From the NCBI RefSeq assembly GCF_000317555.1, contig NC_019745.1, forward strand, positions 3,782,001 through 3,846,000: a stretch of 64,000 nt of DNA, in the 5' to 3' direction. How positions within the stretch are numbered: position 1 is the first letter of the stretch; each line of letters begins with the position of its first letter. This stretch comes from Gloeocapsa sp. PCC 7428. GTDB lineage: Bacteria; Cyanobacteriota; Cyanobacteriia; Cyanobacteriales; Chroococcidiopsidaceae. Shown here in pieces: positions 1-64,000 of the stretch. The position numbers and the translations under genes were made by a program. The notes beneath the pieces are model-generated. The model saw only the letters and a list, made by a program, of their open reading frames with translations. It searched no databases and had not been told where the DNA came from.

Positions 1-2
1 CA

Positions 3-839
3 GCGACATTATATTCGTTATTAACAGCGAAAGTTCCGGTTGCAGCAAGTTTACGCGATCGCGTCCCGATGCAAACACCCCGCGATCTCCAACCGCAACT
101 GAGTATTGCGATTAACCAAGCTGTCATGCGTGGAATGGCGGTAGAAGCAAAGTTTCGCCCTGCAATAGTCGCAGAATGGCTTGCTTTATTACCTTCAGCG
201 TCTTTCACTGCGGCGGAGATGCAAACACAACCATCACCAACTCACACCGCTGCTACAGTTGCGGTCATTCCCCAACCACAATCGATTGAACCTCCACAAC
301 AAGTAGTTGTCCCTCAGCAAAGACGAGGGTTATCTACTGGAATTTTACTCGGTATTGGAGCCGCAGTAATTGCCGGAGTGGCTGCGGTTGCCGTTGCAAA
401 TGTACTATCCGAGGATGATACTCAACCAACTGCACCGGCGATCGTTCCACCAGGTAATATTCAACAAACTGGTGAAAATGACACCCAAGTCACGCCATCA
501 CCGCAAACCGAAGCAACGACACCCCCAGAAGAACCAGCGCCTTTTCGTTGGCGTCCGCGTAACCGTGTTGAACCAGAAGAATCAGCAACACCAACAGAAA
601 CACCATCATCTCCAGCGGAATCGCCTGTACCAGATCCAGCACCCGAATCGCCTCCTGTAGTAGACACGCCACAACCTACAACTGAACCACCCTCTGAAGA
701 ATCGTCACCGACAGAAGAAGCACCATCAATTGTAGTTCCAACACAACCTGCTTCCCCAACACCACCCGAAGCAACTGAAGAACCACAAACAGGTGATAAT
801 TTAGATGCACCTCCTCAATCTCCACCTCAGCCAGAATAA
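3..839 (+). CDS. Ser/Thr protein kinase, C-terminal part (5' end outside window)
   Basis: The reading frame is open from base 3, upstream of the first ATG at 69, so the gene starts outside the window. The first residues (ATLYSLLTAKVP, then LQPQLSIAINQAVMRGM and RPAIVAEWLALLP) match the end of the kinase domain in cyanobacterial Hanks-type kinases, where the last helix reads RP-x-x-x-EWLALLP. After the kinase end come a linker, one hydrophobic segment (about residues 87-113 counted from the ATG at 69) and a tail of about 140 residues rich in Pro, Glu and Thr. This fits a membrane-anchored kinase with a low-complexity tail on the far side. The catalytic motifs lie outside the window. The substrate cannot be inferred. 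Confidence 0.8.
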   Translation, partial: ATLYSLLTAKVPVAASLRDRVPMQTPRDLQPQLSIAINQAVMRGMAVEAKFRPAIVAEWLALLPSASFTAAEMQTQPSPTHTAATVAVIPQPQSIEPPQQVVVPQQRRGLSTGILLGIGAAVIAGVAAVAVANVLSEDDTQPTAPAIVPPGNIQQTGENDTQVTPSPQTEATTPPEEPAPFRWRPRNRVEPEESATPTETPSSPAESPVPDPAPESPPVVDTPQPTTEPPSEESSPTEEAPSIVVPTQPASPTPPEATEEPQTGDNLDAPPQSPPQPE

Positions 840-1099
840 GCAAGAGTGCGATCGCGTGTTGATTGTTGCGAGGGCGATCGCATATCCTACTCAATATAGG
901 CTTGGCGGCTAAAACTCCAGTCAAATCTAGTATTAGATCTTAGCTAAATGCTAATTGAAAATCGCTAGTCGCTTTGGTCAAACCTTAGCTGAAATTTATA
1001 TCAAATTTGGTTGATTAGTGTTACCAAAAATGGTTAGTAAAGGTGAAGGGTGACTAGTAACTAGTCACTAACCACTCAGAACGATGAATTAACAAATTA

Positions 1100-1771
1100 A
1101 TGTCTTTTAAAAAAGCTTGTTTCTTCTTTTGTATTACTCTTGCAGGTCTTTTTTCTTTACTCTTAATTGTTTCATTAATTCCAAGAAGATGGAACATTTC
1201 TTCCCAAGAAAATGATGTAAATATCTGCGTTAATCAAGTTGGCATTCATACTAATATTATTGTACCTGTACGGAATAATGTATATAATTGGCAACAATTT
1301 TTAAATCTTAAAGAAATCGGTAAACAGCCTTCAGAAAATTATCAATACCTAGGTTTTGGTTGGGGCGATCGCGACTTTTATCCTACAAATCCTAATCAAA
1401 TTCAGGAAATCGTTCCCCTTGGGATACAAGCTCTATTCTTCTCTCGTGGGTCACTTATGCGAGTAGAAGGGTATCCAGAAATACCCCAAAGTCATGATAT
1501 TCACTGTGTAGGAGTCAATACCTCAAACTATCTAAACACTGTACACTTTATTCAAAATTCTTTTGAATTAACTCCTCAAGGACAAACAATATTATTCGTG
1601 CGTAGTGATGAATCAGACGCTAGCTATTATGAGGCAAAAGGTCATTATTCAATTTTAAGAAATAGCAATAATTGGACTGCCGAAGGATTAAGACAAGCAA
1701 ACATCAACACACCTCTATGGGCTGGAATTCCGCAAGCTGTTATGTTTCATGTAAGCAGAAATCCTAATTAA
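1100..1771 (+). CDS. DUF2459 family protein
   Basis: 223 residues. There is a hydrophobic N-terminal segment (about residues 9-27), then a soluble domain with the DUF2459 hallmarks: a GIHTNIIVP segment near residue 48 and GFGWGDRDFYPT near residue 86, followed by a serine- and glycine-rich stretch. The family is often annotated as a urease-region hypothetical, and its biochemical role is unknown. The protein is probably anchored in the membrane with its domain in the periplasm. An in-frame ATG follows an AT-rich leader without a strong ribosome binding site. It stands alone: the kinase gene lies 260 bases upstream and insertion-sequence debris starts 60 bases downstream. Confidence 0.75.
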   Translation: MSFKKACFFFCITLAGLFSLLLIVSLIPRRWNISSQENDVNICVNQVGIHTNIIVPVRNNVYNWQQFLNLKEIGKQPSENYQYLGFGWGDRDFYPTNPNQIQEIVPLGIQALFFSRGSLMRVEGYPEIPQSHDIHCVGVNTSNYLNTVHFIQNSFELTPQGQTILFVRSDESDASYYEAKGHYSILRNSNNWTAEGLRQANINTPLWAGIPQAVMFHVSRNPN

Positions 1772-1830
1772 TTACTATTTTTTATTTATAACAATTCTGA
1801 ATTGTTTAGGCACTCTCACTATTTCTTTCC

Positions 1831-2203
1831 TTAGTGGTGCAGAAAACGCTGTCGTCCATGGTCAATGGTCTGATCAGGAGAACGTCACCACTTGCGAGAA
1901 CTCAATGCGAGCGTCTTAGACTTGCTGGTAGTGCTTCAAGACATAGGCTTTCAGAGGGCTTCGCTGGGGCAGTGGGGTGAAAGTAGGCAAGCTCAGTCGC
2001 TGATAACACTGCCGAGCAATCGCTCAAAGCCCCAGTTGCAGAAAACGCAACCTCCGCTTACTGTGCGAGTCGCGTTGAGAACGGCATCCCGCCTGAACCA
2101 ACAGCATCTCCACGACGGCAATCAGGTGGGTTGTGTCGAGGAGCATGACCAGTGACGTCAGCCGTTGGGCGTCTCGTAGGCGAGATTGAGACAGGTCGAA
2201 GCC
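1831..2203. repeat. Direct repeat, copy 1 (IS right end)
   Basis: About 373 bases nearly identical to 6439-6812 in the same orientation. The differences are roughly ten substitutions and one indel, most of them around 2061-2079. Identity begins at the IS terminal repeat TTAGTGGTGCAG and ends just after ACAGGTCGAAGCC. The two copies bracket sbtA and sbtB. Confidence 0.9.
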
Positions 2204-2715
2204 CGCCGACTTGTAATCCTTGAAATGCGGTTCTATGGCGCAATAGCGTTGACTATACACTTCAAAGGTTTGGAGGGACGGGGGCAAGCTAGACAGTACC
2301 GCTCAGGGCTTTGCAACAGTTGACAGATGCGCAGTGGCGAGGTGTGCCTCAATCTCGTCATATTCAATTGTCGGTAGAGATAGGCTTCGTCTTGCGGCGA
2401 CCAGAGGTCATCCACTCGACAGAGCCGTCCAGAGGCTAAATGGACTGAGACACCACCTTTCAGTCGAATGGCTCACTCCCACTGATGAGCGTGTAGCCAT
2501 TGCAACAGGTGCTTATGGTCAAAGCCCCTGTCTGCCAGGAGTGTGACCAAACACCTGGGCGAAATCTGCTCATATGTCCTCTCCAACACGGCTTGATAGT
2601 CCTCGAAGGCGAAACTGGCAATCTTAGTGTTCCAGAACCGTTTGCGCCACCGTGTTTTACTTTCACTACAATGAATCAGCCCTACCAGGTCAGGGAAGTA
2701 CTGGCAGACCGTGAC
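1831..2715 (-). mobile_element. Decayed insertion sequence, right-end part (transposase pseudogene)
   Basis: On the minus strand, pieces of one DDE transposase can be read in changing frames. About 2690-2475 encodes a stretch with LADRGFDHKHLLQWLHAH (the second catalytic aspartate context) and then a TGA. About 2470-2330 gives IRLKGGVSVHLASGRL and DDLWSPQDEAYLY. About 2287-2100 gives IEPHFKDYKSAGFDL, the C-terminal glutamate region of this group. At least two frameshifts and one stop break the gene, and its N-terminal half is missing. The outer end at 1831 begins TTAGTGGTGCAGAAAAC, a terminal inverted repeat seen again at 6439 and, inverted, at 7817. The inner edge touches the sbtA stop codon. 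Confidence 0.75.
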
Positions 2716-2726
2716 GCGTCTGCGAT

Positions 2727-3992
2727 TCAGCTGCCCATCAGCGCCTGGGCAAGCCCAACAAAGAGTGGTATTCCTATGGCAATCGCAACCGGCGTACCGA
2801 TGGCTGTGGAAGCGCCTATGTAGGCGGAGGGATTGGCCGACGGGATACCGGCTCGTAAAGTGGGCGGTCCTGAGATGTCTGAACTGGAGCAGGCAATGAT
2901 GGCCAGTAGCGCGATGCCGCCAGGGCTGAACCCCGTGGCGTAGTGGGCAATCATGCCGAGACCGAAGGCGATAAACCCATGCAGCAGCGGCGCCACCAAG
3001 GCGTATAGGGCGTACCACTGGGCCACCTTGCGCAGCTCGCCAAGCCTTGACCAGGCCTCCATACCCATTACCAGCATCAGTATCGAAAGCAGACCGCGGA
3101 AGAGTGGCTCGTAGAAGCTTTCAAAGACACTTTCTGGCCGAGTTAGCAGACCTAGAGCGAGACCGAGTAGCAGTGCCGATAGGGCAGAACCCTCGAGGCT
3201 TTCCTTCACAATGGGCCATATTTTGACCCGCTCACGCTGCTTGCTGGGATACCCGCTTGCGGTAATGCGCTGCTGGCTGCGATACTCCTGCCTGCTGGTG
3301 GGATACTCCGGCTTGCTGGGATACTCGCCTGCGGTACTGAAAGACTCGCCTGCGGTACTGAAAGACTCGCCTGCGGTACTGAAAGATGCGCCTGCGGTAC
3401 TGAAAGATGCGCCTGCGGTACTGAAAGACTCGCTTGCGGTACTGAAAGACTCGCCTGCGGTACTGAAAGACGCGCCTGCGGTACGGTGCTGCTCGCGGAG
3501 AGACTTTTTCTTGCTAGTATAAATGCTAGCCACGACGATCGCAGTCACGAGCGCTGGGATGTCCATGAAGGGATAGAGTGCGCCGGCCCAGGCCTCATAT
3601 TCGATGCCTTGCGCTTCCAGTACTGTTATGCCGGCAGCGAGGGTAGAGCCACTCACAGCACCGAACAAGCCTGCGGTCGCAACGGCATCCACGGTTCTAA
3701 TGCCTGGCAGCTTGGCCAACGTGTAGCGCCCGATGAACACAATAAGCATCCCCGTTACCACGGCGAACAGCGCGGGCAACAGCATCTCCGTCAGATTGGA
3801 ATTGCGGATCGCAATGCCGCCGCTCAGACCGATTTTGATGAGCAGCATGAAGACGATGAACTTATAGATCGCATCTGGAATTTCCAGTTTGCTACCGAGG
3901 GCAGCAATGACTATACCACCAATCAGAAAGGCGAGCGTCGGTGACTGCAACTGCGCCCCGAATTTCGTCAAGAAATCGGACAAGAAATCCAC
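2727..3992 (-). CDS. sbtA: Sodium-dependent bicarbonate transporter SbtA with a heptapeptide-repeat loop
   Basis: 421 residues, against about 370 in the family. The protein takes up HCO3- with Na+ across the plasma membrane and is part of the carbon-concentrating mechanism. Family signatures are PALVTAIVVASIY before the central loop, RVKIWPIVKESLEGSA after it, and CSSSDISGPPTLRAGIPSANPSAYIGAS near the end; the latter two are nearly unchanged. The extra length sits in the cytoplasmic loop (residues 171-226), as eight tandem heptapeptides of type TAG[A/E]SFS. The start is GTG at 3992, supported by AAGGAGG seven bases upstream; no ATG fits. The gene is GC-rich (40 of 60 bases G or C at 2881-2940, against 29 of 60 at 13201-13260 in nrtA) and contains no HIP1 octamer. 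Insertion-sequence debris abuts its 3' end. I infer horizontal acquisition and probably retained function. Confidence 0.93.
   Translation of the reverse strand: MDFLSDFLTKFGAQLQSPTLAFLIGGIVIAALGSKLEIPDAIYKFIVFMLLIKIGLSGGIAIRNSNLTEMLLPALFAVVTGMLIVFIGRYTLAKLPGIRTVDAVATAGLFGAVSGSTLAAGITVLEAQGIEYEAWAGALYPFMDIPALVTAIVVASIYTSKKKSLREQHRTAGASFSTAGESFSTASESFSTAGASFSTAGASFSTAGESFSTAGESFSTAGEYPSKPEYPTSRQEYRSQQRITASGYPSKQRERVKIWPIVKESLEGSALSALLLGLALGLLTRPESVFESFYEPLFRGLLSILMLVMGMEAWSRLGELRKVAQWYALYALVAPLLHGFIAFGLGMIAHYATGFSPGGIALLAIIACSSSDISGPPTLRAGIPSANPSAYIGASTAIGTPVAIAIGIPLFVGLAQALMGS
3315..3482. repeat. 21-bp tandem repeat inside sbtA (eight units)
   Basis: Eight contiguous 21-base units, consensus CCTGCGGTACTGAAAGAyTC plus one variable base on the plus strand, exactly in phase with sbtA. 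They encode the heptapeptides TAGASFS, TAGESFS, TASESFS, TAGASFS, TAGASFS, TAGESFS, TAGESFS and TAGEYPS (residues 171-226). Related shorter motifs (GGGATACyCGCyTGCGG) continue to about 3240. The unit length keeps the frame open, so copy number can vary without breaking the gene. Confidence 0.95.
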
Positions 3993-4376
3993 TAAAACCT
4001 CCTTCCGCCTCCTCTCAAGAGGAGCGATTACTGTGATAAGTGAGCTTTAAAAAGTAAAGGTGAAGCGCTTCACTTCTATAGCACAGGCGTTACGCGAGAA
4101 CCTGTCGACAGGGTGTTCAGAGATGGCCGCTCTCCTAACGGGACTAGAAGGTGATAGCTATCTTGCACCATCCTTCATAGAACCTGATCTATCAAGACAT
4201 GAATCTCTATGTGTTTAAGCCTATCCTGAAATGCACAGATTTTTGCGCTCTGTTACATGGAAATGTCAAATTGAAATCATAAATTTTTCTTTGGTTTGGC
4301 GATTCCTGCCTCTGGTTAATGTGAATTGCGATCGCAGAGTTTTCTCAATGCGACATGCCCTTTACCAAAGAGCCAA
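3993..4376. other. Upstream region of sbtA, no gene
   Basis: 384 bases between the sbtA start (read leftward) and the decayed leucine-rich-repeat gene (read rightward). It holds the sbtA ribosome binding site (AAGGAGG on the minus strand just beyond 3999) and a 14-bp palindrome at 4060-4073. No open reading frame with family features was seen. A regulator-binding region is expected because sbtA is normally induced by low CO2, but I could not assign a specific site. Confidence 0.6.
4060..4073. promoter_or_regulatory. 14-bp palindrome upstream of sbtA
   Basis: GTGAAGCGCTTCAC is a perfect palindrome 68-81 bases upstream of the sbtA GTG. No run of T follows it on the minus strand, so it does not look like a terminator. 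Its position and symmetry suit an operator, but it is unlike the AT-rich LysR-type sites usual for low-CO2 genes. Confidence 0.4.
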
Positions 4377-4850
4377 ATGACTGTCATTCTCCCTTTTCGC
4401 TGGTTTGCGCCGTCCTTTGTCGTGATTGGACTAGGAGTATGGAGCCTATCCGCCCAGCAAACATCCGTATTTCTGATATCTCACCTTTATCTGGGCTAGA
4501 CCAAATCGAATATTTGGCGATCGGCAACAACCGCATTCGCGACCTAAATCTGTTGACCCCGTTGAGCCAGCTACACAGCTTATTTATCTTTAGTAATGAA
4601 ATTAGCGATCTCACCCCCTTACAAGACCTGACAGAATTGCGATCGCTCTCCCCCTAGCTCACTTGCATGAACTCGAAGAACTTTTACTGTTCAACACCTC
4701 AGTAGCTAATATTGCGCCGCTCAAAAATCTCGCACAACTTACCTGGCTATACCTTTCAACACCTCGGTCGCAGAAACGACCGCCTTGACTAGATTGGCTC
4801 GGCTGACCTGGTTGGCTCTGCGGGGCACTGAGAGCCGCGATCGCACCTGA
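4377..4850 (+). pseudogene. Leucine-rich-repeat (internalin-like) protein, frameshifted
   Basis: Three frames have to be joined to read one protein. The ATG at 4377 opens a secretion signal (MTVILPFRWFAPSFVVIG, then a LSAQQ cleavage-like site). The frame then shifts at about 4465 into repeats such as ISDISPLSGLDQIEYLAIGN and ISDLTPLQDLTELRSL. A second shift near 4650 continues with LAHLHELEELLLFNTSVANI and APLKNLAQLTWLYL. A third near 4765 gives TALTRLARLTWLALRG and ends at about 4850. The spacing of Leu, Asn and Ile fits the 22-residue LRR of secreted internalin-like proteins. Unlike sbtA and sbtB it contains HIP1 octamers (about 4328, 4639 and 4837). It is clearly inactive. Confidence 0.75.
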
Positions 4851-5026
4851 GAAAGTGACAAACAGAGATCGTCTGTCTCTGCTCGCCGACCGATTCCATC
4901 AACCTATCCAAAACCCATGCAGATGTCGCCTTAGCCACCCGTCTCTGTGATGGGTCGCACTATGGTCGCCTTGAGGTCCAATTACGATGTCTCAAGGAGA
5001 GTACCTCGCCCCTACAATGGGTCGTA

Positions 5027-5269
5027 TCAATCCACGTGCAATGCGGGTGACTCTGTTGGTGGGGTCGGCTCTAAGGGGGGACTGTAGCGAGCGGCGTTAA
5101 TCCAAATTACTGAAAGCAGTAAACCAACACCGCAACCGATCAAGAAGATCCAACCATGGGAGGGTTCTAAAACACAGAGCAAGCGGCGATTACTGCCATA
5201 CACCTGCACGACCCACCCCTCATCCGTATCCAACTTTAGCTGTGACTGCCTCGATTCAAACTTATTCAT
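5027..5269 (-). CDS. Small single-pass membrane protein of unknown function
   Basis: 80 residues: a polar N-terminus (about 40 residues, containing WVVQVYGSNRRLLCVLEP), one transmembrane helix (about residues 41-58, WIFLIGCGVGLLLSVIWI) and a short Pro-rich tail. A GGAG-like sequence lies about nine bases before the ATG. I do not recognise a family. The clean hydrophobic segment and orderly composition make it more credible than a chance frame, but it sits among decayed genes and may be a remnant. Confidence 0.5.
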   Translation of the reverse strand: MNKFESRQSQLKLDTDEGWVVQVYGSNRRLLCVLEPSHGWIFLIGCGVGLLLSVIWINAARYSPPLEPTPPTESPALHVD

Positions 5270-5705
5270 GGTTTTCGCTCCATACTGCTTGTGTGTATCG
5301 CTTACAGGTCGCTTGCCTGTATCGCACGGAACACCTGCCGAAAATCCACCTGTGTGATGTGTGTAGCGGCTTCAGAACAGTGGTTATGTCTTTGAGATGC
5401 TTTCGCTGAATTTATAGATATAAGCCTATACTTTAATCAAACACTATATCTTTAAGTTTATGCAATGCCTGGCTAACAAGCAGCATTTTTTACAAAACAT
5501 TGCTTCAATCTTGCCGAATCTTTTGATAAGCGAAACTTATAAGTTGAACCTGCTCGGCTATACCGCACTTGATTCCTATAAGCCCTCATTGATTCAGGCG
5601 GTTGCGGAGGAATCAGCCACCGGCTGATGCTACTCCAGCTGATCTTCGTTTTTTCGATTCATTTTTGCGTGAATTCTGCATGACCAGTCTGTCGATTGCC
5701 ACACA
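5270..5705. other. Stretch without a recognisable gene
   Basis: About 435 bases. The middle part (about 5400-5570) is AT-rich and contains the 12-bp palindrome AACTTATAAGTT at 5534-5545. Short imperfect repeats of a CGCTTGCCTGTATCGC type occur near 5295-5320. No coding frame with family features was seen. It is probably decayed DNA. Confidence 0.5.
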
Positions 5706-5819
5706 TTAGTTCGCATAGGGGAGGAATCGCCCTACGTCGAGGGCTTGAATCACTGCGGCGGTGCCCCCGTGCCGCCGCCGACTACTAAAACATCTGCGGT
5801 GAGAGTGATGATATTCAAG
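5706..5819 (-). pseudogene. Remnant of an FAD-dependent oxidoreductase N-terminus
   Basis: On the minus strand about 5819-5755 reads TLTADVLVVGGGTG, the dinucleotide-binding start of flavin oxidoreductases (V-V-G-G-G-x-G). A one-base shift then gives GTAAVIQALDVGRF before a stop at 5706. Joined, this is the canonical beta-alpha-beta start of an FAD-dependent dehydrogenase. Nothing after it matches, so only about 35 codons survive. The frameshift lies in a GC-rich run at about 5765-5778. Confidence 0.55.
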
Positions 5820-6427
<608 letters not shown>

Positions 6428-6438
6428 CTCAAAACCCC

Positions 6439-6812
6439 TTAGTGGTGCAGAAAACTCTGTCGTCCATGGTCAATGGTCTGATCAGGAGAACGTCACCACT
6501 TGCGAGAACTCAATGCGAGCGTCTTAGACTTGCTGGTAGTGCTTCAAGACATAGGCTTTCGGAGGGCTTCGCTGGGGCAGTGGGGTGAAAGTAGGCAAGC
6601 TCAGTCGCTGATAACACTGCCGAGCAATCGCTCAAAGCCCCAGTTGCAGAAAACGCAACCTCCGCTCAACCGTGCTAGTCGAGTTGAGAACGGCATCCCG
6701 CCTGAACCAACAGCATCTCCACGACGGCAATCAGGTGGGTTGTGTCGAGGAGCATGACCAGTGACGTCAGCCGTTAGGCGTCTCGTAGGCGAGATTGAGA
6801 CAGGTCAAAGCC
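6439..6812. repeat. Direct repeat, copy 2 (IS right end)
   Basis: Near-identical to 1831-2203 in the same orientation. It starts at the terminal repeat TTAGTGGTGCAGAAAACTC, 11 bases after the sbtB stop codon. Identity stops abruptly at 6812, where an unrelated element begins. Confidence 0.9.
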
Positions 6813-6905
6813 ATTAGCCACAAGCTAAGGTTGCCAAACAATTGTCAAGGGTCAGGCTTGGTTAGTGTAAAACTCATAGCAGATAAGCTATAGAGGGATG
6901 AAGCC

Positions 6906-7597
6906 GTGAGCCGGCGCAACCGTGACCATGCCAAAAAGAAGCATCGCCCAATGGTAGAAGATGAAGCCATTGCCTCGCAACTGGAAGCTATATTGACACC
7001 AGCGCTCACAAGACAAGAAAAATACTATCGGCAACTGGGGTGAAGAGACAGAATTCTCAACCTACCGTTGATGGTAGCTGCGGTGCTACCTTGCTGTGGC
7101 AAGAGTGACGGAATGAACAAGGATGTTAGCCAGGGAGGGTTTTTTGCGGTGTAGTCCGTTGAGTGTTAGTCAACAAGCAATGTCTCAACGGTTGTTAATA
7201 TTTTCTGCCGAATTATTTGAGAAAGTATTTAAGAATTTGGCACTACATTTAAAAGCAGCTTGGTATTACAGAAATAGTCGAACTATACCTGAAAGTGTTC
7301 AATTTGGTAGGTCAAAGTTTGAGAAGATTTGGATAGTAGAGTGTTCGGTTTTAGAAGCGGTGTTTTGCAAGCTTGATAGCTTGGAAGAGGTTGCTCAAGG
7401 ACAATTAGCAGGAAAGATGGGAACTGTCATAGATTTAGTTACCCGATTACCTGTAGAGATTTGGTGGCATGAAAATTCTAAAGCTTGTGATATTAAAGTT
7501 GAGTTGGATGTCTTAAACTTGGTCACAGCCAAAACTTTACTTTTACTAGATAGAGGATCTTATCACTTTAGCTTTTGGCTGCAATTAATTGAACAAA
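6906..7597 (+). pseudogene. IS4-family transposase remnant, nested in another IS
   Basis: The GTG at 6906 starts SRRNRDHAKKKHRPMVEDE, a typical opening of cyanobacterial IS4-type transposases. An in-frame TGA at 7041 follows RQLG, and a frameshift near 7085-7120 leads into MLAREGFLRCSPLSVSQQAM. The rest runs through WIVECSVLEAVF, GQLAGKMGTVIDLVTRLPVE and TLLLLDRGSYHFSFW. The expected first catalytic Asp in WIVDCS is Glu here. The sequence stops matching after QLIEQ at about 7597, so the C-terminal third is missing. It is inactive. Confidence 0.75.
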
Positions 7598-7711
7598 CGG
7601 CAATATCGCCCCAACAGCTTCGGAGACTCCTTGCAGATGGCGCACGTCTTTAGTGTTTACCCATTGACTCAGTTGGTCTATCAGTTGACCATACAACAGG
7701 GGAGTGTCCAT
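7598..7711 (-). pseudogene. Transposase N-terminal fragment (left end of the split IS)
   Basis: The ATG at 7711 (minus) begins a 38-codon open stretch resembling the N-termini of cyanobacterial DDE transposases (LIDQLSQWV, then DVRHLQG). It ends abruptly at the junction with the IS4-like remnant. The terminal inverted repeat lies about 90 bases upstream, ending at 7817. It complements the C-terminal fragments at 1831-2715 and 6439-6812. Confidence 0.65.
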
Positions 7712-8013
7712 GGCAGATGCCGGTAGTTGGGGAACTTTAGTCTCTCGTGGATAGCTCTCCTTCTCAAGATGAGAATCCAGCTACACTAAACTTTTCAGGA
7801 GTTTTCTGCACTACTAAAATTTCTTCCTCTGCGTTACTCCAATTCTACGCCAGTTGCTACAACAGGGTAAACCCCCGCAACTTTGCCATGGCTCACGCGG
7901 AGTTCTACAACGTAGGGAACCTCCGCAACGAATCCGCTCCTCAATGGAGGACATCTGCACACGAGAGTGACTCCTCTGTGGCTCTGTGGTTCGTTTCCAA
8001 AAAATCTCGTAAC

Positions 8014-8373
8014 TTACACACGATTACTATAAGATGTTCGCTCGCGTAAACTCTGCAATGCTGCGATTTGTTTTGCTTGTTCATTGATCCGAATCGAAAG
8101 GCGATCGCACACCAATTCACATAACTCAAACGCAATTGGATCAGCAATTTGATAGAAGACATTACCCCCTTGGGGAGTGCGAGTCACAATACCCGCTTGC
8201 AGCAAGACTTTTAAATGCTTCGAGACATTCGCTTGTCCAAGTCCAGTGATGGCGATAATTTCAGTAACGTTTTTTGCGCCTGAAGTCAGACTACTCAAAA
8301 CAGTTAATCGACTCACTTCAGATAAAACTTTGAAATATTCTGCAACAGGGGTGAGAGCTTGAGGAGATTGCAT
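8014..8373 (-). CDS. ArsR-family winged-helix transcriptional regulator
   Basis: 119 residues from the ATG at 8373. The longer frame up to 8478 adds a hydrophobic stretch that is not part of the family. The sequence EYFKVLSEVSRLTVLSSLTS, then VTEIIAITGLGQANVSKHLKVL (recognition helix) and VFYQIADP (wing) is a standard ArsR/SmtB fold. No CxC metal-binding motif is seen in the recognition helix, so sensing is probably not of the classical arsenic or cadmium type. It lies just downstream of nrtD on the same strand, which makes control of, or co-transcription with, the nitrate transporter possible. An inverted repeat that could be its operator is at 8413-8434. Confidence 0.85.
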   Translation of the reverse strand: MQSPQALTPVAEYFKVLSEVSRLTVLSSLTSGAKNVTEIIAITGLGQANVSKHLKVLLQAGIVTRTPQGGNVFYQIADPIAFELCELVCDRLSIRINEQAKQIAALQSLRERTSYSNRV

Positions 8374-8412
8374 GAATATCCTTAAAACAGCATAAGATTG
8401 AAGAAATGCCAC

Positions 8413-8434
8413 TATATTGCGTATCAGTAATATA
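8413..8434. promoter_or_regulatory. Inverted repeat, possible ArsR operator
   Basis: TATATT and AATATA arms separated by ten bases, 40-61 bases upstream of the ArsR start codon, between it and nrtD. The position suits autoregulation. The arms are short and AT-rich, so chance is not excluded. Confidence 0.4.
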
Positions 8435-8477
8435 ATGGCGGCAAAAAAAAGCGCAAACCACACATTGAATACAACCA

Positions 8478-9326
8478 CTACTCATCGTGGGCAAAACGAT
8501 GATAAAGGAAATCAAGCGCATAATTGCGTAACTTGTAGTATTGCGGATCTTCCATAATGCGGGCGCGATCGCGCGGGCGGGAAAACGGAATTTCCATAAC
8601 TTCCCCGATTTTTGCATGAGGACCATTCGTCATCATCACCAAGCGATCGGCGAGAAACAAAGCTTCATCAATGTCGTGCGTAATCATCAAAACTGTACAG
8701 CGATGGTCGTTCCAAATCTTCAACAGTTCTTCTTGCAATTCCTCTTTAGTAATCGCATCCAACGCGCCAAAAGGTTCGTCTAAAATCAACACTTGCGGAC
8801 GAATCGCTAAAGCCCGCGCGATTGACACGCGCTGTTTCATTCCTCCTGATAGTTGCGGTGGTTTTTTATCCGCAGCTTCACTGAGTCCGACCATTGCTAA
8901 ATGTTCGCGGACAATCGCTCTTTTTTCGGCTTGAGGTTTATTCGGATGAACCGCATTAACGGCTAAGTAGACATTTTCAAACGCCGTTCGCCAGGGTAAT
9001 AAGGCATAGTTTTGGAAAACGACCATGCGATCGGGACCTGGTTTGGTAATCGGTTTAGAACCTAGCCGCACTTCTCCCGAAGTTGGGTGATTAAATCCTG
9101 CGACCATATTCAGGAGTGTTGATTTACCACAACCAGAGTGACCGATAACACAGATAAATTCACCTTCAGCAACTGTGAGGTTAACACCATCCAAAACAGT
9201 GTAAGGACCTTTTGATGTGGGATAAACCTTCGAGATATCCTCCATTACTAAAAAAGGTTCGCGTTGCGTTGCAACTGACACGGTTTGACTTGCTGTCTCG
9301 GTATAGGCAAAAGTGCGATTAAACAT
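8478..9326 (-). CDS. nrtD: Nitrate ABC transporter ATP-binding protein NrtD
   Basis: 282 residues: one ABC ATPase domain. Walker A is GHSGCGKST, the Q-loop region FQNYALLPWRTAFENV, the signature LSGGMKQRVSIARAL, Walker B VLILDEPFGALD, and the switch His lies in MITHDID. It drives nitrate/nitrite uptake with NrtC at the cytoplasmic face of NrtB. It is last of four same-strand genes, 47 bases after nrtC. It has only the ATPase domain, as usual for NrtD, and its domain is close to that of NrtC. The ATG at 9326 gives a 27-residue leader before the ATPase core. Confidence 0.95.
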   Translation of the reverse strand: MFNRTFAYTETASQTVSVATQREPFLVMEDISKVYPTSKGPYTVLDGVNLTVAEGEFICVIGHSGCGKSTLLNMVAGFNHPTSGEVRLGSKPITKPGPDRMVVFQNYALLPWRTAFENVYLAVNAVHPNKPQAEKRAIVREHLAMVGLSEAADKKPPQLSGGMKQRVSIARALAIRPQVLILDEPFGALDAITKEELQEELLKIWNDHRCTVLMITHDIDEALFLADRLVMMTNGPHAKIGEVMEIPFSRPRDRARIMEDPQYYKLRNYALDFLYHRFAHDE

Positions 9327-9373
9327 TGTAATTCCAGATTGTAGATTTTGGATTTTGGATTGATTTTTGAGGC

Positions 9374-11380
9374 TTAAGCAGCGACAAGCGGACGTCGCGC
9401 ATCAAGCACAACTTCGGCGATCGAGAAATCGCGTTTGATTGCTAAATCGTTGAGATAACCAATCGGATCGTCAGCATTGAACACGCTACCATCAAATAAC
9501 TTAATTGGCTGACGAGTGTAACTAATATCTAATCCCAGTTCCCTGGCAGCGGTACTAAAGACACCAACTTTGCAGATGCGTTCGACGATTTCTACCCAGT
9601 TTCTCGGAAACGGAGTATCACCCCAACGCGCCAGTTGCGTCATAATCCAAAGTTGTTCGGTACGACTCGGACGATTGATTGCTGAATCTGCGTAAAACTG
9701 GTGATGTGCATACTCCCGCATCGGACGATCCAAACTACACGTCGAGGTATTCGGATCTTCAATTTGGATATAAGTAAGATCTGTGCTAACGTACTCGCGT
9801 CGGGCGACAATTTCGCGAACTTCTTCAGAATTTGCCGGATCTGCGCAGTAACGGCAAGCTTCTAGCAGGGCTTTGACTAACGCAATGTGCGTGTTAGGAT
9901 ACGCTGCTGCCCAATCTTCGCGCACACCAAGAACTTTTCCTGGATGTCCTAACCAAATTTCTAAGTCAGTCGCGATCGTAAAACCAACACCTTCTTCCGC
10001 AGCGCGAATATTCCAAGGTTCTCCGACGCAGTAACCGTCAATTGTTCCGGCTTGTAAATCTACAACCATTTGCGCCGGAGGAATTGTTTTCAGTGAAACA
10101 TCGCGGTCTGGATCAATACCACCTGCGGCTAGCCAATAACGTAGTAAAAGATTGTGCATCGAACTCGGATGTACCATCCCCATGCGATGCTGTTTATTGG
10201 CGGTCGAATGCAGATACGCTTTGAAGTCAGATAAGGTGTAAATGCCTTGCTCGTAAAAACGTTTATCGAGTGTGATCGCGTTACCGTTACGAGTCATTGT
10301 TAGCGATGTTGCAACAGGTAACGGACGGTTTTCGTGTCCTCCTAAAGTTAACCACATTGGCATCCCTGAAGGCATTTGCGCAGCGTCTAAATAGCCGCCA
10401 CTGATACCATCGACAATTCCCCGCCAGCTGGTTTCGCGGACTAGGGTCACTTCGTCTAAACCATGCTTTGTAAAAAAGCCTTTTTCCTTGGCTACTGCAA
10501 CAGGGGCGCAAGCTGTGAGTGGAACAAAGCCGATTTCGAGGTTGACTTTTTCTAAGCCATGACGGGAAATCGCCGCCGTTTTCCGCGCCCGAATTTTCTT
10601 AATACGTTTTTGCTGGTTGAGGAAGTAAATCATCTCACTGCGCAAGCTGTAGTAGCTGGGGTGTTCGACAACTTCCATGCGCTTGCGGGGACGCGGGATA
10701 TCAACTTCGAGAATTTGACCGATTTTTGATTCGGGTCCATTAGTTAACATGACAATGCGATCGGATAGCAATACAGCTTCATCGACATCGTGTGTCACCA
10801 TGATCGCGGTAACGTGGTTTTCCTCACAAATCCGCATCAGTTGTTCTTGCAAGTTACCACGTGTTAAAGCGTCTAGCGCCCCGAAAGGTTCGTCGAGTAA
10901 GAGTAATTTAGGACGGATTGCTAAAGCACGGGCGATCGCAACGCGTTGTTTTTGTCCGCCGGATAGCATCTCTGGAGGTTTATCGGCGTGAGGACGCAAC
11001 CCAACCATATCGATGTGTTGTTCGACGATCGCGCGGCGTTCGCCTGCGGGTAAATCTTTCATCGTTGCATTTACCGCGAGGGCAATATTTTCACGTACTG
11101 TACGCCAGGGTAGCAGCGAATAATTTTGAAAGACAACCATGCGATCGGGTCCTGGTTTGGTGATGCGTTGTCCTTCTAATGTGACAACACCATCGGAGGG
11201 TAAATCTAAACCGGCGACCATATTTAATAGTGTTGATTTACCGCAGCCAGAGTGACCGATTAAGGAAACAAATTCGCCTTTTTTGATTTGGAGATCGATG
11301 CCTTTGAGGGCTACGTATTGCCCACCACCGGCTAAATCAAAGACTTTATCAATGTTATCGACAGCAACGAATACAGACAT
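9374..11380 (-). CDS. nrtC: Nitrate ABC transporter ATPase fused to a substrate-binding domain, NrtC
   Basis: 668 residues. Residues 1 to about 255 are an ABC ATPase (Walker A GHSGCGKST, signature LSGGQKQRVAIARAL, Walker B LLLLDEPFGALD). From about residue 280 a cytoplasmic domain resembles NrtA (LEIGFVPLTACAPVAVAKEK, then GYLDAAQMPSGMPMW). In cyanobacteria this C-terminal domain mediates ammonium-dependent inhibition of nitrate uptake. It lies between nrtB (40 bases) and nrtD (47 bases) in one operon. Both domains are complete and of normal length. Confidence 0.97.
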   Translation of the reverse strand: MSVFVAVDNIDKVFDLAGGGQYVALKGIDLQIKKGEFVSLIGHSGCGKSTLLNMVAGLDLPSDGVVTLEGQRITKPGPDRMVVFQNYSLLPWRTVRENIALAVNATMKDLPAGERRAIVEQHIDMVGLRPHADKPPEMLSGGQKQRVAIARALAIRPKLLLLDEPFGALDALTRGNLQEQLMRICEENHVTAIMVTHDVDEAVLLSDRIVMLTNGPESKIGQILEVDIPRPRKRMEVVEHPSYYSLRSEMIYFLNQQKRIKKIRARKTAAISRHGLEKVNLEIGFVPLTACAPVAVAKEKGFFTKHGLDEVTLVRETSWRGIVDGISGGYLDAAQMPSGMPMWLTLGGHENRPLPVATSLTMTRNGNAITLDKRFYEQGIYTLSDFKAYLHSTANKQHRMGMVHPSSMHNLLLRYWLAAGGIDPDRDVSLKTIPPAQMVVDLQAGTIDGYCVGEPWNIRAAEEGVGFTIATDLEIWLGHPGKVLGVREDWAAAYPNTHIALVKALLEACRYCADPANSEEVREIVARREYVSTDLTYIQIEDPNTSTCSLDRPMREYAHHQFYADSAINRPSRTEQLWIMTQLARWGDTPFPRNWVEIVERICKVGVFSTAARELGLDISYTRQPIKLFDGSVFNADDPIGYLNDLAIKRDFSIAEVVLDARRPLVAA

Positions 11381-11420
11381 AGTAGTTTGGTAGTTAGTAA
11401 TTGGTAATTGGTAATTGGGA

Positions 11421-12260
11421 TTAAGTTTTTTGTCCTTGGGGTACGATTAGGGTTTCGATCCATGCCATAAGTTTGTCGAGGAGTAAACCGACGATACCGA
11501 TGTAGACTAAGGCTAAAATGACTTCGCTGACGTTGTTGTTTTGGTAGGCTTCCCAGATGAAGAAGCCAATACCGACGATACCGGACATGACGATTTCTGC
11601 GGCGATGATTGCTAGCCATGCTAAGCCGATCGCAATCCGTAAACCTGTGAAAATGTAGGGTAAGGCGGCGGGAATGAGTATGTTGAAGAAATATTCTTTG
11701 CGGGTGAGTTGCAGCACTTTGGCGACGTTGTTGTAGTCTTGGGGAATCTGTTTAACGCCTACGGCAGTGTTGATTAAGATGGGCCATATTGCGGTGATGA
11801 AGATAACAAATAATGCTGCGGGTTCGTTTTGGCGTAATGCGGCGAGGGAAATGGGAACCCATGCTAGCGGTGGTACAGTTCGTAGTAGTTGAAAAAGAGG
11901 ATCTAAAGCTTTGGACATCACTTTACTTGTGCCGATTAAAATCCCCAAAGCAATGCCGAAAATTGCCGCTAAAACATAACTAATTGCTACTCGTTGTAAA
12001 CTAGCAAGGATTTGCCAAAATAAACCTTTGTTTGTTCCGCCCAGGTCAAAGAAGGGCCAAAAAATAAGTATCCAGGTGTCTTGAACAACTTGAATTGGTC
12101 CAGGTAAGGTTGCACCAGGCATTAAAGAAAATAATTGCCAGATTACTAAAAAGATTGCGATCGCAATTATTGGCGGTACAAGGTCGGGAAATTGTTTATT
12201 GATCCGCGATATCCACGGATTTTGTAAACTTCTTGCAGGACGCGTGCGTAATGTTGTCAT
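11421..12260 (-). CDS. nrtB: Nitrate ABC transporter permease NrtB
   Basis: 279 residues, about six transmembrane helices. The binding-protein-dependent transport signature reads AAALPYIFTGLRIAIGLAWLAI, the EAA loop that contacts the ATPases. It forms the channel of the NrtABCD complex in the plasma membrane. It is second gene of the operon, 91 bases after nrtA. That gap is filled by degenerate TAATGGG-type repeats that may affect relative expression. Typical length, with nothing odd in the protein. Confidence 0.95.
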   Translation of the reverse strand: MTTLRTRPARSLQNPWISRINKQFPDLVPPIIAIAIFLVIWQLFSLMPGATLPGPIQVVQDTWILIFWPFFDLGGTNKGLFWQILASLQRVAISYVLAAIFGIALGILIGTSKVMSKALDPLFQLLRTVPPLAWVPISLAALRQNEPAALFVIFITAIWPILINTAVGVKQIPQDYNNVAKVLQLTRKEYFFNILIPAALPYIFTGLRIAIGLAWLAIIAAEIVMSGIVGIGFFIWEAYQNNNVSEVILALVYIGIVGLLLDKLMAWIETLIVPQGQKT

Positions 12261-12278
12261 TAATTCGGTTCTCCTTGT

Positions 12279-12352
12279 TGGTAGTTGGAAATTGGGAACT
12301 GGTAATTGGAAATCTGGTAACTATTACCCATTACCCATTACCTATTACCTCT
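12279..12352. repeat. Degenerate short-repeat run between nrtA and nrtB
   Basis: Imperfect GGTAATTGGAA-type units followed by their reverse complement (ATTACCC three times). The two halves can pair as a stem-loop in the nrt transcript. Related runs lie at about 11393-11419, 17745-17785, 24226-24262 and 25277-25305, all between genes. Confidence 0.7.
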
Positions 12353-13713
12353 TAGACATTGACTCGCTTGACTTTCAAACTCTGGAGATAAGCAGTAGGA
12401 TTTGCTGGGTCAAACTGAATACCATCGAAAAATTGTTCTACACCACGCGATGTATTGGTGGGAATATCGGCTGTCGGAATACCTAATTCTTTAGCAGCTT
12501 CTTTCCACAAATCTTCGCGGTTGACTCTGTCAATTAAGGCATTGGCATTGGTTAAGGTTTCTGGCGGTAAAAAGCCCCAACGCACGCTTTCGGTAAGGAA
12601 CCACAAATCATGGCTCTTGTAAGGATAGGAAACGCTGCCTTTTTCGTCTTTCCAGTACAACGCCGCCATCGAGCGATCGTCAATGGTGCGTCCATCACCC
12701 ATGTTGTATTTTCCTTGGAATGGTTCAGTAAGAATTTCTACTGGGAGATTGAAATAGTTGCGTCCAGCTAAAATATTGGCAGCTTCTTGACGATTGTCAA
12801 AATTATCTAGCCACTGCTGCGCTTCCATAACCCCTTTCATCAAAGCTTTTGTCGCTTTAGGATTTTTATCGACCCAGTCGGCGCGAATTGCCAAGTATTC
12901 TTCAGGATGATTCTTCCAAATTTCTGCCGTTAAAGCTGCCATGTAGCCGATCTTGTCTTTAACAATTCGGTAGGGCCAAGGATCGCCAGTGCTAAAGGCA
13001 TCCATTGTTCCTGTTTTCATGTTGGCAACAGTCTGCGCTGATGGTACTGGCATCAAGTTGATATCGGTATCAGGATTTATACCACCAGCAGCTAACCAAT
13101 AACGAATCCAAAAATCTTGGTTAACTTGAGGAAATGTATGTGCTGCTTTAAAGATGTTATTTGACGATTTCAACTGACTAATAATTGCTTGTCCCTGTGC
13201 CAGCTTCAAATCGATGCCTTGACCTTGCCATTTAGATGCGACCGCAATTCCATTCCCATGAGTATTTAATTGCATTAACACATACATGGGAATTTTGACG
13301 TTACCTTTAGTGATGATGCCTTCAGTAATTAAATGTGGCATTGGCATTTGCCATTGACCGCCATCAATACCACCACCAGCCGAGCCGATTTCTATATTGT
13401 CTCTTGCTGAACCCCAAGACGCTTGTTTGGAAAGCTCAACTCCGGTCATACCATGCTTTGCAAAAAAGCCTTTTTCTAGCGCAATAATTAATGGAGCAGA
13501 TTCAACAATTGGAATATAACCTAACTTAATTCTGGGAGTTTCTGGAGCTTGTTCAGGATTTACGTTTGTAGCCGTCACTTGCTGAACTTGCATTGTACTA
13601 ACCGTTGTTCCTGGCGGATTTCCTAAGCATCCTTTAAGAAAAATTGAACCTAGCGCAGATGCTCCAGCCGTTAAAAGAAACTTACGGCGGGATTGATTTG
13701 TAAATTCGCTCAT
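12352..13713 (-). CDS. nrtA: Nitrate-binding lipoprotein NrtA
   Basis: 453 residues. It binds nitrate and nitrite outside the plasma membrane and delivers them to NrtB. The N-terminus has a twin-arginine motif (SRRKFLL, residues 8-14), a hydrophobic stretch and a lipobox ending at Cys29 (IFLKGC). The mature protein is a periplasmic binding fold ([20 protein letters not shown], then [15 protein letters not shown]) related to the NrtC tail. It is first gene of nrtABCD; no narB or nirA lies in the window. An NtcA site is expected upstream. I find no perfect GTA-N8-TAC; the closest is GTAGGAAATCCTTA at 13771-13784. Confidence 0.97.
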
Positions 13714-14344
13714 ACGCTCTCCAAGAAAAATTTATAATGTCAATAAGCAATTTATTGAAAATCCTATTTAGTAGGAAATCCTTAGAAGAATCATGAATTC
13801 TAACTGAGGCTTGAGATGCAACCACTAAAATAGTGCTGCAAGTTTTACTAAAAAACTTACAGCTAATGTCTCAGTTAATGTAAAAATTTCGCTAGCTGTG
13901 CCTTCTCGCACTTAGCTGTGCGTTAAATGTAACTTTATCATCTTTAATTAATAATTGGTTCACCTAAAACCACAAATTATTAATGAAAAATTAAATGCTA
14001 TGTATAGGGATTTTTAGAGGTAATTTTTGCGTGTCTATTCTCAGCAAATAGTACTCTTAAGTTTTATTTATCAATACTCCCCAAGCAACGTAATAATGTA
14101 GTTTTATTGCAAAACTGGTTGGCGATCGCTGTTAGGTGCTGTGAGGGTAATAAGTACAATAAATACTTGTGTTTTAGGCTGGTAATCAGCCACAACTTCC
14201 TACTACAAGGGCTTTTATTTTTTCTAATGAGAAATGTAAATTAATTCCTTATGCAAAGTTGATACATTACGAATACTGTCATAACAAGTAAGCTAAATTA
14301 ATTACTAATACAAAAGATAAAAGAGTTCTGAACGAGGCAAATTC
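13714..14344. other. Divergent intergenic region, nrtA / fasciclin protein
   Basis: 631 AT-rich bases between two divergent genes, with no open frame of interest. It must hold the nrtABCD promoter and the promoter of the fasciclin gene. The only near match to an NtcA box is at 13771-13784 (one half-site base wrong). One HIP1 octamer lies near 14123. No tRNA or repeat array was seen. Confidence 0.6.
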
Positions 14345-14746
14345 ATGGCGGACATTGTTGATATTGCGGTAAGTGCAGGTTCGTTTAATACCCTAGTAGC
14401 AGCCGTACAAGCGGCTGGTTTAATAGAAACACTCAAAAGTCCTGGTCCTTTTACGGTTTTTGCACCGAATGATGACGCTTTTGCGAAACTTCCACCTGGT
14501 ACAGTGCAAACATTGGTACAGAATATTCCTCAACTCACGCGGATTCTAACGTTTCACGTTGTTCCAGGTAAGCTGATGAAGGCTGATTTAGCCAAAGTTG
14601 ATTCGGTGACTTCTGTTGAAGGTTCACCCATTAGGATTGATTGTTCTGACGGGTTTGAGGTAAAAAATGCTACGGTAATCGCGCCTGATATTGAAGCCGA
14701 TAATGGCGTTATTCACGTCATTGATACCGTTATTCTGATGGGATAG
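14345..14746 (+). CDS. cupS: Cytosolic fasciclin-domain protein, probable CupS
   Basis: 133 residues forming one FAS1 domain: [54 protein letters not shown] and [15 protein letters not shown]. There is no signal peptide, unlike most secreted fasciclins. CupS, the small subunit of the inducible CO2-uptake complex NDH-1MS, has a fasciclin-like fold and this size, and the cupA-ndhD3-ndhF3 genes lie 1.7 kb away on the other strand. The CupS call rests on size, fold and neighbourhood. A generic FAS1 protein is the alternative. ATG follows a GAACGAGG leader. A hairpin at 14753-14778 follows the stop. Confidence 0.7.
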
Positions 14747-14752
14747 ATTATG

Positions 14753-14778
14753 AAGGGTGGGTATTACTCACCCTTTTA
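14753..14778 (+). terminator. Hairpin after the fasciclin gene
   Basis: AAGGGTG and CACCCTT arms around a nine-base loop, followed by only four T. It starts seven bases after the stop codon. A weak intrinsic terminator is likely. Confidence 0.5.
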
Positions 14779-14823
14779 GGGTAATTTTTGCACCAACAAA
14801 AGTACAACCTGAGACAAGGTGAC

Positions 14824-15252
14824 ATGGAAGAATTATTAGAACTCAAAGAACTTCTTATTCATAAAGATTTTGAAGGTGCTTACGCTTTGGTTGAAGACTT
14901 GGAAGAAATGGGAAAAAAAGGCGTTGCTCGAAACGTTCGTTCTTATGCTAAAGTTTTACTTCTGCACCTGATCAAACAACAAGTTGAGCAGCGCACTACC
15001 AAGTCTTGGGATATATCGATTCGCAACAGTCTTAGGGAAATTAAATATCTTAATACACGTCCATCAGGCAAAGGAACGTACCTTAACAACGAAGAGTTGC
15101 GTGAAGTGATTGCAGGTGCGGTGGATAGCGCTATTGATCAAGCCTCAATTGAAGCCGCAGAAGGGATATACGAAGCGCGACAGATTGAGCAAAAGATAGA
15201 TCGAAACGAACTGGTTAAACGTGCGATCGCGCTGATTCAATCAGGTAACTAA
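14824..15252 (+). CDS. DUF29-family protein
   Basis: 142 residues from the ATG at 14824 (an in-frame TTG at 14788 is less likely). LEDLEEMGKKG, then LLLHLIKQQVEQRTTKSWD and IRNSLREIKYL, match the helical DUF29 family, which is widespread and multi-copy in cyanobacteria and has no known function. The N-terminal 15 residues are shorter than in many members. It follows the fasciclin gene on the same strand after a hairpin, and its stop codon overlaps that of the convergent Uma2 gene by four bases. Confidence 0.75.
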   Translation: MEELLELKELLIHKDFEGAYALVEDLEEMGKKGVARNVRSYAKVLLLHLIKQQVEQRTTKSWDISIRNSLREIKYLNTRPSGKGTYLNNEELREVIAGAVDSAIDQASIEAAEGIYEARQIEQKIDRNELVKRAIALIQSGN

Positions 15253-15812
15253 GCGAATATCTGTCTAACAGGAATTTGTAAGTTAGCAAGTAGTCGCGAA
15301 TTTAATTCATCATTTGCAAACAGTGTTGCAACCAAGGTTAAAGCAGCTTTTTCGCGCCGATAAACTTCAATTTGTTGTTTTTGCCAATCAACTATCCAAT
15401 ATTCTTGTACGCCTCTAGACGAGTACAGTTTTAGCTTGACTTCTTTGTCGCGGCGTTCATTTTCACCACCACTAGACAAAACTTCTACAACTAATTCTGG
15501 TGCAGCAGTCAGATGTCCAGCATCATCTAATAATAGGGCTAATCTCTCATTACTTGCCCAAACGACATCAGGAATCACATTATCAGCATCAGAAAAAATA
15601 ATTCCAGGTGCGATCGCTACTTGTCCTAAACCTGTAGACTGTGACCAAGCATTAACTTCTTGATAGATATTGCCACAAACTCTTTGATGATTCCAGTGCC
15701 GCGCTCTTGTCACAAACAACTCCCCGTCAATTATCTCATAGCGATTGCCGTTATCAGGCAACAACTCTAAATCGGCTGTCGTCCAGCGTAGTCGTTCAGT
15801 TGTAGGCTGCAT
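15249..15812 (-). CDS. Uma2-family (DUF820) PD-(D/E)XK nuclease-fold protein
   Basis: 187 residues. The family core is visible: YEIIDGELFV near the N-terminus, PDVVWAS in the middle, then PELVVEVLSS with a downstream K and YWIVDWQKQQIEVYR. These residues correspond to the restriction-endonuclease-like fold. Cyanobacterial genomes carry dozens of copies and their biological role is not established. A DUF559 nuclease-fold gene lies 80 bases upstream on the same strand. Normal length and intact. Confidence 0.85.
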   Translation of the reverse strand: MQPTTERLRWTTADLELLPDNGNRYEIIDGELFVTRARHWNHQRVCGNIYQEVNAWSQSTGLGQVAIAPGIIFSDADNVIPDVVWASNERLALLLDDAGHLTAAPELVVEVLSSGGENERRDKEVKLKLYSSRGVQEYWIVDWQKQQIEVYRREKAALTLVATLFANDELNSRLLANLQIPVRQIFA

Positions 15813-15892
15813 ATAAGCCCTCCGTTGTGAGTAATGGCTATATTTCAGACAATTGCTTATGATTGTTGCACTGAAATTCTTTGATAAAAGTG

Positions 15893-16264
15893 TTAAGTCA
15901 AGTTCTCAAGCTGCTGACAAACACCTGTAAAATTCTGCAAAACCTCATTATTGGTAAATCTAATCACTGTTAACCCATAACTTTCTAAAATTTTCGTTCT
16001 AGCTAAATCATATTCTTTGCCTTCCTCAGTAAAATGTCCTACACCATCAACCTCAATGACTAACTTTAATTGCGCACAGTAAAAGTCAACAATAAAATTA
16101 TCGATAGGTCTTTGTCTTAGTACTCTAAATTTAAAATAACGCAAGTAGTTATTCCACAGCAGTTTTTCTGCTGGAGTCATATTTTTTCTAAGTTCTTTAG
16201 CCCTTGGTACAAGATCTGGATTATATGGCAAGTGCCATTTTGTACGAATTAAGTTTTTGCGCAT
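15893..16264 (-). CDS. DUF559 domain protein (Vsr-like endonuclease fold)
   Basis: 123 residues. The family pattern is complete: AKELRKNMTPAEKLLWNNYL, FKFRVLRQRPIDNFIVDFYC, LVIEVDGVGH (likely catalytic acids) and YGLTVIRFTNNEVLQN. DUF559 proteins resemble very-short-patch repair nucleases, but their role is uncertain. ATG at 16264. It is probably transcribed together with the Uma2 gene downstream. Nothing is truncated. Confidence 0.85.
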   Translation of the reverse strand: MRKNLIRTKWHLPYNPDLVPRAKELRKNMTPAEKLLWNNYLRYFKFRVLRQRPIDNFIVDFYCAQLKLVIEVDGVGHFTEEGKEYDLARTKILESYGLTVIRFTNNEVLQNFTGVCQQLENLT

Positions 16265-16383
16265 CCCTCTAGCCCCCTTTGGAACGGGGAGAATAGAGTT
16301 CTCATAATATTTGTTACTTAATTTTTAAGCTACTATAGGTCTATAGTATAACCGTAAATATACTTAAAATAAAATTCCTTAAA

Positions 16384-16409
16384 TAAAAAAGCCCCCTCAC
16401 TAAGGGGGT
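16384..16409 (-). terminator. Intrinsic terminator after cupA
   Basis: Read on the minus strand: a CCCCCTTAGTGAGGGGG stem-loop followed by C and six T. It begins about ten bases beyond the cupA stop codon, which suits the end of the ndhF3-ndhD3-cupA operon. Confidence 0.75.
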
Positions 16410-16418
16410 TGGGGGTTT

Positions 16419-17744
16419 CTATCGATAATCTTGCCGTTGAATATAGCGTAAACGAGCAGCATCGCGAATACCGTACTCTGGGCGCGTGAAGCGATTTAAT
16501 TGGGCTTCAAAAAACTCGCGATTGGCTTGTAAATGTTTTGGATTTGGGTCATCTAAAGGATACAATAATGCAGTCCGCAACGCTTGAATAACCGCAGAAG
16601 TGACGCAATACATGGAACGTTGAAAAGTGATGCCTAATTGAATGAGCATATCCTCTTCACCGCGACAGTGTTGGTGATAGTAATCAACTAAATATTGCGG
16701 CAAAAAATGCAACATATCTTGCATTAACAATGTAGGAGGAATGCCCGCAGTCCCAACAGGGAAGACATCAGCGTAGAGAATACCGTAGTGAAAATCTTTT
16801 TGATCGTCAGGGATTTGTCGCGCTTGCGCGTTGTATGACTTTGTGCCTCTAAATGGTGAAGTGCGATAGAACACCGCTTCGACATACGGTAATGCAGCTT
16901 CGTACAGCCATGTAAATCCTTTTGATTTGGGAATAATTTCGTAGCGTTCGCCGCGAATGTAGACATGATGATAAATCGGACGTCCGGCGACCGCAAAGAT
17001 GCCGTTTACCAAGAAATTCATTGCATCGGGTACAGTTTTAAAATCACCAGCATCATAGCGATCGCTCATTTCAAAGAAGACTGGTGCCATCACTTCCCAG
17101 AATAATCCCAAATTGCTGTAGTACGACATTTGACGACACTGTTCCAAAAACATATCAGGAAACAGTTTATACATCCCTAGCATCACGGGATTACCTTTAA
17201 AGTAAGCTTTAATCGCTCTATCTGCGTTCGCTTTGTACTCGTCGCTGTCTAAGTACGAATCAAATTTATTGTAAGGCGCATACATTCCGCGATGCCACAA
17301 CATTGCCCGCATACATTCTTCGGCAAATTCCATATTGATGCGATCGTGGAACCAATGATGCAACAGTTTGGGCATTTTGAAGGTTTCGCCCTTCTCCATA
17401 AACTCCAAAAGTTCAGGATGCGCTGTCGCTTCGCCTTTTTGCCAAATCCTTAAATCAGCATCGTCACCTGCATAGTGATTGTGCAGTTCCAAATACTCTT
17501 TGGGAATGAAGTATTTAAAAAACGGAAAAGGATCGAGAAAGACGCGTTCAGCAATATACAGCAAGTCCCGCCAATAAAAATCCATTGGTACAGCGTAAGC
17601 TTTATAGATGCCGATAATTTGCATCAGGTTTTCTGGTGTGTCGGGTAACATTGCCCCACCAGCTTCTAGACGGTGAATAACATCGGCAAATTCGTGTTGT
17701 GATGGTGGTAATTTAGCGGTTGGAGGTTGAATCGTTGCGGTCAT
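16419..17744 (-). CDS. cupA: CO2 hydration protein CupA (ChpY)
   Basis: 441 residues from the ATG at 17744 (the frame extends to 17822 but that part is repeat-derived). CupA is the large hydrophilic subunit that, with NdhD3 and NdhF3, makes the NDH-1MS complex convert CO2 to HCO3- at the thylakoid membrane. Recognisable parts are EFADVIHRLEAGGAMLPDTP, MQIIGIYKAYAVPMDFYWRD, FPFFKYFIPKEYLELHNHYA and LHHWFHDRINMEFAEECMRA. It is last in the order ndhF3-ndhD3-cupA, 77 bases after ndhD3, and followed by a terminator. cupS is not directly next to it. Confidence 0.93.
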   Translation of the reverse strand: MTATIQPPTAKLPPSQHEFADVIHRLEAGGAMLPDTPENLMQIIGIYKAYAVPMDFYWRDLLYIAERVFLDPFPFFKYFIPKEYLELHNHYAGDDADLRIWQKGEATAHPELLEFMEKGETFKMPKLLHHWFHDRINMEFAEECMRAMLWHRGMYAPYNKFDSYLDSDEYKANADRAIKAYFKGNPVMLGMYKLFPDMFLEQCRQMSYYSNLGLFWEVMAPVFFEMSDRYDAGDFKTVPDAMNFLVNGIFAVAGRPIYHHVYIRGERYEIIPKSKGFTWLYEAALPYVEAVFYRTSPFRGTKSYNAQARQIPDDQKDFHYGILYADVFPVGTAGIPPTLLMQDMLHFLPQYLVDYYHQHCRGEEDMLIQLGITFQRSMYCVTSAVIQALRTALLYPLDDPNPKHLQANREFFEAQLNRFTRPEYGIRDAARLRYIQRQDYR

Positions 17745-17790
17745 GGTAACTGGTAATAGGTAATAGGTAATTGGTAATAAAGAAAAGTTA
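17745..17790. repeat. Short-repeat run between ndhD3 and cupA
   Basis: Units of GGTAATAGGTAAT type, related to those at 12279-12352. A separate low-complexity run (TAGCCACTAGCCACTCACTC and GCTCCTC repeats) at 17822-17870 encodes the last residues of NdhD3. Confidence 0.65.
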
Positions 17791-17821
17791 GAAGTAAATT
17801 CATTCAAAATGCAACTAGCCA

Positions 17822-19348
17822 CTATTCACTAGCCACTAGCCACTCACTCGCTCCTCGCTCCTCGCTCCTTATCCCTACATTCTCGATTGCAGGAATTGTT
17901 GCTACCATTGCGGTTGTTGTTGGTTCACTCCAGCGCACTAGCCAAGTTGGTTGTACTCCCAAGAAGATAATTAAACCTGCCAAAATGAAAGCGGGGATTT
18001 TTTCAGACCAAAATACTTTGGGATAGTATGCGAGATTGTTGTCGAGTTTTCCAAAGCAAGTGCGGTTGAGCAAAATGACAAAGTAAACTGCGGTTAAACC
18101 TGTCGCGACAACGCACAAAATGGTTTGGATAGGAAAAACGGAGAAACTGCCCTGAAATACAATAAATTCAGCAATAAATCCCGTCATTCCAGGAATACCC
18201 GCGCTAGCCATACCACTTAAAACAAGAAGGGCGCTAATAACGGGTAAACCGCGAATTGGACTCATTAATCCATTCAGCTTATCTAATTCACGAGTACCGA
18301 CTTTAGTTTCGACAACTCCAACTAAGTGGAATAAGATCGCCAAGATGATACCGTGGCTAACCATTTGCGAAACCGCACCAACAAGCGCCAAAGGAGTGCT
18401 AGCCGCTGCTGCTAAGAGTACGTAGCCCATATGACCGATTGAACTAAAGGCTACCATGCGTTTGATATCTTTTTGCGCGATCGCTGCTAATGCCCCATAA
18501 ATCGCACTCGCTGCACCCCAAATTGCAAAAGTTGGTGCGAGAGTTGCCCAAGCTTCGGGAAATAAGCCCATCCCAAAGCGTAAAATGCCATAAGTTCCCA
18601 ACTTTGCTAAAACTCCACCTAGCAAAATTGCGATCGGTGCAGAAGCTTCGACATAAGCATCAGGTAGCCAAGTATGGAAGGGAACTAAAGGAATCTTGAT
18701 ACCAAAACCGAGAATGATACCTGCTAGCAGTATGACTTGCAATGTTGAAGACAAAGTTTGCGTTGTCAGCGTATCGTAAGCAAAGCTAGAAGCACCAGTC
18801 AGCCACACCATACCTAAAAACGCAGCTAAAATTAGCGCACCAGATACAGCAGTGTAAATCAAAAACTTGATTGCAGCATAAGCGCGTTTCTCTCCACCCC
18901 AGATTGAAATGAGTAGGTAGAAAGGAATTAATTCAAGTTCGTAGAACAAGAAAAATAGTAAGAGGTTTTGTGCAGCGAATGCACCTGCTACACCACCGCT
19001 AACAAGCAAAATGAGTGAGTAGAAAAGTCGCGGACGTTCGGTTTGCTTGGCACTACTGTATATTGCTATCCAAGTTAGCAAACTATTAAGTACCAGCATC
19101 AGAATAGATAAGCCATCGGTTCCGAGTTGATAGCTTAAACCTAAAGTTTCATTCCAAGGAATGTTTTCTAAAAACTGCATTCCTGGAGTCATAATGTCAA
19201 ACTTGAGGAGCAGAAAAATATTCCAAACGAATGTAAAACCAGCAATGAGAATTGCTGCAAGGCGAATACGTTCTGTGGGAATACTTTTAGGAAGGAGTGC
19301 TATAAGTGCCGCGCCTAAAATAGGCAACCAAATCAAAACACTGAGCAT
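17822..19348 (-). CDS. ndhD3: NDH-1 subunit NdhD3 (inducible CO2-uptake complex)
   Basis: 508 residues, about 14 transmembrane helices. It is a proton-pumping antiporter-type subunit of cyanobacterial NDH-1, with the family motifs LLFFLFYELELIPFYLLISI and AFSSIGHMGYVLLAAAAS and conserved membrane glutamate and lysine residues. The D3 assignment rests on its place between ndhF3 and cupA. The last residues (about GIRSEERGASEWLVASE) are encoded by intergenic-type repeats, suggesting that the original stop was lost and the tail extended. Start ATG at 19348. Confidence 0.93.
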   Translation of the reverse strand: MLSVLIWLPILGAALIALLPKSIPTERIRLAAILIAGFTFVWNIFLLLKFDIMTPGMQFLENIPWNETLGLSYQLGTDGLSILMLVLNSLLTWIAIYSSAKQTERPRLFYSLILLVSGGVAGAFAAQNLLLFFLFYELELIPFYLLISIWGGEKRAYAAIKFLIYTAVSGALILAAFLGMVWLTGASSFAYDTLTTQTLSSTLQVILLAGIILGFGIKIPLVPFHTWLPDAYVEASAPIAILLGGVLAKLGTYGILRFGMGLFPEAWATLAPTFAIWGAASAIYGALAAIAQKDIKRMVAFSSIGHMGYVLLAAAASTPLALVGAVSQMVSHGIILAILFHLVGVVETKVGTRELDKLNGLMSPIRGLPVISALLVLSGMASAGIPGMTGFIAEFIVFQGSFSVFPIQTILCVVATGLTAVYFVILLNRTCFGKLDNNLAYYPKVFWSEKIPAFILAGLIIFLGVQPTWLVRWSEPTTTAMVATIPAIENVGIRSEERGASEWLVASE

Positions 19349-19481
19349 AAAGTCTATTACCTAAAATTTTTAATGATGTGTTCCTTCTGTTGTCCGAGTA
19401 TCTCCAGTTGAGTAACCAGGCTCTCGATATTGTTGGTAGCAGTTATTTGTTAGTTACTAGCCACCAATAACTCTATAGAAA

Positions 19482-21368
19482 TTAGGAATTGAGAATGACA
19501 GAAATGTAGGAATACATCAAATCCAAAAACTGATCTCCCCAAAACTGCCAACTCACTAAAACTCCAAACAAACCTACACCTAGTAACACCGTGAAAGCGT
19601 AAAACTGTGTTTGTCCAGAAGTGCTATACTTTAATCCTTCTCCGCCAAAGATTGAAATCAAACCAACTAAGTTAACGATGCCATCAACAACAAAGCGGTC
19701 AACAATATCGGTAACTTTAGAGATGATATCTACACTAAAAACAATGCTCAGACGGTACAGATTCGGTGTGTAAAAGTCGTATGCAATCAGGTCTTGTAAA
19801 CCCTTCCAAGGTAGACGCACGGGTTTTGAGACCAGATTACCTAAATAAACAACACCACCAAGACTACAACCAAAGATACTCGACCAAATTAATAGTAAAG
19901 CCACATCTTTATTGAGCATTTCCCAATTCGGTAAAAGTGATAAACTTTGCAACACTAAAGGAAGATGCAACGTAAAGCCAAGTAGAATCGTCATTGGTAG
20001 AATCATAGGCCAATGAACTTCAGGCGATCGCTCGCTCATTTGCTTCGGCTTACCACCAAACACTAAACCAAATTCTCTTGTCAAGCTAAACGCAGTCAAA
20101 GCATTGACGACGATGATTAATCCCACTAACCAAGGTTGCGTTTCCCACAACGCTGACGCAAGTTTGAGTAATGCCCAAAAACTACCTAATGGCGGAAAGC
20201 CAATTAACCCCAACGTACCAACAATAAACGCAATACCAGATACCGGACGACGCGACCACAATCCACCAAGTTGCGTCACATCTTGCGTAATACTATTCCA
20301 AACAATTGCACCTGTACTCATCACCAAAAGCGCAGCAGCGACAGCATGAGTGAGTACCAATAACAACGCCGCTTCACTTTGTTGCGTACCAACAGCGATA
20401 AACACCAAACCCATGTATGCACTCACCGAATACGATAAGCAGCGTTTGATATCTATTTGGGCGATCGCAATCAAAGAACCACCCACCGCAGTCACGGCAC
20501 CAATGCCCACCAACGCAGACATAACAATTGGCGATAAGGCCAACACAGGTTGCAATTTAATTAATACCCAAGCACCACTCGCGACAACAACTGAATTCCG
20601 CAAAATTGTACTAGGAACCGGTCCTTCCATTGCCTCATCTAACCATAGATGCAACGGAAACTGCGCGCATTTACCCATTGGTCCTGCAATTAATGCTAAA
20701 CCAATAAGTGTTATCACTGTCGGATCGACGTTTGCAGTCGCCGCCCACTCTGCAAGTTCAGTAAAGTTCCAAGTTCCTGCTAGTGGTAATAACGCCAATA
20801 CTCCCATCAATAGAAATAAGTCACCAACGCGCTTTGTTAGAAAGGCATCTCTTGCACCCGTAACAACCAACGGTTGACTGAACCACAACCCTACTAATAA
20901 ATAAGTTCCCAACGTGAGGATTTCCAGAATCACATAGCTGAAAAACAGCGAGTTGCACAACACCAGCGCGCACAATCCAGCTTCAAACAAACCGAGTAGC
21001 GAATAAAACCTTGCCCAACCCCAGTCCATTTCCATGTAACCGAAGCCGTAAACTTGCGCTAGCAAATTTATTCCCGTAATCACAACGAGTGCGGCAACAC
21101 TCACCGAAGATACTTCGATGGCAATAGTCAGGTCTAAACCCGCCGTATTCAACCAAGGAATAAATATTTGTTGGGGTGGTTGATGCCAAGTTGCTGGCAA
21201 GCTCAGTAAGCTATGTAAAAATGCCAGAAATGTCATTATAAAATTGACATATCCTGCGGGTCTTGGTCCTGTACGTCGTAAGATTCCTGGCGACCAAGGT
21301 ACAGCTAAAAGGCCACCAATTAACGCATAGCACGGTACAACCCAGACACTCTGGATGAGAAATTCCAT
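19482..21368 (-). CDS. ndhF3: NDH-1 subunit NdhF3 (inducible CO2-uptake complex)
   Basis: 628 residues, about 16 transmembrane helices. It is an antiporter-type subunit. MEMDWGWARFYSLLGLFEAG, FLTKRVGDLFLLMGVLALLP, HLWLDEAMEGPVPSTILRNS and IKRCLSYSVSAYMGLVFIAV are diagnostic. The NdhF3 type is indicated by its position upstream of ndhD3 and cupA. It is first gene of the operon; in other cyanobacteria the operon is induced by low CO2 through the LysR-type repressor NdhR (CcmR), not present in this window. ATG at 21368. Confidence 0.93.
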   Translation of the reverse strand: MEFLIQSVWVVPCYALIGGLLAVPWSPGILRRTGPRPAGYVNFIMTFLAFLHSLLSLPATWHQPPQQIFIPWLNTAGLDLTIAIEVSSVSVAALVVITGINLLAQVYGFGYMEMDWGWARFYSLLGLFEAGLCALVLCNSLFFSYVILEILTLGTYLLVGLWFSQPLVVTGARDAFLTKRVGDLFLLMGVLALLPLAGTWNFTELAEWAATANVDPTVITLIGLALIAGPMGKCAQFPLHLWLDEAMEGPVPSTILRNSVVVASGAWVLIKLQPVLALSPIVMSALVGIGAVTAVGGSLIAIAQIDIKRCLSYSVSAYMGLVFIAVGTQQSEAALLLVLTHAVAAALLVMSTGAIVWNSITQDVTQLGGLWSRRPVSGIAFIVGTLGLIGFPPLGSFWALLKLASALWETQPWLVGLIIVVNALTAFSLTREFGLVFGGKPKQMSERSPEVHWPMILPMTILLGFTLHLPLVLQSLSLLPNWEMLNKDVALLLIWSSIFGCSLGGVVYLGNLVSKPVRLPWKGLQDLIAYDFYTPNLYRLSIVFSVDIISKVTDIVDRFVVDGIVNLVGLISIFGGEGLKYSTSGQTQFYAFTVLLGVGLFGVLVSWQFWGDQFLDLMYSYISVILNS

Positions 21369-21768
21369 CAGAATTGCCTCTAAAACTCGAAACGACTAAA
21401 AATTTTTCATACTAACGCATGAGACTTACGAAACCGGAATAGTACCAACTCACGCTTTAGTTATTTAGTTATTTGATTTAAATAAAATTTTAACTTTTTG
21501 AGTGTTAAAAATAAATTATTGCTTCAGTGGAATCTACGATAGTTTCTATAATTTTTATTTATTAGTAATGCCTATCACGGAGTTTACTAATAGTAATCAT
21601 TGATTTTTACTTATATTAATTGTTAACTATAAGCTCTAGTCAATGATTTGCATAGATAAACATCTATGTATAAGCTGAGTGTATTGGGAAGCGATCGCCT
21701 GAGTTGAATTGCACCATCAGCATTGAGGGATGGTAGTCTAAATAGTATTGCTGGATCAATCTTCGGAA
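21369..21768. other. Promoter region of ndhF3-ndhD3-cupA, divergent from DUF2867 gene
   Basis: 400 AT-rich bases between divergent starts. Elements of the form TCATTGATT (about 21598) and TCAATGATT (about 21642) resemble halves of the NdhR site TCAATG-N10-ATCAAT, but the spacing does not fit. One HIP1 octamer lies near 21693. No gene is seen. Confidence 0.5.
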
Positions 21769-22311
21769 ATGAGAATCGTTGTCCAAGAAATTAATATTCC
21801 GAATACAAGCCTTGCAATATGCTCTTTACCGCGTATTGATTTTGCAGATGCGTTTAGATGCGAACTTCCAGAAAATCAGCTTCAGAATATAGATTCAGTC
21901 ACACGCGCAATCTTTTTAACGATACCGCAGTGGATTACAGCCCTATTGGAGCTACGCAACATCATAGTTCGTCCATTTGGTTTGAAGACATCAATCGATG
22001 TAGAACCCTCTAATGTGCAAGACGAACTGAAACCAGGAACAGCAGTTGGTGTATTTGAAGTACTTAACCGTAGGTTAGACGAGATTATGCTCGGTGAGGA
22101 CGATCAGCATCTCAATTATCGAGTTTCAGTCCAATTAGAGCGTGAGGAGGAAAAATGCTATGTGATTATTTCAACTGTAGTCACATTCAACAACTGGTTA
22201 GGTCGAGCCTATTTTGTTCCAGTCAAACCAGTGCATAAGATAATTGTTCCAGCCATGATTAGAAAGGGTGTGGAGAATTTAGCAAGCAGCATCGTCGATC
22301 TGAGATCTTAA
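21769..22311 (+). CDS. DUF2867 domain protein
   Basis: 180 residues from the ATG at 21769 (an in-frame TTG lies seven codons upstream). IPQWITALLELRNIIVRPFG, then GEDDQHLNYRVSVQLE and NWLGRAYFVPVKPVHKIIVP, match the DUF2867 family. That domain is found alone or at the C-terminus of NAD-binding SDR proteins and resembles a lipid- or ligand-binding helix-grip fold; no activity is established. It is directly followed by a decayed HepT-like gene. Confidence 0.75.
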   Translation: MRIVVQEINIPNTSLAICSLPRIDFADAFRCELPENQLQNIDSVTRAIFLTIPQWITALLELRNIIVRPFGLKTSIDVEPSNVQDELKPGTAVGVFEVLNRRLDEIMLGEDDQHLNYRVSVQLEREEEKCYVIISTVVTFNNWLGRAYFVPVKPVHKIIVPAMIRKGVENLASSIVDLRS

Positions 22312-22314
22312 AAA

Positions 22315-22555
22315 CACATTGCAGTAGAAAGACAACTAGAAATTCTTGGCGAAGCAGCAGGTATATCTGAAGCTTTTCGACGTACACATTCAGAGATTAA
22401 TTGGCGCAAAATTGTCAGCTTACGGAATATGCTTATTCATCGCTACGATGAAGTTCAACAAGATATTCTCTGGAATGATCGTCACCTCAGAACTCATGAC
22501 GTTGCTAACTCAGCTAGAACCTTTATTACCTCCGCTATGTGATGAAGATAAGTAG
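22315..22555 (+). pseudogene. HepT-like (DUF86) toxin remnant
   Basis: Immediately after the DUF2867 stop the frame reads HIAVERQLEILGEAAGISEA, then INWRKIVSLRNMLIHRYDEV, the RNase core of HepT/DUF86 (R-x4-H around RNMLIH). The N-terminal 50 or so residues and a start codon are missing. A frameshift near 22470 moves the true C-terminus (IVTSELMTLLTQLEPLLPPL) into another frame ending at 22555. No MNT-type antitoxin partner is seen beside it. Confidence 0.7.
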
Positions 22556-22615
22556 TGCGATCGCTCATAATTAAATTAAGCAAACTTTAAGTTCTCTGGT
22601 AAAAGGAAAATAATC

Positions 22616-22969
22616 ATGCAACTGGAAGATTTCTTTGATTTTCTAGCTCCTGATGATATTCGGATCAAGAATCATCGTATTGGCATTGAAACTGTATTGT
22701 ACGAGTACCTCTTTCATGCTCGTACACCTGAAGAAATTCAAAAGACTTATCCAACTTTGACACTAGAAGAAGTGTACGCTACTGTTTTGTACTACTTGCA
22801 CAATAAAGAAACTGTAGAGAGATACATTGAAGACTGGCTAGAGTGGGGACATCAGCAACGCAAAGCCCAAGCATCTCATCTCCATCCGATTGCTGAAAGA
22901 CTTCGGAAATTGAAGGCGGAAAAACAGGCAAAGATGATAGCAAATGGTACTAAAGTATTTGATGGATGA
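22616..22969 (+). CDS. DUF433 protein, antitoxin-like
   Basis: 117 residues. The core IRIKNHRIGIETVLYEYLFH, then ARTPEEIQKTYPTLTLEEVYATVLYYL, is the DUF433 winged-helix domain, usually the antitoxin partner of a DUF5615 PIN-like protein. The C-terminal tail is basic and Lys/Gln rich. The next gene overlaps it by 26 bases, as such pairs do. An AAAAGGAAA ribosome-binding-like sequence precedes the ATG. The antitoxin looks intact although its partner is gutted. Confidence 0.8.
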   Translation: MQLEDFFDFLAPDDIRIKNHRIGIETVLYEYLFHARTPEEIQKTYPTLTLEEVYATVLYYLHNKETVERYIEDWLEWGHQQRKAQASHLHPIAERLRKLKAEKQAKMIANGTKVFDG

Positions 22970-23126
22970 AAACGTTACTCCAGCTTATGTAACTCAAATT
23001 CCAGGAATATTTCTTCTAAATCCTAGTTTAAGTATTGGAGAAAACATTGATGAACTAATCCTAATTGCAGAAGGTTCATTTGACGACGAGTATCAAGATC
23101 AAATTATCCATTTACCTATGACCTAA
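22944..23126 (+). pseudogene. DUF5615 PIN-like toxin with the centre deleted
   Basis: 60 codons. The N-terminus KYLMDENVTPAYVTQ is the first strand and catalytic-acid region of DUF5615. It is joined directly to IPGIFLLNPSLSIGENIDEL and a C-terminal ILIAEGSFDDEYQDQIIHLP end. Members are normally about 110-120 residues, so roughly 50 central residues, including the other acidic positions, are gone. The frame is kept. It overlaps DUF433 as a toxin gene would. Confidence 0.65.
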
Positions 23127-23172
23127 CTTTCGTTACTGCACAATGCAATGTTTATCCATCTAACGATTAGTA

Positions 23173-24141
23173 TCAAAAGTTATATTCTGGCTTGATATCG
23201 CGCAACATTAGTTCTTCTAACGCTTGTCGTGGTGTAATTTCTGCTTGTAATAATCTATAAACTTGAGTTGTAATTGGTACAGAAATGTGCTGTTGATTTG
23301 CCTTGGCGATTAAAACTTGCGTCGTATTCACACCCTCGGCTGTTCCTTCTAGATGTTCGAGAATTTCTGCTAAATTTTTACCTTGCGCTAGTTGATAACC
23401 TACTTGGTAGTTACGACTTAAGGGACTATTGCACGTTGCGAGTAAATCGCCTAATCCTGATAAACCGTAAAAAGTTTCGATTTTTGCACCCCAAGCAACA
23501 CCAATGCGAATAATTTCGGCGAGTCCTCGCGTCACAAGTGCGGCTTTAGCGTTCGTTCCCAAGTGTAAACCGTCACAGACACCAGATGCGATCGCAATTA
23601 CATTCTTGATTGTCCCGCCGAGTTCTACGCCAATTGGATCAGAATTAGTATAAACGCGAAACCGATGCGAAGAAAACACCATTTGCACCGTTTCTGCTGC
23701 GGTAATATCTGTACTAGCGACAACAGTTGCAGCAGGTAAACCTTGCTGAACTTCTTTTGATAAATTAGGACCGCAAAGCACAACAATGGGATGATCAGGA
23801 AATGCAGCTTGCCAAATTTGCGCGGGAGTTAACGTCGTCGTTGGTTCTAACCCTTTGGTGGCTGTCAAAAAAATTGTTTCTGGTGCAAATGACAAAGATT
23901 GAATTTGTTCGACAACTGATCGCACACCTTTCATCGAAATTGCCGAAACGATAATATCTGCACCGTCAACGGTTTCTGCTAAACTACACTCAAGATGACG
24001 CGACCATAAACGGACATTATGCCCTGTTGCCGATGCAAGGTTTGCCAAAGTCGAGCCCCAAGCACCAGCGCCCAAAACTGCAACTAATTTTGGTTGAATT
24101 CCCTCGTTATTGCTAAGGGAATCTACATCACTGCTAATCAA
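23173..24141 (-). CDS. gpsA: Glycerol-3-phosphate dehydrogenase [NAD(P)+]
   Basis: 322 residues. It reduces dihydroxyacetone phosphate to sn-glycerol-3-phosphate, the entry to phospholipid synthesis, in the cytosol. The nucleotide site is AVLGAGAWGSTLANLAS; FLTATKGLEP, VLCGPNLSKEV, ELGGTIKNVIAIASGVCDGL (catalytic Lys) and GLSGLGDLLATCNSPLSRNY follow in order. ATG at 24141. A gap of about 150 bases with short repeats separates it from lipA upstream on the same strand. Complete. Confidence 0.95.
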   Translation of the reverse strand: MISSDVDSLSNNEGIQPKLVAVLGAGAWGSTLANLASATGHNVRLWSRHLECSLAETVDGADIIVSAISMKGVRSVVEQIQSLSFAPETIFLTATKGLEPTTTLTPAQIWQAAFPDHPIVVLCGPNLSKEVQQGLPAATVVASTDITAAETVQMVFSSHRFRVYTNSDPIGVELGGTIKNVIAIASGVCDGLHLGTNAKAALVTRGLAEIIRIGVAWGAKIETFYGLSGLGDLLATCNSPLSRNYQVGYQLAQGKNLAEILEHLEGTAEGVNTTQVLIAKANQQHISVPITTQVYRLLQAEITPRQALEELMLRDIKPEYNF

Positions 24142-24225
24142 CTAACTAAGTAGGTAAACAAATTATTGATCCCACGTTTCTAGGTTAAGTGACAGGGGAC
24201 AAGGAGATACATTATTGTGTGCTTT

Positions 24226-24262
24226 TCCATATACCAATTACCCATTACCCATTACCATCTTG
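24226..24262. repeat. Short-repeat run between lipA and gpsA
   Basis: ATTACCCATTACCCATTACC-type heptanucleotide units, the same family as at 12279-12352. Confidence 0.65.
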
Positions 24263-24290
24263 TACATTACGTTTATTTTCAGCCACTTAC

Positions 24291-25169
24291 TTAAAATCGA
24301 CTGCGTGGATAACGTTGCATTAATTCTCTTACCTGTTCAGCATGATAAGAACTGCGAGTTAAGGGAGAAGATACGACTTGCAGAAAACCTAACTCTTCTC
24401 CAAACTGTTTCCAAGCATCAAACTGTTCTGGCGTAACGAATTCAGCAACATTCAAATGTTTCTGACTCGGTTGTAAGTATTGTCCTAATGTGAGAATATC
24501 GCAATCAACCGCACGCAGATCTGCCATCACCGCGCGAATTTCCGCGTCAGTTTCCCCTAACCCAACCATTAATCCTGATTTAGTATAAACCCAAGGGGCA
24601 AGATCGCGAGAGCGACGCAGTAATTCTAAAGTGCGATCGTAATTTCCCTGCGGACGTACCCGACGATACAGCCGAGGTATCGTTTCTGTATTATGATTTA
24701 ATACCTCTGGTTGCGCTTGTAAAATTATCTCTAACGCATCCCAGTTGCCACACAAATCAGGAATCAGTACCTCAATCGTTGTCTGTGGCGATACTTCCCG
24801 AATTGCAGTAATACACCGCACAAACTGCGACGCGCCACCATCAGGTAAATCATCGCGATTGACTGAAGTAATCACAACATGATTGAGTCGCATCCGGCGT
24901 ACCGCTTCTGCAAGTCTTTCGGGTTCTGTCGGATCGAGTGCTTTGGGTTTTTTCTCAAAATCTATATCGCAATACGGACACGCACGGGTACACGCAGGTC
25001 CCATAATTAAAAATGTGGCAGTACCCGCGTTAAAACACTCGCCAATATTGGGGCAAGATGCTTCTTCGCACACCGTATTGAGTGCTAAATCTCGTAAAAT
25101 CTCTTTAACGCTGCCAACACGCTCCCATTGAGGCGCTTTGACTCGCAACCAATCTGGCTTAACAGTCAC
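24291..25169 (-). CDS. lipA: Lipoyl synthase
   Basis: 292 residues. A radical-SAM enzyme that inserts two sulfurs into protein-bound octanoyl groups of 2-oxoacid dehydrogenases and the glycine cleavage H protein. It has the auxiliary cluster motif [12 protein letters not shown] and the radical-SAM motif CTRACPYC, then [15 protein letters not shown] and [16 protein letters not shown]. The C-terminal Ser ligand region ([14 protein letters not shown]) is present. ATG at 25169. Complete, with no operon partner beyond gpsA downstream. Confidence 0.96.
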
Positions 25170-25215
25170 GATTGACGACTATATTAATAATGTGAATCAG
25201 TTACATCTTAACAGG

Positions 25216-25253
25216 CAAAAACGCCCTAGTTGTGCATCGCAAGTTACAGGGCG
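25216..25253 (-). terminator. Intrinsic terminator of the MarR / membrane-protein genes
   Basis: On the minus strand: CGCCCT, a 20-base loop, AGGGCG and five T. It lies about 60 bases after the stop codon of the membrane-protein gene and before the lipA start. Confidence 0.6.
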
Positions 25254-25309
25254 ATGGAATAAATAATGTCTGTGCAGGTTGGTAATGGGGAATTGGTAAT
25301 AAGATTTAA

Positions 25310-25912
25310 TTAGCTGTTGCCTATCGCTTCGGTGTAAGCGCTACCTTTTAAGAGTCGATCTAAAGTCATGATACTGAGTGCGCCGGTAACACAAACACCA
25401 AACAGCGGAATCATCACTGTTGGAAATGTCGCGATATTCTCCATCAGAGGAACTTGCAATAAATTAAAGGTTAAACCTGTGCCTACAGCGATCGCAAAGT
25501 CCAATACACTAAAGATGTGAAACATCGTGTACCTACCGCGAAACCTGAGTAAGAGAACCACAGGTACTAATAACCCTACTGCTAAATCGCCATAACCAGC
25601 ATTGGCGGCAAACCTTTCTGGAAGCAAATTTTGACTTCCATAATACAAAAACCACAGCCCAGCAGGAATCCGCCACAGATGGAATAGAGTTAAATACTTC
25701 AAGTCGAGCGACCTGATATAACTATGAAAATCTGCATTTGAGTAGTACACCGCAACAGGAATTTTTATTCCCATCACGACAAGTAGCGCAATCCAAATCA
25801 AGTCAATCTTGGTAAAAAAACCGCAGTACCCTGCAATTAAAACCGCAATCCCCCAAAGTGACAATACTAGAAAAAACCAACGCTGGGTAATCGAATGTTG
25901 ACTCGTCATCAT
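25310..25912 (-). CDS. Polytopic membrane protein of unknown function
   Basis: 200 residues with about six predicted helices (for example WFFLVLSLWGIAVLIAGYCG and YGDLAVGLLVPVVLLLRF). I do not recognise a named family. The ATG at 25912 has AAGGAG seven bases upstream. It follows a MarR-type gene on the same strand, 47 bases apart, and a MarR-like operator lies inside that gap, so it is probably the regulator's target. Role not assignable from sequence. Confidence 0.8.
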   Translation of the reverse strand: MMTSQHSITQRWFFLVLSLWGIAVLIAGYCGFFTKIDLIWIALLVVMGIKIPVAVYYSNADFHSYIRSLDLKYLTLFHLWRIPAGLWFLYYGSQNLLPERFAANAGYGDLAVGLLVPVVLLLRFRGRYTMFHIFSVLDFAIAVGTGLTFNLLQVPLMENIATFPTVMIPLFGVCVTGALSIMTLDRLLKGSAYTEAIGNS

Positions 25913-25927
25913 TTTGAACTCCTTGAA

Positions 25928-25949
25928 TTTAAGTGCATATACACATAAA
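25928..25949. promoter_or_regulatory. MarR operator, copy 2
   Basis: TTTAAGTG-N6-CACATAAA, 16 bases upstream of the membrane-protein start. It is the reverse complement of the operator at 26412-26433 in 21 of 22 positions, including the six-base centre. Confidence 0.75.
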
Positions 25950-25959
25950 ACTTAAAAAA

Positions 25960-26409
25960 TTAGCTTTCGCGAAGTAACGATACTGTGTCAGACAAATGAG
26001 ATAATAATGTTTGCCAACGGTCTTGACCTAGTTTCTCAATGACTTTAGCTTGTGCTTGTTGCCATAATGGCAGTGCTTTAGCTAAGGCTGCTTGACCTTT
26101 TTGCGTTAAACTAACAATCCGCACTCGCTGATCTTGTCCTGGTTCAATACGAATCAAACCTTCGCGTTCTAACGGTTTGAGATTGCGCGTTAGCGTTGTT
26201 CGATCCATCACTAGTTCTTGTGCTAAGTGTGTGATTGATACGCTTTCTGCAACGCTAAGCGCGGCTAGCAGTGTAAACTGATTCGCCAAAATTCCACTCG
26301 GTTGCAACACTTGATCGAAAAGTTGCGTAATTACACGCGATGCTTTCCGCAGATTGAAGCAGGTACAGTCACTAGCGACAGTTTTAATTAATTGAGTTTG
26401 GTCTTGCAT
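25960..26409 (-). CDS. MarR-family transcriptional regulator
   Basis: 149 residues. ANQFTLLAALSVAESVSITH, then LAQELVMDRTTLTRNLKPLE (recognition helix) and GLIRIEPGQDQRVRIVSLTQ (wing), are typical of MarR. Two Cys sit near the N-terminus (DCTCF), possibly redox-sensing. ATG at 26409; a 22-bp inverted repeat starts three bases upstream of it, where a ribosome binding site would lie, so self-repression is likely. The same operator precedes the downstream membrane-protein gene. Confidence 0.9.
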   Translation of the reverse strand: MQDQTQLIKTVASDCTCFNLRKASRVITQLFDQVLQPSGILANQFTLLAALSVAESVSITHLAQELVMDRTTLTRNLKPLEREGLIRIEPGQDQRVRIVSLTQKGQAALAKALPLWQQAQAKVIEKLGQDRWQTLLSHLSDTVSLLRES

Positions 26410-26411
26410 AA

Positions 26412-26433
26412 TTTAAGTGTATATGCACTTAAA
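26412..26433. promoter_or_regulatory. MarR operator, copy 1
   Basis: TTTAAGTG-N6-CACTTAAA, perfect eight-base arms, directly upstream of the marR-type start codon. It pairs with a near-identical inverted site at 25928-25949. Confidence 0.8.
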
Positions 26434-26529
26434 TAGGATGTCAAGTGAATCGGTAATAGGGTAAAACATGATTAAACCCTGACTCGTGTACAAACAGTTA
26501 GACTAAAAACAGCACAGAGGACGCGACTT

Positions 26530-28002
26530 ATGAGTGAAAATCGTTCTCAATGGGATTTGGGTAGGTTTATACAAACCCTGACCTTTTTTGAGGTGATTCC
26601 TTTTATCGGGTGGTTACAGCGCTTGATTCCAGGATTTCAAGATTCTGAGATAGTACCAACGGGAGAAAAACGAGTGCGAGTCGTATTAGTTGCTGGGGCG
26701 ACAGGTGGTGTTGGTAGGCGCGTGGTAAAACGGCTAATGAATCGCGGTTACAAAGTGCGATCGCTTGTTCGCGATGCTGAAAAAGCCAAGGAAATACTCG
26801 GCGATAATGTTGAATTGTATGTTGGCGACATCACAAAGCCAGAAACTCTCACTCTAGAAATGATGGCAGATGTGACAGCGGTTATTTGCTGCACTGCCGT
26901 ACGCGTTCAACCTGTGGGCGGAGATACCCCAGACCGTGCTAAGTATAATCAAGGCGTTAAATTCTATCAACCCGAAATCGTCGGCGATACTCCAGAATCT
27001 GTAGAATATTTAGGCGTCAAGAACTTAGTTGCAGTTGCAGCAAAACACTTTGCGACAGTTCCTGCTGATGAGAAACTAATCTTTGATTTTGCACATCCTT
27101 CTGAAGAGTTAAAACGCATTTGGGGTGCAGTAGATGATGTTGTCATGGGTGGTGTGAGTCAGAGTGAAATTCGATTTGTGGAAGATACTGCCTTATTTAC
27201 TGGTAACGTCTCTACTGCAAATTCAGGCGGTTTTGCTTCTGTGAGAACCAAAAACTTTGAACCACCGTTAAACTTATCAGGCTATCAAGGAATTAAATTG
27301 CGCGTGAGAGGCGACGGAAAACGCTACAAGTGCTTCATCCGCACCGATACTAAATGGGATGGTACAGCTTACTCGTATTCCTTCGATACAGTCAGCAACA
27401 CTTGGATAGATGTTGATATTCCTTTTGCGGATTTGACTGCGGTGTTTCGTGCCAAAACTTTAAAAGATGCGCCTGCGATTGATGCGAGTAGAATTGCTTC
27501 GTTGCAACTGATGTTGAGTAAGTTTGAGTATGATGGTGAACTCAACCCCAAATTTACACCTGGTGGTTTTGCCTTACAAGTTGAATCGATCAAAGCTTAT
27601 GCTGGTGCTAAGTTACCACAGTTTATTTTAGTCAGTTCAGCAGGAGTTACGCGCCCTGGACGTCCTGGAATTAATTTGGAGGAAGAACCGCCAGCGGTAA
27701 GATTAAACGATCAACTTGGTGGAATTTTAACGTGGAAGTGGCGCGGCGAAGAAGCGCTAAGACACAGTGGTATTCCTTACACAATCGTTCGCCCTTGTGC
27801 TTTAACTGAAGAAGCTGGAGTTCAACCGTTAGTTTTCGCTCAAGGAGACAATATTAAGGGTAAAGTTAGCCGCGATTCAATTGCTGAACTTTGTTTGCAG
27901 GTGTTAGAACAACCTAAAGCTTGTAATGTCACGTTTGAAGTCAAAGCAGAAACTATCACTTCAAGTTCTGGGGGAGATTTATCGCAGTTGCAACCCGATT
28001 AA
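26530..28002 (+). CDS. SDR/NmrA-type NAD(P)-binding protein with inserted CIA30 domain
   Basis: 490 residues. The N-terminal Rossmann fold starts at about residue 55 (VVLVAGATGGVGRRVVKRLM) and continues to about 120 (VTAVICCTAVRVQP). A CIA30-type beta domain occupies about 175-350 (IWGAVDDVVMGGVSQSEIRF, then NSGGFASVRTKNFEPPLNLS). The SDR fold resumes with PQFILVSSAGVTRPGRPG and IPYTIVRPCALTEEAG. This inserted architecture is like the plant psbA-translation factor HCF173, so a role in photosystem or complex I assembly is possible but inferred. ATG at 26530. The gene stands alone and is complete. Confidence 0.8.
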   Translation: MSENRSQWDLGRFIQTLTFFEVIPFIGWLQRLIPGFQDSEIVPTGEKRVRVVLVAGATGGVGRRVVKRLMNRGYKVRSLVRDAEKAKEILGDNVELYVGDITKPETLTLEMMADVTAVICCTAVRVQPVGGDTPDRAKYNQGVKFYQPEIVGDTPESVEYLGVKNLVAVAAKHFATVPADEKLIFDFAHPSEELKRIWGAVDDVVMGGVSQSEIRFVEDTALFTGNVSTANSGGFASVRTKNFEPPLNLSGYQGIKLRVRGDGKRYKCFIRTDTKWDGTAYSYSFDTVSNTWIDVDIPFADLTAVFRAKTLKDAPAIDASRIASLQLMLSKFEYDGELNPKFTPGGFALQVESIKAYAGAKLPQFILVSSAGVTRPGRPGINLEEEPPAVRLNDQLGGILTWKWRGEEALRHSGIPYTIVRPCALTEEAGVQPLVFAQGDNIKGKVSRDSIAELCLQVLEQPKACNVTFEVKAETITSSSGGDLSQLQPD

Positions 28003-28019
28003 CACTCGTCGTTATTGTT

Positions 28020-28838
28020 TTAATAATCGACTACGTACGGTACTGCTTTAGTCGAATCATCCAAAAAATCTTTCCTCTGCATAATCTCGTAGAGGTTAAT
28101 GTCTTCTTCGATTAAGCAAGCGTGTCCGCTATACGGTAAAAATACTGTTTTAACATTATCGAAAACTCTAGCTAGGTGTCGTGCTTCAGCAACCGACGGT
28201 AAAAGGCGATCGCGTCTACTCGCTACAACCAAAATCGGTTGAGTTAACTGGCGTAGCTGCGCATCACTCACATCAAATTCTTGCACTAAAGACAATCGCC
28301 ATAAAACGGTTTCTGGTGGAACCGATCGCATCACGTGGAGGAGATCTTTGCGTTCAGTTGGGGCAATTCTATCAAGGGAAGCAATGAAGGCGAGTAGCCC
28401 TAACGCGCCAAACGGATAAACCCAGCGCGGAACGATATGAATTAACTGCGATGCCCAACCATACCACGAACGGCGATGAAAAGAAGACGCAGGATTCACT
28501 AAAATAATTCTGTCAAAAAGTTGTGGTGAGTGGAGTGCGACTTTAATCGCGAGACAACCGCCAAACGATTCACCACACAAATAAACTTTGCGTTGCGGAT
28601 TTTCAGCAATTTCTAGTTCAATTAAATCGACGACTTGCTGACTAAGATCTGCCCAACTTGTTAAATCATCTAACGGAATTGACAAACAACGAACATCAAA
28701 CGCAACTTCTAAGCCCTCGGTTTGCGATCGCAGCAGTCGCCCCGTTCCATCCATTCCTGGTAGAAATACAAACAAGGGATACTGCGACTGAACTTTGTTC
28801 GGTGTCAAGAAAACAGGTTTGCTCTCAATTTCTGACAT
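28020..28838 (-). CDS. Alpha/beta hydrolase
   Basis: 272 residues. FVFLPGMDGTGRLLRSQTEG, the nucleophile elbow CGESFGGCLAIKVALHS (catalytic Ser in G-E-S-F-G), an Asp region LVVASRRDRLLPS and the terminal His in PYSGHACLIEEDINLYE form a complete triad. No secretion signal. It lies 104 bases downstream of an acyltransferase gene on the same strand. Plant phytyl ester synthases, and their cyanobacterial relatives, combine such a hydrolase with such an acyltransferase in one chain, so a joint lipid-ester function is possible. Confidence 0.85.
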   Translation of the reverse strand: MSEIESKPVFLTPNKVQSQYPLFVFLPGMDGTGRLLRSQTEGLEVAFDVRCLSIPLDDLTSWADLSQQVVDLIELEIAENPQRKVYLCGESFGGCLAIKVALHSPQLFDRIILVNPASSFHRRSWYGWASQLIHIVPRWVYPFGALGLLAFIASLDRIAPTERKDLLHVMRSVPPETVLWRLSLVQEFDVSDAQLRQLTQPILVVASRRDRLLPSVAEARHLARVFDNVKTVFLPYSGHACLIEEDINLYEIMQRKDFLDDSTKAVPYVVDY

Positions 28839-28942
28839 TGTTAAATTTGGATAGACTTAACTCTGCTGTAAGTAGATAGGGATCAAGGAAAAAAGTTTTA
28901 TATTGGTTTATTAACTAGTTATTGAAAACTTAATAAAAATTC

Positions 28943-29692
28943 CTAATAGAATCCTTGGCGTAGTAGTTGCGCAATTTCCGTTTGGCAGTAATGCGTTAAT
29001 TCACTCACGGCTTTTTTTGCCTGTTTGCCTTGATATTCCATCTGCTGTTGGTGTGAAATCCAATAGGGACGTCCAACTAAAACCGCAACACGACGATAAA
29101 TCACTAACGGATGCCAACCCGACTGATCGAACAAAGGTTCCGAAGGATCGAACAAGCTGAGTAGCTTTAAAGGCACCGCCGAAGTGTTCACTTCTTCTAA
29201 AGAGGCGATCGCCATCGGTAGAATCGTTAAATCTGTGACAGGCTTTGACAATGTACCAGGTGTCGTAGCGCGTAAAGCCAAATGCGCGAACCCACGCTGA
29301 AAGTTACCCAAATGATCCGGCTGCGTAAACGTCACCATCGGTTTTGTTCCTTCTGGAAACACGCCCACGACTTGAGAACTATTTAACAAATGCAAAGCCT
29401 GCTGAAAAAAGCCTTGCTGTCTTTTTTCTCTTGCCTCTAGGGGAAAGCATCCTAGAAGATCTGTGACGATTTCGCGCATAATTGGTACTTGCGCCATATA
29501 GTGATGGCAGGCAAAGCGAATCGGTCGCTCTAAAGCTGCCATGAGAATTGGTGCGTCCATAAAACTGCGATGATTGCTCACCACAAGCACAGGACCACTG
29601 CGAGGAATGCGATCCTCGTAGTAGCGAAACATTTGAGTTCCTACCGAAGCAAGAAACCCTTGAGAAACCTGCAAGGCGTTATTTGCACTCAT
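28943..29692 (-). CDS. PlsC-like lysophospholipid acyltransferase
   Basis: 249 residues from the ATG at 29692 (an in-frame TTG at 29707 is the alternative). The acyltransferase motif NHRSFMDAP (H-x4-D) and the second block GVFPEGTKPMV (E-G-T) are intact. No clear membrane helix is seen besides the usual membrane-associated surface. It differs from the PlsC at 38574-39212 and is paired with an alpha/beta hydrolase. Substrate not assignable; a glycerolipid, wax or phytyl ester role is possible. Confidence 0.8.
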   Translation of the reverse strand: MSANNALQVSQGFLASVGTQMFRYYEDRIPRSGPVLVVSNHRSFMDAPILMAALERPIRFACHHYMAQVPIMREIVTDLLGCFPLEAREKRQQGFFQQALHLLNSSQVVGVFPEGTKPMVTFTQPDHLGNFQRGFAHLALRATTPGTLSKPVTDLTILPMAIASLEEVNTSAVPLKLLSLFDPSEPLFDQSGWHPLVIYRRVAVLVGRPYWISHQQQMEYQGKQAKKAVSELTHYCQTEIAQLLRQGFY

Positions 29693-30088
29693 GCGTTGCC
29701 GTGTCAATTATGCGTCTAGGATATCTGTAAGCCGATTAGCTTTACTTAACTAAAATGTTACATTTATTTATCTTTGGCGGCGAGTACCAGAAGTAAGAAC
29801 TAGCCTAAATGTACCTGTCTTCGTCCGCGTCTGAGCAAATCAGGCATGATTTGCTAATAGTTTGAGAAAAAGAACCATAGAATTGGTATAATCGGCTAAG
29901 TTTTACAGGTTTTAGGCAAAATTCATCGAGATACTTCGTCGCTGTTTCTAACAGCTTTATCTTATCGGTTACTACCTTAGTCAAACGCGAGAAGACATTT
30001 TTATCTAATTAGAATTCGGTAACAAAAATACATACCTAGAGTCTCTGAGGTATGATAAAGGAAATTTAAGATTATTTATAAACTTTGC
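29693..30088. other. Divergent intergenic region before metG
   Basis: 396 AT-rich bases. No open frame, tRNA or clear T-box-like structure was recognised. It must hold the promoters of the acyltransferase gene and metG. Confidence 0.5.
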
Positions 30089-31687
30089 ATGATATCTGCG
30101 AGTAAAACAACAGAAAAATTTGCACTGACAACACCACTTTATTATGTGAATGACCTACCACACATTGGTAGTGCTTACACAACGATCGCTGCGGATATAC
30201 TAGCAAGATTTGCGCGGTTACAAGGTAAGTCTGTCATGTTTGTGACAGGAACCGACGAACACGGTCAAAAAATTCAGCGCACCGCCGAAAGTAAAGGGCG
30301 ATCGCCACAAGCTTACTGCGATGAAATTGCCGCAGGATTTGTTGCACTATGGGAAAAACTTGATATTCAGTACGATAGTTTTATCCGCACAACAAGCACA
30401 AAACACGAAGCGATCGTTACAAGTTTTGTTCAACGCATTTGGGATCAAGGCGATATCTACAAAAGTAGACAACAAGGCTGGTATTGCGTTGCGTGTGAAG
30501 AGTTCAAAGAAGAACGGGAACTATTAGATGGACATCGTTGTCCAATCCATACCAACAAGCAAGCCGAGTGGCGCGATGAAGAAAATTACTTTTTTCGCTT
30601 GTCACGCTATCAATCGCAGCTAGAAGAACTATACCAACAACACCCAGATTTTATTCAACCAGAAAGTCGCCGTAATGAAGTTCTCAGCTTCGTTAGCCAG
30701 GGACTGCAAGACTTTTCAATTTCACGCGTAAACGTACAGTGGGGCTTTCCCGTACCAGTCGATCCCAAACAAACAATCTATGTTTGGGTCGATGCTTTAA
30801 TTGGATATATAACAGCCTTACTCGATCCAGAGCAAGAGCCAAATTTAGAAAATGCTTTGAGTCGATGGTGGCCAATTAATTTACATTTAATTGGCAAAGA
30901 TATCTTACGGTTCCATGCTGTTTACTGGCCTGCAATGCTAATGTCTGCGGGGCTACCAATACCTCATAACCTCTTTGTACATGGCTTCTTAACTAAAGAT
31001 GGGCAAAAAATGGGCAAAAGCCTTGGTAATACTCTTGATCCCATTGCTTTAGTTGAACGCTACGGCGCAGATGCGGTACGATATTACTTTTTTAAAGAAA
31101 TTGAATTTGGCAAAGACGGAGATTTTAACGAAACGCGCTTTATTAATGTGCTAAACGCAGATTTAGCCAACGACTTGGGCAATTTGTTAAACCGCACTTT
31201 AAATATGGTGAAAAAGTATTGTAACGGAAATGTCCCTGATTGCTCAAGTGACGATATTCCCTCAAGCCACCCATTAAAGGCGATTGGCTTAACTTTGGGC
31301 GAAAAAGTTGCACATAACTACGAAGCCCTAGCCTTTAACCAAGCGTGTGATGCTATTTTGTCTTTAGTGAGAGCAGGTAATAAGTTTATCGACGAGCAAG
31401 CCCCCTGGACACTTTACAAACAAGGACAGCAGCAACAAGTAGAACAAGTACTCTATACTGTACTCGAATCGATTCGATTAGCAGCCTATTTGCTATCACC
31501 GATTATTCCAAACGTGTCCAGCAAGATTTATCAACAACTTGGTTTTTCCATAAACTTTAATGAAAAGTCACAAATTGTTGTGACGCCCTTTAATAGCCAT
31601 GCCAAGTGGGGGCTATTAAGCGTAAACGAAAAATTAGGCACTCCAAAACCCGTATTCCAAAGACTCGAATTGCTACAAGCAATTTAG
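30089..31687 (+). CDS. metG: Methionyl-tRNA synthetase
   Basis: 532 residues. It charges tRNA-Met. Class I signatures are PLYYVNDLPHIGSAYT (HIGH-like HIGS, about residue 25) and DGQKMGKSLGN (KMSKS-like, about residue 306). The zinc-knuckle insert is of the short type (WYCVACEEF, then HRCPIH). The C-terminal tRNA-binding domain of the longer bacterial enzymes is absent, as is usual in cyanobacteria. ATG at 30089. Confidence 0.97.
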   Translation: MISASKTTEKFALTTPLYYVNDLPHIGSAYTTIAADILARFARLQGKSVMFVTGTDEHGQKIQRTAESKGRSPQAYCDEIAAGFVALWEKLDIQYDSFIRTTSTKHEAIVTSFVQRIWDQGDIYKSRQQGWYCVACEEFKEERELLDGHRCPIHTNKQAEWRDEENYFFRLSRYQSQLEELYQQHPDFIQPESRRNEVLSFVSQGLQDFSISRVNVQWGFPVPVDPKQTIYVWVDALIGYITALLDPEQEPNLENALSRWWPINLHLIGKDILRFHAVYWPAMLMSAGLPIPHNLFVHGFLTKDGQKMGKSLGNTLDPIALVERYGADAVRYYFFKEIEFGKDGDFNETRFINVLNADLANDLGNLLNRTLNMVKKYCNGNVPDCSSDDIPSSHPLKAIGLTLGEKVAHNYEALAFNQACDAILSLVRAGNKFIDEQAPWTLYKQGQQQQVEQVLYTVLESIRLAAYLLSPIIPNVSSKIYQQLGFSINFNEKSQIVVTPFNSHAKWGLLSVNEKLGTPKPVFQRLELLQAI

Positions 31688-31849
31688 TTATCCTTTGATA
31701 CAACTATACTGGCAACTTAATGATGGCTAAATTAATCAAGTCTTAATATAAGTTGTCATGTCAAATATAACAATCTGGTGTAACATACTTTATCTAAAAC
31801 AATCATTTCTTTTATAAAAAAGCTTAATAACATCGAGGCATAATAAATC

Positions 31850-32503
31850 ATGTTAAATTTTGAATCGGATTCGATTTTCACGCCTGAACAGGTGCTAGAA
31901 AATCGAGGTAGAGTCGCGATTTTCATCGATGGCTCTAACTTGTTTTACGCTGCCCTGCAACTGGGAATCGAGATTGACTATACAAAACTCTTGTGTCGGC
32001 TAACAGCGGGTTCTCGGCTGCTGCGCTCATTTTTCTATACCGGAGTAGACCGCACGAACGAAAAGCAACAAGGCTTTTTATTGTGGATGCGGCGTAATGG
32101 GTACAGAGTCATTGCAAAAGATTTAGTACAGTTACCCGATGGCTCAAAGAAAGCTAACTTGGACGTTGAAATCGCCGTTGACATGATGGCACTCGTTGAT
32201 TCTTACGATACAGCAGTATTAGTGAGTGGCGATGGCGATCTCGCTTATGCAGCAAATGCGGTTAGCTATCGCGGTTCGCGGGTAGAAGTTGTCAGTTTAC
32301 GCACGATGACAAGCGATAGTTTGATTAATGTCTCGGATCGCTATATCGATTTAGAATCGATTAAAGACGATATTCAAAAGACACCAAGACAAGACTATCT
32401 CTATCGCCCAATTCCGACAATGGAAATTATTGAGCAACCACCACAAGAAGGAATTATTACACCTGATGGCATATCAAATATTATGCCAACTTCACAAGAG
32501 TAA
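31850..32503 (+). CDS. NYN-domain (LabA/DUF88 family) protein
   Basis: 217 residues. The NYN/PIN-like core is complete: VAIFIDGSNLFYAALQLGI (first Asp), KANLDVEIAVDMMALVDSYD and AVLVSGDGDLAYAANAVSYR (the acidic cluster), then VEVVSLRTMTSDSLINVSDR. LabA and its relatives affect circadian gene expression in Synechococcus; a ribonuclease activity is presumed for the domain. The C-terminal 40 residues are acidic, Pro-rich and probably disordered. lptC follows 24 bases later on the same strand. Confidence 0.85.
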   Translation: MLNFESDSIFTPEQVLENRGRVAIFIDGSNLFYAALQLGIEIDYTKLLCRLTAGSRLLRSFFYTGVDRTNEKQQGFLLWMRRNGYRVIAKDLVQLPDGSKKANLDVEIAVDMMALVDSYDTAVLVSGDGDLAYAANAVSYRGSRVEVVSLRTMTSDSLINVSDRYIDLESIKDDIQKTPRQDYLYRPIPTMEIIEQPPQEGIITPDGISNIMPTSQE

Positions 32504-32527
32504 AGAATCACGAGCGAAGATAGAAAT

Positions 32528-33688
32528 ATGAATCGTTTCTATCTTTTATTCTCTATTCGCCGTAACGCCACAGCGTCTCTATTGGCAATTGTGTTGGTAG
32601 CGATCGCTATGGGCTGCCAAAATCAAAACCAAACCGCGCAAAAACTTTCGCAAGACACAACGACTGTTCAAAAAGTTAACACTGAGTTGACTTTCAACAA
32701 CGTCGATTTAGAACAAGCAGACGAACAAGGACAAACGGTTTGGAAAGTGAAAGCGGCGCAAGCAACTTACAGTCAAGATCAGCAAGTCGCACAGGTCAAA
32801 AATCCGACAGGAGAATTATTTCAAGATGGCAAGCCTGTCTATCGAATTCAAGCCCAAGAAGGCGAAGTTCACCAAGATGGAAAACAGCTATTCCTGAAAG
32901 GACAAATTGTAGCGACAGATCCCAAAAGTGGCTTGGTACTGCGCGGTAATGAGTTAGAGTGGCGTCCCCAAGAAGATTTGTTGATCGTCCGCAACCAGTT
33001 AACGGGTAGCCATAAACAGGTGCAAGCTGTAGCGCAAGAAGCAAGAGTTTTTAGCCGCAAACAGCGCGTTGAACTGCAAGGGAAAGTTGTTGCTAACACA
33101 ACGGAACCTGCTACGCAACTGCGCACGGAACAATTGACTTGGTTAATTCCAGAAGAAAGATTGATCGCCGATCGCGCGATCGCAATTGATCGCTATCAAG
33201 ACAAAAAAATTACCGCAAGATCGACGGCAAATTCGGGTGAGTTCAATTTAAAGACCAAAATTGCGACGTTGAAAGAAAATGCGCAACTTGCACTTGTCGA
33301 TCCACCTGTACAAGTTGCCAGCAACTCCGCCGTTTGGGATTTAAATACAGAAACTGTTACGACAGATCAACCAGTACGCGTCGTGCATCATCAAGAAAAA
33401 ATGACGATGACAGCTAGACGAGGGCGGATGGATTTACGACAGCAAATTGCTTATCTTGATGGCGATGTTGTGGGTTCTGGGCAAAAAGGTCAAACGATCA
33501 ACTCGCAAAGGCTAACGTGGACGATTCCGACGCAGTTAGTTGAAGCCCAAGGTAATGTTGTCTATCGTCAAACGCAACCGCCAGTTAGTTTTACGGGTGA
33601 TAAAGCTGTCGGGAAACTGCAAAATGAAAGTTTGGTTGTTAGTAGTAGTGGTAGTGGTCGTCGGGTAGTGACGGAGATTGTTCCATAG
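32528..33688 (+). CDS. lptC: LPS-export periplasmic protein LptC
   Basis: 386 residues. The N-terminal hydrophobic segment ends in a lipobox (IAMGC, Cys30). The mature part is a long beta-jellyroll with repeated units such as WKVKAAQATYSQDQQVAQVK and GKQLFLKGQIVATDPKSGLV, typical of LptC/OstA proteins. It passes lipopolysaccharide from the inner-membrane LptFGB complex to the periplasmic bridge. About twice as long as the E. coli protein, normal for cyanobacteria. No lptA or lptB lies nearby. Confidence 0.85.
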   Translation: MNRFYLLFSIRRNATASLLAIVLVAIAMGCQNQNQTAQKLSQDTTTVQKVNTELTFNNVDLEQADEQGQTVWKVKAAQATYSQDQQVAQVKNPTGELFQDGKPVYRIQAQEGEVHQDGKQLFLKGQIVATDPKSGLVLRGNELEWRPQEDLLIVRNQLTGSHKQVQAVAQEARVFSRKQRVELQGKVVANTTEPATQLRTEQLTWLIPEERLIADRAIAIDRYQDKKITARSTANSGEFNLKTKIATLKENAQLALVDPPVQVASNSAVWDLNTETVTTDQPVRVVHHQEKMTMTARRGRMDLRQQIAYLDGDVVGSGQKGQTINSQRLTWTIPTQLVEAQGNVVYRQTQPPVSFTGDKAVGKLQNESLVVSSSGSGRRVVTEIVP

Positions 33689-33740
33689 GGGTATGGGATT
33701 GCTAGAAGGGTTTGGCAGTGCCAAGCCCTCACAGTGGACG

Positions 33741-35051
33741 CTAGCCTCCGTATAAGATCTCGTTGCGGCTGGCTGCCCCAAGCGGGATAGGAGTGCTGTT
33801 GGAGAACCTGGGAGCGATCGCGGCGGGAACTGTAGCGGTGACTTGCCATTGCTTTAACAAGCTTTGCAATAGTTGATCTTGTCTTGCGCGTAAGCCTTCG
33901 ACATTCGTTCCGCGATTGATAATGGCAAACCAAACTAAACCGCGATCGCGTGTGGGTAAAACTCCGGCTAAAGCACTGACATCGCGTAGTGTCCCCGTTT
34001 TAATCACCGCAGCTTGGGGAATGCGTCGCGCTTCCATTGTGCCTCGGCGATCGCGTCCTGATACAGGAAATAAATCAGCAACACTCAGCTGTGCAGGGAG
34101 TAACTCGCGCTGAATTGCCATTAACATCGCACACGCGGCTCTTGGCGAAATGCGGTTTTCGACTCCTAAACCTGAACCGTTGATCAATTGAATTTCTTGC
34201 GGTGGAACTTTGGCAGTGGTTGCTGCTATCGATTGTACTACCTGCGCGCCTCCAAGATTTTGGGCTAGCATTTCTGACATTTCATTGTTGCTGTAAATGT
34301 TCATTTCCCTGAGAATTTCAGACAAGGGTAACGAACGATGACGCACGAGCAAGATTTGTTTGGGATTGGGTAAGGATGCGACTTGGACAGTACCTGCGAT
34401 CGCGACTTGCGGGCGCGGCGTTCCTTGGGGCATTGTCAAGTATTGTACGGTGACTTCACGCGACCAAGTTGCTGCGTTCATCGCTTGCTGTAACAGTTGA
34501 CCAGCTTGTAAAGGGTTGGTTTTGTAATTCATGGCGAAATTGCCACTCATCACTAAGTTGCCAGTAATTCGCTTGATCCCCATGCGGTTGAGACTATTAC
34601 CGAGGGCGATCGCTTCTTCCCACACAAAAAATGGATCGCCCCCGCCTTGAATTACTAAGTCTCCTTGCACAATGCCATTGTTGATCGGTCCAGTTGCGCC
34701 AACGAGCGTTTCAAATTGGTGATCGGGTCCCCATGTTTTTAAAGCCGCAAGCGACGTCGCCACTTTGGTAATCGAAGCCGCAGGTAAAGGTTGAGTTCCT
34801 TGATTGTTGGCAAGTAACACAGGTCCAGACTGCAACCAAATTCCCTGATTGTTTCTCGCTAAGCCCGTAGCTTCTAATTGCTGCAAATACGCTTGTACCG
34901 TGTCAGCGGCAAAAGGATGAGAATCAGGTGTTAGAACTAACCCAGGACGGCTATTGAATGTAAAAAAATCCAAAACATCGACGGGTTTAGGTTGTACCCC
35001 TGCCATTTCTAACCATAATGAAATGAGTCCTGAACCAAACAGTTGCAGCAT
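33741..35051 (-). CDS. dacB: PBP4-type D-alanyl-D-alanine carboxypeptidase/endopeptidase
   Basis: 436 residues, S13 family. It trims peptidoglycan cross-links in the periplasm. The catalytic motifs are S-x-x-K at 93-96 (AASITKVATS), SNN in YSNNEMSEML and KTG in VIKTGTLRDVSA. The N-terminus has a short hydrophobic segment as possible signal. It is convergent with lptC; the gap (33689-33740) contains an imperfect hairpin (TTGGC, three bases, GCCAA) without a T run. ATG at 35051. Complete. Confidence 0.93.
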   Translation of the reverse strand: MLQLFGSGLISLWLEMAGVQPKPVDVLDFFTFNSRPGLVLTPDSHPFAADTVQAYLQQLEATGLARNNQGIWLQSGPVLLANNQGTQPLPAASITKVATSLAALKTWGPDHQFETLVGATGPINNGIVQGDLVIQGGGDPFFVWEEAIALGNSLNRMGIKRITGNLVMSGNFAMNYKTNPLQAGQLLQQAMNAATWSREVTVQYLTMPQGTPRPQVAIAGTVQVASLPNPKQILLVRHRSLPLSEILREMNIYSNNEMSEMLAQNLGGAQVVQSIAATTAKVPPQEIQLINGSGLGVENRISPRAACAMLMAIQRELLPAQLSVADLFPVSGRDRRGTMEARRIPQAAVIKTGTLRDVSALAGVLPTRDRGLVWFAIINRGTNVEGLRARQDQLLQSLLKQWQVTATVPAAIAPRFSNSTPIPLGAASRNEILYGG

Positions 35052-35339
35052 TCTTGACTTGCCTCACCAATAAATACCAATCCCAATTTCAGGAGACGAT
35101 TCTAACTCTATTACGTGTCGATAAATTCAAGTAGAGAGTTTCAATTAGATGAGCGGAAGCATTGCGCTAAAACTGCGCTTGAGAAAATCACTCCGACTTT
35201 TCAAGTGTTTTTACAAAAATGCTTGAATTACCATGGCAGTATGCATCTGAGCCAAATATTAATTATCTGTCCGATTTTTAATCTCCAACCTGTAACGTTT
35301 AATCTGATAGAATTTTGTAGGTTTCTAGAACTTTGAGCA
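35052..35339. other. Divergent intergenic region before plsX
   Basis: 288 bases with the promoters of the carboxypeptidase gene and of the plsX-fabH-fabD group. A short frame at 35115-35336 lacks family features. No structure was recognised. Confidence 0.5.
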
Positions 35340-36386
35340 ATGGGAGCGACTCGCGCACGGATCGCAATTGATGCTATGGGAGGGGATTATGCCCCTACCG
35401 AAATTGTTGCTGGCGCACTGCGCGCACGGGAAGAATTAGGGGTAGAAGTTTTATTGGTGGGAGATCCCCAGCAAATTAAAGCTGTTCCACATCAAAATCG
35501 TTTAGACCAAATTGCTATCATTCCAGCGGAAGGAACGGTAGAAATGCATGAGGAGCCGCTAAGCGCCATCAAACGCAAGCCTAAGGCTTCGATCAATGTA
35601 GCAATGGACTTGGTGAAGCAAAAACAGGCAGATGCGGTAGTTTCTGCGGGTCACTCAGGAGCCGCGATGGCAGCTGCGTTGCTCCGCTTGGGACGCCTGC
35701 GAGGAATTGACCGTCCTGCGATTGGAGCAGTTTTGCCGACGATGATCGCAAGTAAGCCAGTGCTGATTCTTGATGTCGGGGCAAACGTTGATTGTCGCCC
35801 GAAGTTTTTAGAGCAGTTCGCGCTGATGGGAACAGTTTACAGCCAGTATGTCTTGGGGATTACAGCACCAAAAGTAGGGCTACTCAACATCGGTGAGGAA
35901 GAATCTAAAGGCAATGACTTGGCGGTAAGAACTCACCAACTGCTAAAAGAGAATAAGCAAATCTCGTTCATTGGTAACGCCGAAGGACGAGATGTCCTTT
36001 CTGGTCGTTTTGATGTGATTGTGTGTGATGGCTTTGCGGGTAATGTTCTGTTGAAGTTTGCTGAGGCTGTAGGAGAGGTAGCAATTCAAATTCTTCGCGA
36101 AGAACTACCGCAAGGGTTGCACGGACAAATTGGCACCGCCCTACTCAAGTCAAACCTCAAGCGGATCAAGCAGCGGATTGACCACGCCGAACACGGTGGA
36201 GGATTGCTCCTGGGTGTTGCGGGAGTATGCATCATCAGTCACGGCAGTTCCCAAGCACCATCAATCTTCAATGCGATTCGCTTAGCGAAAGAAGCAATTG
36301 ATAACCAAGTTCTGGAGCGAATTCAGTCACAAAATCGCGGCGTAAATCTAGAGGTCAAGGATCAGGGGTCGGAGGTCAGGGGGTAA
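35340..36386 (+). CDS. plsX: Phosphate acyltransferase PlsX
   Basis: 348 residues. It converts acyl-ACP to acyl-phosphate, the donor for glycerol-3-phosphate acylation. Signatures are ARIAIDAMGGDYAPTEIVAG, the conserved KRKPKASINVAMDLVKQKQA, VSAGHSGAAMAAALLRLGRL and VCDGFAGNVLLKFAEAVGE. It opens a fatty-acid and phospholipid cluster with fabH, fabD and plsC on the same strand. The last 13 residues (about NLEVKDQGSEVRG) come from a GAGGTCAGGGG-type intergenic repeat. ATG at 35340. Confidence 0.96.
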   Translation: MGATRARIAIDAMGGDYAPTEIVAGALRAREELGVEVLLVGDPQQIKAVPHQNRLDQIAIIPAEGTVEMHEEPLSAIKRKPKASINVAMDLVKQKQADAVVSAGHSGAAMAAALLRLGRLRGIDRPAIGAVLPTMIASKPVLILDVGANVDCRPKFLEQFALMGTVYSQYVLGITAPKVGLLNIGEEESKGNDLAVRTHQLLKENKQISFIGNAEGRDVLSGRFDVIVCDGFAGNVLLKFAEAVGEVAIQILREELPQGLHGQIGTALLKSNLKRIKQRIDHAEHGGGLLLGVAGVCIISHGSSQAPSIFNAIRLAKEAIDNQVLERIQSQNRGVNLEVKDQGSEVRG

Positions 36387-36490
36387 ATTGCGCTAGAGGA
36401 AAAGTGAAGATAACAAATCACTCCTCTAGCCACTAACCACTAATCACTAACTCCTAAATCCTCACACCTGCATCTGAACTATGGAGAAGA

Positions 36491-37486
36491 ATGTTGCAAA
36501 ATTTTGGGGTAGCAATTACAGGGAGTGGTTCAGCCGTACCAACTAACTCTCTCAGCAACGAAGTACTCACGCAGTTAGTGGAAACTTCAGATGAATGGAT
36601 TGCGACACGAACAGGAATTCGTTCGCGACGCTTAGCAACAGCAAATGATTCTTTGCAAGCGATCGCCACTCAAGCATCTTTACAGGCGATCGCAATGGCA
36701 GGCATCGCACCAACCGACATCGATTTAATTATTCTGGCAACTTCAACTCCGGATGACTTGTTTGGTAGTGCGTGTCAAATTCAAGCGGCTTTGGGCGCAA
36801 CGCAAGCTGTCGCCTTCGATATGACCGCAGCGTGTTCGGGTTTTGTCTTTGGATTGGTCACTGCGGCACAGTACATCCGCACAGGTGTCTATCAAAATAT
36901 TCTCTTAATTGGGGCAGACATTCTCTCGCGCTGGGTTGATTGGGAAGATCGGCGGACGTGCGTTTTATTTGGCGATGGGGCGGGTGCAGTCGTGATGCAA
37001 GCGAGTAACAGCGATCGCTTACTCGGATTTGAACTTAAAAGTGACGGCACGCAAAATCGATGCCTCAACCTTGCCTATCAGCCTCAACCGCAACCACTCG
37101 TCAACGATATCGATGTTGCTAAAGGCAATTACCAACCGATCACGATGAACGGTAAAGAAGTGTATCGCTTTGCCGTACAACGCGTTCCAGAGGTCATTGA
37201 TAAAGCGCTGTTTCGGGCTAATCTCAAGGTAGACCAAATTGATTGGTTGCTGCTACATCAAGCAAATCAACGTATCCTCGACGCTGTAGCCGATCGCTTG
37301 CATATTCCTCACCACAAAATCATCAGCAATCTTGCCCACTACGGCAATACTTCAGCCGCTTCAATTCCTTTAGCACTTGATGAAGCCGTACGTGCTGACA
37401 AAATCAAAGATGGCAATATTATTGCGGCTTCTGGTTTTGGTGCGGGATTAACTTGGGGTGCTGCAATTTTTTCATGGGGTAGATAA
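36491..37486 (+). CDS. fabH: 3-oxoacyl-ACP synthase III
   Basis: 331 residues. It starts fatty-acid synthesis by condensing acetyl-CoA with malonyl-ACP. The triad is visible: Cys in [11 protein letters not shown] (about residue 115), His in [10 protein letters not shown] and Asn in [25 protein letters not shown] near the N-terminus is the CoA-binding hallmark. It lies 104 bases after plsX and 23 bases before fabD. ATG at 36491 with an AGAAG leader. Confidence 0.97.
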
Positions 37487-37509
37487 GCCACTTGCTAATT
37501 GCTAAAAAC

Positions 37510-38391
37510 ATGACTAAGACTGCATGGATATTTCCTGGACAAGGTTCCCAAAAAATTGGGATGGGAATCGATTTATTAGAAATCGACGCAGCTAAAGCGA
37601 AATTTGCCCAAGCTGAAGAAATCTTAGGCTGGTCAGTGACCGAAGTTTGTCAAAGTGAGGATGATAAACTCTCGCGTACGCTTTATACGCAGCCCTGTCT
37701 TTACGTTGTGGAAAGTCTGCTCGTAGACTTGATTCAACAACAAGGTCAACGCCCCGATCTGGTTGCCGGACACAGCTTAGGAGAATACATTGCGCTCTAC
37801 GCAGCAGGCGTTTATGATTGGGCAGCAGGCTTAACTTTAGTCAAACGGCGAGCCGAATTGATGGACAATGCTGCGGGTGGGATGATGGCAGCTTTGATCG
37901 GCTTTGATCGTGACGAACTCGAAGCGCAAATTCAACAAACTCCCGATGTTGTCTTAGCAAACGACAACAGCCCCGCGCAGGTGGTAATTTCAGGAACTCC
38001 TGACGCCGTGAACGCAGTTCTATCGCAAGTGAAATCAAAGCGTGCGGTTCCCTTAAATGTTTCAGGCGCGTTTCACTCTCCTTTGATGGCGGCGGCTGCG
38101 TCTGAATTTGAGGAAGTTCTGCGAACCGTTGTTTTTAATCCTGCGCAAGTTCCCGTACTATCAAACGTCGAACCAACTCCCGCTGTGGATAGTGAAGTTA
38201 TCAAAGAACGCCTGCGGCGTCAAATTACCGGCGCTGTTAGATGGCGTGAAACTTGTGAATGTTTCCGCCAAGAAGGAATCGAGCAAGTTATAGAAATTGG
38301 TCCTGGTAATGTGCTAACTGGTTTGATCAAACGTACCCACACTGACTTAATCTTAAAGAATGTTAGTAGTGCGGCAGACCTCTCTGCTTAG
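37510..38391 (+). CDS. fabD: Malonyl-CoA:ACP transacylase
   Basis: 293 residues from the ATG at 37510 (an in-frame TTG six codons earlier is less likely). AWIFPGQGSQKIGMGIDLLE opens the protein; the nucleophile is in AGHSLGEYIALYAAG, and the catalytic His in VSGAFHSPLMAAAA. It loads malonyl groups on ACP for FabH and the elongation enzymes. Third gene of the lipid operon. Complete and of normal length. Confidence 0.97.
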   Translation: MTKTAWIFPGQGSQKIGMGIDLLEIDAAKAKFAQAEEILGWSVTEVCQSEDDKLSRTLYTQPCLYVVESLLVDLIQQQGQRPDLVAGHSLGEYIALYAAGVYDWAAGLTLVKRRAELMDNAAGGMMAALIGFDRDELEAQIQQTPDVVLANDNSPAQVVISGTPDAVNAVLSQVKSKRAVPLNVSGAFHSPLMAAAASEFEEVLRTVVFNPAQVPVLSNVEPTPAVDSEVIKERLRRQITGAVRWRETCECFRQEGIEQVIEIGPGNVLTGLIKRTHTDLILKNVSSAADLSA

Positions 38392-38573
38392 CAGTTAACT
38401 AAAACTGAGTGGCTAGTGACTAGTGCGTGAGTTTCCAGTTTTGAGTGATGAGTTTTGAGTTAGCCCTCATTTTATTCTTCCTCTACCCCTCTGCTTCCTC
38501 TGCCCCTCTGCTTCCTCTGCACCTCTGCTTTTTTACTCTCTGACCCCCAACCTCTGACCCCTGACTCCTCTTT
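38392..38573. repeat. Low-complexity spacer with CCTCTGC and CTCTGACCCC repeats
   Basis: Units of CTGCTTCCTCTGCCCCT and CTCTGACCCCTGACTC type. Related short motifs recur near 36355-36383, 40684-40710 and 47245-47278, always between genes or in gene ends. This is a dispersed intergenic repeat of the host chromosome. Confidence 0.7.
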
Positions 38574-39212
38574 ATGGCTCGAAGCCGCGAACCTTTTGTT
38601 AGTCTACTCCTGTACTACGCCTTCAAGTGGTCAGTTGTTAATCCCATGCTGCGCGTTTACTTTCGAGGACGTGTTTATGGTGCAGAAAATGTTCCCCAGG
38701 AAGGACCATTAGTCGTCGTTAGCAACCATGCAAGTGATTTTGACCCGCCGATTCTATCATGTTGCGTGCGCAGACCAGTTGCTTACATGGCGAAAGAAGA
38801 ATTATTTCAAATTCCCGTTTTCAGTCGTGCGATTGAGTTATATGGTGCTTATCCAGTTAAACGCGGTTCTGCCGATCGCAGTGCGATTCGCGCCGCTGTA
38901 AAATATCTTGAAGAAGGATGGGCTGCGGGTGTTTTTTTGCAGGGAACTCGTACACCTGATGGCAAAATTACCGAACCTAAACTCGGTGCAGCTTTGATTG
39001 CAGCTAAAACAAACGCACCACTTTTACCCGTTAGTTTGTGGGGAACGCATAAAATTATGCAAGAAGGCTCGACAATACCGCGTTCGGTACCTGTTACAGT
39101 CCGAATTGGTCAGGTTATACCTCCACCAAGTTCAACAGATAAAGCTGAACTTCTCGCCGTAACGCAAAAATGTGCAGATGCGATCGCATCTCTACACGAC
39201 TTGGGGCGCTAA
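38574..39212 (+). CDS. plsC: 1-acyl-sn-glycerol-3-phosphate acyltransferase
   Basis: 212 residues. It makes phosphatidic acid from lysophosphatidic acid. The H-x4-D block is VSNHASDFDPPIL and the second block GVFLQGTRTPDGK; FPEGTR is usual there, so Gln replaces Glu. YGAYPVKRGSADRSAI is a further conserved element. It closes the plsX-fabH-fabD-plsC cluster, 182 bases after fabD. ATG at 38574. Confidence 0.9.
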   Translation: MARSREPFVSLLLYYAFKWSVVNPMLRVYFRGRVYGAENVPQEGPLVVVSNHASDFDPPILSCCVRRPVAYMAKEELFQIPVFSRAIELYGAYPVKRGSADRSAIRAAVKYLEEGWAAGVFLQGTRTPDGKITEPKLGAALIAAKTNAPLLPVSLWGTHKIMQEGSTIPRSVPVTVRIGQVIPPPSSTDKAELLAVTQKCADAIASLHDLGR

Positions 39213-39244
39213 CATTTATTTTTAGTATTTCCTGAGCTTTATTC

Positions 39245-40282
39245 ATGAGCGAACCACCAGCAAAACATTTTTGGGAACGACTCAACAATTCAGTTCTTGT
39301 TCGCTTTTTATTACTATTTGCTTGTGGTTGGGCTTCAATTCTACTTTTAGATTACTTTCAAACTGTCATTATTATTTTTACTTCAGCAGCCATCTTAGCT
39401 TTTCTACTTAGCTATCCGGTTCAATGGCTGCGACGTTTTTTACCGCATGGCTTATCTGTCGTTGTTGTTTTCTTACTTAGTCTTATTGTCATTGCTGCTC
39501 TGACAATTACTGTAGGCTTAGCTGTATTATATCAAGGTCAACAATTAATTGAGAGTGTCACGGCTTTTTTAAATTCTTTAGCACCATTAGTAGGTCAAGC
39601 CGAGGCTTTTTTACGCGAACGTAACTTACAAGTCAATCTAGAAGGAATCGAAGAACAAATTCGCAGTCAAGCTTTAGGATTCATCTTTTCTAGTTTAGCA
39701 ACACTACAGATTTTTCTGGCGAATCTTGTCACAATGATTTTAATCGCAGTTGTCGCCTTGTTTATGCTACTTGATGGCGAACGCCTGTGGAGATTACTTC
39801 TAAAATTTGCACCGAAGCAACAGCGATCGCGTTTGACAGGAGTGATTAAGCGCAAGTTTTTAGGCTTTTTTAGAGGTCAGTTTCTCTTAATGGTATTTTT
39901 AACAATTTCTAGCTTTTTAGTCTTTGTTGTGTTAGGAGTACCTTTCCCCTTAGTCTTAGCGATCATTATAGGAGTGTTCGATGCTATTCCTGGTATAGGA
40001 GCGACTTTAGGTGTCAGCATTATTACTCTGATTGTTCTATCACAAAGTGTTTGGCTAGCTCTAAAAGTATTAGCTGCTTGTATTATTTTGCAACAAATTC
40101 AAGATAACTTAATCGCGCCGCGCGTGATGCAAGATTCGCTGAATCTTAATCCTGTTGTCGTCTTTTTTGCTTTATTAGTAGGAGCAAGAGTCGCAGGAAT
40201 TTTAGGAATTTTTATTGCTATTCCTTTAGCAGGAGTCATTGTTACTTTGTTCGAGATTGATGAAATGAAAGCAGAAGTATAA
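39245..40282 (+). CDS. AI-2E-family (PerM-like) transporter
   Basis: 345 residues with about eight transmembrane helices. The family signatures IIIGVFDAIPGIGATLGVSI and LQQIQDNLIAPRVMQDSLNL are complete. Members include autoinducer-2 exporters and Na+/H+ antiporters, so the substrate cannot be assigned. It follows plsC by 32 bases on the same strand and is likely co-transcribed. ATG at 39245. Confidence 0.88.
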   Translation: MSEPPAKHFWERLNNSVLVRFLLLFACGWASILLLDYFQTVIIIFTSAAILAFLLSYPVQWLRRFLPHGLSVVVVFLLSLIVIAALTITVGLAVLYQGQQLIESVTAFLNSLAPLVGQAEAFLRERNLQVNLEGIEEQIRSQALGFIFSSLATLQIFLANLVTMILIAVVALFMLLDGERLWRLLLKFAPKQQRSRLTGVIKRKFLGFFRGQFLLMVFLTISSFLVFVVLGVPFPLVLAIIIGVFDAIPGIGATLGVSIITLIVLSQSVWLALKVLAACIILQQIQDNLIAPRVMQDSLNLNPVVVFFALLVGARVAGILGIFIAIPLAGVIVTLFEIDEMKAEV

Positions 40283-40395
40283 AAAATACTAGCACTTAGT
40301 AATAGAAAAAGTTAATCGCTAACTTCTACTTATTACGAGGTACCAGTATTTTTAAAGTAGTAAAATAAGCATAGATGCCAACATATTTTTGAATA

Positions 40396-40683
40396 ATGGA
40401 AGATTTAAGAGCAGAATTAGCAGAAGGTTTAGATGAAGCCGAATGGAATTGGTTAATTCCTCATGTGCAACGAGATGCAGTAATTTTTGTAGCAGAACAA
40501 CTCGATTTAGTCGATGTGGGAGTAGCGCTTGCGAGTGACAATGTAGCATCAGTGCAAAGCTGGATTGATGACCAACTCATTCATAAACCTTCAGTTACTC
40601 AAATATCAGACTGGAATGGCGATCGCACAAAGCGATTTAATAGCTTAATTGTCCAACCCTTCGTTCTCATCCAAGAACTATAG
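40396..40683 (+). CDS. DUF2288 protein
   Basis: 95 residues. DLRAELAEGLDEAEWNWLIP, then HVQRDAVIFVAEQLDLVDVG and ALASDNVASVQSWIDDQLIH, match the small soluble DUF2288 family found across cyanobacteria and some proteobacteria. Function unknown. ATG at 40396, about 110 bases after the AI-2E gene. Intact. Confidence 0.85.
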   Translation: MEDLRAELAEGLDEAEWNWLIPHVQRDAVIFVAEQLDLVDVGVALASDNVASVQSWIDDQLIHKPSVTQISDWNGDRTKRFNSLIVQPFVLIQEL

Positions 40684-40771
40684 CAGAGGTCAGGAGTCAG
40701 AGGTCAGGGTTAAAAATTAGTTAGGGTAGATGATATAACTTGTAACGCTTGCGTTCTCCAAAACTCACTAT

Positions 40772-41389
40772 TCACGGTTCCCTATTTCCTAAACTTGGAA
40801 GTGAAGCACCAGTACGCCCAGTTGTTAACCATAGTAAAGCCCTCGCGCCATCACGTAGAACTTTTTCAACAGGTTCAGGCGATCGCTCGGATGGTACAGG
40901 TACTGGTTGGAACTCCATTCCTCGGCTTCCTAAGACAATACTGCCGATCACTCTGGCGCGGCGCATATGATAGTCAGAAGTAATGAGATAAATTTTGTTA
41001 ATTCCTTGAGATTGAAACTCATCAACTAACGTAGTGAAGTTTGTAACCGTATCCACCGCACGATAGTCTAGATGCAAACGACTGAGATCAATTCCTGCAT
41101 CGGTAAATACACCTTCTGCATAGTCTTTTGGCGTTCCTCCAGAAACCCAAATGGGAATATCGGGATGTTTTCGCGCGAATTGTGCGGCAAATTTCTCGCG
41201 TTTCGTAGAACCACCAAGTACCAATATGGCTTGCGGTGGCTCTAACTGGCTTTTGATTTCTTTGTAACCCCACAAAAGAATCAGTGGTAGAACTAGCATG
41301 AGATATTGAAACAACCTGCTTTTCGATTTACGTCTGTTCAAGGACGAATAACGTTGCTTTCTCAAATAGCTATTTTTACTCAACAGCAC
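40772..41389 (-). CDS. YdcF/ElyC-family (DUF218) membrane-anchored protein
   Basis: 205 residues: a basic N-terminus, one transmembrane segment (about residues 27-43), then a DUF218 domain with AILVLGGSTKREKFAAQFAR, PIWVSGGTPKDYAEGVF, DTVTNFTTLVDEFQSQG and KIYLITSDYHMRRARVIGSI. ElyC and SanA relatives affect envelope integrity; the enzyme activity is unknown. It is convergent with DUF2288, and its upstream end lies 23 bases from the tRNA-Arg gene, which is on the same strand. Confidence 0.88.
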   Translation of the reverse strand: MLLSKNSYLRKQRYSSLNRRKSKSRLFQYLMLVLPLILLWGYKEIKSQLEPPQAILVLGGSTKREKFAAQFARKHPDIPIWVSGGTPKDYAEGVFTDAGIDLSRLHLDYRAVDTVTNFTTLVDEFQSQGINKIYLITSDYHMRRARVIGSIVLGSRGMEFQPVPVPSERSPEPVEKVLRDGARALLWLTTGRTGASLPSLGNREP

Positions 41390-41412
41390 GATTATCTAGA
41401 TTAGCAGGTAAC

Positions 41413-41781
41413 GGGACTGGCCAGATTCGAACCGGCGACCTAGCGCTTCAGATTTGTGTGAGTTTCCTCACTCTCTGGACTATACCTTCACCATAAGCTG
41501 AAAAGCTCTTAGGTGGCGATCGTCTAGTCTCTACACCTTCCCTTGTTCGATTCTTAATTTTAGATTGAGATCAACCTCAAAGCTAAAACCGCAAATCTAG
41601 CATTGGGCTTGGCTCGGTATTTCCATAGATTCCAACGACTATAACCTAAACTAATCTAGGCATTTATCGTCAGCTAGCTCTTTAGGATTCACCGATTTTG
41701 ACCGCATTCATACATAAGGTTTCCCTTACGATGCCCGATATATCAGGAGGCGCTCGCTCTATCCTGCTGAGCTACAGCCCC
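41413..41781 (-). tRNA. trnR-CCU: tRNA-Arg(CCU), interrupted by a group I intron
   Basis: Read on the minus strand, the 5' exon is 41781-41745 (37 nt) and the 3' exon 41448-41413 (36 nt). Acceptor GGGGCTG pairs with CAGTCCC (one G-U), D-stem GCTC/GAGC, anticodon stem AGCGC/GCGCT around the loop CTCCT plus AA, T-arm GCCGG-TTCGAAT-CTGGC. The anticodon CCT is read after splicing. CCA is not encoded. The intron follows the third anticodon base. Confidence 0.93.
41449..41744 (-). other. Group I intron in tRNA-Arg(CCU)
   Basis: 296 nt. The 5' exon ends in U, and CCUG pairs with CGGG inside the intron to form P1 with a U-G pair at the splice site; the intron ends in G. The conserved core strings AGACTAGACG (41521-41532 in plus coordinates) and AAGGTATAGTCC (41477-41488) form P7, as in cyanobacterial tRNA-Leu introns. 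There is no room for a homing endonuclease. Self-splicing is likely. Confidence 0.9.
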
Positions 41782-42135
41782 ATTTTTTTAACCATTATAG
41801 TCGTAACCAACTACTAAGAAAACTTTTATCAATAGTAGGTATAAATCATTTGTTTTTCTAATCTTTCCTTAAGGTTTTTTTGACAAAAATGCATATTTTA
41901 ATACAAAAAGTTAGTAAGTAAATTAACTCAGCAGTTGCAGCAAACTGGAAAAGCTACTCAAGCTTTAGATCGTTGCTAGTGTCTATTGCTACTTAATAGT
42001 TTGCCAAAAACCTTCGGTATGCAGAATTGGCAAAGTGCATTAAGGTACTAGGAATTGATCCAACTTAGAGGTGCCGTGCTAAGCAGTAATTCCTAATTTC
42101 TGGCAAGGCAGGCAAATACTAGGGAGACAACCGAA
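41782..42135. other. Intergenic stretch, tRNA-Arg to repeat protein
   Basis: 354 bases. The tRNA-Arg promoter must lie in its left part. CAAGGCAGGC at about 42103 and GGGAGACAACC just before 42136 precede the next start. No other structure was seen. Confidence 0.5.
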
Positions 42136-42861
42136 ATGCTCAAGCAACTTTTGACAGGTAGTTCTGCTCTTGCTTTTTTGATAGCAAGCAGTGTCGCGGT
42201 AGAAGCAAGACCAAAAGAACTGATGTTGCAGGCTCAGTTGGAAGAAACACCGACCACAATTCCTGCACCGGATGCCTCCACAACTCCTCCTGGCACTGGT
42301 ACAAGCCCTAACCCTGGCAGCACGACTCCCAGTCCTGATGGTTCTATAACCCCTCCTGTACCAGGCACCCCAACAACTCCCGATACTGGTACGACTCCTG
42401 AGTCTGATGGTTCGACAATTCCCGCCCCCGATGGCACAACAACGCCGGATGCTGGTACAACGCCTGAATCGGAAGATTCGATAACAACTCCTGATGGCAC
42501 AACAGCGCCGGATGCTGGTACAACGCCTGAATCGGAAGATTCGATAACAACTCCTGATGGCACAACAACGCCGGATGCTGGTACGACGCCTGAATCGGAA
42601 GATTCGATAACATCTCCTGAGGGTTCGGTCACGCCTCCTGCACCCGATGGCACAACAGCGCCGGATACTGGTACGACGCCTGAATCGGAAGATTCGACAA
42701 CAACCCCCGATAGTTCTACGAACCCAACTCCAGACGCAGCGACTACTAACCCAAGTAGTTCTGGGACTGTAGCTTGTGAACCTATTCCTATGGCAAGCCC
42801 CAGTGGAGGAGCGACTAGAGAAAGAATTCAAGCCCAGCAAGCTTGCGGTCAGCCGCTGTAA
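42136..42861 (+). CDS. Secreted Thr/Pro-rich tandem-repeat protein
   Basis: 241 residues. A signal peptide (about residues 1-25, SALAFLIASSVAVEA) is followed by low-complexity sequence of Thr, Pro, Asp, Gly, Ser and Glu. Residues about 98-195 hold four copies of a 21-residue unit (DGTTTPDAGTTPESEDSI and variants), encoded by near-identical 63-base repeats. A short non-repetitive end with two Cys (VACEPIPMAS and QQACGQPL) could form a disulfide. Strongly acidic, extended and without known domain; a wall-spanning or exopolymer-associated role is a guess. A terminator follows at 42924. Confidence 0.8.
   Translation: MLKQLLTGSSALAFLIASSVAVEARPKELMLQAQLEETPTTIPAPDASTTPPGTGTSPNPGSTTPSPDGSITPPVPGTPTTPDTGTTPESDGSTIPAPDGTTTPDAGTTPESEDSITTPDGTTAPDAGTTPESEDSITTPDGTTTPDAGTTPESEDSITSPEGSVTPPAPDGTTAPDTGTTPESEDSTTTPDSSTNPTPDAATTNPSSSGTVACEPIPMASPSGGATRERIQAQQACGQPL
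42429..42720. repeat. 63-bp tandem repeats in the Thr/Pro-rich gene
   Basis: Four copies of a 63-base unit containing GCTGGTACAACGCCTGAATC and GGAAGATTCGATAAC; copies two and three are almost identical. They encode the 21-residue protein repeats. The third copy is followed by a short insertion. Confidence 0.9.
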
Positions 42862-42923
42862 TTTCTGTGCTCAAGTTGCAACAGAAATTAAGAGTCCCCC
42901 ACATCCCCTTCCCCTTCTAGAGG

Positions 42924-42954
42924 AAAAGTCCGCTGTGACGCGGACTTTTTTTTT
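42924..42954 (+). terminator. Intrinsic terminator
   Basis: AAAAGTCCGC, loop TGTGAC, GCGGACTTTT and further T: a ten-base perfect stem with a T tract, 60 bases after the repeat-protein stop codon. It may also serve the convergent tocopherol cyclase gene. Confidence 0.92.
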
Positions 42955-42974
42955 GAACAACTCCAACATTGACT

Positions 42975-44075
<1,101 letters not shown>

Positions 44076-44119
44076 CTAATCCTTTACCAGTATGCGCGAT
44101 TGCCTGCATTGGAGTTGAA

Positions 44120-44455
44120 ATGAACAACATCGGTCAATACTACGAAATTCTCGGTTTGAAACCTGGTGTGTCGCTTGCTAAGATCAAGCAGGCTTACCGA
44201 AGCTTAGTGATGGCTTGGCATCCAGATCGCTTTCCGCATCATCCGCAACTACAGCAACAAGCCCAAGAGAAAATCAAAATTATTAACGAAGCCTATGCAA
44301 TTGTTAAATCATGTCAAACTCTTGCTGACCATCAACATTGTTTAGGACAAGGTAATGCAGGCGGTTCTTTAGACCGAGAAATATACTATAAAATCATCAT
44401 ATTTTCATGGACACTTTCATGGTTTATTTTAGTTGTACTTAGTAGTTATCAATAG
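44120..44455 (+). CDS. Small J-domain (DnaJ-like) protein with a C-terminal membrane anchor
   Basis: 111 residues. The J domain occupies about residues 5-65 (YYEILGLKPGVSLAKIKQAY, then LVMAWHPDRFPHHP with the HPD motif). A C-terminal hydrophobic helix (about 92-108, IIIFSWTLSWFILVVLSS) would tether it to a membrane, so it could recruit Hsp70 there. It lacks the Gly/Phe and zinc domains of DnaJ. ATG at 44120. Complete. Confidence 0.88.
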   Translation: MNNIGQYYEILGLKPGVSLAKIKQAYRSLVMAWHPDRFPHHPQLQQQAQEKIKIINEAYAIVKSCQTLADHQHCLGQGNAGGSLDREIYYKIIIFSWTLSWFILVVLSSYQ

Positions 44456-44511
44456 TTGATTTTTGTAGAAGCGTACTAAGTTACGTGCTTAATAATATTA
44501 GTATTAATTAT

Positions 44512-45906
44512 TCAACACGATATAAATTCAGGATTTTCATCAAAGCTGATAAGTTTTAGGTTTGCTGGATTAGCCAGGAGATCTTTTGCTGCTAAATATC
44601 CAGCAATACTCCAAGTTTGATATCTTCTTGATTCTTTACCAATTAGTCGCCCATTTTTTCCATCGTAATATTCGGGCCATCGATCTTTCCCTAAACGTTC
44701 CTCTGCGATCGCGATCGCTTTTTGGGCAAGTTCTTGGCGATTTGTTTTGATCGCTGCCGCAGTTAACATCCATAGTAGAATAGGCCAATTGCCGCCGTTG
44801 TGATACGACCACGGTCTATTTTTGGGATCGCATCCAGTAATAATGCGCCAGTCGGCACCTTCGACCGCTGGAAAGCAGATTTTCACCGGCATATATCCCA
44901 CTAAATCGTGCCAACGTGCTTCAATTAAATTCATGATTTGTTGTGATTCTTCTTCGCTGGCTAGTGAAATTAAAATTGCCATCAAATTTCCCAAGGCAAA
45001 AAAGCGAAAATCCATCCTACCAGGTCCTAAATTTCCTGCTAAATAACCGCCGTTTTCTGGCAACCATTCGGTTAACCAAGGTGGAATAGAGTCAGCATAA
45101 ATGTTAAATTTATTAGCAATTTCTTGACCAAATTCCTCACCAGAAAAGCGATAAATTTCATTCAACCGTTGTAAATTTAACCAATAATATTCGCGTACGT
45201 GATAGCCCAAGCTTCCTAAGCGGTGTTTCACAGCATTAAGGTATTCGTCGCCATTGTTATCTGGTAAAAGTAACTCTTTTGCTGCGCGTAAAGCTGCATA
45301 AAATAGAACTTGAATTTCTAAAGGATGACCGTAAACACCCATGCGTCGGTCAATCATAAAAGCGCCATCGGGAACTAGCATCGTTGGGTACATAGCAAAG
45401 CGATGTACCAAACATAAGTCGAGAATAAGTTTAATTCCTTCTTGAAAATCGGCTTGATGCGCTAGCGCTAGATCTCCGGTTGCTTTAACATACGCACGTA
45501 ACAACACGATCCACCACAAACAGCAATCGACTGGAGGGACGCGGGCGATCGCGTGTTCGCCAAAATCAGCAACCAAGCGTTCTTCACCATCAATGTGTTC
45601 TACTTTAAAACTCGCAGGCATTAACCCAGGTCCAGGACTAAAACAGTCCATTTGCTTTTCATGACTTTGGAGTTTGAGCGTCACCAGTAAAAAATCACGC
45701 ACAATCTCAAATTGTCCTTCAGTTAAGAAAGCGATCGCTGAAACAACAAAATCGCGTACAAAGCACTGGTCATAATTGAGTGCTTCCATCTCAGGATCGT
45801 TTGCTGCAATTGTACCAACTGGACGCCCTTGATAATACAGAAGTGATTTATCTAATAACTCTCTTGCCTCTTGCATTAATTCATGGCTAATGTCGCTGGC
45901 TGTCAT
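44512..45906 (-). CDS. invA: Neutral/alkaline invertase (GH100)
   Basis: 464 residues from the ATG at 45906 (a GTG at 45993 would add 29 residues). It hydrolyses sucrose to glucose and fructose in the cytosol. Family blocks are [59 protein letters not shown] and [22 protein letters not shown]100 uses the conserved acids in the RDFV and CDP regions. The end of a small membrane-protein gene lies about 100 bases upstream on the same strand. Complete. Confidence 0.93.
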
Positions 45907-46004
45907 CTTTTTAGAACAATATGATAAGTGTGAACTGATATCTTTTATCTTGTTCAGTCGAGGTAAATCATCTTCACTTAGTCGTAAAAGCACTAAATCC
46001 TTGT

Positions 46005-46406
46005 CTAAGTTTTGACTTGGTAGCGCACTAATCTCCGCACATTTTCGCGTGAGAGTCCAAGTTCTTGAGCGATCGTCGTTTCGATTTGATTAAAGTCAGT
46101 AACGGGAAAGATGAAATCTAATTTTTTCAAGACAGAATCTTTCGTCAAGACTTCGACTTTAGTAAAACCTTGCTGCTGATTGATTTCTGCTTGGATCACA
46201 ACTACCGTGACCGAAAGATGAACTTCAAGTTGAGTATCGGCTTCGAGTTGAGTCGTTGTACCATAGGGACGACTTAGTACATGATCTGTTAGCGCACTCG
46301 TGGCAAACCAGAAAGCACATCCAAGTAGCGGTAGAGCTAGCCAAAACTCTAGCCCCAGTGAATACAATGCTCTTAAGGAGCGAAGTGAAATAATACGGCG
46401 GCGCAT
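46005..46406 (-). CDS. Membrane-anchored hypothetical protein
   Basis: 133 residues. A basic N-terminus ([20 protein letters not shown]), one transmembrane helix (about residues 20-40, [20 protein letters not shown]), then a soluble domain with alternating beta-type sequence ([17 protein letters not shown], then [17 protein letters not shown]) and [21 protein letters not shown] do not recognise a family. It is divergent from the response regulator (90 bases apart), so it may be its target. ATG at 46406. Confidence 0.75.
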
Positions 46407-46496
46407 AAGGGAGGCTGGGGGGATCTTTCCGATGGCAGAAGTGCGCTGGAGCGTAGCTTTTCTACTATGGGCATCATTCGTAGGCGATCGCGCTGT

Positions 46497-47216
46497 ATGA
46501 GAATCTTACTCGTAGAAGACGACCCCGCGCAATTAGAACCGCTTTACGCTGCTTTGTCGCAAGCCGGACATATTGTCGATGGTGTTGATGATGGCGAAAC
46601 TGCGCAGTGGTTATTATCGCAAAAAGAATACGATTTACTTATCTTAGACTGGCTACTACCACGCGTTAGCGGCTTGAGTTTATGTCAGCAATTTCGCCAA
46701 GCGGGTAAAACGGCTCCTGTGTTGATGTTAACAGCAAAAGATACTACAGCCGATAAAGTTACAGGTTTAGATGCAGGCGCAGATGATTACTTAGTCAAGC
46801 CGACAGACATTGTGGAACTTTTAGCGCGAGTTCGGGCTTTAGGCAGGCGATCGCCGCTGTGGCAAGGCGATACATTGCGCATGGCAGATCTTCAATTGCA
46901 CCTCAATAGTCTTGCTGTCGAACGAAATAATACAATTGTGCAACTATCTACGCGGGAATTTCAGCTATTAGAATACTTCTTTCGTCATCCGCGTCAGGTA
47001 CTCACCCGCGATCAAATCGAAGAAGCGTTATGGGAATGGGGTACTGAACCTGAAAGCAACGCGGTAACAACTTTAGTTCGCCGCCTTCGCCAAAGGTTAC
47101 AAACTATTAATGCAGCCGAGTGGATTGAGACAATTTATGGTATGGGATATCGTCTGAATCCACCCGAAGAAGAGGAACGAGGATTGAGAAGTGAACGGCT
47201 AGGGGTGAGTGACTAG
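46497..47216 (+). CDS. OmpR-family response regulator (RppA-like)
   Basis: 239 residues from the ATG at 46497 (an upstream frame to 46467 is not conserved). The receiver domain has the acidic pair at residues 8-9 (LLVEDDPAQ), the phosphorylated Asp51 (LLILDWLLP), the Thr in LMLTAKDTT and the Lys in DYLVKPTD. The C-terminal winged helix reads LSTREFQLLEYFFRHPRQVL and NAVTTLVRRLRQRLQTI. The cognate kinase follows 68 bases later. The WLLP rather than MMLP motif is typical of cyanobacterial RppA-type regulators. The signal is not evident. Confidence 0.92.
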   Translation: MRILLVEDDPAQLEPLYAALSQAGHIVDGVDDGETAQWLLSQKEYDLLILDWLLPRVSGLSLCQQFRQAGKTAPVLMLTAKDTTADKVTGLDAGADDYLVKPTDIVELLARVRALGRRSPLWQGDTLRMADLQLHLNSLAVERNNTIVQLSTREFQLLEYFFRHPRQVLTRDQIEEALWEWGTEPESNAVTTLVRRLRQRLQTINAAEWIETIYGMGYRLNPPEEEERGLRSERLGVSD

Positions 47217-47284
47217 TCGTTAAGCGCAAGTGAATAATAAAAACACAACCCTGAGTCCTGATCCCCGACCCCTGATTTCTAGTC

Positions 47285-48562
47285 ATGTTCAATCGCAGTC
47301 GTCGAAATTTAGCGCGGTGGTTTACGCTTTCGATGGGGAGTATTCTCGTCATCTTCGCTGCGGTTGTTTATTATCAGGAAGTCGAAGACGAACTTGAAAT
47401 TGTCGATCGCCTACTTTACAAAAAAACGCGCGCGATCGCGGCTAATGTTGATTATCGTTTTGAACAAGGACAGCGACGTGTTGATTTAGAAAATGTCCCT
47501 TGGTTAGGAAATAGTCCCTTACCTGCGGATACCGAGTTAGTTTATGCTCGATGGTATAACTCGCAAAGGCAAATTGTCCGTTTTTTTGGCACACCTCCAC
47601 CACCGCAACTCACAACCGCGATCGGTTTTCACACGATCAAAGACACTGACTACTTAGCACCGCAAACACTGTATCAGCCCTGGCTGCGTCAAGTCACATT
47701 AGCCGTTGAGAAAAATGGGACAGTCATTGGCTATCTGCAAATTGCAACGCCTTTAGCCGCAGCCCAAGATTCGCTGAGTCAGCTACGGTTGTTTTTGGCG
47801 TTAGCAGTACCAATCACAATATTTATCATTGCACTCACAGGTTGGTTTTTGGGAGGACTAGCAATGCAGCCAATTCGTCAGGCTTACTTCCAATTACAGC
47901 GCTTTACGGCTGATGCTTCACATGAGTTACGCACACCCCTAGCCGCGATTTTAAGCAATGCACAAGTCGGGCTACTTTCAAGCGATCCCGATCAGCAACG
48001 TTTGCGTCTAGAGAAAATTGTAGAAGTTGCCAAATCAATGAGTAGCTTAGTCAGTAATTTATTATTACTGGCTCGACAGCAAGGAGCAATTGCACCCGAA
48101 GCCTTGCAAGAAATTGACCTAACTCAACTGCTACAAGAATTAGCACACCATCAAATAGAACACAACGCAGAAAAACAGAGCTTTACGGTCGATTTACCAC
48201 CGTATTCAGTTAAAGTACTCGCCGATGCAAGTTTGATTCAGCAGGCTGTTATGAACTTACTCGATAATGCCTTCAAGTATACTCCGGCAGGCGGCATTCA
48301 GTTACGTCTGACTACTCAATCGCGGTGGGCGGTTATTGAAGTTGAAGATAGCGGTATTGGTATTCCTGCGGCAGATTTACCGCACGTTTTTGAACGGTTT
48401 TATCGTGTTGATACCGAACGTGCTAGGAAAAACGGTGGATTTGGTTTGGGACTTGCGATCGCGCAGCAACTTGTAGAAGCGCATGACGGGCAAATTAGTG
48501 TTAGTAGTACCTACACTCAAGGATCTACTTTTACAATCAAATTACCGCTTAAACCCTGCTGA
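47285..48562 (+). CDS. Two-component sensor histidine kinase (RppB-like)
   Basis: 425 residues. Transmembrane helices at about 11-29 and 178-200 frame a periplasmic sensor of about 150 residues. The H-box is [20 protein letters not shown] (His about 216). ATPase boxes are [14 protein letters not shown] (N), EDSGIGIP (G1), FERFYR (F) and [13 protein letters not shown] (G2). It pairs with the response regulator just upstream; the ATG is at 47285. A small membrane-protein gene follows. Complete; no HAMP domain is obvious. Confidence 0.94.
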
Positions 48563-48596
48563 ACCTGTCATTTTCTTGTCACAAGGATCGTTGTTA

Positions 48597-48890
48597 ATGT
48601 TGAATAAGCTTAGAGGCAGCTTAGTTTTCATTTTGGGATATATACTGTCACCACTATCGTGGTGGAATGATTTATTTTTTAATTTACCAATTGCCTACTT
48701 TATTGGTTATATTTTTAGTTTATTTCATGCAAATTTATTTTTACCTTTTTCAATAGCAGGCTACTGGGTTTCTAATGTCGCAGGCTTTTTGTTGATGCAA
48801 TTCGGGGCTACAGATGTTCTCAGTCAGTCAAAACGGAACTTCAAAAAAGAGCTACTCATTGGCTTGATAGCCTCTACGGTTTATATATAG
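48597..48890 (+). CDS. Small polytopic membrane protein linked to the two-component system
   Basis: 97 residues from the ATG at 48597 (preceded by AAGGA). Two to three hydrophobic segments (SLVFILGYILSPLSWWNDLF, NLPIAYFIGYIFSLF and SIAGYWVSNVAGFLLMQFG). The frame extends upstream into the kinase gene but only this part is protein-like. I do not know the family. It follows the kinase by 34 bases, which suggests a co-transcribed target or accessory. Intact. Confidence 0.75.
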   Translation: MLNKLRGSLVFILGYILSPLSWWNDLFFNLPIAYFIGYIFSLFHANLFLPFSIAGYWVSNVAGFLLMQFGATDVLSQSKRNFKKELLIGLIASTVYI

Positions 48891-49315
48891 CGATCCTATT
48901 TGAGTTATGAAAACTGGTTTTTAACGAACCACAGAGACGCAGAGAACGCAGAGAGAAGAAGAAAGGGAGGTATTCGCAAATGAATTAGGACTGCTATAGT
49001 TGTTATTCTATTACTGATGCAATTTGATATTCTAGAAAACCCGCTATTGAGTCATTAGTAAAGGAAGTTAGTGATATGAATCAAGATATCATTGTTATGC
49101 GAAGGTTAAGAAAAAAAGACTAAGAATTCAAGAAAAGCTGTACTCATTTCTTGCTTTTAAGTTATGTCTTTTCAGTTTCGTAAAGACAGAAGCTTTGTGC
49201 TTGTGCAAGCTGAATTTCATAATTCTCTACTCTCCCCTGCAACCTTGTACCCCTGCTCCTCTGCTGTCCTATACGTACAAACTTTAAAGCTAATAGTATT
49301 ATCAGGAGGTTCACC
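48891..49315. other. Intergenic stretch before mgtE
   Basis: 425 bases. It contains an ACCACAGAGACGCAGAGAAC-type dispersed repeat (about 48930-48960) and a short broken frame around 49077-49122. No magnesium riboswitch or other structured leader could be recognised. Confidence 0.5.
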
Positions 49316-50710
49316 TTGACTGAAGACTACAATGCTAATCTCCCTCAAGCTGTATCGCGGGAAGAACTGCGCCACCTTGTACAAATGCAGTTGCAAGCAC
49401 TACTTGAACAACAAAACTTTCAAGGTGCGAAAGCTTTACTCGTACCCGTACAACCTGTAGATATTGCTGAAGCGATTGAAGGGCTACCAGAAGCGATGCA
49501 GGCGATCGCATTTCGGTTGCTATCTAAAGATGAGGCGATCGAAGTTTATGAATATCTCGATCCTGTTATTCAACAAAAGCTAATTGAGGAATTCAAACAT
49601 CAAGATGTTTTAGATATTGTTGATAAAATGTCGCCTGACGATCGCGCGCGTTTGTTTGATGAATTACCCGCAAAAATTGTCCGGCGACTGCTAACGCAAC
49701 TAAGTCCTGAAGAACGCCAAGCAACTTCTTTACTTTTGGGCTATAAGCCTGATACTGCTGGGCGCATCATGACTCCAGAGTATATTTCTCTCAAAGAGGG
49801 TATGACCGTTGCTCAAGCACTAGAGCGCATTCGCAGTGTTGCCAATGTTACCGAAACAATCTACTACTTATACGTTTCCGATGCAGCACGACGACTTGTT
49901 GGAATCTTATCATTAAGAGACTTAGTAACAGCCCAACCCCATCAAACAATTGGTGAGGTAATGACGCGGGATGTCGTGTACGTTTATACCGAAACCGATC
50001 AAGAAGAAGTTGCACGCATTATCAAAGATTATGATTTCTTAGCAGTCCCCGTCGTCGATGCTGAACGGCGTTTAGTCGGGATTGTAACGGTTGATGATGT
50101 TATTGATATTTTAGAGCAAGAAACAACCGAAGACATTTATACGCTGGGTGGCGTTCAATCAGGTGGCGGTAATTATTTTCAAACCAATTTATTTACTGTC
50201 GCGCGCAAACGCGTCGTTTGGTTATTCGTTCTCTTAATTACAAATACAGCGACAGCGGTAGTGATTCAAAACGAAGAAGAAGTCCTTGAGCAAGTTGTCG
50301 CACTAGCCGCATTTATTCCGTTGTTGATTGATACTGGGGGTAATGTAGGATCGCAGTCTTCTACGGTAGTTATTCGCGGGTTAAGTACCAACGAAGTACA
50401 ACCTAATAAATTCCTGAGAGTCATATCGCGAGAAACACTTGCTGGGGTAGTTTTGGGCGTTATGCTAGCGGTTGTCGTCACCGTATGGGCTTATTTTCTT
50501 CAGGGTAATCTTGCGGTGGCGATCGCTGTCGGAGTGAGTTTGTTTGCGATCGCGATTTTGGCTTCTTTCGCCGGTTCAGCGTTACCGTTTTTGTTTCGTT
50601 CGCTCAAACTCGATCCCGCTTTAATGTCAGCACCATTTATTACAACTGCGGTTGACGTCTTAGGAGTTTTAATTTACTTGTGGACAGCACGATTAATTCT
50701 CGGATTGTAA
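49316..50710 (+). CDS. mgtE: Magnesium transporter MgtE
   Basis: 464 residues. The MgtE N-domain (AEAIEGLPEAMQAIAFRLLS, then MSPDDRARLFDELPAKIVRR), two CBS domains (MTPEYISLKEGMTVAQALER and FLAVPVVDAERRLVGIVTVD) and a five-helix pore (AAFIPLLIDTGGNVGSQSST). The Mg2+-gated channel imports magnesium across the plasma membrane. The start is TTG at 49316, fixed by AGGAGG six bases upstream; no ATG is suitable. Complete. Confidence 0.95.
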   Translation: MTEDYNANLPQAVSREELRHLVQMQLQALLEQQNFQGAKALLVPVQPVDIAEAIEGLPEAMQAIAFRLLSKDEAIEVYEYLDPVIQQKLIEEFKHQDVLDIVDKMSPDDRARLFDELPAKIVRRLLTQLSPEERQATSLLLGYKPDTAGRIMTPEYISLKEGMTVAQALERIRSVANVTETIYYLYVSDAARRLVGILSLRDLVTAQPHQTIGEVMTRDVVYVYTETDQEEVARIIKDYDFLAVPVVDAERRLVGIVTVDDVIDILEQETTEDIYTLGGVQSGGGNYFQTNLFTVARKRVVWLFVLLITNTATAVVIQNEEEVLEQVVALAAFIPLLIDTGGNVGSQSSTVVIRGLSTNEVQPNKFLRVISRETLAGVVLGVMLAVVVTVWAYFLQGNLAVAIAVGVSLFAIAILASFAGSALPFLFRSLKLDPALMSAPFITTAVDVLGVLIYLWTARLILGL

Positions 50711-50853
50711 AGCTGACTTCGTGCAGAACACTGTTATGCCCCCTGTGGGGATGTTAACCTAAGTATAGTGTCGGTACTTTGTGGGCTATATGCGGCATCG
50801 TTGGGCGCTTCAAGTACCTACATTACCGAAATTACGTATTTGAGGAATGTAAA

Positions 50854-51984
50854 TTGGTTGCCATCCCCGAAAAACAGCAACAAGCATTTGCCCATTCTAG
50901 CAACGACCGAGTTGCCGTCTTGCTGATGGGCTACGGCGAAGTCGAAAGTTACGAAGATTTTGCTAACTATAACGAACAAGCTTTAAATCTACTAACAGCT
51001 AAATTCGCTCCAGTACCAACGTGGATTTATCCGCCTTTAGCGAAAGTACTGGCGCTATTTGACCGACATGAATGGGGTCATCAACACGATCACTTCATTT
51101 CACCCCACAATGCTATTTTTGAGCAGCAACGCGCCGGAATTGAACAGCACTTACAACAACAGTGGGGCGATCGCATTCAAGTATTCAAAGCATTTAACTT
51201 CTGCGCGCCGTTTCTCCCTGAACAAGTCTTAACAGACATTAAAGATCAAGGTTTTGACAAAATTCTTATTTACCCGCTACTCGTTGTCGATTCAATCTTC
51301 ACGAGTGGAATCGCGGTTGAGCAAGTTAACAAAGCGTTAGCAAAGCTTGCAGACGGTGACGAACATTGGGTGAAAGGACAACGCTATATTCCTTCTTTCT
51401 ATAATGAACCTGCCTATATTGATTTAATGGCGCGTCTTGTTGAAGAAAAGATTGCGACTGATTTAGCCGCAGCTTACTTACCTTCACAAATTGGCATCGT
51501 GTTAATGAATCACGGCTGTCCGCATAAAGCCAAAGGATTCACCTCTGGAATTACAGAAAGTGAAGCACTGTACGAACAGGTAAGAGAACAATTAATCTAC
51601 CGCTATCCGCTGATTTCTGTTGGCTGGCTGAATCATGACACGCCGCTGATCGAATGGACACAGCCCAACGCCACACAAGCTGCAAAAAACTTGATCGAAC
51701 TTGGTGCTAAAGCAATTGTATTTATGCCAATTGGCTTTGCTACCGAGAATCATGAAACTTTACTCGATGTCGATCATATCATTCATGCACTACAGCGCCA
51801 GCATAAAGATGTTACTTATGTGCAAATGCCCTGTGTGAATGACCATCCAGACTTTCTAAAAATGGCAGCCGAGTGGGCTAACCCTCAAATTGCTGCTTTA
51901 CTCTCAGAACAAGCGATCGCCATTAACCCTAACTTAGCAGCAGCGCAGGCGCATCACCACCATCACCACCATCATCACCACTAA
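50854..51984 (+). CDS. Ferrochelatase-family protein with a C-terminal ten-histidine tail
   Basis: 376 residues from the TTG at 50854, which has GAGGAA six bases upstream; the frame opens further upstream without a better start. VAVLLMGYGEVESYEDFANY begins a chelatase fold. The class I ferrochelatase landmarks are NHGCPHKAKGFT (conserved His) and PIGFATENHETLLDVDHI (conserved Glu). It lacks the CAB-like C-terminal helix of cyanobacterial HemH. The last ten residues are all His (51955-51981). The normal HemH is not in the window, so this is likely a paralogue handling another metal or substrate. Inference only. Confidence 0.7.
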   Translation: MVAIPEKQQQAFAHSSNDRVAVLLMGYGEVESYEDFANYNEQALNLLTAKFAPVPTWIYPPLAKVLALFDRHEWGHQHDHFISPHNAIFEQQRAGIEQHLQQQWGDRIQVFKAFNFCAPFLPEQVLTDIKDQGFDKILIYPLLVVDSIFTSGIAVEQVNKALAKLADGDEHWVKGQRYIPSFYNEPAYIDLMARLVEEKIATDLAAAYLPSQIGIVLMNHGCPHKAKGFTSGITESEALYEQVREQLIYRYPLISVGWLNHDTPLIEWTQPNATQAAKNLIELGAKAIVFMPIGFATENHETLLDVDHIIHALQRQHKDVTYVQMPCVNDHPDFLKMAAEWANPQIAALLSEQAIAINPNLAAAQAHHHHHHHHHH

Positions 51985-51991
51985 AAAGTAC

Positions 51992-52039
51992 GGGTAAGGC
52001 ACTGCCTTACCCCCACAAAGCACTGCCTTACCCCCACAA
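51992..52039. repeat. Inverted and direct repeat between convergent genes
   Basis: GGGTAAGGCA-C-TGCCTTACCC is a ten-base perfect inverted repeat (51992-52012). A 20-base direct repeat with GCACTGCCTTACCCCCACAA follows, at 51999-52018 and 52020-52039. It may act as a bidirectional terminator, though no T run follows. Confidence 0.75.
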
Positions 52040-52051
52040 GGCATAATTTAT

Positions 52052-52648
52052 CTACCAAGCTTTATTCTCATCAATCTCTAATAAACGAGGCTCAGTAATA
52101 ATAATGCTCCATCCTTGACGCAGTATTTTCCCTTCTATTGCTAATTGTTGCAGCATTCGCGTCACTGTCACCCGTGTCGAGCCAATCGTATCGGCTATAT
52201 CCTGATGAGTAATGGGTAAATCTAATAGCCGCCCCTGCTTAACATCACAACCAAACTTTTTGTCTAGCCAAACAAGAAACTCCCACAGCCTTAACACAAC
52301 TGATTCTCTGCGGATGATGCAGATTAATTCATCGGTTTGTTGCATCTGCCGTACGATATCATTCAATATGCCATCCCATAAATTAGACGGCACGCTGGTA
52401 CACTCTACATCAGTTAAGCATTCGATTTGAAGAGGCTGAATACGCGATATTGCTTTGCCTACGATTTCACCAGGTTTCCAATAACCTAAGACGATTAATG
52501 TTCCATCTGCCGTCCAAGTAGATGTACGTACAGCACCGCGTTCAATTCTCCAGAGAATGTCTGTTTGAAGTGGAATTTGTTTTCTGCGACGAAACCTGTA
52601 CTTCTGTAGGGGCAGAAAAGGCGCTGAACCTGCGTCGGGCATTGCCAT
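52052..52648 (-). CDS. Crp/Fnr-family transcriptional regulator
   Basis: 198 residues. A reduced cyclic-nucleotide-type sensor domain (IERGAVRTSTWTADGTLIVL, then LGYWKPGEIVGKAI) is followed by a Crp helix-turn-helix (LPITHQDIADTIGSTRVTVT, then RMLQQLAIEGKIL). The arginine needed for cAMP binding is not evident, so the effector is unknown. It is not NtcA, which has a distinct N-terminus. ATG at 52648; convergent with the ferrochelatase-like gene. Complete. Confidence 0.88.
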   Translation of the reverse strand: MAMPDAGSAPFLPLQKYRFRRRKQIPLQTDILWRIERGAVRTSTWTADGTLIVLGYWKPGEIVGKAISRIQPLQIECLTDVECTSVPSNLWDGILNDIVRQMQQTDELICIIRRESVVLRLWEFLVWLDKKFGCDVKQGRLLDLPITHQDIADTIGSTRVTVTRMLQQLAIEGKILRQGWSIIITEPRLLEIDENKAW

Positions 52649-53031
52649 ACTCTCTTACTGCAAAAAGTTACAGGTTAGTACACTATATAAGCACGCTATT
52701 GCACTTAATATCGACAAGCAATAGTAGTTTCACGGAAATCTTTTGATGAAATCCTAGAATTTCTCAAGATAAACCCTAAAAATACGGTTGCAAAATATAC
52801 AATAGATATAGTATAATTGAAAGCTTACATGAAAAAGTTTTATCTCAAAAAAACTCTCAGAGAACCTAGTAAGCAATTTATTCACAATTGAATAACTCGT
52901 AATTCGTAATGAATTGATTTAGGTTTTAAGGCTCACACTTATCAATGAAGTAATAATTACCGTCTAATTGGTAATTCAATTAATTCTCAAGTTCCTAAAC
53001 GTATAACAATTACGAATTACGAATCCTGATA
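52649..53031. other. Intergenic stretch with AT-rich repeats
   Basis: 383 bases, AT-rich. TCGTAATTCGTAATG near 52888 and ATTACGAATTACGAAT near 53009 are inverted copies of a dispersed repeat. No gene was recognised. Confidence 0.55.
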
Positions 53032-53577
53032 CTATGCAACGCCTTGCAGCTTACGCGTATTTTCTACTAAACTTTGAGCGAATTGATCGAAACGTTGAGA
53101 AATTTTTTCGTCCAAAATTTTGCCGTCAGAACCGAAAGCCTTCCACGCTTGTCCGATCGCAACTTGTTCGGGAATTACCCACGCGTGTACCCAACGCATA
53201 ATGACGCGTAAATCGTTCAAAGCATTACTATTAGATTGACCTCCCAATACGCTGATTAGCCCGACAACCTTACCATCTAGCTGCTCAAAACTCATCAAAT
53301 CTAGAGCATTTTTTAAGACACCACTCACACTTCCGTGATACTCTGGAGTTGCCAAAATTAAGCCGTCGGCTTGCTTAACCGTATTTTGTAGTTTGACTAC
53401 ATCAGGATAATCGGGATAGCTATCTTCTCCGTTACAAAATGGTAATTCCATTTGCCTAAGATCAAGAATTTCTACTTCTGCTCCCAAAGCTTCTACGCGC
53501 TTTGCTACTAGTCTTAAAGCACTTTGGCTATAAGAGTCTGGTCTTAAACTACCACCAATTCCTACAATTTTTACCAT
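53032..53577 (-). CDS. NADPH-dependent FMN reductase
   Basis: 181 residues, flavodoxin-like fold. The FMN phosphate loop reads IGGSLRPDSYSQSA near the N-terminus and the second block LATPEYHGSVSGVLKNALDL. Members reduce quinones, chromate or azo compounds with NAD(P)H. The ATG at 53577 has AAGGAG seven bases upstream. It is divergent from ftsH across 377 bases. Substrate not assignable. Complete. Confidence 0.9.
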   Translation of the reverse strand: MVKIVGIGGSLRPDSYSQSALRLVAKRVEALGAEVEILDLRQMELPFCNGEDSYPDYPDVVKLQNTVKQADGLILATPEYHGSVSGVLKNALDLMSFEQLDGKVVGLISVLGGQSNSNALNDLRVIMRWVHAWVIPEQVAIGQAWKAFGSDGKILDEKISQRFDQFAQSLVENTRKLQGVA

Positions 53578-53954
53578 CGAGTTGCTCCTTGAGGGAATCT
53601 ACTTAAACATTAATTATTCTCAACAATTCTGAATTACGGTTATCCAATCTCGTTGTGGAGCAAAGTACTCTATGTATGCAACTTATGTGCTTCTCGTAGC
53701 GACTAAATAATTAGTTGCAGTTACAGAAAAGCGTAGTCGTAATGAGTATGACTTAATTATAGTCAATATGCTGACATTGTGTCAAACCCGAAGTTTTGCC
53801 AGCAAAAGAACTTGAAGTATCGGTAATACTAGAGGTAGTGGTGGGAAGGCTAAACTAGATCTTGGCAAGATAAATTGTAAGTTTTTATTCACGCTCAGGC
53901 AGAACGCTCAGATGCAAGTGCTTGGGTTAAGGCAGTAGACAAAGGGCAGTCAAT
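53578..53954. other. Divergent intergenic region, FMN reductase / ftsH
   Basis: 377 bases with no gene seen. It holds both promoters, which could not be placed with confidence. Confidence 0.5.
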
Positions 53955-55847
53955 ATGAGAGGTTTGCAAAAAAAAGCATTGATGCGCCAAAGACCAGCAA
54001 GCGGTTTGGCTTTCACTGGTGCGATCGCCGCAGGTTGGATTATGTTACAGTCTACGCTTGTGGCAAGCCCAGCACTCGCGCAACGAAGAGAGCCGAATGC
54101 TCTAACGTATGGAGAATTAATCGAAAGAATTGATGCCGGTCAAGTCGAACGCGTTGAAATTGACCCAACGCAAAGAGTTGCGAGAGTTCAACTCGAAGGA
54201 CAACAAGCAGATGCGCCACCCCAAGAAGTGCCACTGCTTGACCAAAATCCCGAATTAATTGAAAGACTGCGAGCCAACCGCGTTGAATTTGAAGTGATCT
54301 CGGCTGCGGATAGCCGAGTGGCAATTGGAATCTTAGCAAATCTGCTGTGGATTTTACCATTGATGGCTTTGATGTTGTTGTTTCTCCGACGTTCGGGTAA
54401 TGCATCAAATCAAGCAATGAACTTTGGTAAATCCCGCGCCCGATTTCAGATGGAAGCTAAAACGGGAATAACATTTGTTGATGTCGCTGGAATCGAAGAA
54501 GCAAAAGAAGAACTCCAAGAAGTCGTCACGTTCCTTAAGCAACCCGAACGTTTTACAGCGATCGGTGCCAGGATTCCTAAAGGTGTCTTATTAGTTGGAC
54601 CTCCAGGAACTGGAAAAACTCTTTTGGCAAAAGCGATCGCGGGTGAAGCCGGAGTCCCATTCTTTAGTATCTCAGGAAGTGAATTCGTCGAAATGTTCGT
54701 TGGCGTTGGTGCTTCGCGCGTCCGCGACTTATTCAAAAAAGCCAAAGAAAACGCGCCATGCTTGATCTTCATTGATGAAATCGACGCGGTAGGAAGACAA
54801 CGCGGTACTGGAATCGGTGGCGGAAACGACGAACGCGAACAAACACTCAATCAGCTACTCACCGAGATGGACGGCTTTGAAGGCAACACGGGGATTATTA
54901 TTATCGCCGCAACAAACCGCCCTGATGTTCTTGATGCTGCATTACTGCGTCCTGGAAGATTTGACCGCCAAGTCATTGTCGATGCGCCTGACCTCAAAGG
55001 ACGTCAAGAAATTTTGCAAGTCCATGCACGCAATAAAAAGCTTGACCCGAATGTGTCGTTAGATGCAGTCGCACGGCGGACGCCAGGATTTACAGGCGCG
55101 GATTTAGCCAACTTGCTCAACGAAGCGGCAATTTTGACCGCACGGCGACGCAAAGAAGCGATTACATTGTTAGAAATAGATGATGCGATCGACCGCGTTG
55201 TCGCAGGAATGGAAGGAACACCACTTGTCGATAGCAAGAGCAAGCGCTTAATTGCTTATCATGAAGTGGGTCACGCATTGCTGGCGACACTACTTAAAGA
55301 CCACGACCCCGTACAGAAAGTCACGCTGATTCCACGCGGACAAGCGCGAGGACTGACGTGGTTTACTCCGAGTGAAGACCAAGGATTAATTTCGCGCGCG
55401 CAGCTTTTAGCTAGAATTACAGCGACACTTGGCGGTAGAGCAGCTGAAGAAATTGTCTTTGGTAAAGAGGAAGTTACAACAGGTGCAGGTCAAGATTTGC
55501 AACAACTTACAAACTTGGCACGTCAGATGGTAACTCGCTTTGGGATGTCTGACTTAGGTTTACTTTCCCTCGACAACCAAAACAGCGAGGTCTTTCTAGG
55601 GCGCGATCTCATGACTCGCTCAGAGTATTCTGAAGAGATTACAGCACGTGTGGATGCTCAAGTGCGACAGATTATTTCTCATTGTCACGAGCAAGCATTA
55701 ACACTTCTGCAAGAAAACCGCGTTCTGATGGATCGGCTAGTCGATTTACTGATCGAACGAGAAACAATTGACGGCGATGAATTTCGTAAAATTGTAGCCG
55801 AATACAAGCAATCTCAACAAGACCAAGATGCGTTGGTTGTTAGTTAG
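53955..55847 (+). CDS. ftsH: ATP-dependent zinc metalloprotease FtsH
   Basis: 630 residues. It degrades damaged membrane proteins; thylakoid FtsH hexamers remove photodamaged D1. Transmembrane segments at about 18-40 and 122-145; AAA domain with Walker A GPPGTGKT (about 214), Walker [12 protein letters not shown] and second region [20 protein letters not shown]; protease motif HEVGH (about 435). The HEVGH variant and the segment [20 protein letters not shown] match the thylakoid-type FtsH2/FtsH4 group. ATG at 53955. An intrinsic terminator follows at 55876. Confidence 0.95.
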
Positions 55848-55875
55848 TTACAAATAAGATAATTTCAAACATAAG

Positions 55876-55919
55876 AGCCGATAATTTCAACTTGCAGGGT
55901 ATAAATTATCGGCTTTTTA
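55876..55919 (+). terminator. Intrinsic terminator of ftsH
   Basis: AGCCGATAATTT, a 15-base loop, AAATTATCGGCT (12-base perfect stem) and five T. It begins 29 bases after the ftsH stop codon. Confidence 0.93.
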
Positions 55920-56135
55920 TCGAGCTATAGGTTATGACATTTTTAAAATCTCAACATCAGCAATTTTCTTGGTTTTCACCTTCTATAGCAGTTAGCTCTT
56001 AGCTTTTTTAAAAGCTTTATCGAGTAATACATTTACTCAATATACTTGCCCTAAGCTGAATGCGTTTTGCTATACCTCTTACCATAGTAAGAGCTTTACA
56101 CCAGCCTTTAATGATAGTGCAGATTCTCTGATCCC

Positions 56136-56804
56136 TTATCGAATCCTTGCAGAAGATTGTAGCGTTCTACCCGATTGCTGAGCATACATGGCTCGTAGAA
56201 CAAGTGCAGGATCTACATAGTTGTTGGCGTACTTGAGTCCCCAATGTAGGTGCGGACCTGTGGTGCGTCCTGTCATTCCTACTCGACCAATTCGCGTGCC
56301 ACTATGAATATATTGACCTTCCCAGATTTGAATTCCACCCTCGCGGTCAATTAAATAGCGATTTCCGCCCTGTGCTTCGACACGACCTTGCATATGGCAA
56401 TAAGTATGCTCCCAATCACCAGATTGCACAATAATGTGCGTTCCACAAGCAGTACGATCCGCGACTTTAACAACCTTCCCTGACCACCAGTTACGAATAT
56501 AACTGCCTTGCGGTGCCGCGAAATCTAGCCCTCGATGAAACTCCCATCCTGAACCCCCAGTCGCCGAACGACGATATCCAAATGGGGAAGAGTAAGCTTG
56601 AAAATTTTCTACCGGAAACGAAGCATTCTGCCAAGAATTACTAGTAGCAACCTGATTTTCTTCAGCAGCTACAACTTGGGTGGTGTACTGTTGCCAAATT
56701 AAGCTCGATGCACTTAAGATTCCTAACGCAGCTAGAAGAAGACTTTTTCTCAAACGAATACAATTTTTAGTGGGTTGATAACTAGATGCAGATGCTTGCT
56801 TCAT
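56136..56804 (-). CDS. M23-family (LytM) peptidase
   Basis: 222 residues from the ATG at 56804, which has GAGGAG upstream (the frame runs on to 56828). A signal peptide or membrane anchor at about 20-45 (SLLLAALGILSASSLIWQQY) precedes the peptidase domain: FHRGLDFAAPQGSYIRNWW (zinc His and Asp), then GTHIIVQSGDWEHTYCHM and TTGPHLHWGLKY (H-x-H). It likely cleaves peptidoglycan cross-bridges, or is a regulatory relative. The zinc ligands are present. Stands alone. Confidence 0.88.
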   Translation of the reverse strand: MKQASASSYQPTKNCIRLRKSLLLAALGILSASSLIWQQYTTQVVAAEENQVATSNSWQNASFPVENFQAYSSPFGYRRSATGGSGWEFHRGLDFAAPQGSYIRNWWSGKVVKVADRTACGTHIIVQSGDWEHTYCHMQGRVEAQGGNRYLIDREGGIQIWEGQYIHSGTRIGRVGMTGRTTGPHLHWGLKYANNYVDPALVLRAMYAQQSGRTLQSSARIR

Positions 56805-57524
56805 ACATTCACTCCTCAACATAGACAATAGTCTTCGGCTAGTGGCTTTGACAATTGATCGTCTGTAATCTCTGGGTTAGTAATACGATTGCTCTATCAG
56901 CTAAAAGAATTACTTAATGTAGTCTTACGCACATGCAAAGCACGATTGCGCAGCACTAGAAAAATACGATCGCCTTATTTGACAACAAGGGGATCGTTCA
57001 AAGAACAATTGAGTTGCTTCTCAAAGCAAAAGTTCCCTTCCCTGATCGAAAGATTTTTAAGCATTTTTTAATAATGTGTTTTAATAAACGAGGCTACTCT
57101 CAGTTTTATTTATGCTCCCTGCCATAGCAAACATTTAAAGAAATTAGCGTCAGATCTACTTGCGATCCAAGCGCAATTTTACTGATATATCGCGACAAAA
57201 TTACACCAAAAACTTATCGTAATACTAGGAAATATACGGTAGTGGCAGTTATGTTCTTTGTGCTTATAATAAAAAAATTTACTAAAACTCTTAATACAGT
57301 CTAAAAAGAGTTAGTTTACACCTCATGTTATTGCAAGTCACAACTGATAAGCAGTATATTTCAGTTTGGCGATCGCATGATGAATTATTTCACTAACGCT
57401 ACCTCAATCCTGAAATACGAGAAATTAAGGCAATTGTAAAAGAGCTGTGCGTCATTAACAACACAGCTTGGATGAGTGATACTCATTCGATACACTATTT
57501 CCGCTTCACAGCGCTCAAATTAAT
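56805..57524. other. Long stretch without a clear gene
   Basis: 720 bases. From about 57325 a frame reads MLLQVTTDKQYISVWRSHDE, then a TAA, then continues in phase with NPEIREIKAIVKELCVINNT up to the tRNA. This may be a decayed gene, but I do not recognise it. The part before 57300 is AT-rich without structure. The last 80 bases are directly downstream of tRNA-Leu, which is read leftward. Confidence 0.45.
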
Positions 57525-57607
57525 GGGCAGGAGGAGAATCGAACTCCTATGACCGTAAGGTCGCCACATTTTGAGTGTGGTGCGTCTACCAGTTTCGCCA
57601 CCCGCCC
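57525..57607 (-). tRNA. trnL-CAA: tRNA-Leu(CAA)
   Basis: 83 nt on the minus strand. Acceptor GGGCGGG pairs with CCTGCCC (one G-U), anticodon stem CCACA/TGTGG, loop CTCAAAA with anticodon CAA, long variable arm as in class II tRNAs, T-loop TTCGATT. CCA is not encoded. The preceding M48 gene reads into its 5' end. Confidence 0.95.
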
Positions 57608-58458
57608 TTGGGTGCAGCTTTATGATTATAATCCATAGTGTGACTTTCTAACAAGTTTTGATAATCTCGACTTGATGCCCAACGATCGATTTCTCGTGCG
57701 CGTAGTACAGGTAGCGGATGAGTGAGTTGTGATGTCCGCGCTGATTTGAGGACTTCGCCTAAATCAGTGTTGCTGATGTCGTCATAGGCACGGGCTTGTG
57801 CAAGAAACGCATCTAAGTTGAGTTGCGGCGCGAGTGTCGGCGAGCCTCCTGAAAGCTTCATCAAAAGCGACATGACGATCTTTGGATCTTGAGTGGCGAG
57901 GAGTGCGGCGCGATCGCACGTAAATTCGGCGCAGCGAACCCACTCTAAAAGTTGTGCTTGAAGTGCCTGCGCAACAAAGCCGCCCAAATTAGGCAACTGT
58001 CCTGCGGCTAAAACAACCAAATTGACTAACGTCAGATACACTCCATGATCGCACTTGAGATGACCTAATTCATGCGCGATCACTGCCTGAATTTCCTCAG
58101 GAGTCAGCAAATCTAATAACGAAGTATGCATGACAATAAAGGGCTGCTTACCACGCATGGCGAACGTGTAAGCATTAGGGACTGGATGCTGACGGACGTA
58201 CAACTGTGGGGGTTCTAAATCCAATACTCGACAAGCTTCGATTAACAGCTTGTGAAACTGAGGCAGTTGTTGCTCGCCGACTAGGATGCTTGAGGCAATA
58301 TTTTCTACATAAAAAAACTGTTCTGCCATTTGTCCTAGCAGGTTGCGCACGATGATATCAGCGCCAGGGATTTGTTTGAGAGCTTTAGTTGCCTCCAAAT
58401 CTAAGGGATGACGAAACTCGTCGGCTTTTAAACCAATTAATTGAGTTTTAGAGATCAT
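57586..58458 (-). CDS. M48-family metalloprotease ending inside tRNA-Leu
   Basis: 290 residues. The zinc motif is VIAHELGHLKCDHG (HExxH at 129-133) and a later CDRAALLATQD block supplies the third ligand region. No transmembrane helices of the HtpX type are evident, so it is a soluble or peripheral M48 protein. The last codons, for a GGWRNW end, and the TAG stop are formed by the first 22 bases of tRNA-Leu(CAA) on the same strand. ATG at 58458. Substrate unknown. Confidence 0.88.
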   Translation of the reverse strand: MISKTQLIGLKADEFRHPLDLEATKALKQIPGADIIVRNLLGQMAEQFFYVENIASSILVGEQQLPQFHKLLIEACRVLDLEPPQLYVRQHPVPNAYTFAMRGKQPFIVMHTSLLDLLTPEEIQAVIAHELGHLKCDHGVYLTLVNLVVLAAGQLPNLGGFVAQALQAQLLEWVRCAEFTCDRAALLATQDPKIVMSLLMKLSGGSPTLAPQLNLDAFLAQARAYDDISNTDLGEVLKSARTSQLTHPLPVLRAREIDRWASSRDYQNLLESHTMDYNHKAAPKGGWRNW

Positions 58459-58641
58459 GCGCCGTTTTCGCTTGCGAAGGAATAGAGGTATGACAGCAGG
58501 TACTAACCTGCTGGTGCGATCGCGTTGTGAACTAATACGCTATGTGTTCAGTATAACGAATCACAGCTTTTTCACTGCGGTTCGCAATCATCCCTTTGTG
58601 TGCAGTGACAAGGTCGTGAGCCACTTCAACTCAATTGTTCA

Positions 58642-60018
58642 TCAGTCTTTCTCCGATAAAACAGAATGACTTGTTAAACCTGCACTACCTGCATCTGCAC
58701 CAGCCGGAACGCGCTCTAAGACCGCCCCTAAAGAAAGTAGTTTTACTTCTATCTGTTCGTAGCCGCGATCGAGATGATGTAAGCACTGAATAACCGTTTT
58801 ACCATTTGCTGCCAAGCCAGCTAAGACAAGCGCTGCGGAAGCACGAAGATCCGTTGCGATGACTGGTGCGCCAGATAACATCGAAACACCCCGTACAAGC
58901 GCATGATTGCCTTTAATCCGAATGTCTGCACCCATACGATTTAGCTCTGCGACATGACGCATTCGGTTTTCAAATACAGTTTCAGTTATTAAACTATCGC
59001 CTTCACTGAGCGTGAGTAATGCCATAAACTGGGCTTGCATATCGGTAGGAAAACCAGGATACGGCAAGGTTTCAATATCAGTTGCTTTAATCGTGTCTCC
59101 TGGAATAATGCGCAAGCGATCGGGTGCTTCAGTGACAATTTGCGCGCCAGTTTCCTGAAGTTTCGCAATCACCGCAGTGAGATGCTCTGGAACGACAGGA
59201 GACAAACTAATCTCCGAATGCGTAATCGCTCCAGCGACTAAGAAAGTTCCAGCCTCGATGCGATCGGGATTGATAGTGTAATCTGTTGAATGCAAGCGAG
59301 GAACTCCAGCGATTGTAATTGTATTCGTTCCGGCTCCGCGAATACGCGCTCCCATCGCTCGACAAAAATTAGCTAAGTCTACGACTTCTGGCTCTTGTGC
59401 AGCGTTTTCAATCGTTGTTTCCCCTTCTGCCAAGGTAGCAGCCATCATAATTGTCTCGGTGGCTCCAACGCTGGGGTAATCTAAGTAGATTTTTGCGCCT
59501 TTGAGTTTGCGTTGACTACCAGTGACGTAAGCGTGAACAATACCGTGTTCAATTTGCACATCGGCTCCCATCGCTTGTAAACCCCGAACATGGAGATCCA
59601 CCGGTCGAGCGCCAATTGTACAACCACCAGGTAGGGGAATACGTGCGACTCCTAACCTTGCGAGTAAGGGACCAATGATAAAGAAACTCGCGCGTAGCTG
59701 GCTCACTAGCTCATACGGAGCTTTCGAGTGACTAATCGTACTCGCATTAATGTCTAAAACATCGCCCTGATGCTCGATCTTAACTCCCAATGCCGCTAGA
59801 ATTTGCCCCATGCGTCTCACATCGACAAGGTTAGGAACATTGCGAATGCGGCAATCTTCGGGACAAAGTAGGGCTGCGGCGATGATTGTCAGCGCTGAGT
59901 TTTTTGCTCCACTAATCTTGACATGACCTTTTAATGGATGCTTTCCCCAAATCTGTAGAACAGAAGCGTCAGCATCAGATAACGCGTGGGCATTTGGTAA
60001 GCCGTGAGAGGTAGTAAT
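58642..60018 (-). CDS. murA: UDP-N-acetylglucosamine 1-carboxyvinyltransferase MurA with ATT start
   Basis: 458 residues. First committed step of peptidoglycan synthesis: transfers enolpyruvate from PEP to UDP-GlcNAc. [16 protein letters not shown] holds the catalytic Lys-Asn pair and [16 protein letters not shown] the Cys that fosfomycin alkylates. The first canonical start codon (GTG at 59820) lies after the Lys-Asn segment and would delete 66 essential residues. Upstream the frame stays open to a TGA near 60060 and has no ATG, GTG or TTG before that segment. ATT at 60018 sits eight bases after GGAGG (60027-60031). I therefore place the start there. Confidence 0.88.
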
Positions 60019-60475
60019 AGGTCTATCCTCCGTAAAGAATTCGGTACTTTTACAAGTTCAAAGTTGGTTTTGATTCTACATTGACATTTGCAAAAGTTAA
60101 ACCTTCTGGGTCATCGCATATTAATTTCATCGTTACTTGAAACAAAAGAGTATTTACACGATTGTCTTATCTTTCAATGAATGGTAAAATTTATGGTTTT
60201 GAATATTGCAGCCACCAGAAAGGCAGGAAGCCGGAAGATTTTATGAATGCAATGTCGTAAAAGGATTTAACCTACTGATTTATGACAAATTACCAAGTTA
60301 AAGACTATGGTATGGGTTTAGGTACTTTCTTTCTTATGTAAGCATTTCTAAGTCATAGCTATGAAGATCTGTCCTCTACTTTTTGCGTTCTTAACGTCCC
60401 GCACTAAGACAAACTATTATATTGACACTTATGCAAATTTGAGCGATAATAAAAAACTGCGTTGAAAATGTGCGA
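60019..60475. other. Intergenic stretch, murA to tRNA-Leu
   Basis: 457 bases. The murA ribosome binding site (GGAGG) is at 60027-60031. No other gene or structure was recognised. Confidence 0.55.
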
Positions 60476-60557
60476 GCGGAACTGGCGGAATTGGCAGACG
60501 CGCTAGATTCAGGTTCTAGTGCCGCAAGGCTTCCGGGTTCAAGTCCCGGGTTCCGCA
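60476..60557 (+). tRNA. trnL-CAG: tRNA-Leu(CAG)
   Basis: 82 nt. Acceptor GCGGAAC pairs with GTTCCGC, anticodon stem CTAGA/TCTAG around TTCAGGT (anticodon CAG), class II variable arm, T-arm CCGGG-TTCAAGT-CCCGG. Discriminator A; CCA not encoded. No intron. Confidence 0.95.
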
Positions 60558-60599
60558 TTATTTTCTGTATAAATAATTACAGTACGTTGATGAGTTCAG

Positions 60600-63500
60600 T
60601 TATGCTCTTAGGAGAAATGCTGCTAAAGAAACTTGCAAGCTAGTAGGTTTAATACCTTCATTCGCAATCAGGTTAAGCTGGTTAGTATCCTCTACAAGTT
60701 GAATGACAAAATTTCCATCGTCTAATTTGGCTTGTTCTCCATCGGTGTAATCGCGCAAAAGCTTCTGTACGTGTTTCTTTGTCTTCCAGGCGTTGAGTTG
60801 TCTTAAAGTATTCCTCACTACAATTGGCTCTATACCATCGGGAAAACGCTTCATCTGGCTAACTCGGCGGTTGATTCTACTAATGCGATCGCTAGTCATA
60901 CTCATATTCTCTAGCAATGGCTGCTCGATTTGGGTCAAGCGTTGTTGCTTGAGCGCAACTAATTGCTGATAGATAGTTTGAGCCTGAAAGATGAGATCTT
61001 TAGCTGGTAAGACGTCCATTTTGGGAGGCGTTTTGAAAGCAGTCGCGATCGCCATCCCGTAGCCATCTTTCTCTCCTGTTTGATCGTTCCAAAAAAGAGT
61101 CTGTTTTTGCTCTGGAATTGGTTCGCCATTGGGACCAAAGTACTCAACACTCAAGGCTACTAATCCAGTGGGTTCTTCACCACCACGACAACCCAAGGTA
61201 ATGCGATTCGCTTGATAATCTTCACCTAAGTCTTGAACTAGCTTACCTAATGCCTCACTGTAGAGAATTTCGTTATGCGTGTAAACGTCGCGACTCGTTT
61301 CTTGCTTTTGATAAGTCTCTTCTTGTAAGTTTCCTTGCTCTATGCGCCTTGCATTGACTAAGCTATGGAGAAAGTCAATATAGCCTGGTAGTACCCCATC
61401 ATCAAATAGTGTGTCGCCGTAGATAGAAGCCCCTAACGTTTCAATGCTAGAAATGGTAGGAATTTGTTGTTCGTCTAGAGTCAGTTCGCCGATGAGTTTT
61501 TTGTGGAGATTGCTCAAGCGACTGGCTTGGCGTAGCAGTTGATTTTCACTGTTAGCGTAATAGATATAAATATTCTCAACTCGGCGTTGTTTAGGGCGAT
61601 CAATCCGACCGATGCGCTGTTCTAGTATCATTGGGTTCCAGGGCAGATCGATGTTAATCAGATAATCGGCATCTTGGAGATTTTGCCCGACAGATAAGGT
61701 TTCCGAGCCAATTAAAACAGCGATTTCTGACTCTGGCTTTGGTCTTTCTCGTGGATCTTTGCAACTAGCAATTGGGGCGAATAGCCGAAATATTTCCTGT
61801 CGTTTGATACCTGTTAATTGGTGGGTTCCGCGCAAAGTATTGTTGGGGCTGAAAATGAGTGGCTGAGTTGAATGGCTGGGATAGTAATACTTTGTCGCAC
61901 CAATTGCCATCCCGATTCCTTGAGAGGCGATCGCCTGATCTCTAGTCATGTGGCGGTAGTAGTCGATAACGGTATCGCTGAAGGTGGAAATCAATAGTAC
62001 TTTGTGACCTTGACTCACTAATTCTCGTACTTTTTTAGTGACTTGCTCGCGCTTGTGGTCGATGACAAATTCACCTGCTAATAGCTGCTGGATCTGTTTT
62101 AATTGCTCTAGATCGCTATTACAATCAGCGAGTATCCGGTCGTAAATCGCTTGGGCTTTATTCTTATCATTGCCAAGTGCATCTGTGGCGATGTCGATTG
62201 AACGCCGCAATTGTTGGCGTTTGTGTTGTTGTACCTCGGCTTCTTCCTCTTCGTCTTCTTCATCGGCTTCATCCTCTGCGAAACTATCGTCGTCTTCACG
62301 AAGCTGTTTTTTCTCAGATGCAAAACCGTAGTGCAACAGCAAGAATGTTTTCAAACCGTCGGCGTCAGGGGAAACATTTTCTAATCGCTGCTGAAGTTGG
62401 CGAATGCGATCGCTAAAATTTTGAATCGTGCGATTGAGCGCATACATACTCGATTCTGCCCGTTGTAGGAAGAAACGGCGTTGGTTTTGCAGAAGGCTGC
62501 GCTGTTCGACATTACCCCGTAAGTAGCGAACCGGATCGGCAAAAGGGATAAACAGGCTCGTTTCAAACGAAGTAAAAATCTGGTCGAGAGCAAGTTCGGT
62601 ACTCGTTTCAAATTCTACAGGCAACCATTCTGCAATGCGCTTGGCATACACATTTAAATTTGGTGTAGCATCGCGTAACATTTGGCGCGTGCGTTGAAGA
62701 AATAATTCGCGGTAGGTACGGCGAAACAGTTCGGTGTTATCGGTGAAATTCTCGACACCCTCGCGACTTTGAAACCATTGGCAGAGTTCTGGCGGAAAGC
62801 CTAAATCTTTAAATCCTTCAGGACGATTGAGAAAAGGAGAGAGAATATTATAGATGTCTGCACGGCGATTATTCCAGGGGGTAGCTGTGAGAAGTAAAAA
62901 ATGCCGTTGTTTTTTAGAATTGCGATCGCTTTGTTGAATTGTCGCACAAGTTTTATGAATGCGGTTGTTGTAGTTGCGAATGCCTTCATGAGCTTCGTCA
63001 ATAATAATTAAATCGGGGTTATAAAGGCGGAAATACTCTAGGAAAGTACTGCCTTTACGACTCATAAGATTTTTATTAAATAGTTCATAATCTTTTGTGT
63101 ATTCATCATATTTAAAACCCAACTCTTGCATTTCGCGTTCCCAGTTGGGTAATAACTTTTTCGCGGCGACAATAACTATTTTTGCCTTAGGATTTTGTTC
63201 TCGATACAACCGAGCAACCGTAGCCGCTAAACGCGTTTTTCCTAAACCGACAGCATCGGCACAAACGGCAACACCAAAGTCTTGCATGACTCTTAAACAA
63301 TGCTGTGCGCCTGATTTTTGATGCTCAAATAGAATGCCTTGATTGAGCAATTCATCAAGTAAATTGCTGCGTTCGACGCGGAATTGGTAAGCGCGCTGTT
63401 GTGCTAGCCAGTAGAGAAAATCTTGAGGTGTACCGTGCTTTTTGGTAAGAAGAATTTCTACAGCTTGCTTAAATCCAACTATTTCGTTAAATTCTGGAAT

Positions 63501-64000
63501 TTCTAACGATTGATTGACGGTTGCAGGTTGCTTGGGTGAAGTGCGATAAATACCTTTGCTAGTTTTAACTTGAAAATCTGTCAGGGGAATCGGTGGATGT
63601 TGGGAATCGACCTCAACTTGACCGACAATTCGTTCTTTTTCTTTAGTATCAATTGTGACTTTGACGAGGTTGTTATCTGCTACGGTAATTTCGTCAACTA
63701 AATTCAAGTTGCTACCAGTAATTTCAACAGAAGTTGTTTCGCCAGGGGTAAATTTGTCGGGGGCGATCGCCTCAATCACAGGTTGAGAAGCTTGGGCGCG
63801 GCGATTCCGTTCAGCTAGTACTTGTTGTAAAAATTCCTGCGATAGATCAAAAGTGGTATCTTGGCGCTGCCATTCGGTATCAAATTGACGGATGCTATCG
63901 GCGATCGCTTCTGCATCCATGTCTTCCCAGGAATAAAGAAATAACAAGCTTTCGGCATTTCTGCTATGTGCAGCTTGCGTGAAGTTGTCGGAACCTTCGT
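60600..64000 (-). CDS. SNF2-type helicase with N-terminal phospholipase-D domain (5' end outside window)
   Basis: At least 1130 residues; the frame is open to the window edge, and the TTG at 63947 is not the start. The first visible residues, EGSDNFTQAAHSRNAESLLF, resemble the end of a PLD-type nuclease domain. An IPT/TIG-like beta domain follows (VIEAIAPDKFTPGETTSVEI). The helicase has motif I VGLGKTRLAAT, II IIIDEAHEG, III LLLTATPWNN, V SVGQNLQDADYLINIDLPWN and VI EQRIGRIDRPKQ. Between the lobes is an acidic run (DEADEEDEEEEAE). The arrangement fits nucleic-acid processing, perhaps phage defence; that role is inference. tRNA-Leu(CAG) lies 42 bases beyond its 3' end. Confidence 0.82.
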   Translation of the reverse strand, partial: EGSDNFTQAAHSRNAESLLFLYSWEDMDAEAIADSIRQFDTEWQRQDTTFDLSQEFLQQVLAERNRRAQASQPVIEAIAPDKFTPGETTSVEITGSNLNLVDEITVADNNLVKVTIDTKEKERIVGQVEVDSQHPPIPLTDFQVKTSKGIYRTSPKQPATVNQSLEIPEFNEIVGFKQAVEILLTKKHGTPQDFLYWLAQQRAYQFRVERSNLLDELLNQGILFEHQKSGAQHCLRVMQDFGVAVCADAVGLGKTRLAATVARLYREQNPKAKIVIVAAKKLLPNWEREMQELGFKYDEYTKDYELFNKNLMSRKGSTFLEYFRLYNPDLIIIDEAHEGIRNYNNRIHKTCATIQQSDRNSKKQRHFLLLTATPWNNRRADIYNILSPFLNRPEGFKDLGFPPELCQWFQSREGVENFTDNTELFRRTYRELFLQRTRQMLRDATPNLNVYAKRIAEWLPVEFETSTELALDQIFTSFETSLFIPFADPVRYLRGNVEQRSLLQNQRRFFLQRAESSMYALNRTIQNFSDRIRQLQQRLENVSPDADGLKTFLLLHYGFASEKKQLREDDDSFAEDEADEEDEEEEAEVQQHKRQQLRRSIDIATDALGNDKNKAQAIYDRILADCNSDLEQLKQIQQLLAGEFVIDHKREQVTKKVRELVSQGHKVLLISTFSDTVIDYYRHMTRDQAIASQGIGMAIGATKYYYPSHSTQPLIFSPNNTLRGTHQLTGIKRQEIFRLFAPIASCKDPRERPKPESEIAVLIGSETLSVGQNLQDADYLINIDLPWNPMILEQRIGRIDRPKQRRVENIYIYYANSENQLLRQASRLSNLHKKLIGELTLDEQQIPTISSIETLGASIYGDTLFDDGVLPGYIDFLHSLVNARRIEQGNLQEETYQKQETSRDVYTHNEILYSEALGKLVQDLGEDYQANRITLGCRGGEEPTGLVALSVEYFGPNGEPIPEQKQTLFWNDQTGEKDGYGMAIATAFKTPPKMDVLPAKDLIFQAQTIYQQLVALKQQRLTQIEQPLLENMSMTSDRISRINRRVSQMKRFPDGIEPIVVRNTLRQLNAWKTKKHVQKLLRDYTDGEQAKLDDGNFVIQLVEDTNQLNLIANEGIKPTSLQVSLAAFLLRA

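Follow-up and report, generated by a model that had tools for sequence, protein, structure and literature searches.

SbtA is a cyanobacterial bicarbonate pump of high affinity and one of the candidates that could be installed in the chloroplasts of crops. The loop between its helices 5 and 6 is variable, and Price 2011 is reportedly a further study of this loop, cited in Du 2014. In the available part of the latter paper, the helix 5/6 loop is described as variable in size and perhaps regulatory, as 35-40 residues shorter in transitional strains, and as unrelated in size to kinetics across six SbtA homologues; the functional importance of the size variation was, in 2014, still to be determined (PMC4275256). 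The same loop has little presence in structures. In the cryo-EM map of Synechocystis SbtA, the stretch between Ser166 and Trp212 is absent (PMC8352866), and five deposited SbtA chains have 326-335 residues modelled of a 374-residue sequence, so that each chain is short of about as many residues as the absent linker stretch contains.

The locus studied here lies in a 64,000-nucleotide stretch of the Gloeocapsa sp. PCC 7428 genome (referred to below as the window). Its relevant features are as follows.

2727-3992, minus strand: sbtA, sodium-dependent bicarbonate transporter, 421 aa, GTG start with GGAGG upstream
3483-3527, minus strand: end of TM5 and start of the linker, preceding the array, SIYTSKKKSLREQHR
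3315-3482, minus strand: eight 21-bp units, seven TA[GS][AE]SFS and a last TAGEYPS, residues 171-226
3231-3314, minus strand: non-array remainder of the TM5-TM6 linker, KPEYPTSRQEYRSQQRITASGYPSKQRE, including the piece ITASGYPSKQ, which resembles the 11-residue module described below
6074-6427, plus strand: sbtB, PII-like partner, divergent from sbtA, Pfam P-II E = 7.8e-14

The non-array part of the transporter retains the signatures of its family, as the first-pass annotation of this DNA had claimed: the window protein matches the full Pfam Sbt_1 profile (1-308 of 308) with E = 4.2e-94. In a phmmer search (E up to 0.001) it matched one distinct PDB sequence, that of Synechocystis SbtA (E = 1.4e-164), and the top of a fold search was occupied by five SbtA entries (7cye, 7cyf, 7egk, 7egl and 8zor). 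The sbtA reading frame is unbroken across 421 codons. Judged by these profile and fold matches, the window protein is an intact SbtA bicarbonate transporter (Pfam Sbt_1, TC 2.A.83).

Several features of the surroundings can be recorded. The sbtA and sbtB genes are divergent in the window and in several relatives; in many others, sbtB follows sbtA on the same strand. The window SbtB does not carry the C-terminal CGPxGC redox loop reported for Synechocystis SbtB (motif from PMC8352866). Direct copies of a stretch of ~375 bp (98% identical), located at 1829-2203 and 6437-6812 and 4608 bases apart, flank the sbtA-sbtB region, and a search of the own genome retrieved only these two copies. An open reading frame at 7123-7653 has a weak match to IS4 transposase, far under the curated cut-off. 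A second tandem array, with a period of 63 (3 copies) running into a period of 45, is present at 42430-42711.

Pattern searches, translation and Tandem Repeats Finder agree that eight in-frame 21-bp units occupy exactly 3315-3482, as was first read from the sequence. The units tile without a gap (seven at 3336-3482 and the eighth at 3315-3335 in pattern searches), and Tandem Repeats Finder detected a period of 21 with 7.7 copies and 95% matches at 3323-3484. In its tandem units of 21 bp, a multiple of three, and in this level of matching, the array resembles a coding minisatellite. The order of units in the protein is TAGASFS, TAGESFS, TASESFS, TAGASFS, TAGASFS, TAGESFS, TAGESFS and TAGEYPS. 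The consensus TAG[A/E]SFS proposed earlier is therefore right in outline and slightly too narrow, since seven units follow TA[GS][AE]SFS (one of them being TASESFS) and the eighth is TAGEYPS. The repeats are indeed rich in Ser and Thr, which make up 24 of the 56 array residues; they contain neither Lys nor Arg and hence no site for trypsin. The word "inserted", also used for the array, is misleading, because native linker sequence flanks the array on both sides and the units are themselves variants of it. An equally good repeat was found in none of 1000 shuffles of the window linker, and the array is not due to chance.

A dispersed genomic repeat or mobile element was also considered as the source of the units and was rejected, as no copies beyond sbtA were found in the own genome at up to 3 mismatches: all seven matches to the 21-bp unit fell inside the array, and both matches to the TAGEYPS word fell in sbtA. 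The same was seen on a wider scale, since all 13 matches to a 20-base word, searched with up to 1 mismatch in 291 genomes of the order, were located in sbtA.

The TM5-TM6 linker was first read in 101 loci. Of 112 loci for the first linker set, 5 went unparsed. A wider set started from 196 parsed gene copies, of which 24 were removed because they nearly duplicated another copy and shared its linker, leaving 172 distinct SbtA genes (loci L113-L128, which are repeat views of the window gene or sbtB loci, were excluded). Linker length in these 172 genes ranged from 22 to 108 residues with a median of 63, and the window linker was joint longest. Comparison of the best repeat in each linker with shuffles revealed significant tandem repeats (p 0.002 or less) in 55 of the 172, while no repeat passed this threshold in 471 length-matched stretches taken from the membrane parts of these proteins. 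The periods in the 55 repeat-bearing linkers were 6 (24 linkers), 7/14 (15), 11 (14), 10 (1) and 13 (1). The unit types are alike: EYLSKQ for the period of 6, TAGEYPS or TAGASFS for 7, and TAGEYPSEQRI for 11. Three or more loose window-like heptads in a row were present in 13 of the 172 genes, in varying numbers; thus, the suspicion that the window array might be unique among SbtA homologues is not borne out, and neither is the array fixed. Among the other array types, 18-bp arrays of the ESLSKQ type (L006, L054) and 33-bp arrays (L022, L080) were seen, both unlike the window type.

At the other extreme, four of the 172 genes (L110, L198, L200 and L203) have linkers of 22 residues, which makes them natural material for the study of linker function. 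The linker codons of L110, TAT CTC AGC AAG CAG CGC GGT ACC GCA GAC AAG, correspond by eye to about one copy of an 11-residue module, and the L203 linker, also by eye, resembles it; those of L198 and L200 do so less.

The DNA consensus of this 11-residue module, drawn from 21 instances in 11 loci with a loose motif of our own setting, is TAT CCC AGC AAG CAG CGC ATT ACC GCA GGC GGG. Apart from single-base differences, the 7-residue unit equals the module minus the four codons AAG CAG CGC ATT, and the 6-residue unit equals the module minus CGC ATT ACC GCA GGC. The unit types thus look like trimmed forms of one module, as far as the sequences themselves can tell. Codon choice points the same way. 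Pairs of Tyr codons within one linker agree in 0.85 of cases vs 0.49 in the membrane part, and in the 88 linkers with at most a weak repeat, the agreement is 0.74 vs 0.50. That non-orthologous residues of one linker share their codons so often supports the descent of the units from one module, and all unit types probably derive from a single ancestral one.

We consider it probable that the window array is a tolerated, lineage-specific, in-frame minisatellite expansion produced by slippage or recombination in a permissive linker. Tolerated expansion was among the options named in the first-pass annotation, and it is now favoured by the hypervariability of the linker, by the repeated expansions in the family and by unit changes that are compatible with neutrality. 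SbtA consists of two halves of five helices each, and the array sits in the cytoplasmic linker between them. This linker would grow and shrink through tandem duplication of pieces of an 11-residue, 33-bp module, about Y-[LP]-S-K-Q-R-I-T-A-G-E, and the 21-bp unit of the window would be the ancestral module without K-Q-R-I. Replication slippage or unequal recombination, either of which is a plausible cause, would change the copy number; the reading frame would be kept because unit lengths are multiples of three; and the transporter probably tolerates the array because neither the membrane fold nor the known surface of SbtB contact includes the linker. An array of this origin would have no strong function. 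It is assumed here that proteins with 22-residue linkers do transport. On this account, tandem expansion in the SbtA linker is a process that recurs, and the window array is its local form.

Turnover of arrays is evident among close relatives. A strong SbtA match was found in 10 of the 19 genomes of the window's family, and five of these ten carry window-type arrays, with 8 (G000), 5 (G001), 7 (G004), 8 (G006) and 6 (G010) units, the comparison being one between species with one genome per species. The unit variants also differ among these five arrays. In the nearest relative, G010, SbtA is 97% identical at a tree distance of 0.033, and its array is two units shorter than that of the window; the acidic variant is encoded by GAC at the third codon in G010 vs GAG at the fourth in the window array. 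These counts bear on the suggestion that the array is an assembly artefact or that the gene is broken. Mis-assembly of short tandem repeats is possible, but other family genomes contain arrays built from this kind of unit in differing numbers and the frame is intact over the whole gene, which makes such an explanation scarcely credible.

The relatives differ in another respect. The gene at 9374-11380 of the window shares 98-99% identity with its counterparts in G001, G002, G004 and G010. Identities of SbtA to the window protein are 97% for G010, 92% for G004, 89% for G001 and, measured by halves, 74-81% for G002. Set against the 9374-11380 gene, these uneven values may mean that sbtA was replaced or transferred among members of the family.

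Array types were next to randomly distributed on the SbtA tree, which was built quickly by maximum likelihood from the membrane parts, under one simple model. Strong arrays were defined by a repeat score of at least 7, a cut of our own setting. Strong arrays with a period of 7 were found in 12 loci and required 8 changes (mean with shuffled labels 11.8), those with a period of 11 in 13 loci and 10 changes (12.8), and those with a period of 6 in 12 loci and 10 changes (11.7), where the counts of changes do not separate gain from loss. The closeness of these counts to the shuffled-label means indicates a scatter that is not far from random. Array type switches repeatedly across the SbtA tree.

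We also compared substitutions within and around the array. The 34 units of the five genomes comprise 14 distinct DNA units, which a minimum spanning tree connects by 16 nonsynonymous and 3 synonymous changes. This is not different from the neutral expectation (p 0.44), a result that rests on 19 changes and has little power. In five pairs, dN/dS of the membrane part was 0.06-0.27, and the 22 non-array linker codons showed 0-3 nonsynonymous and 0-2 synonymous differences in the same pairs, too few for a ratio. In this small test, the array looks relaxed while the adjoining linker varies little. Since the adjoining 22 codons change little at both kinds of site, the whole linker is not free of constraint. 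Two further observations concern composition: the terminal Ser is present in 33 of the 34 units, and the Ser+Thr fraction of the window linker, 0.33, ranks first among the 172 linkers (median 0.17). The length of the window linker together with its top Ser/Thr fraction could reflect selection for Ser/Thr residues.

The linker region is predicted to have no stable structure. An AlphaFold2 model of modest quality (monomer, 43 sequences, mean pLDDT 67) has pLDDT below 50 at residues 179-233 and 236-256, a range that includes 48 of the 56 array residues; the first unit is drawn as a continuation of the TM5 helix, which reaches residue 177, and the other units are modelled as coil. The loop faces the cytoplasm, the side on which SbtB was said to act, and this is in agreement with the docking of SbtB on that face (PMC8352866). 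One could then imagine that the array modulates the binding of SbtB at this face, either by touching it or by crowding the space around it, the more so as the sbtB gene sits only 2 kb from sbtA. However, the SbtB T-loop occupies the cleft formed by TM2/7/9/10 and the SbtB core makes no direct interaction with SbtA (PMC8352866), and the PCC 7942 SbtA with a c-Myc tag in the same loop still co-purified with SbtB, as stated in the available part of the source (PMC4275256). The proposed tuning of SbtB binding is thus unsupported, and we hold it to be very unlikely.

A different role for the array would be that of a multi-site phosphorylation platform, in which charge near the cytoplasmic face alters transport or SbtB access and the number of units sets the gain. 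The 24 Ser/Thr residues of the array are putative kinase acceptors, and, as noted above, no other linker of the 172 has a higher Ser+Thr fraction. Phosphorylation of this system has been described, as far as the accessible portions of the sources go: pThr189, in the Synechocystis SbtA linker, decreased under nitrogen starvation in one experiment, pThr53 of SbtB increased in another (PMC4379935), and, according to a 2026 review, phosphorylation is believed to reactivate SbtA in the light (PMC13249358). However, in the phmmer alignment the Synechocystis pThr189 pairs with a Pro of the window protein, so the known site is not conserved, and no phosphosite in such a heptad appears in the accessible text of the published phosphorylation work. 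The wide variation of linkers in length and Ser/Thr content, with four of the 172 having only 22 residues, and the array unit changes compatible with neutrality also speak against a platform of this kind. We regard it as rather unlikely and keep it as a candidate because, among the 172 linkers, that of the window has the highest Ser+Thr fraction and is joint longest.

A broader version of this idea would make the linker a contingency-like dial of length and phospho-acceptor number, with the repeat number tuning bicarbonate uptake to habitat. The expanded module, which bears Ser/Thr and aromatic residues, would then alter the strength of kinase action or of weak multivalent contacts on the trimer, and its tandem expansion would have been repeated in many lineages. 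Such a dial appears unlikely to us, and tolerated expansion remains the preferred reading.

Finally, the linker DNA might be under selection at the nucleotide level, as an RNA or DNA element or as an antisense gene. Simple word controls gave strong signals, some linker words being markedly uniform in DNA from genus to genus. EYLSKQ is written GAGTATCTCAGCAAGCAG in 0.83 of 35 loci with a codon identity of 0.92, and none of 28 membrane control words was as uniform; the 18-base word GAGTATCYCAGCAAGCAG had 12 exact matches in a phylum sample of 292 genomes, all 12 of them in sbtA, in 10 genomes. An initial measure on aligned pairs gave 0.66 vs 0.61 expected. With controls matched by amino acid, for which some residues had one or two control columns only and many words were tried, the values over all loci were 0.84 vs 0.70 for EYLSKQ (p 0.008) and 0.86 vs 0.73 for YLSKQ (p 0.004), and in loci with at most a weak repeat, LSKQ gave p 0.036 and 0.013 at two thinnings. 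However, EYLSKQ in the weak-repeat loci gave 0.79 vs 0.74 (p 0.26) and, when thinned less strictly, 0.84 vs 0.73 (p 0.085); for two words from the window itself, TAG and SFS, the matched control gave p 0.25 and 0.77. Nor does the window linker RNA (3230-3520) fold better than its shuffles (z 0.61), and no Rfam family reached its gathering score within 1500-7700, where the one sub-threshold match is in sbtB.

On the opposite strand, the median open length of the codon-aligned antisense frame over the linker is 101 codons vs 45 at control points, and this frame is stop-free over the linker in 128 of the 172 genes. Such openness is consistent with linker codon use, TTA, CTA and TCA being rare there. 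An antisense gene at 3211-3522 on the plus strand was rejected, since the frame of this window open reading frame is stop-free over the linker in only 1 of the 172 genes. Constraint at the nucleotide level was likewise set aside as a candidate: strong with simple word controls, it weakened with the amino-acid-matched ones and left a nominal excess for some words. Selection of this kind is, in our estimation, highly improbable, and we read the uniformity of linker words as shared ancestry of the copies plus the ordinary codon conservation of sbtA, with a small unexplained residue.

If tandem expansion accounts for the linker as proposed, the family-wide pattern is of more interest than the array itself, because it supplies a cause for the variation in loop size that, in the available part of the earlier work, is noted and left unexplained. 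The natural linker variants of 22-108 residues also make loop function directly testable. Should the loop prove inert, engineers may shorten it freely; should it not, carbon uptake is under natural control by the number of repeats.

By sequence and fold, the Synechocystis PCC 6803 SbtA (Slr1512) is the same transporter as the window protein. Its linker contains single ESFS-, AGDY- and RQEYLSQQ-like pieces and no array, and the window linker differs from it by eight additional heptads. No description of tandem repeats in the SbtA linker was found among the matches listed in a search of openly available literature, and the listed papers containing both SbtA and "tandem repeat" use the phrase, in their accessible parts, for other things. 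The variable loop of Du 2014 is the same loop as the one considered here; tandem repeats go unmentioned in the available part of that paper (PMC4275256), and a cause of the length variation is proposed here. The association of repeats with disordered protein regions is already known in general (PMC7230257). Compared with the repeats of disordered regions as presented in the available part of that work, those of SbtA are found in the linker of a transporter, recur throughout a family, and are built in few unit lengths from what look like pieces of one module.
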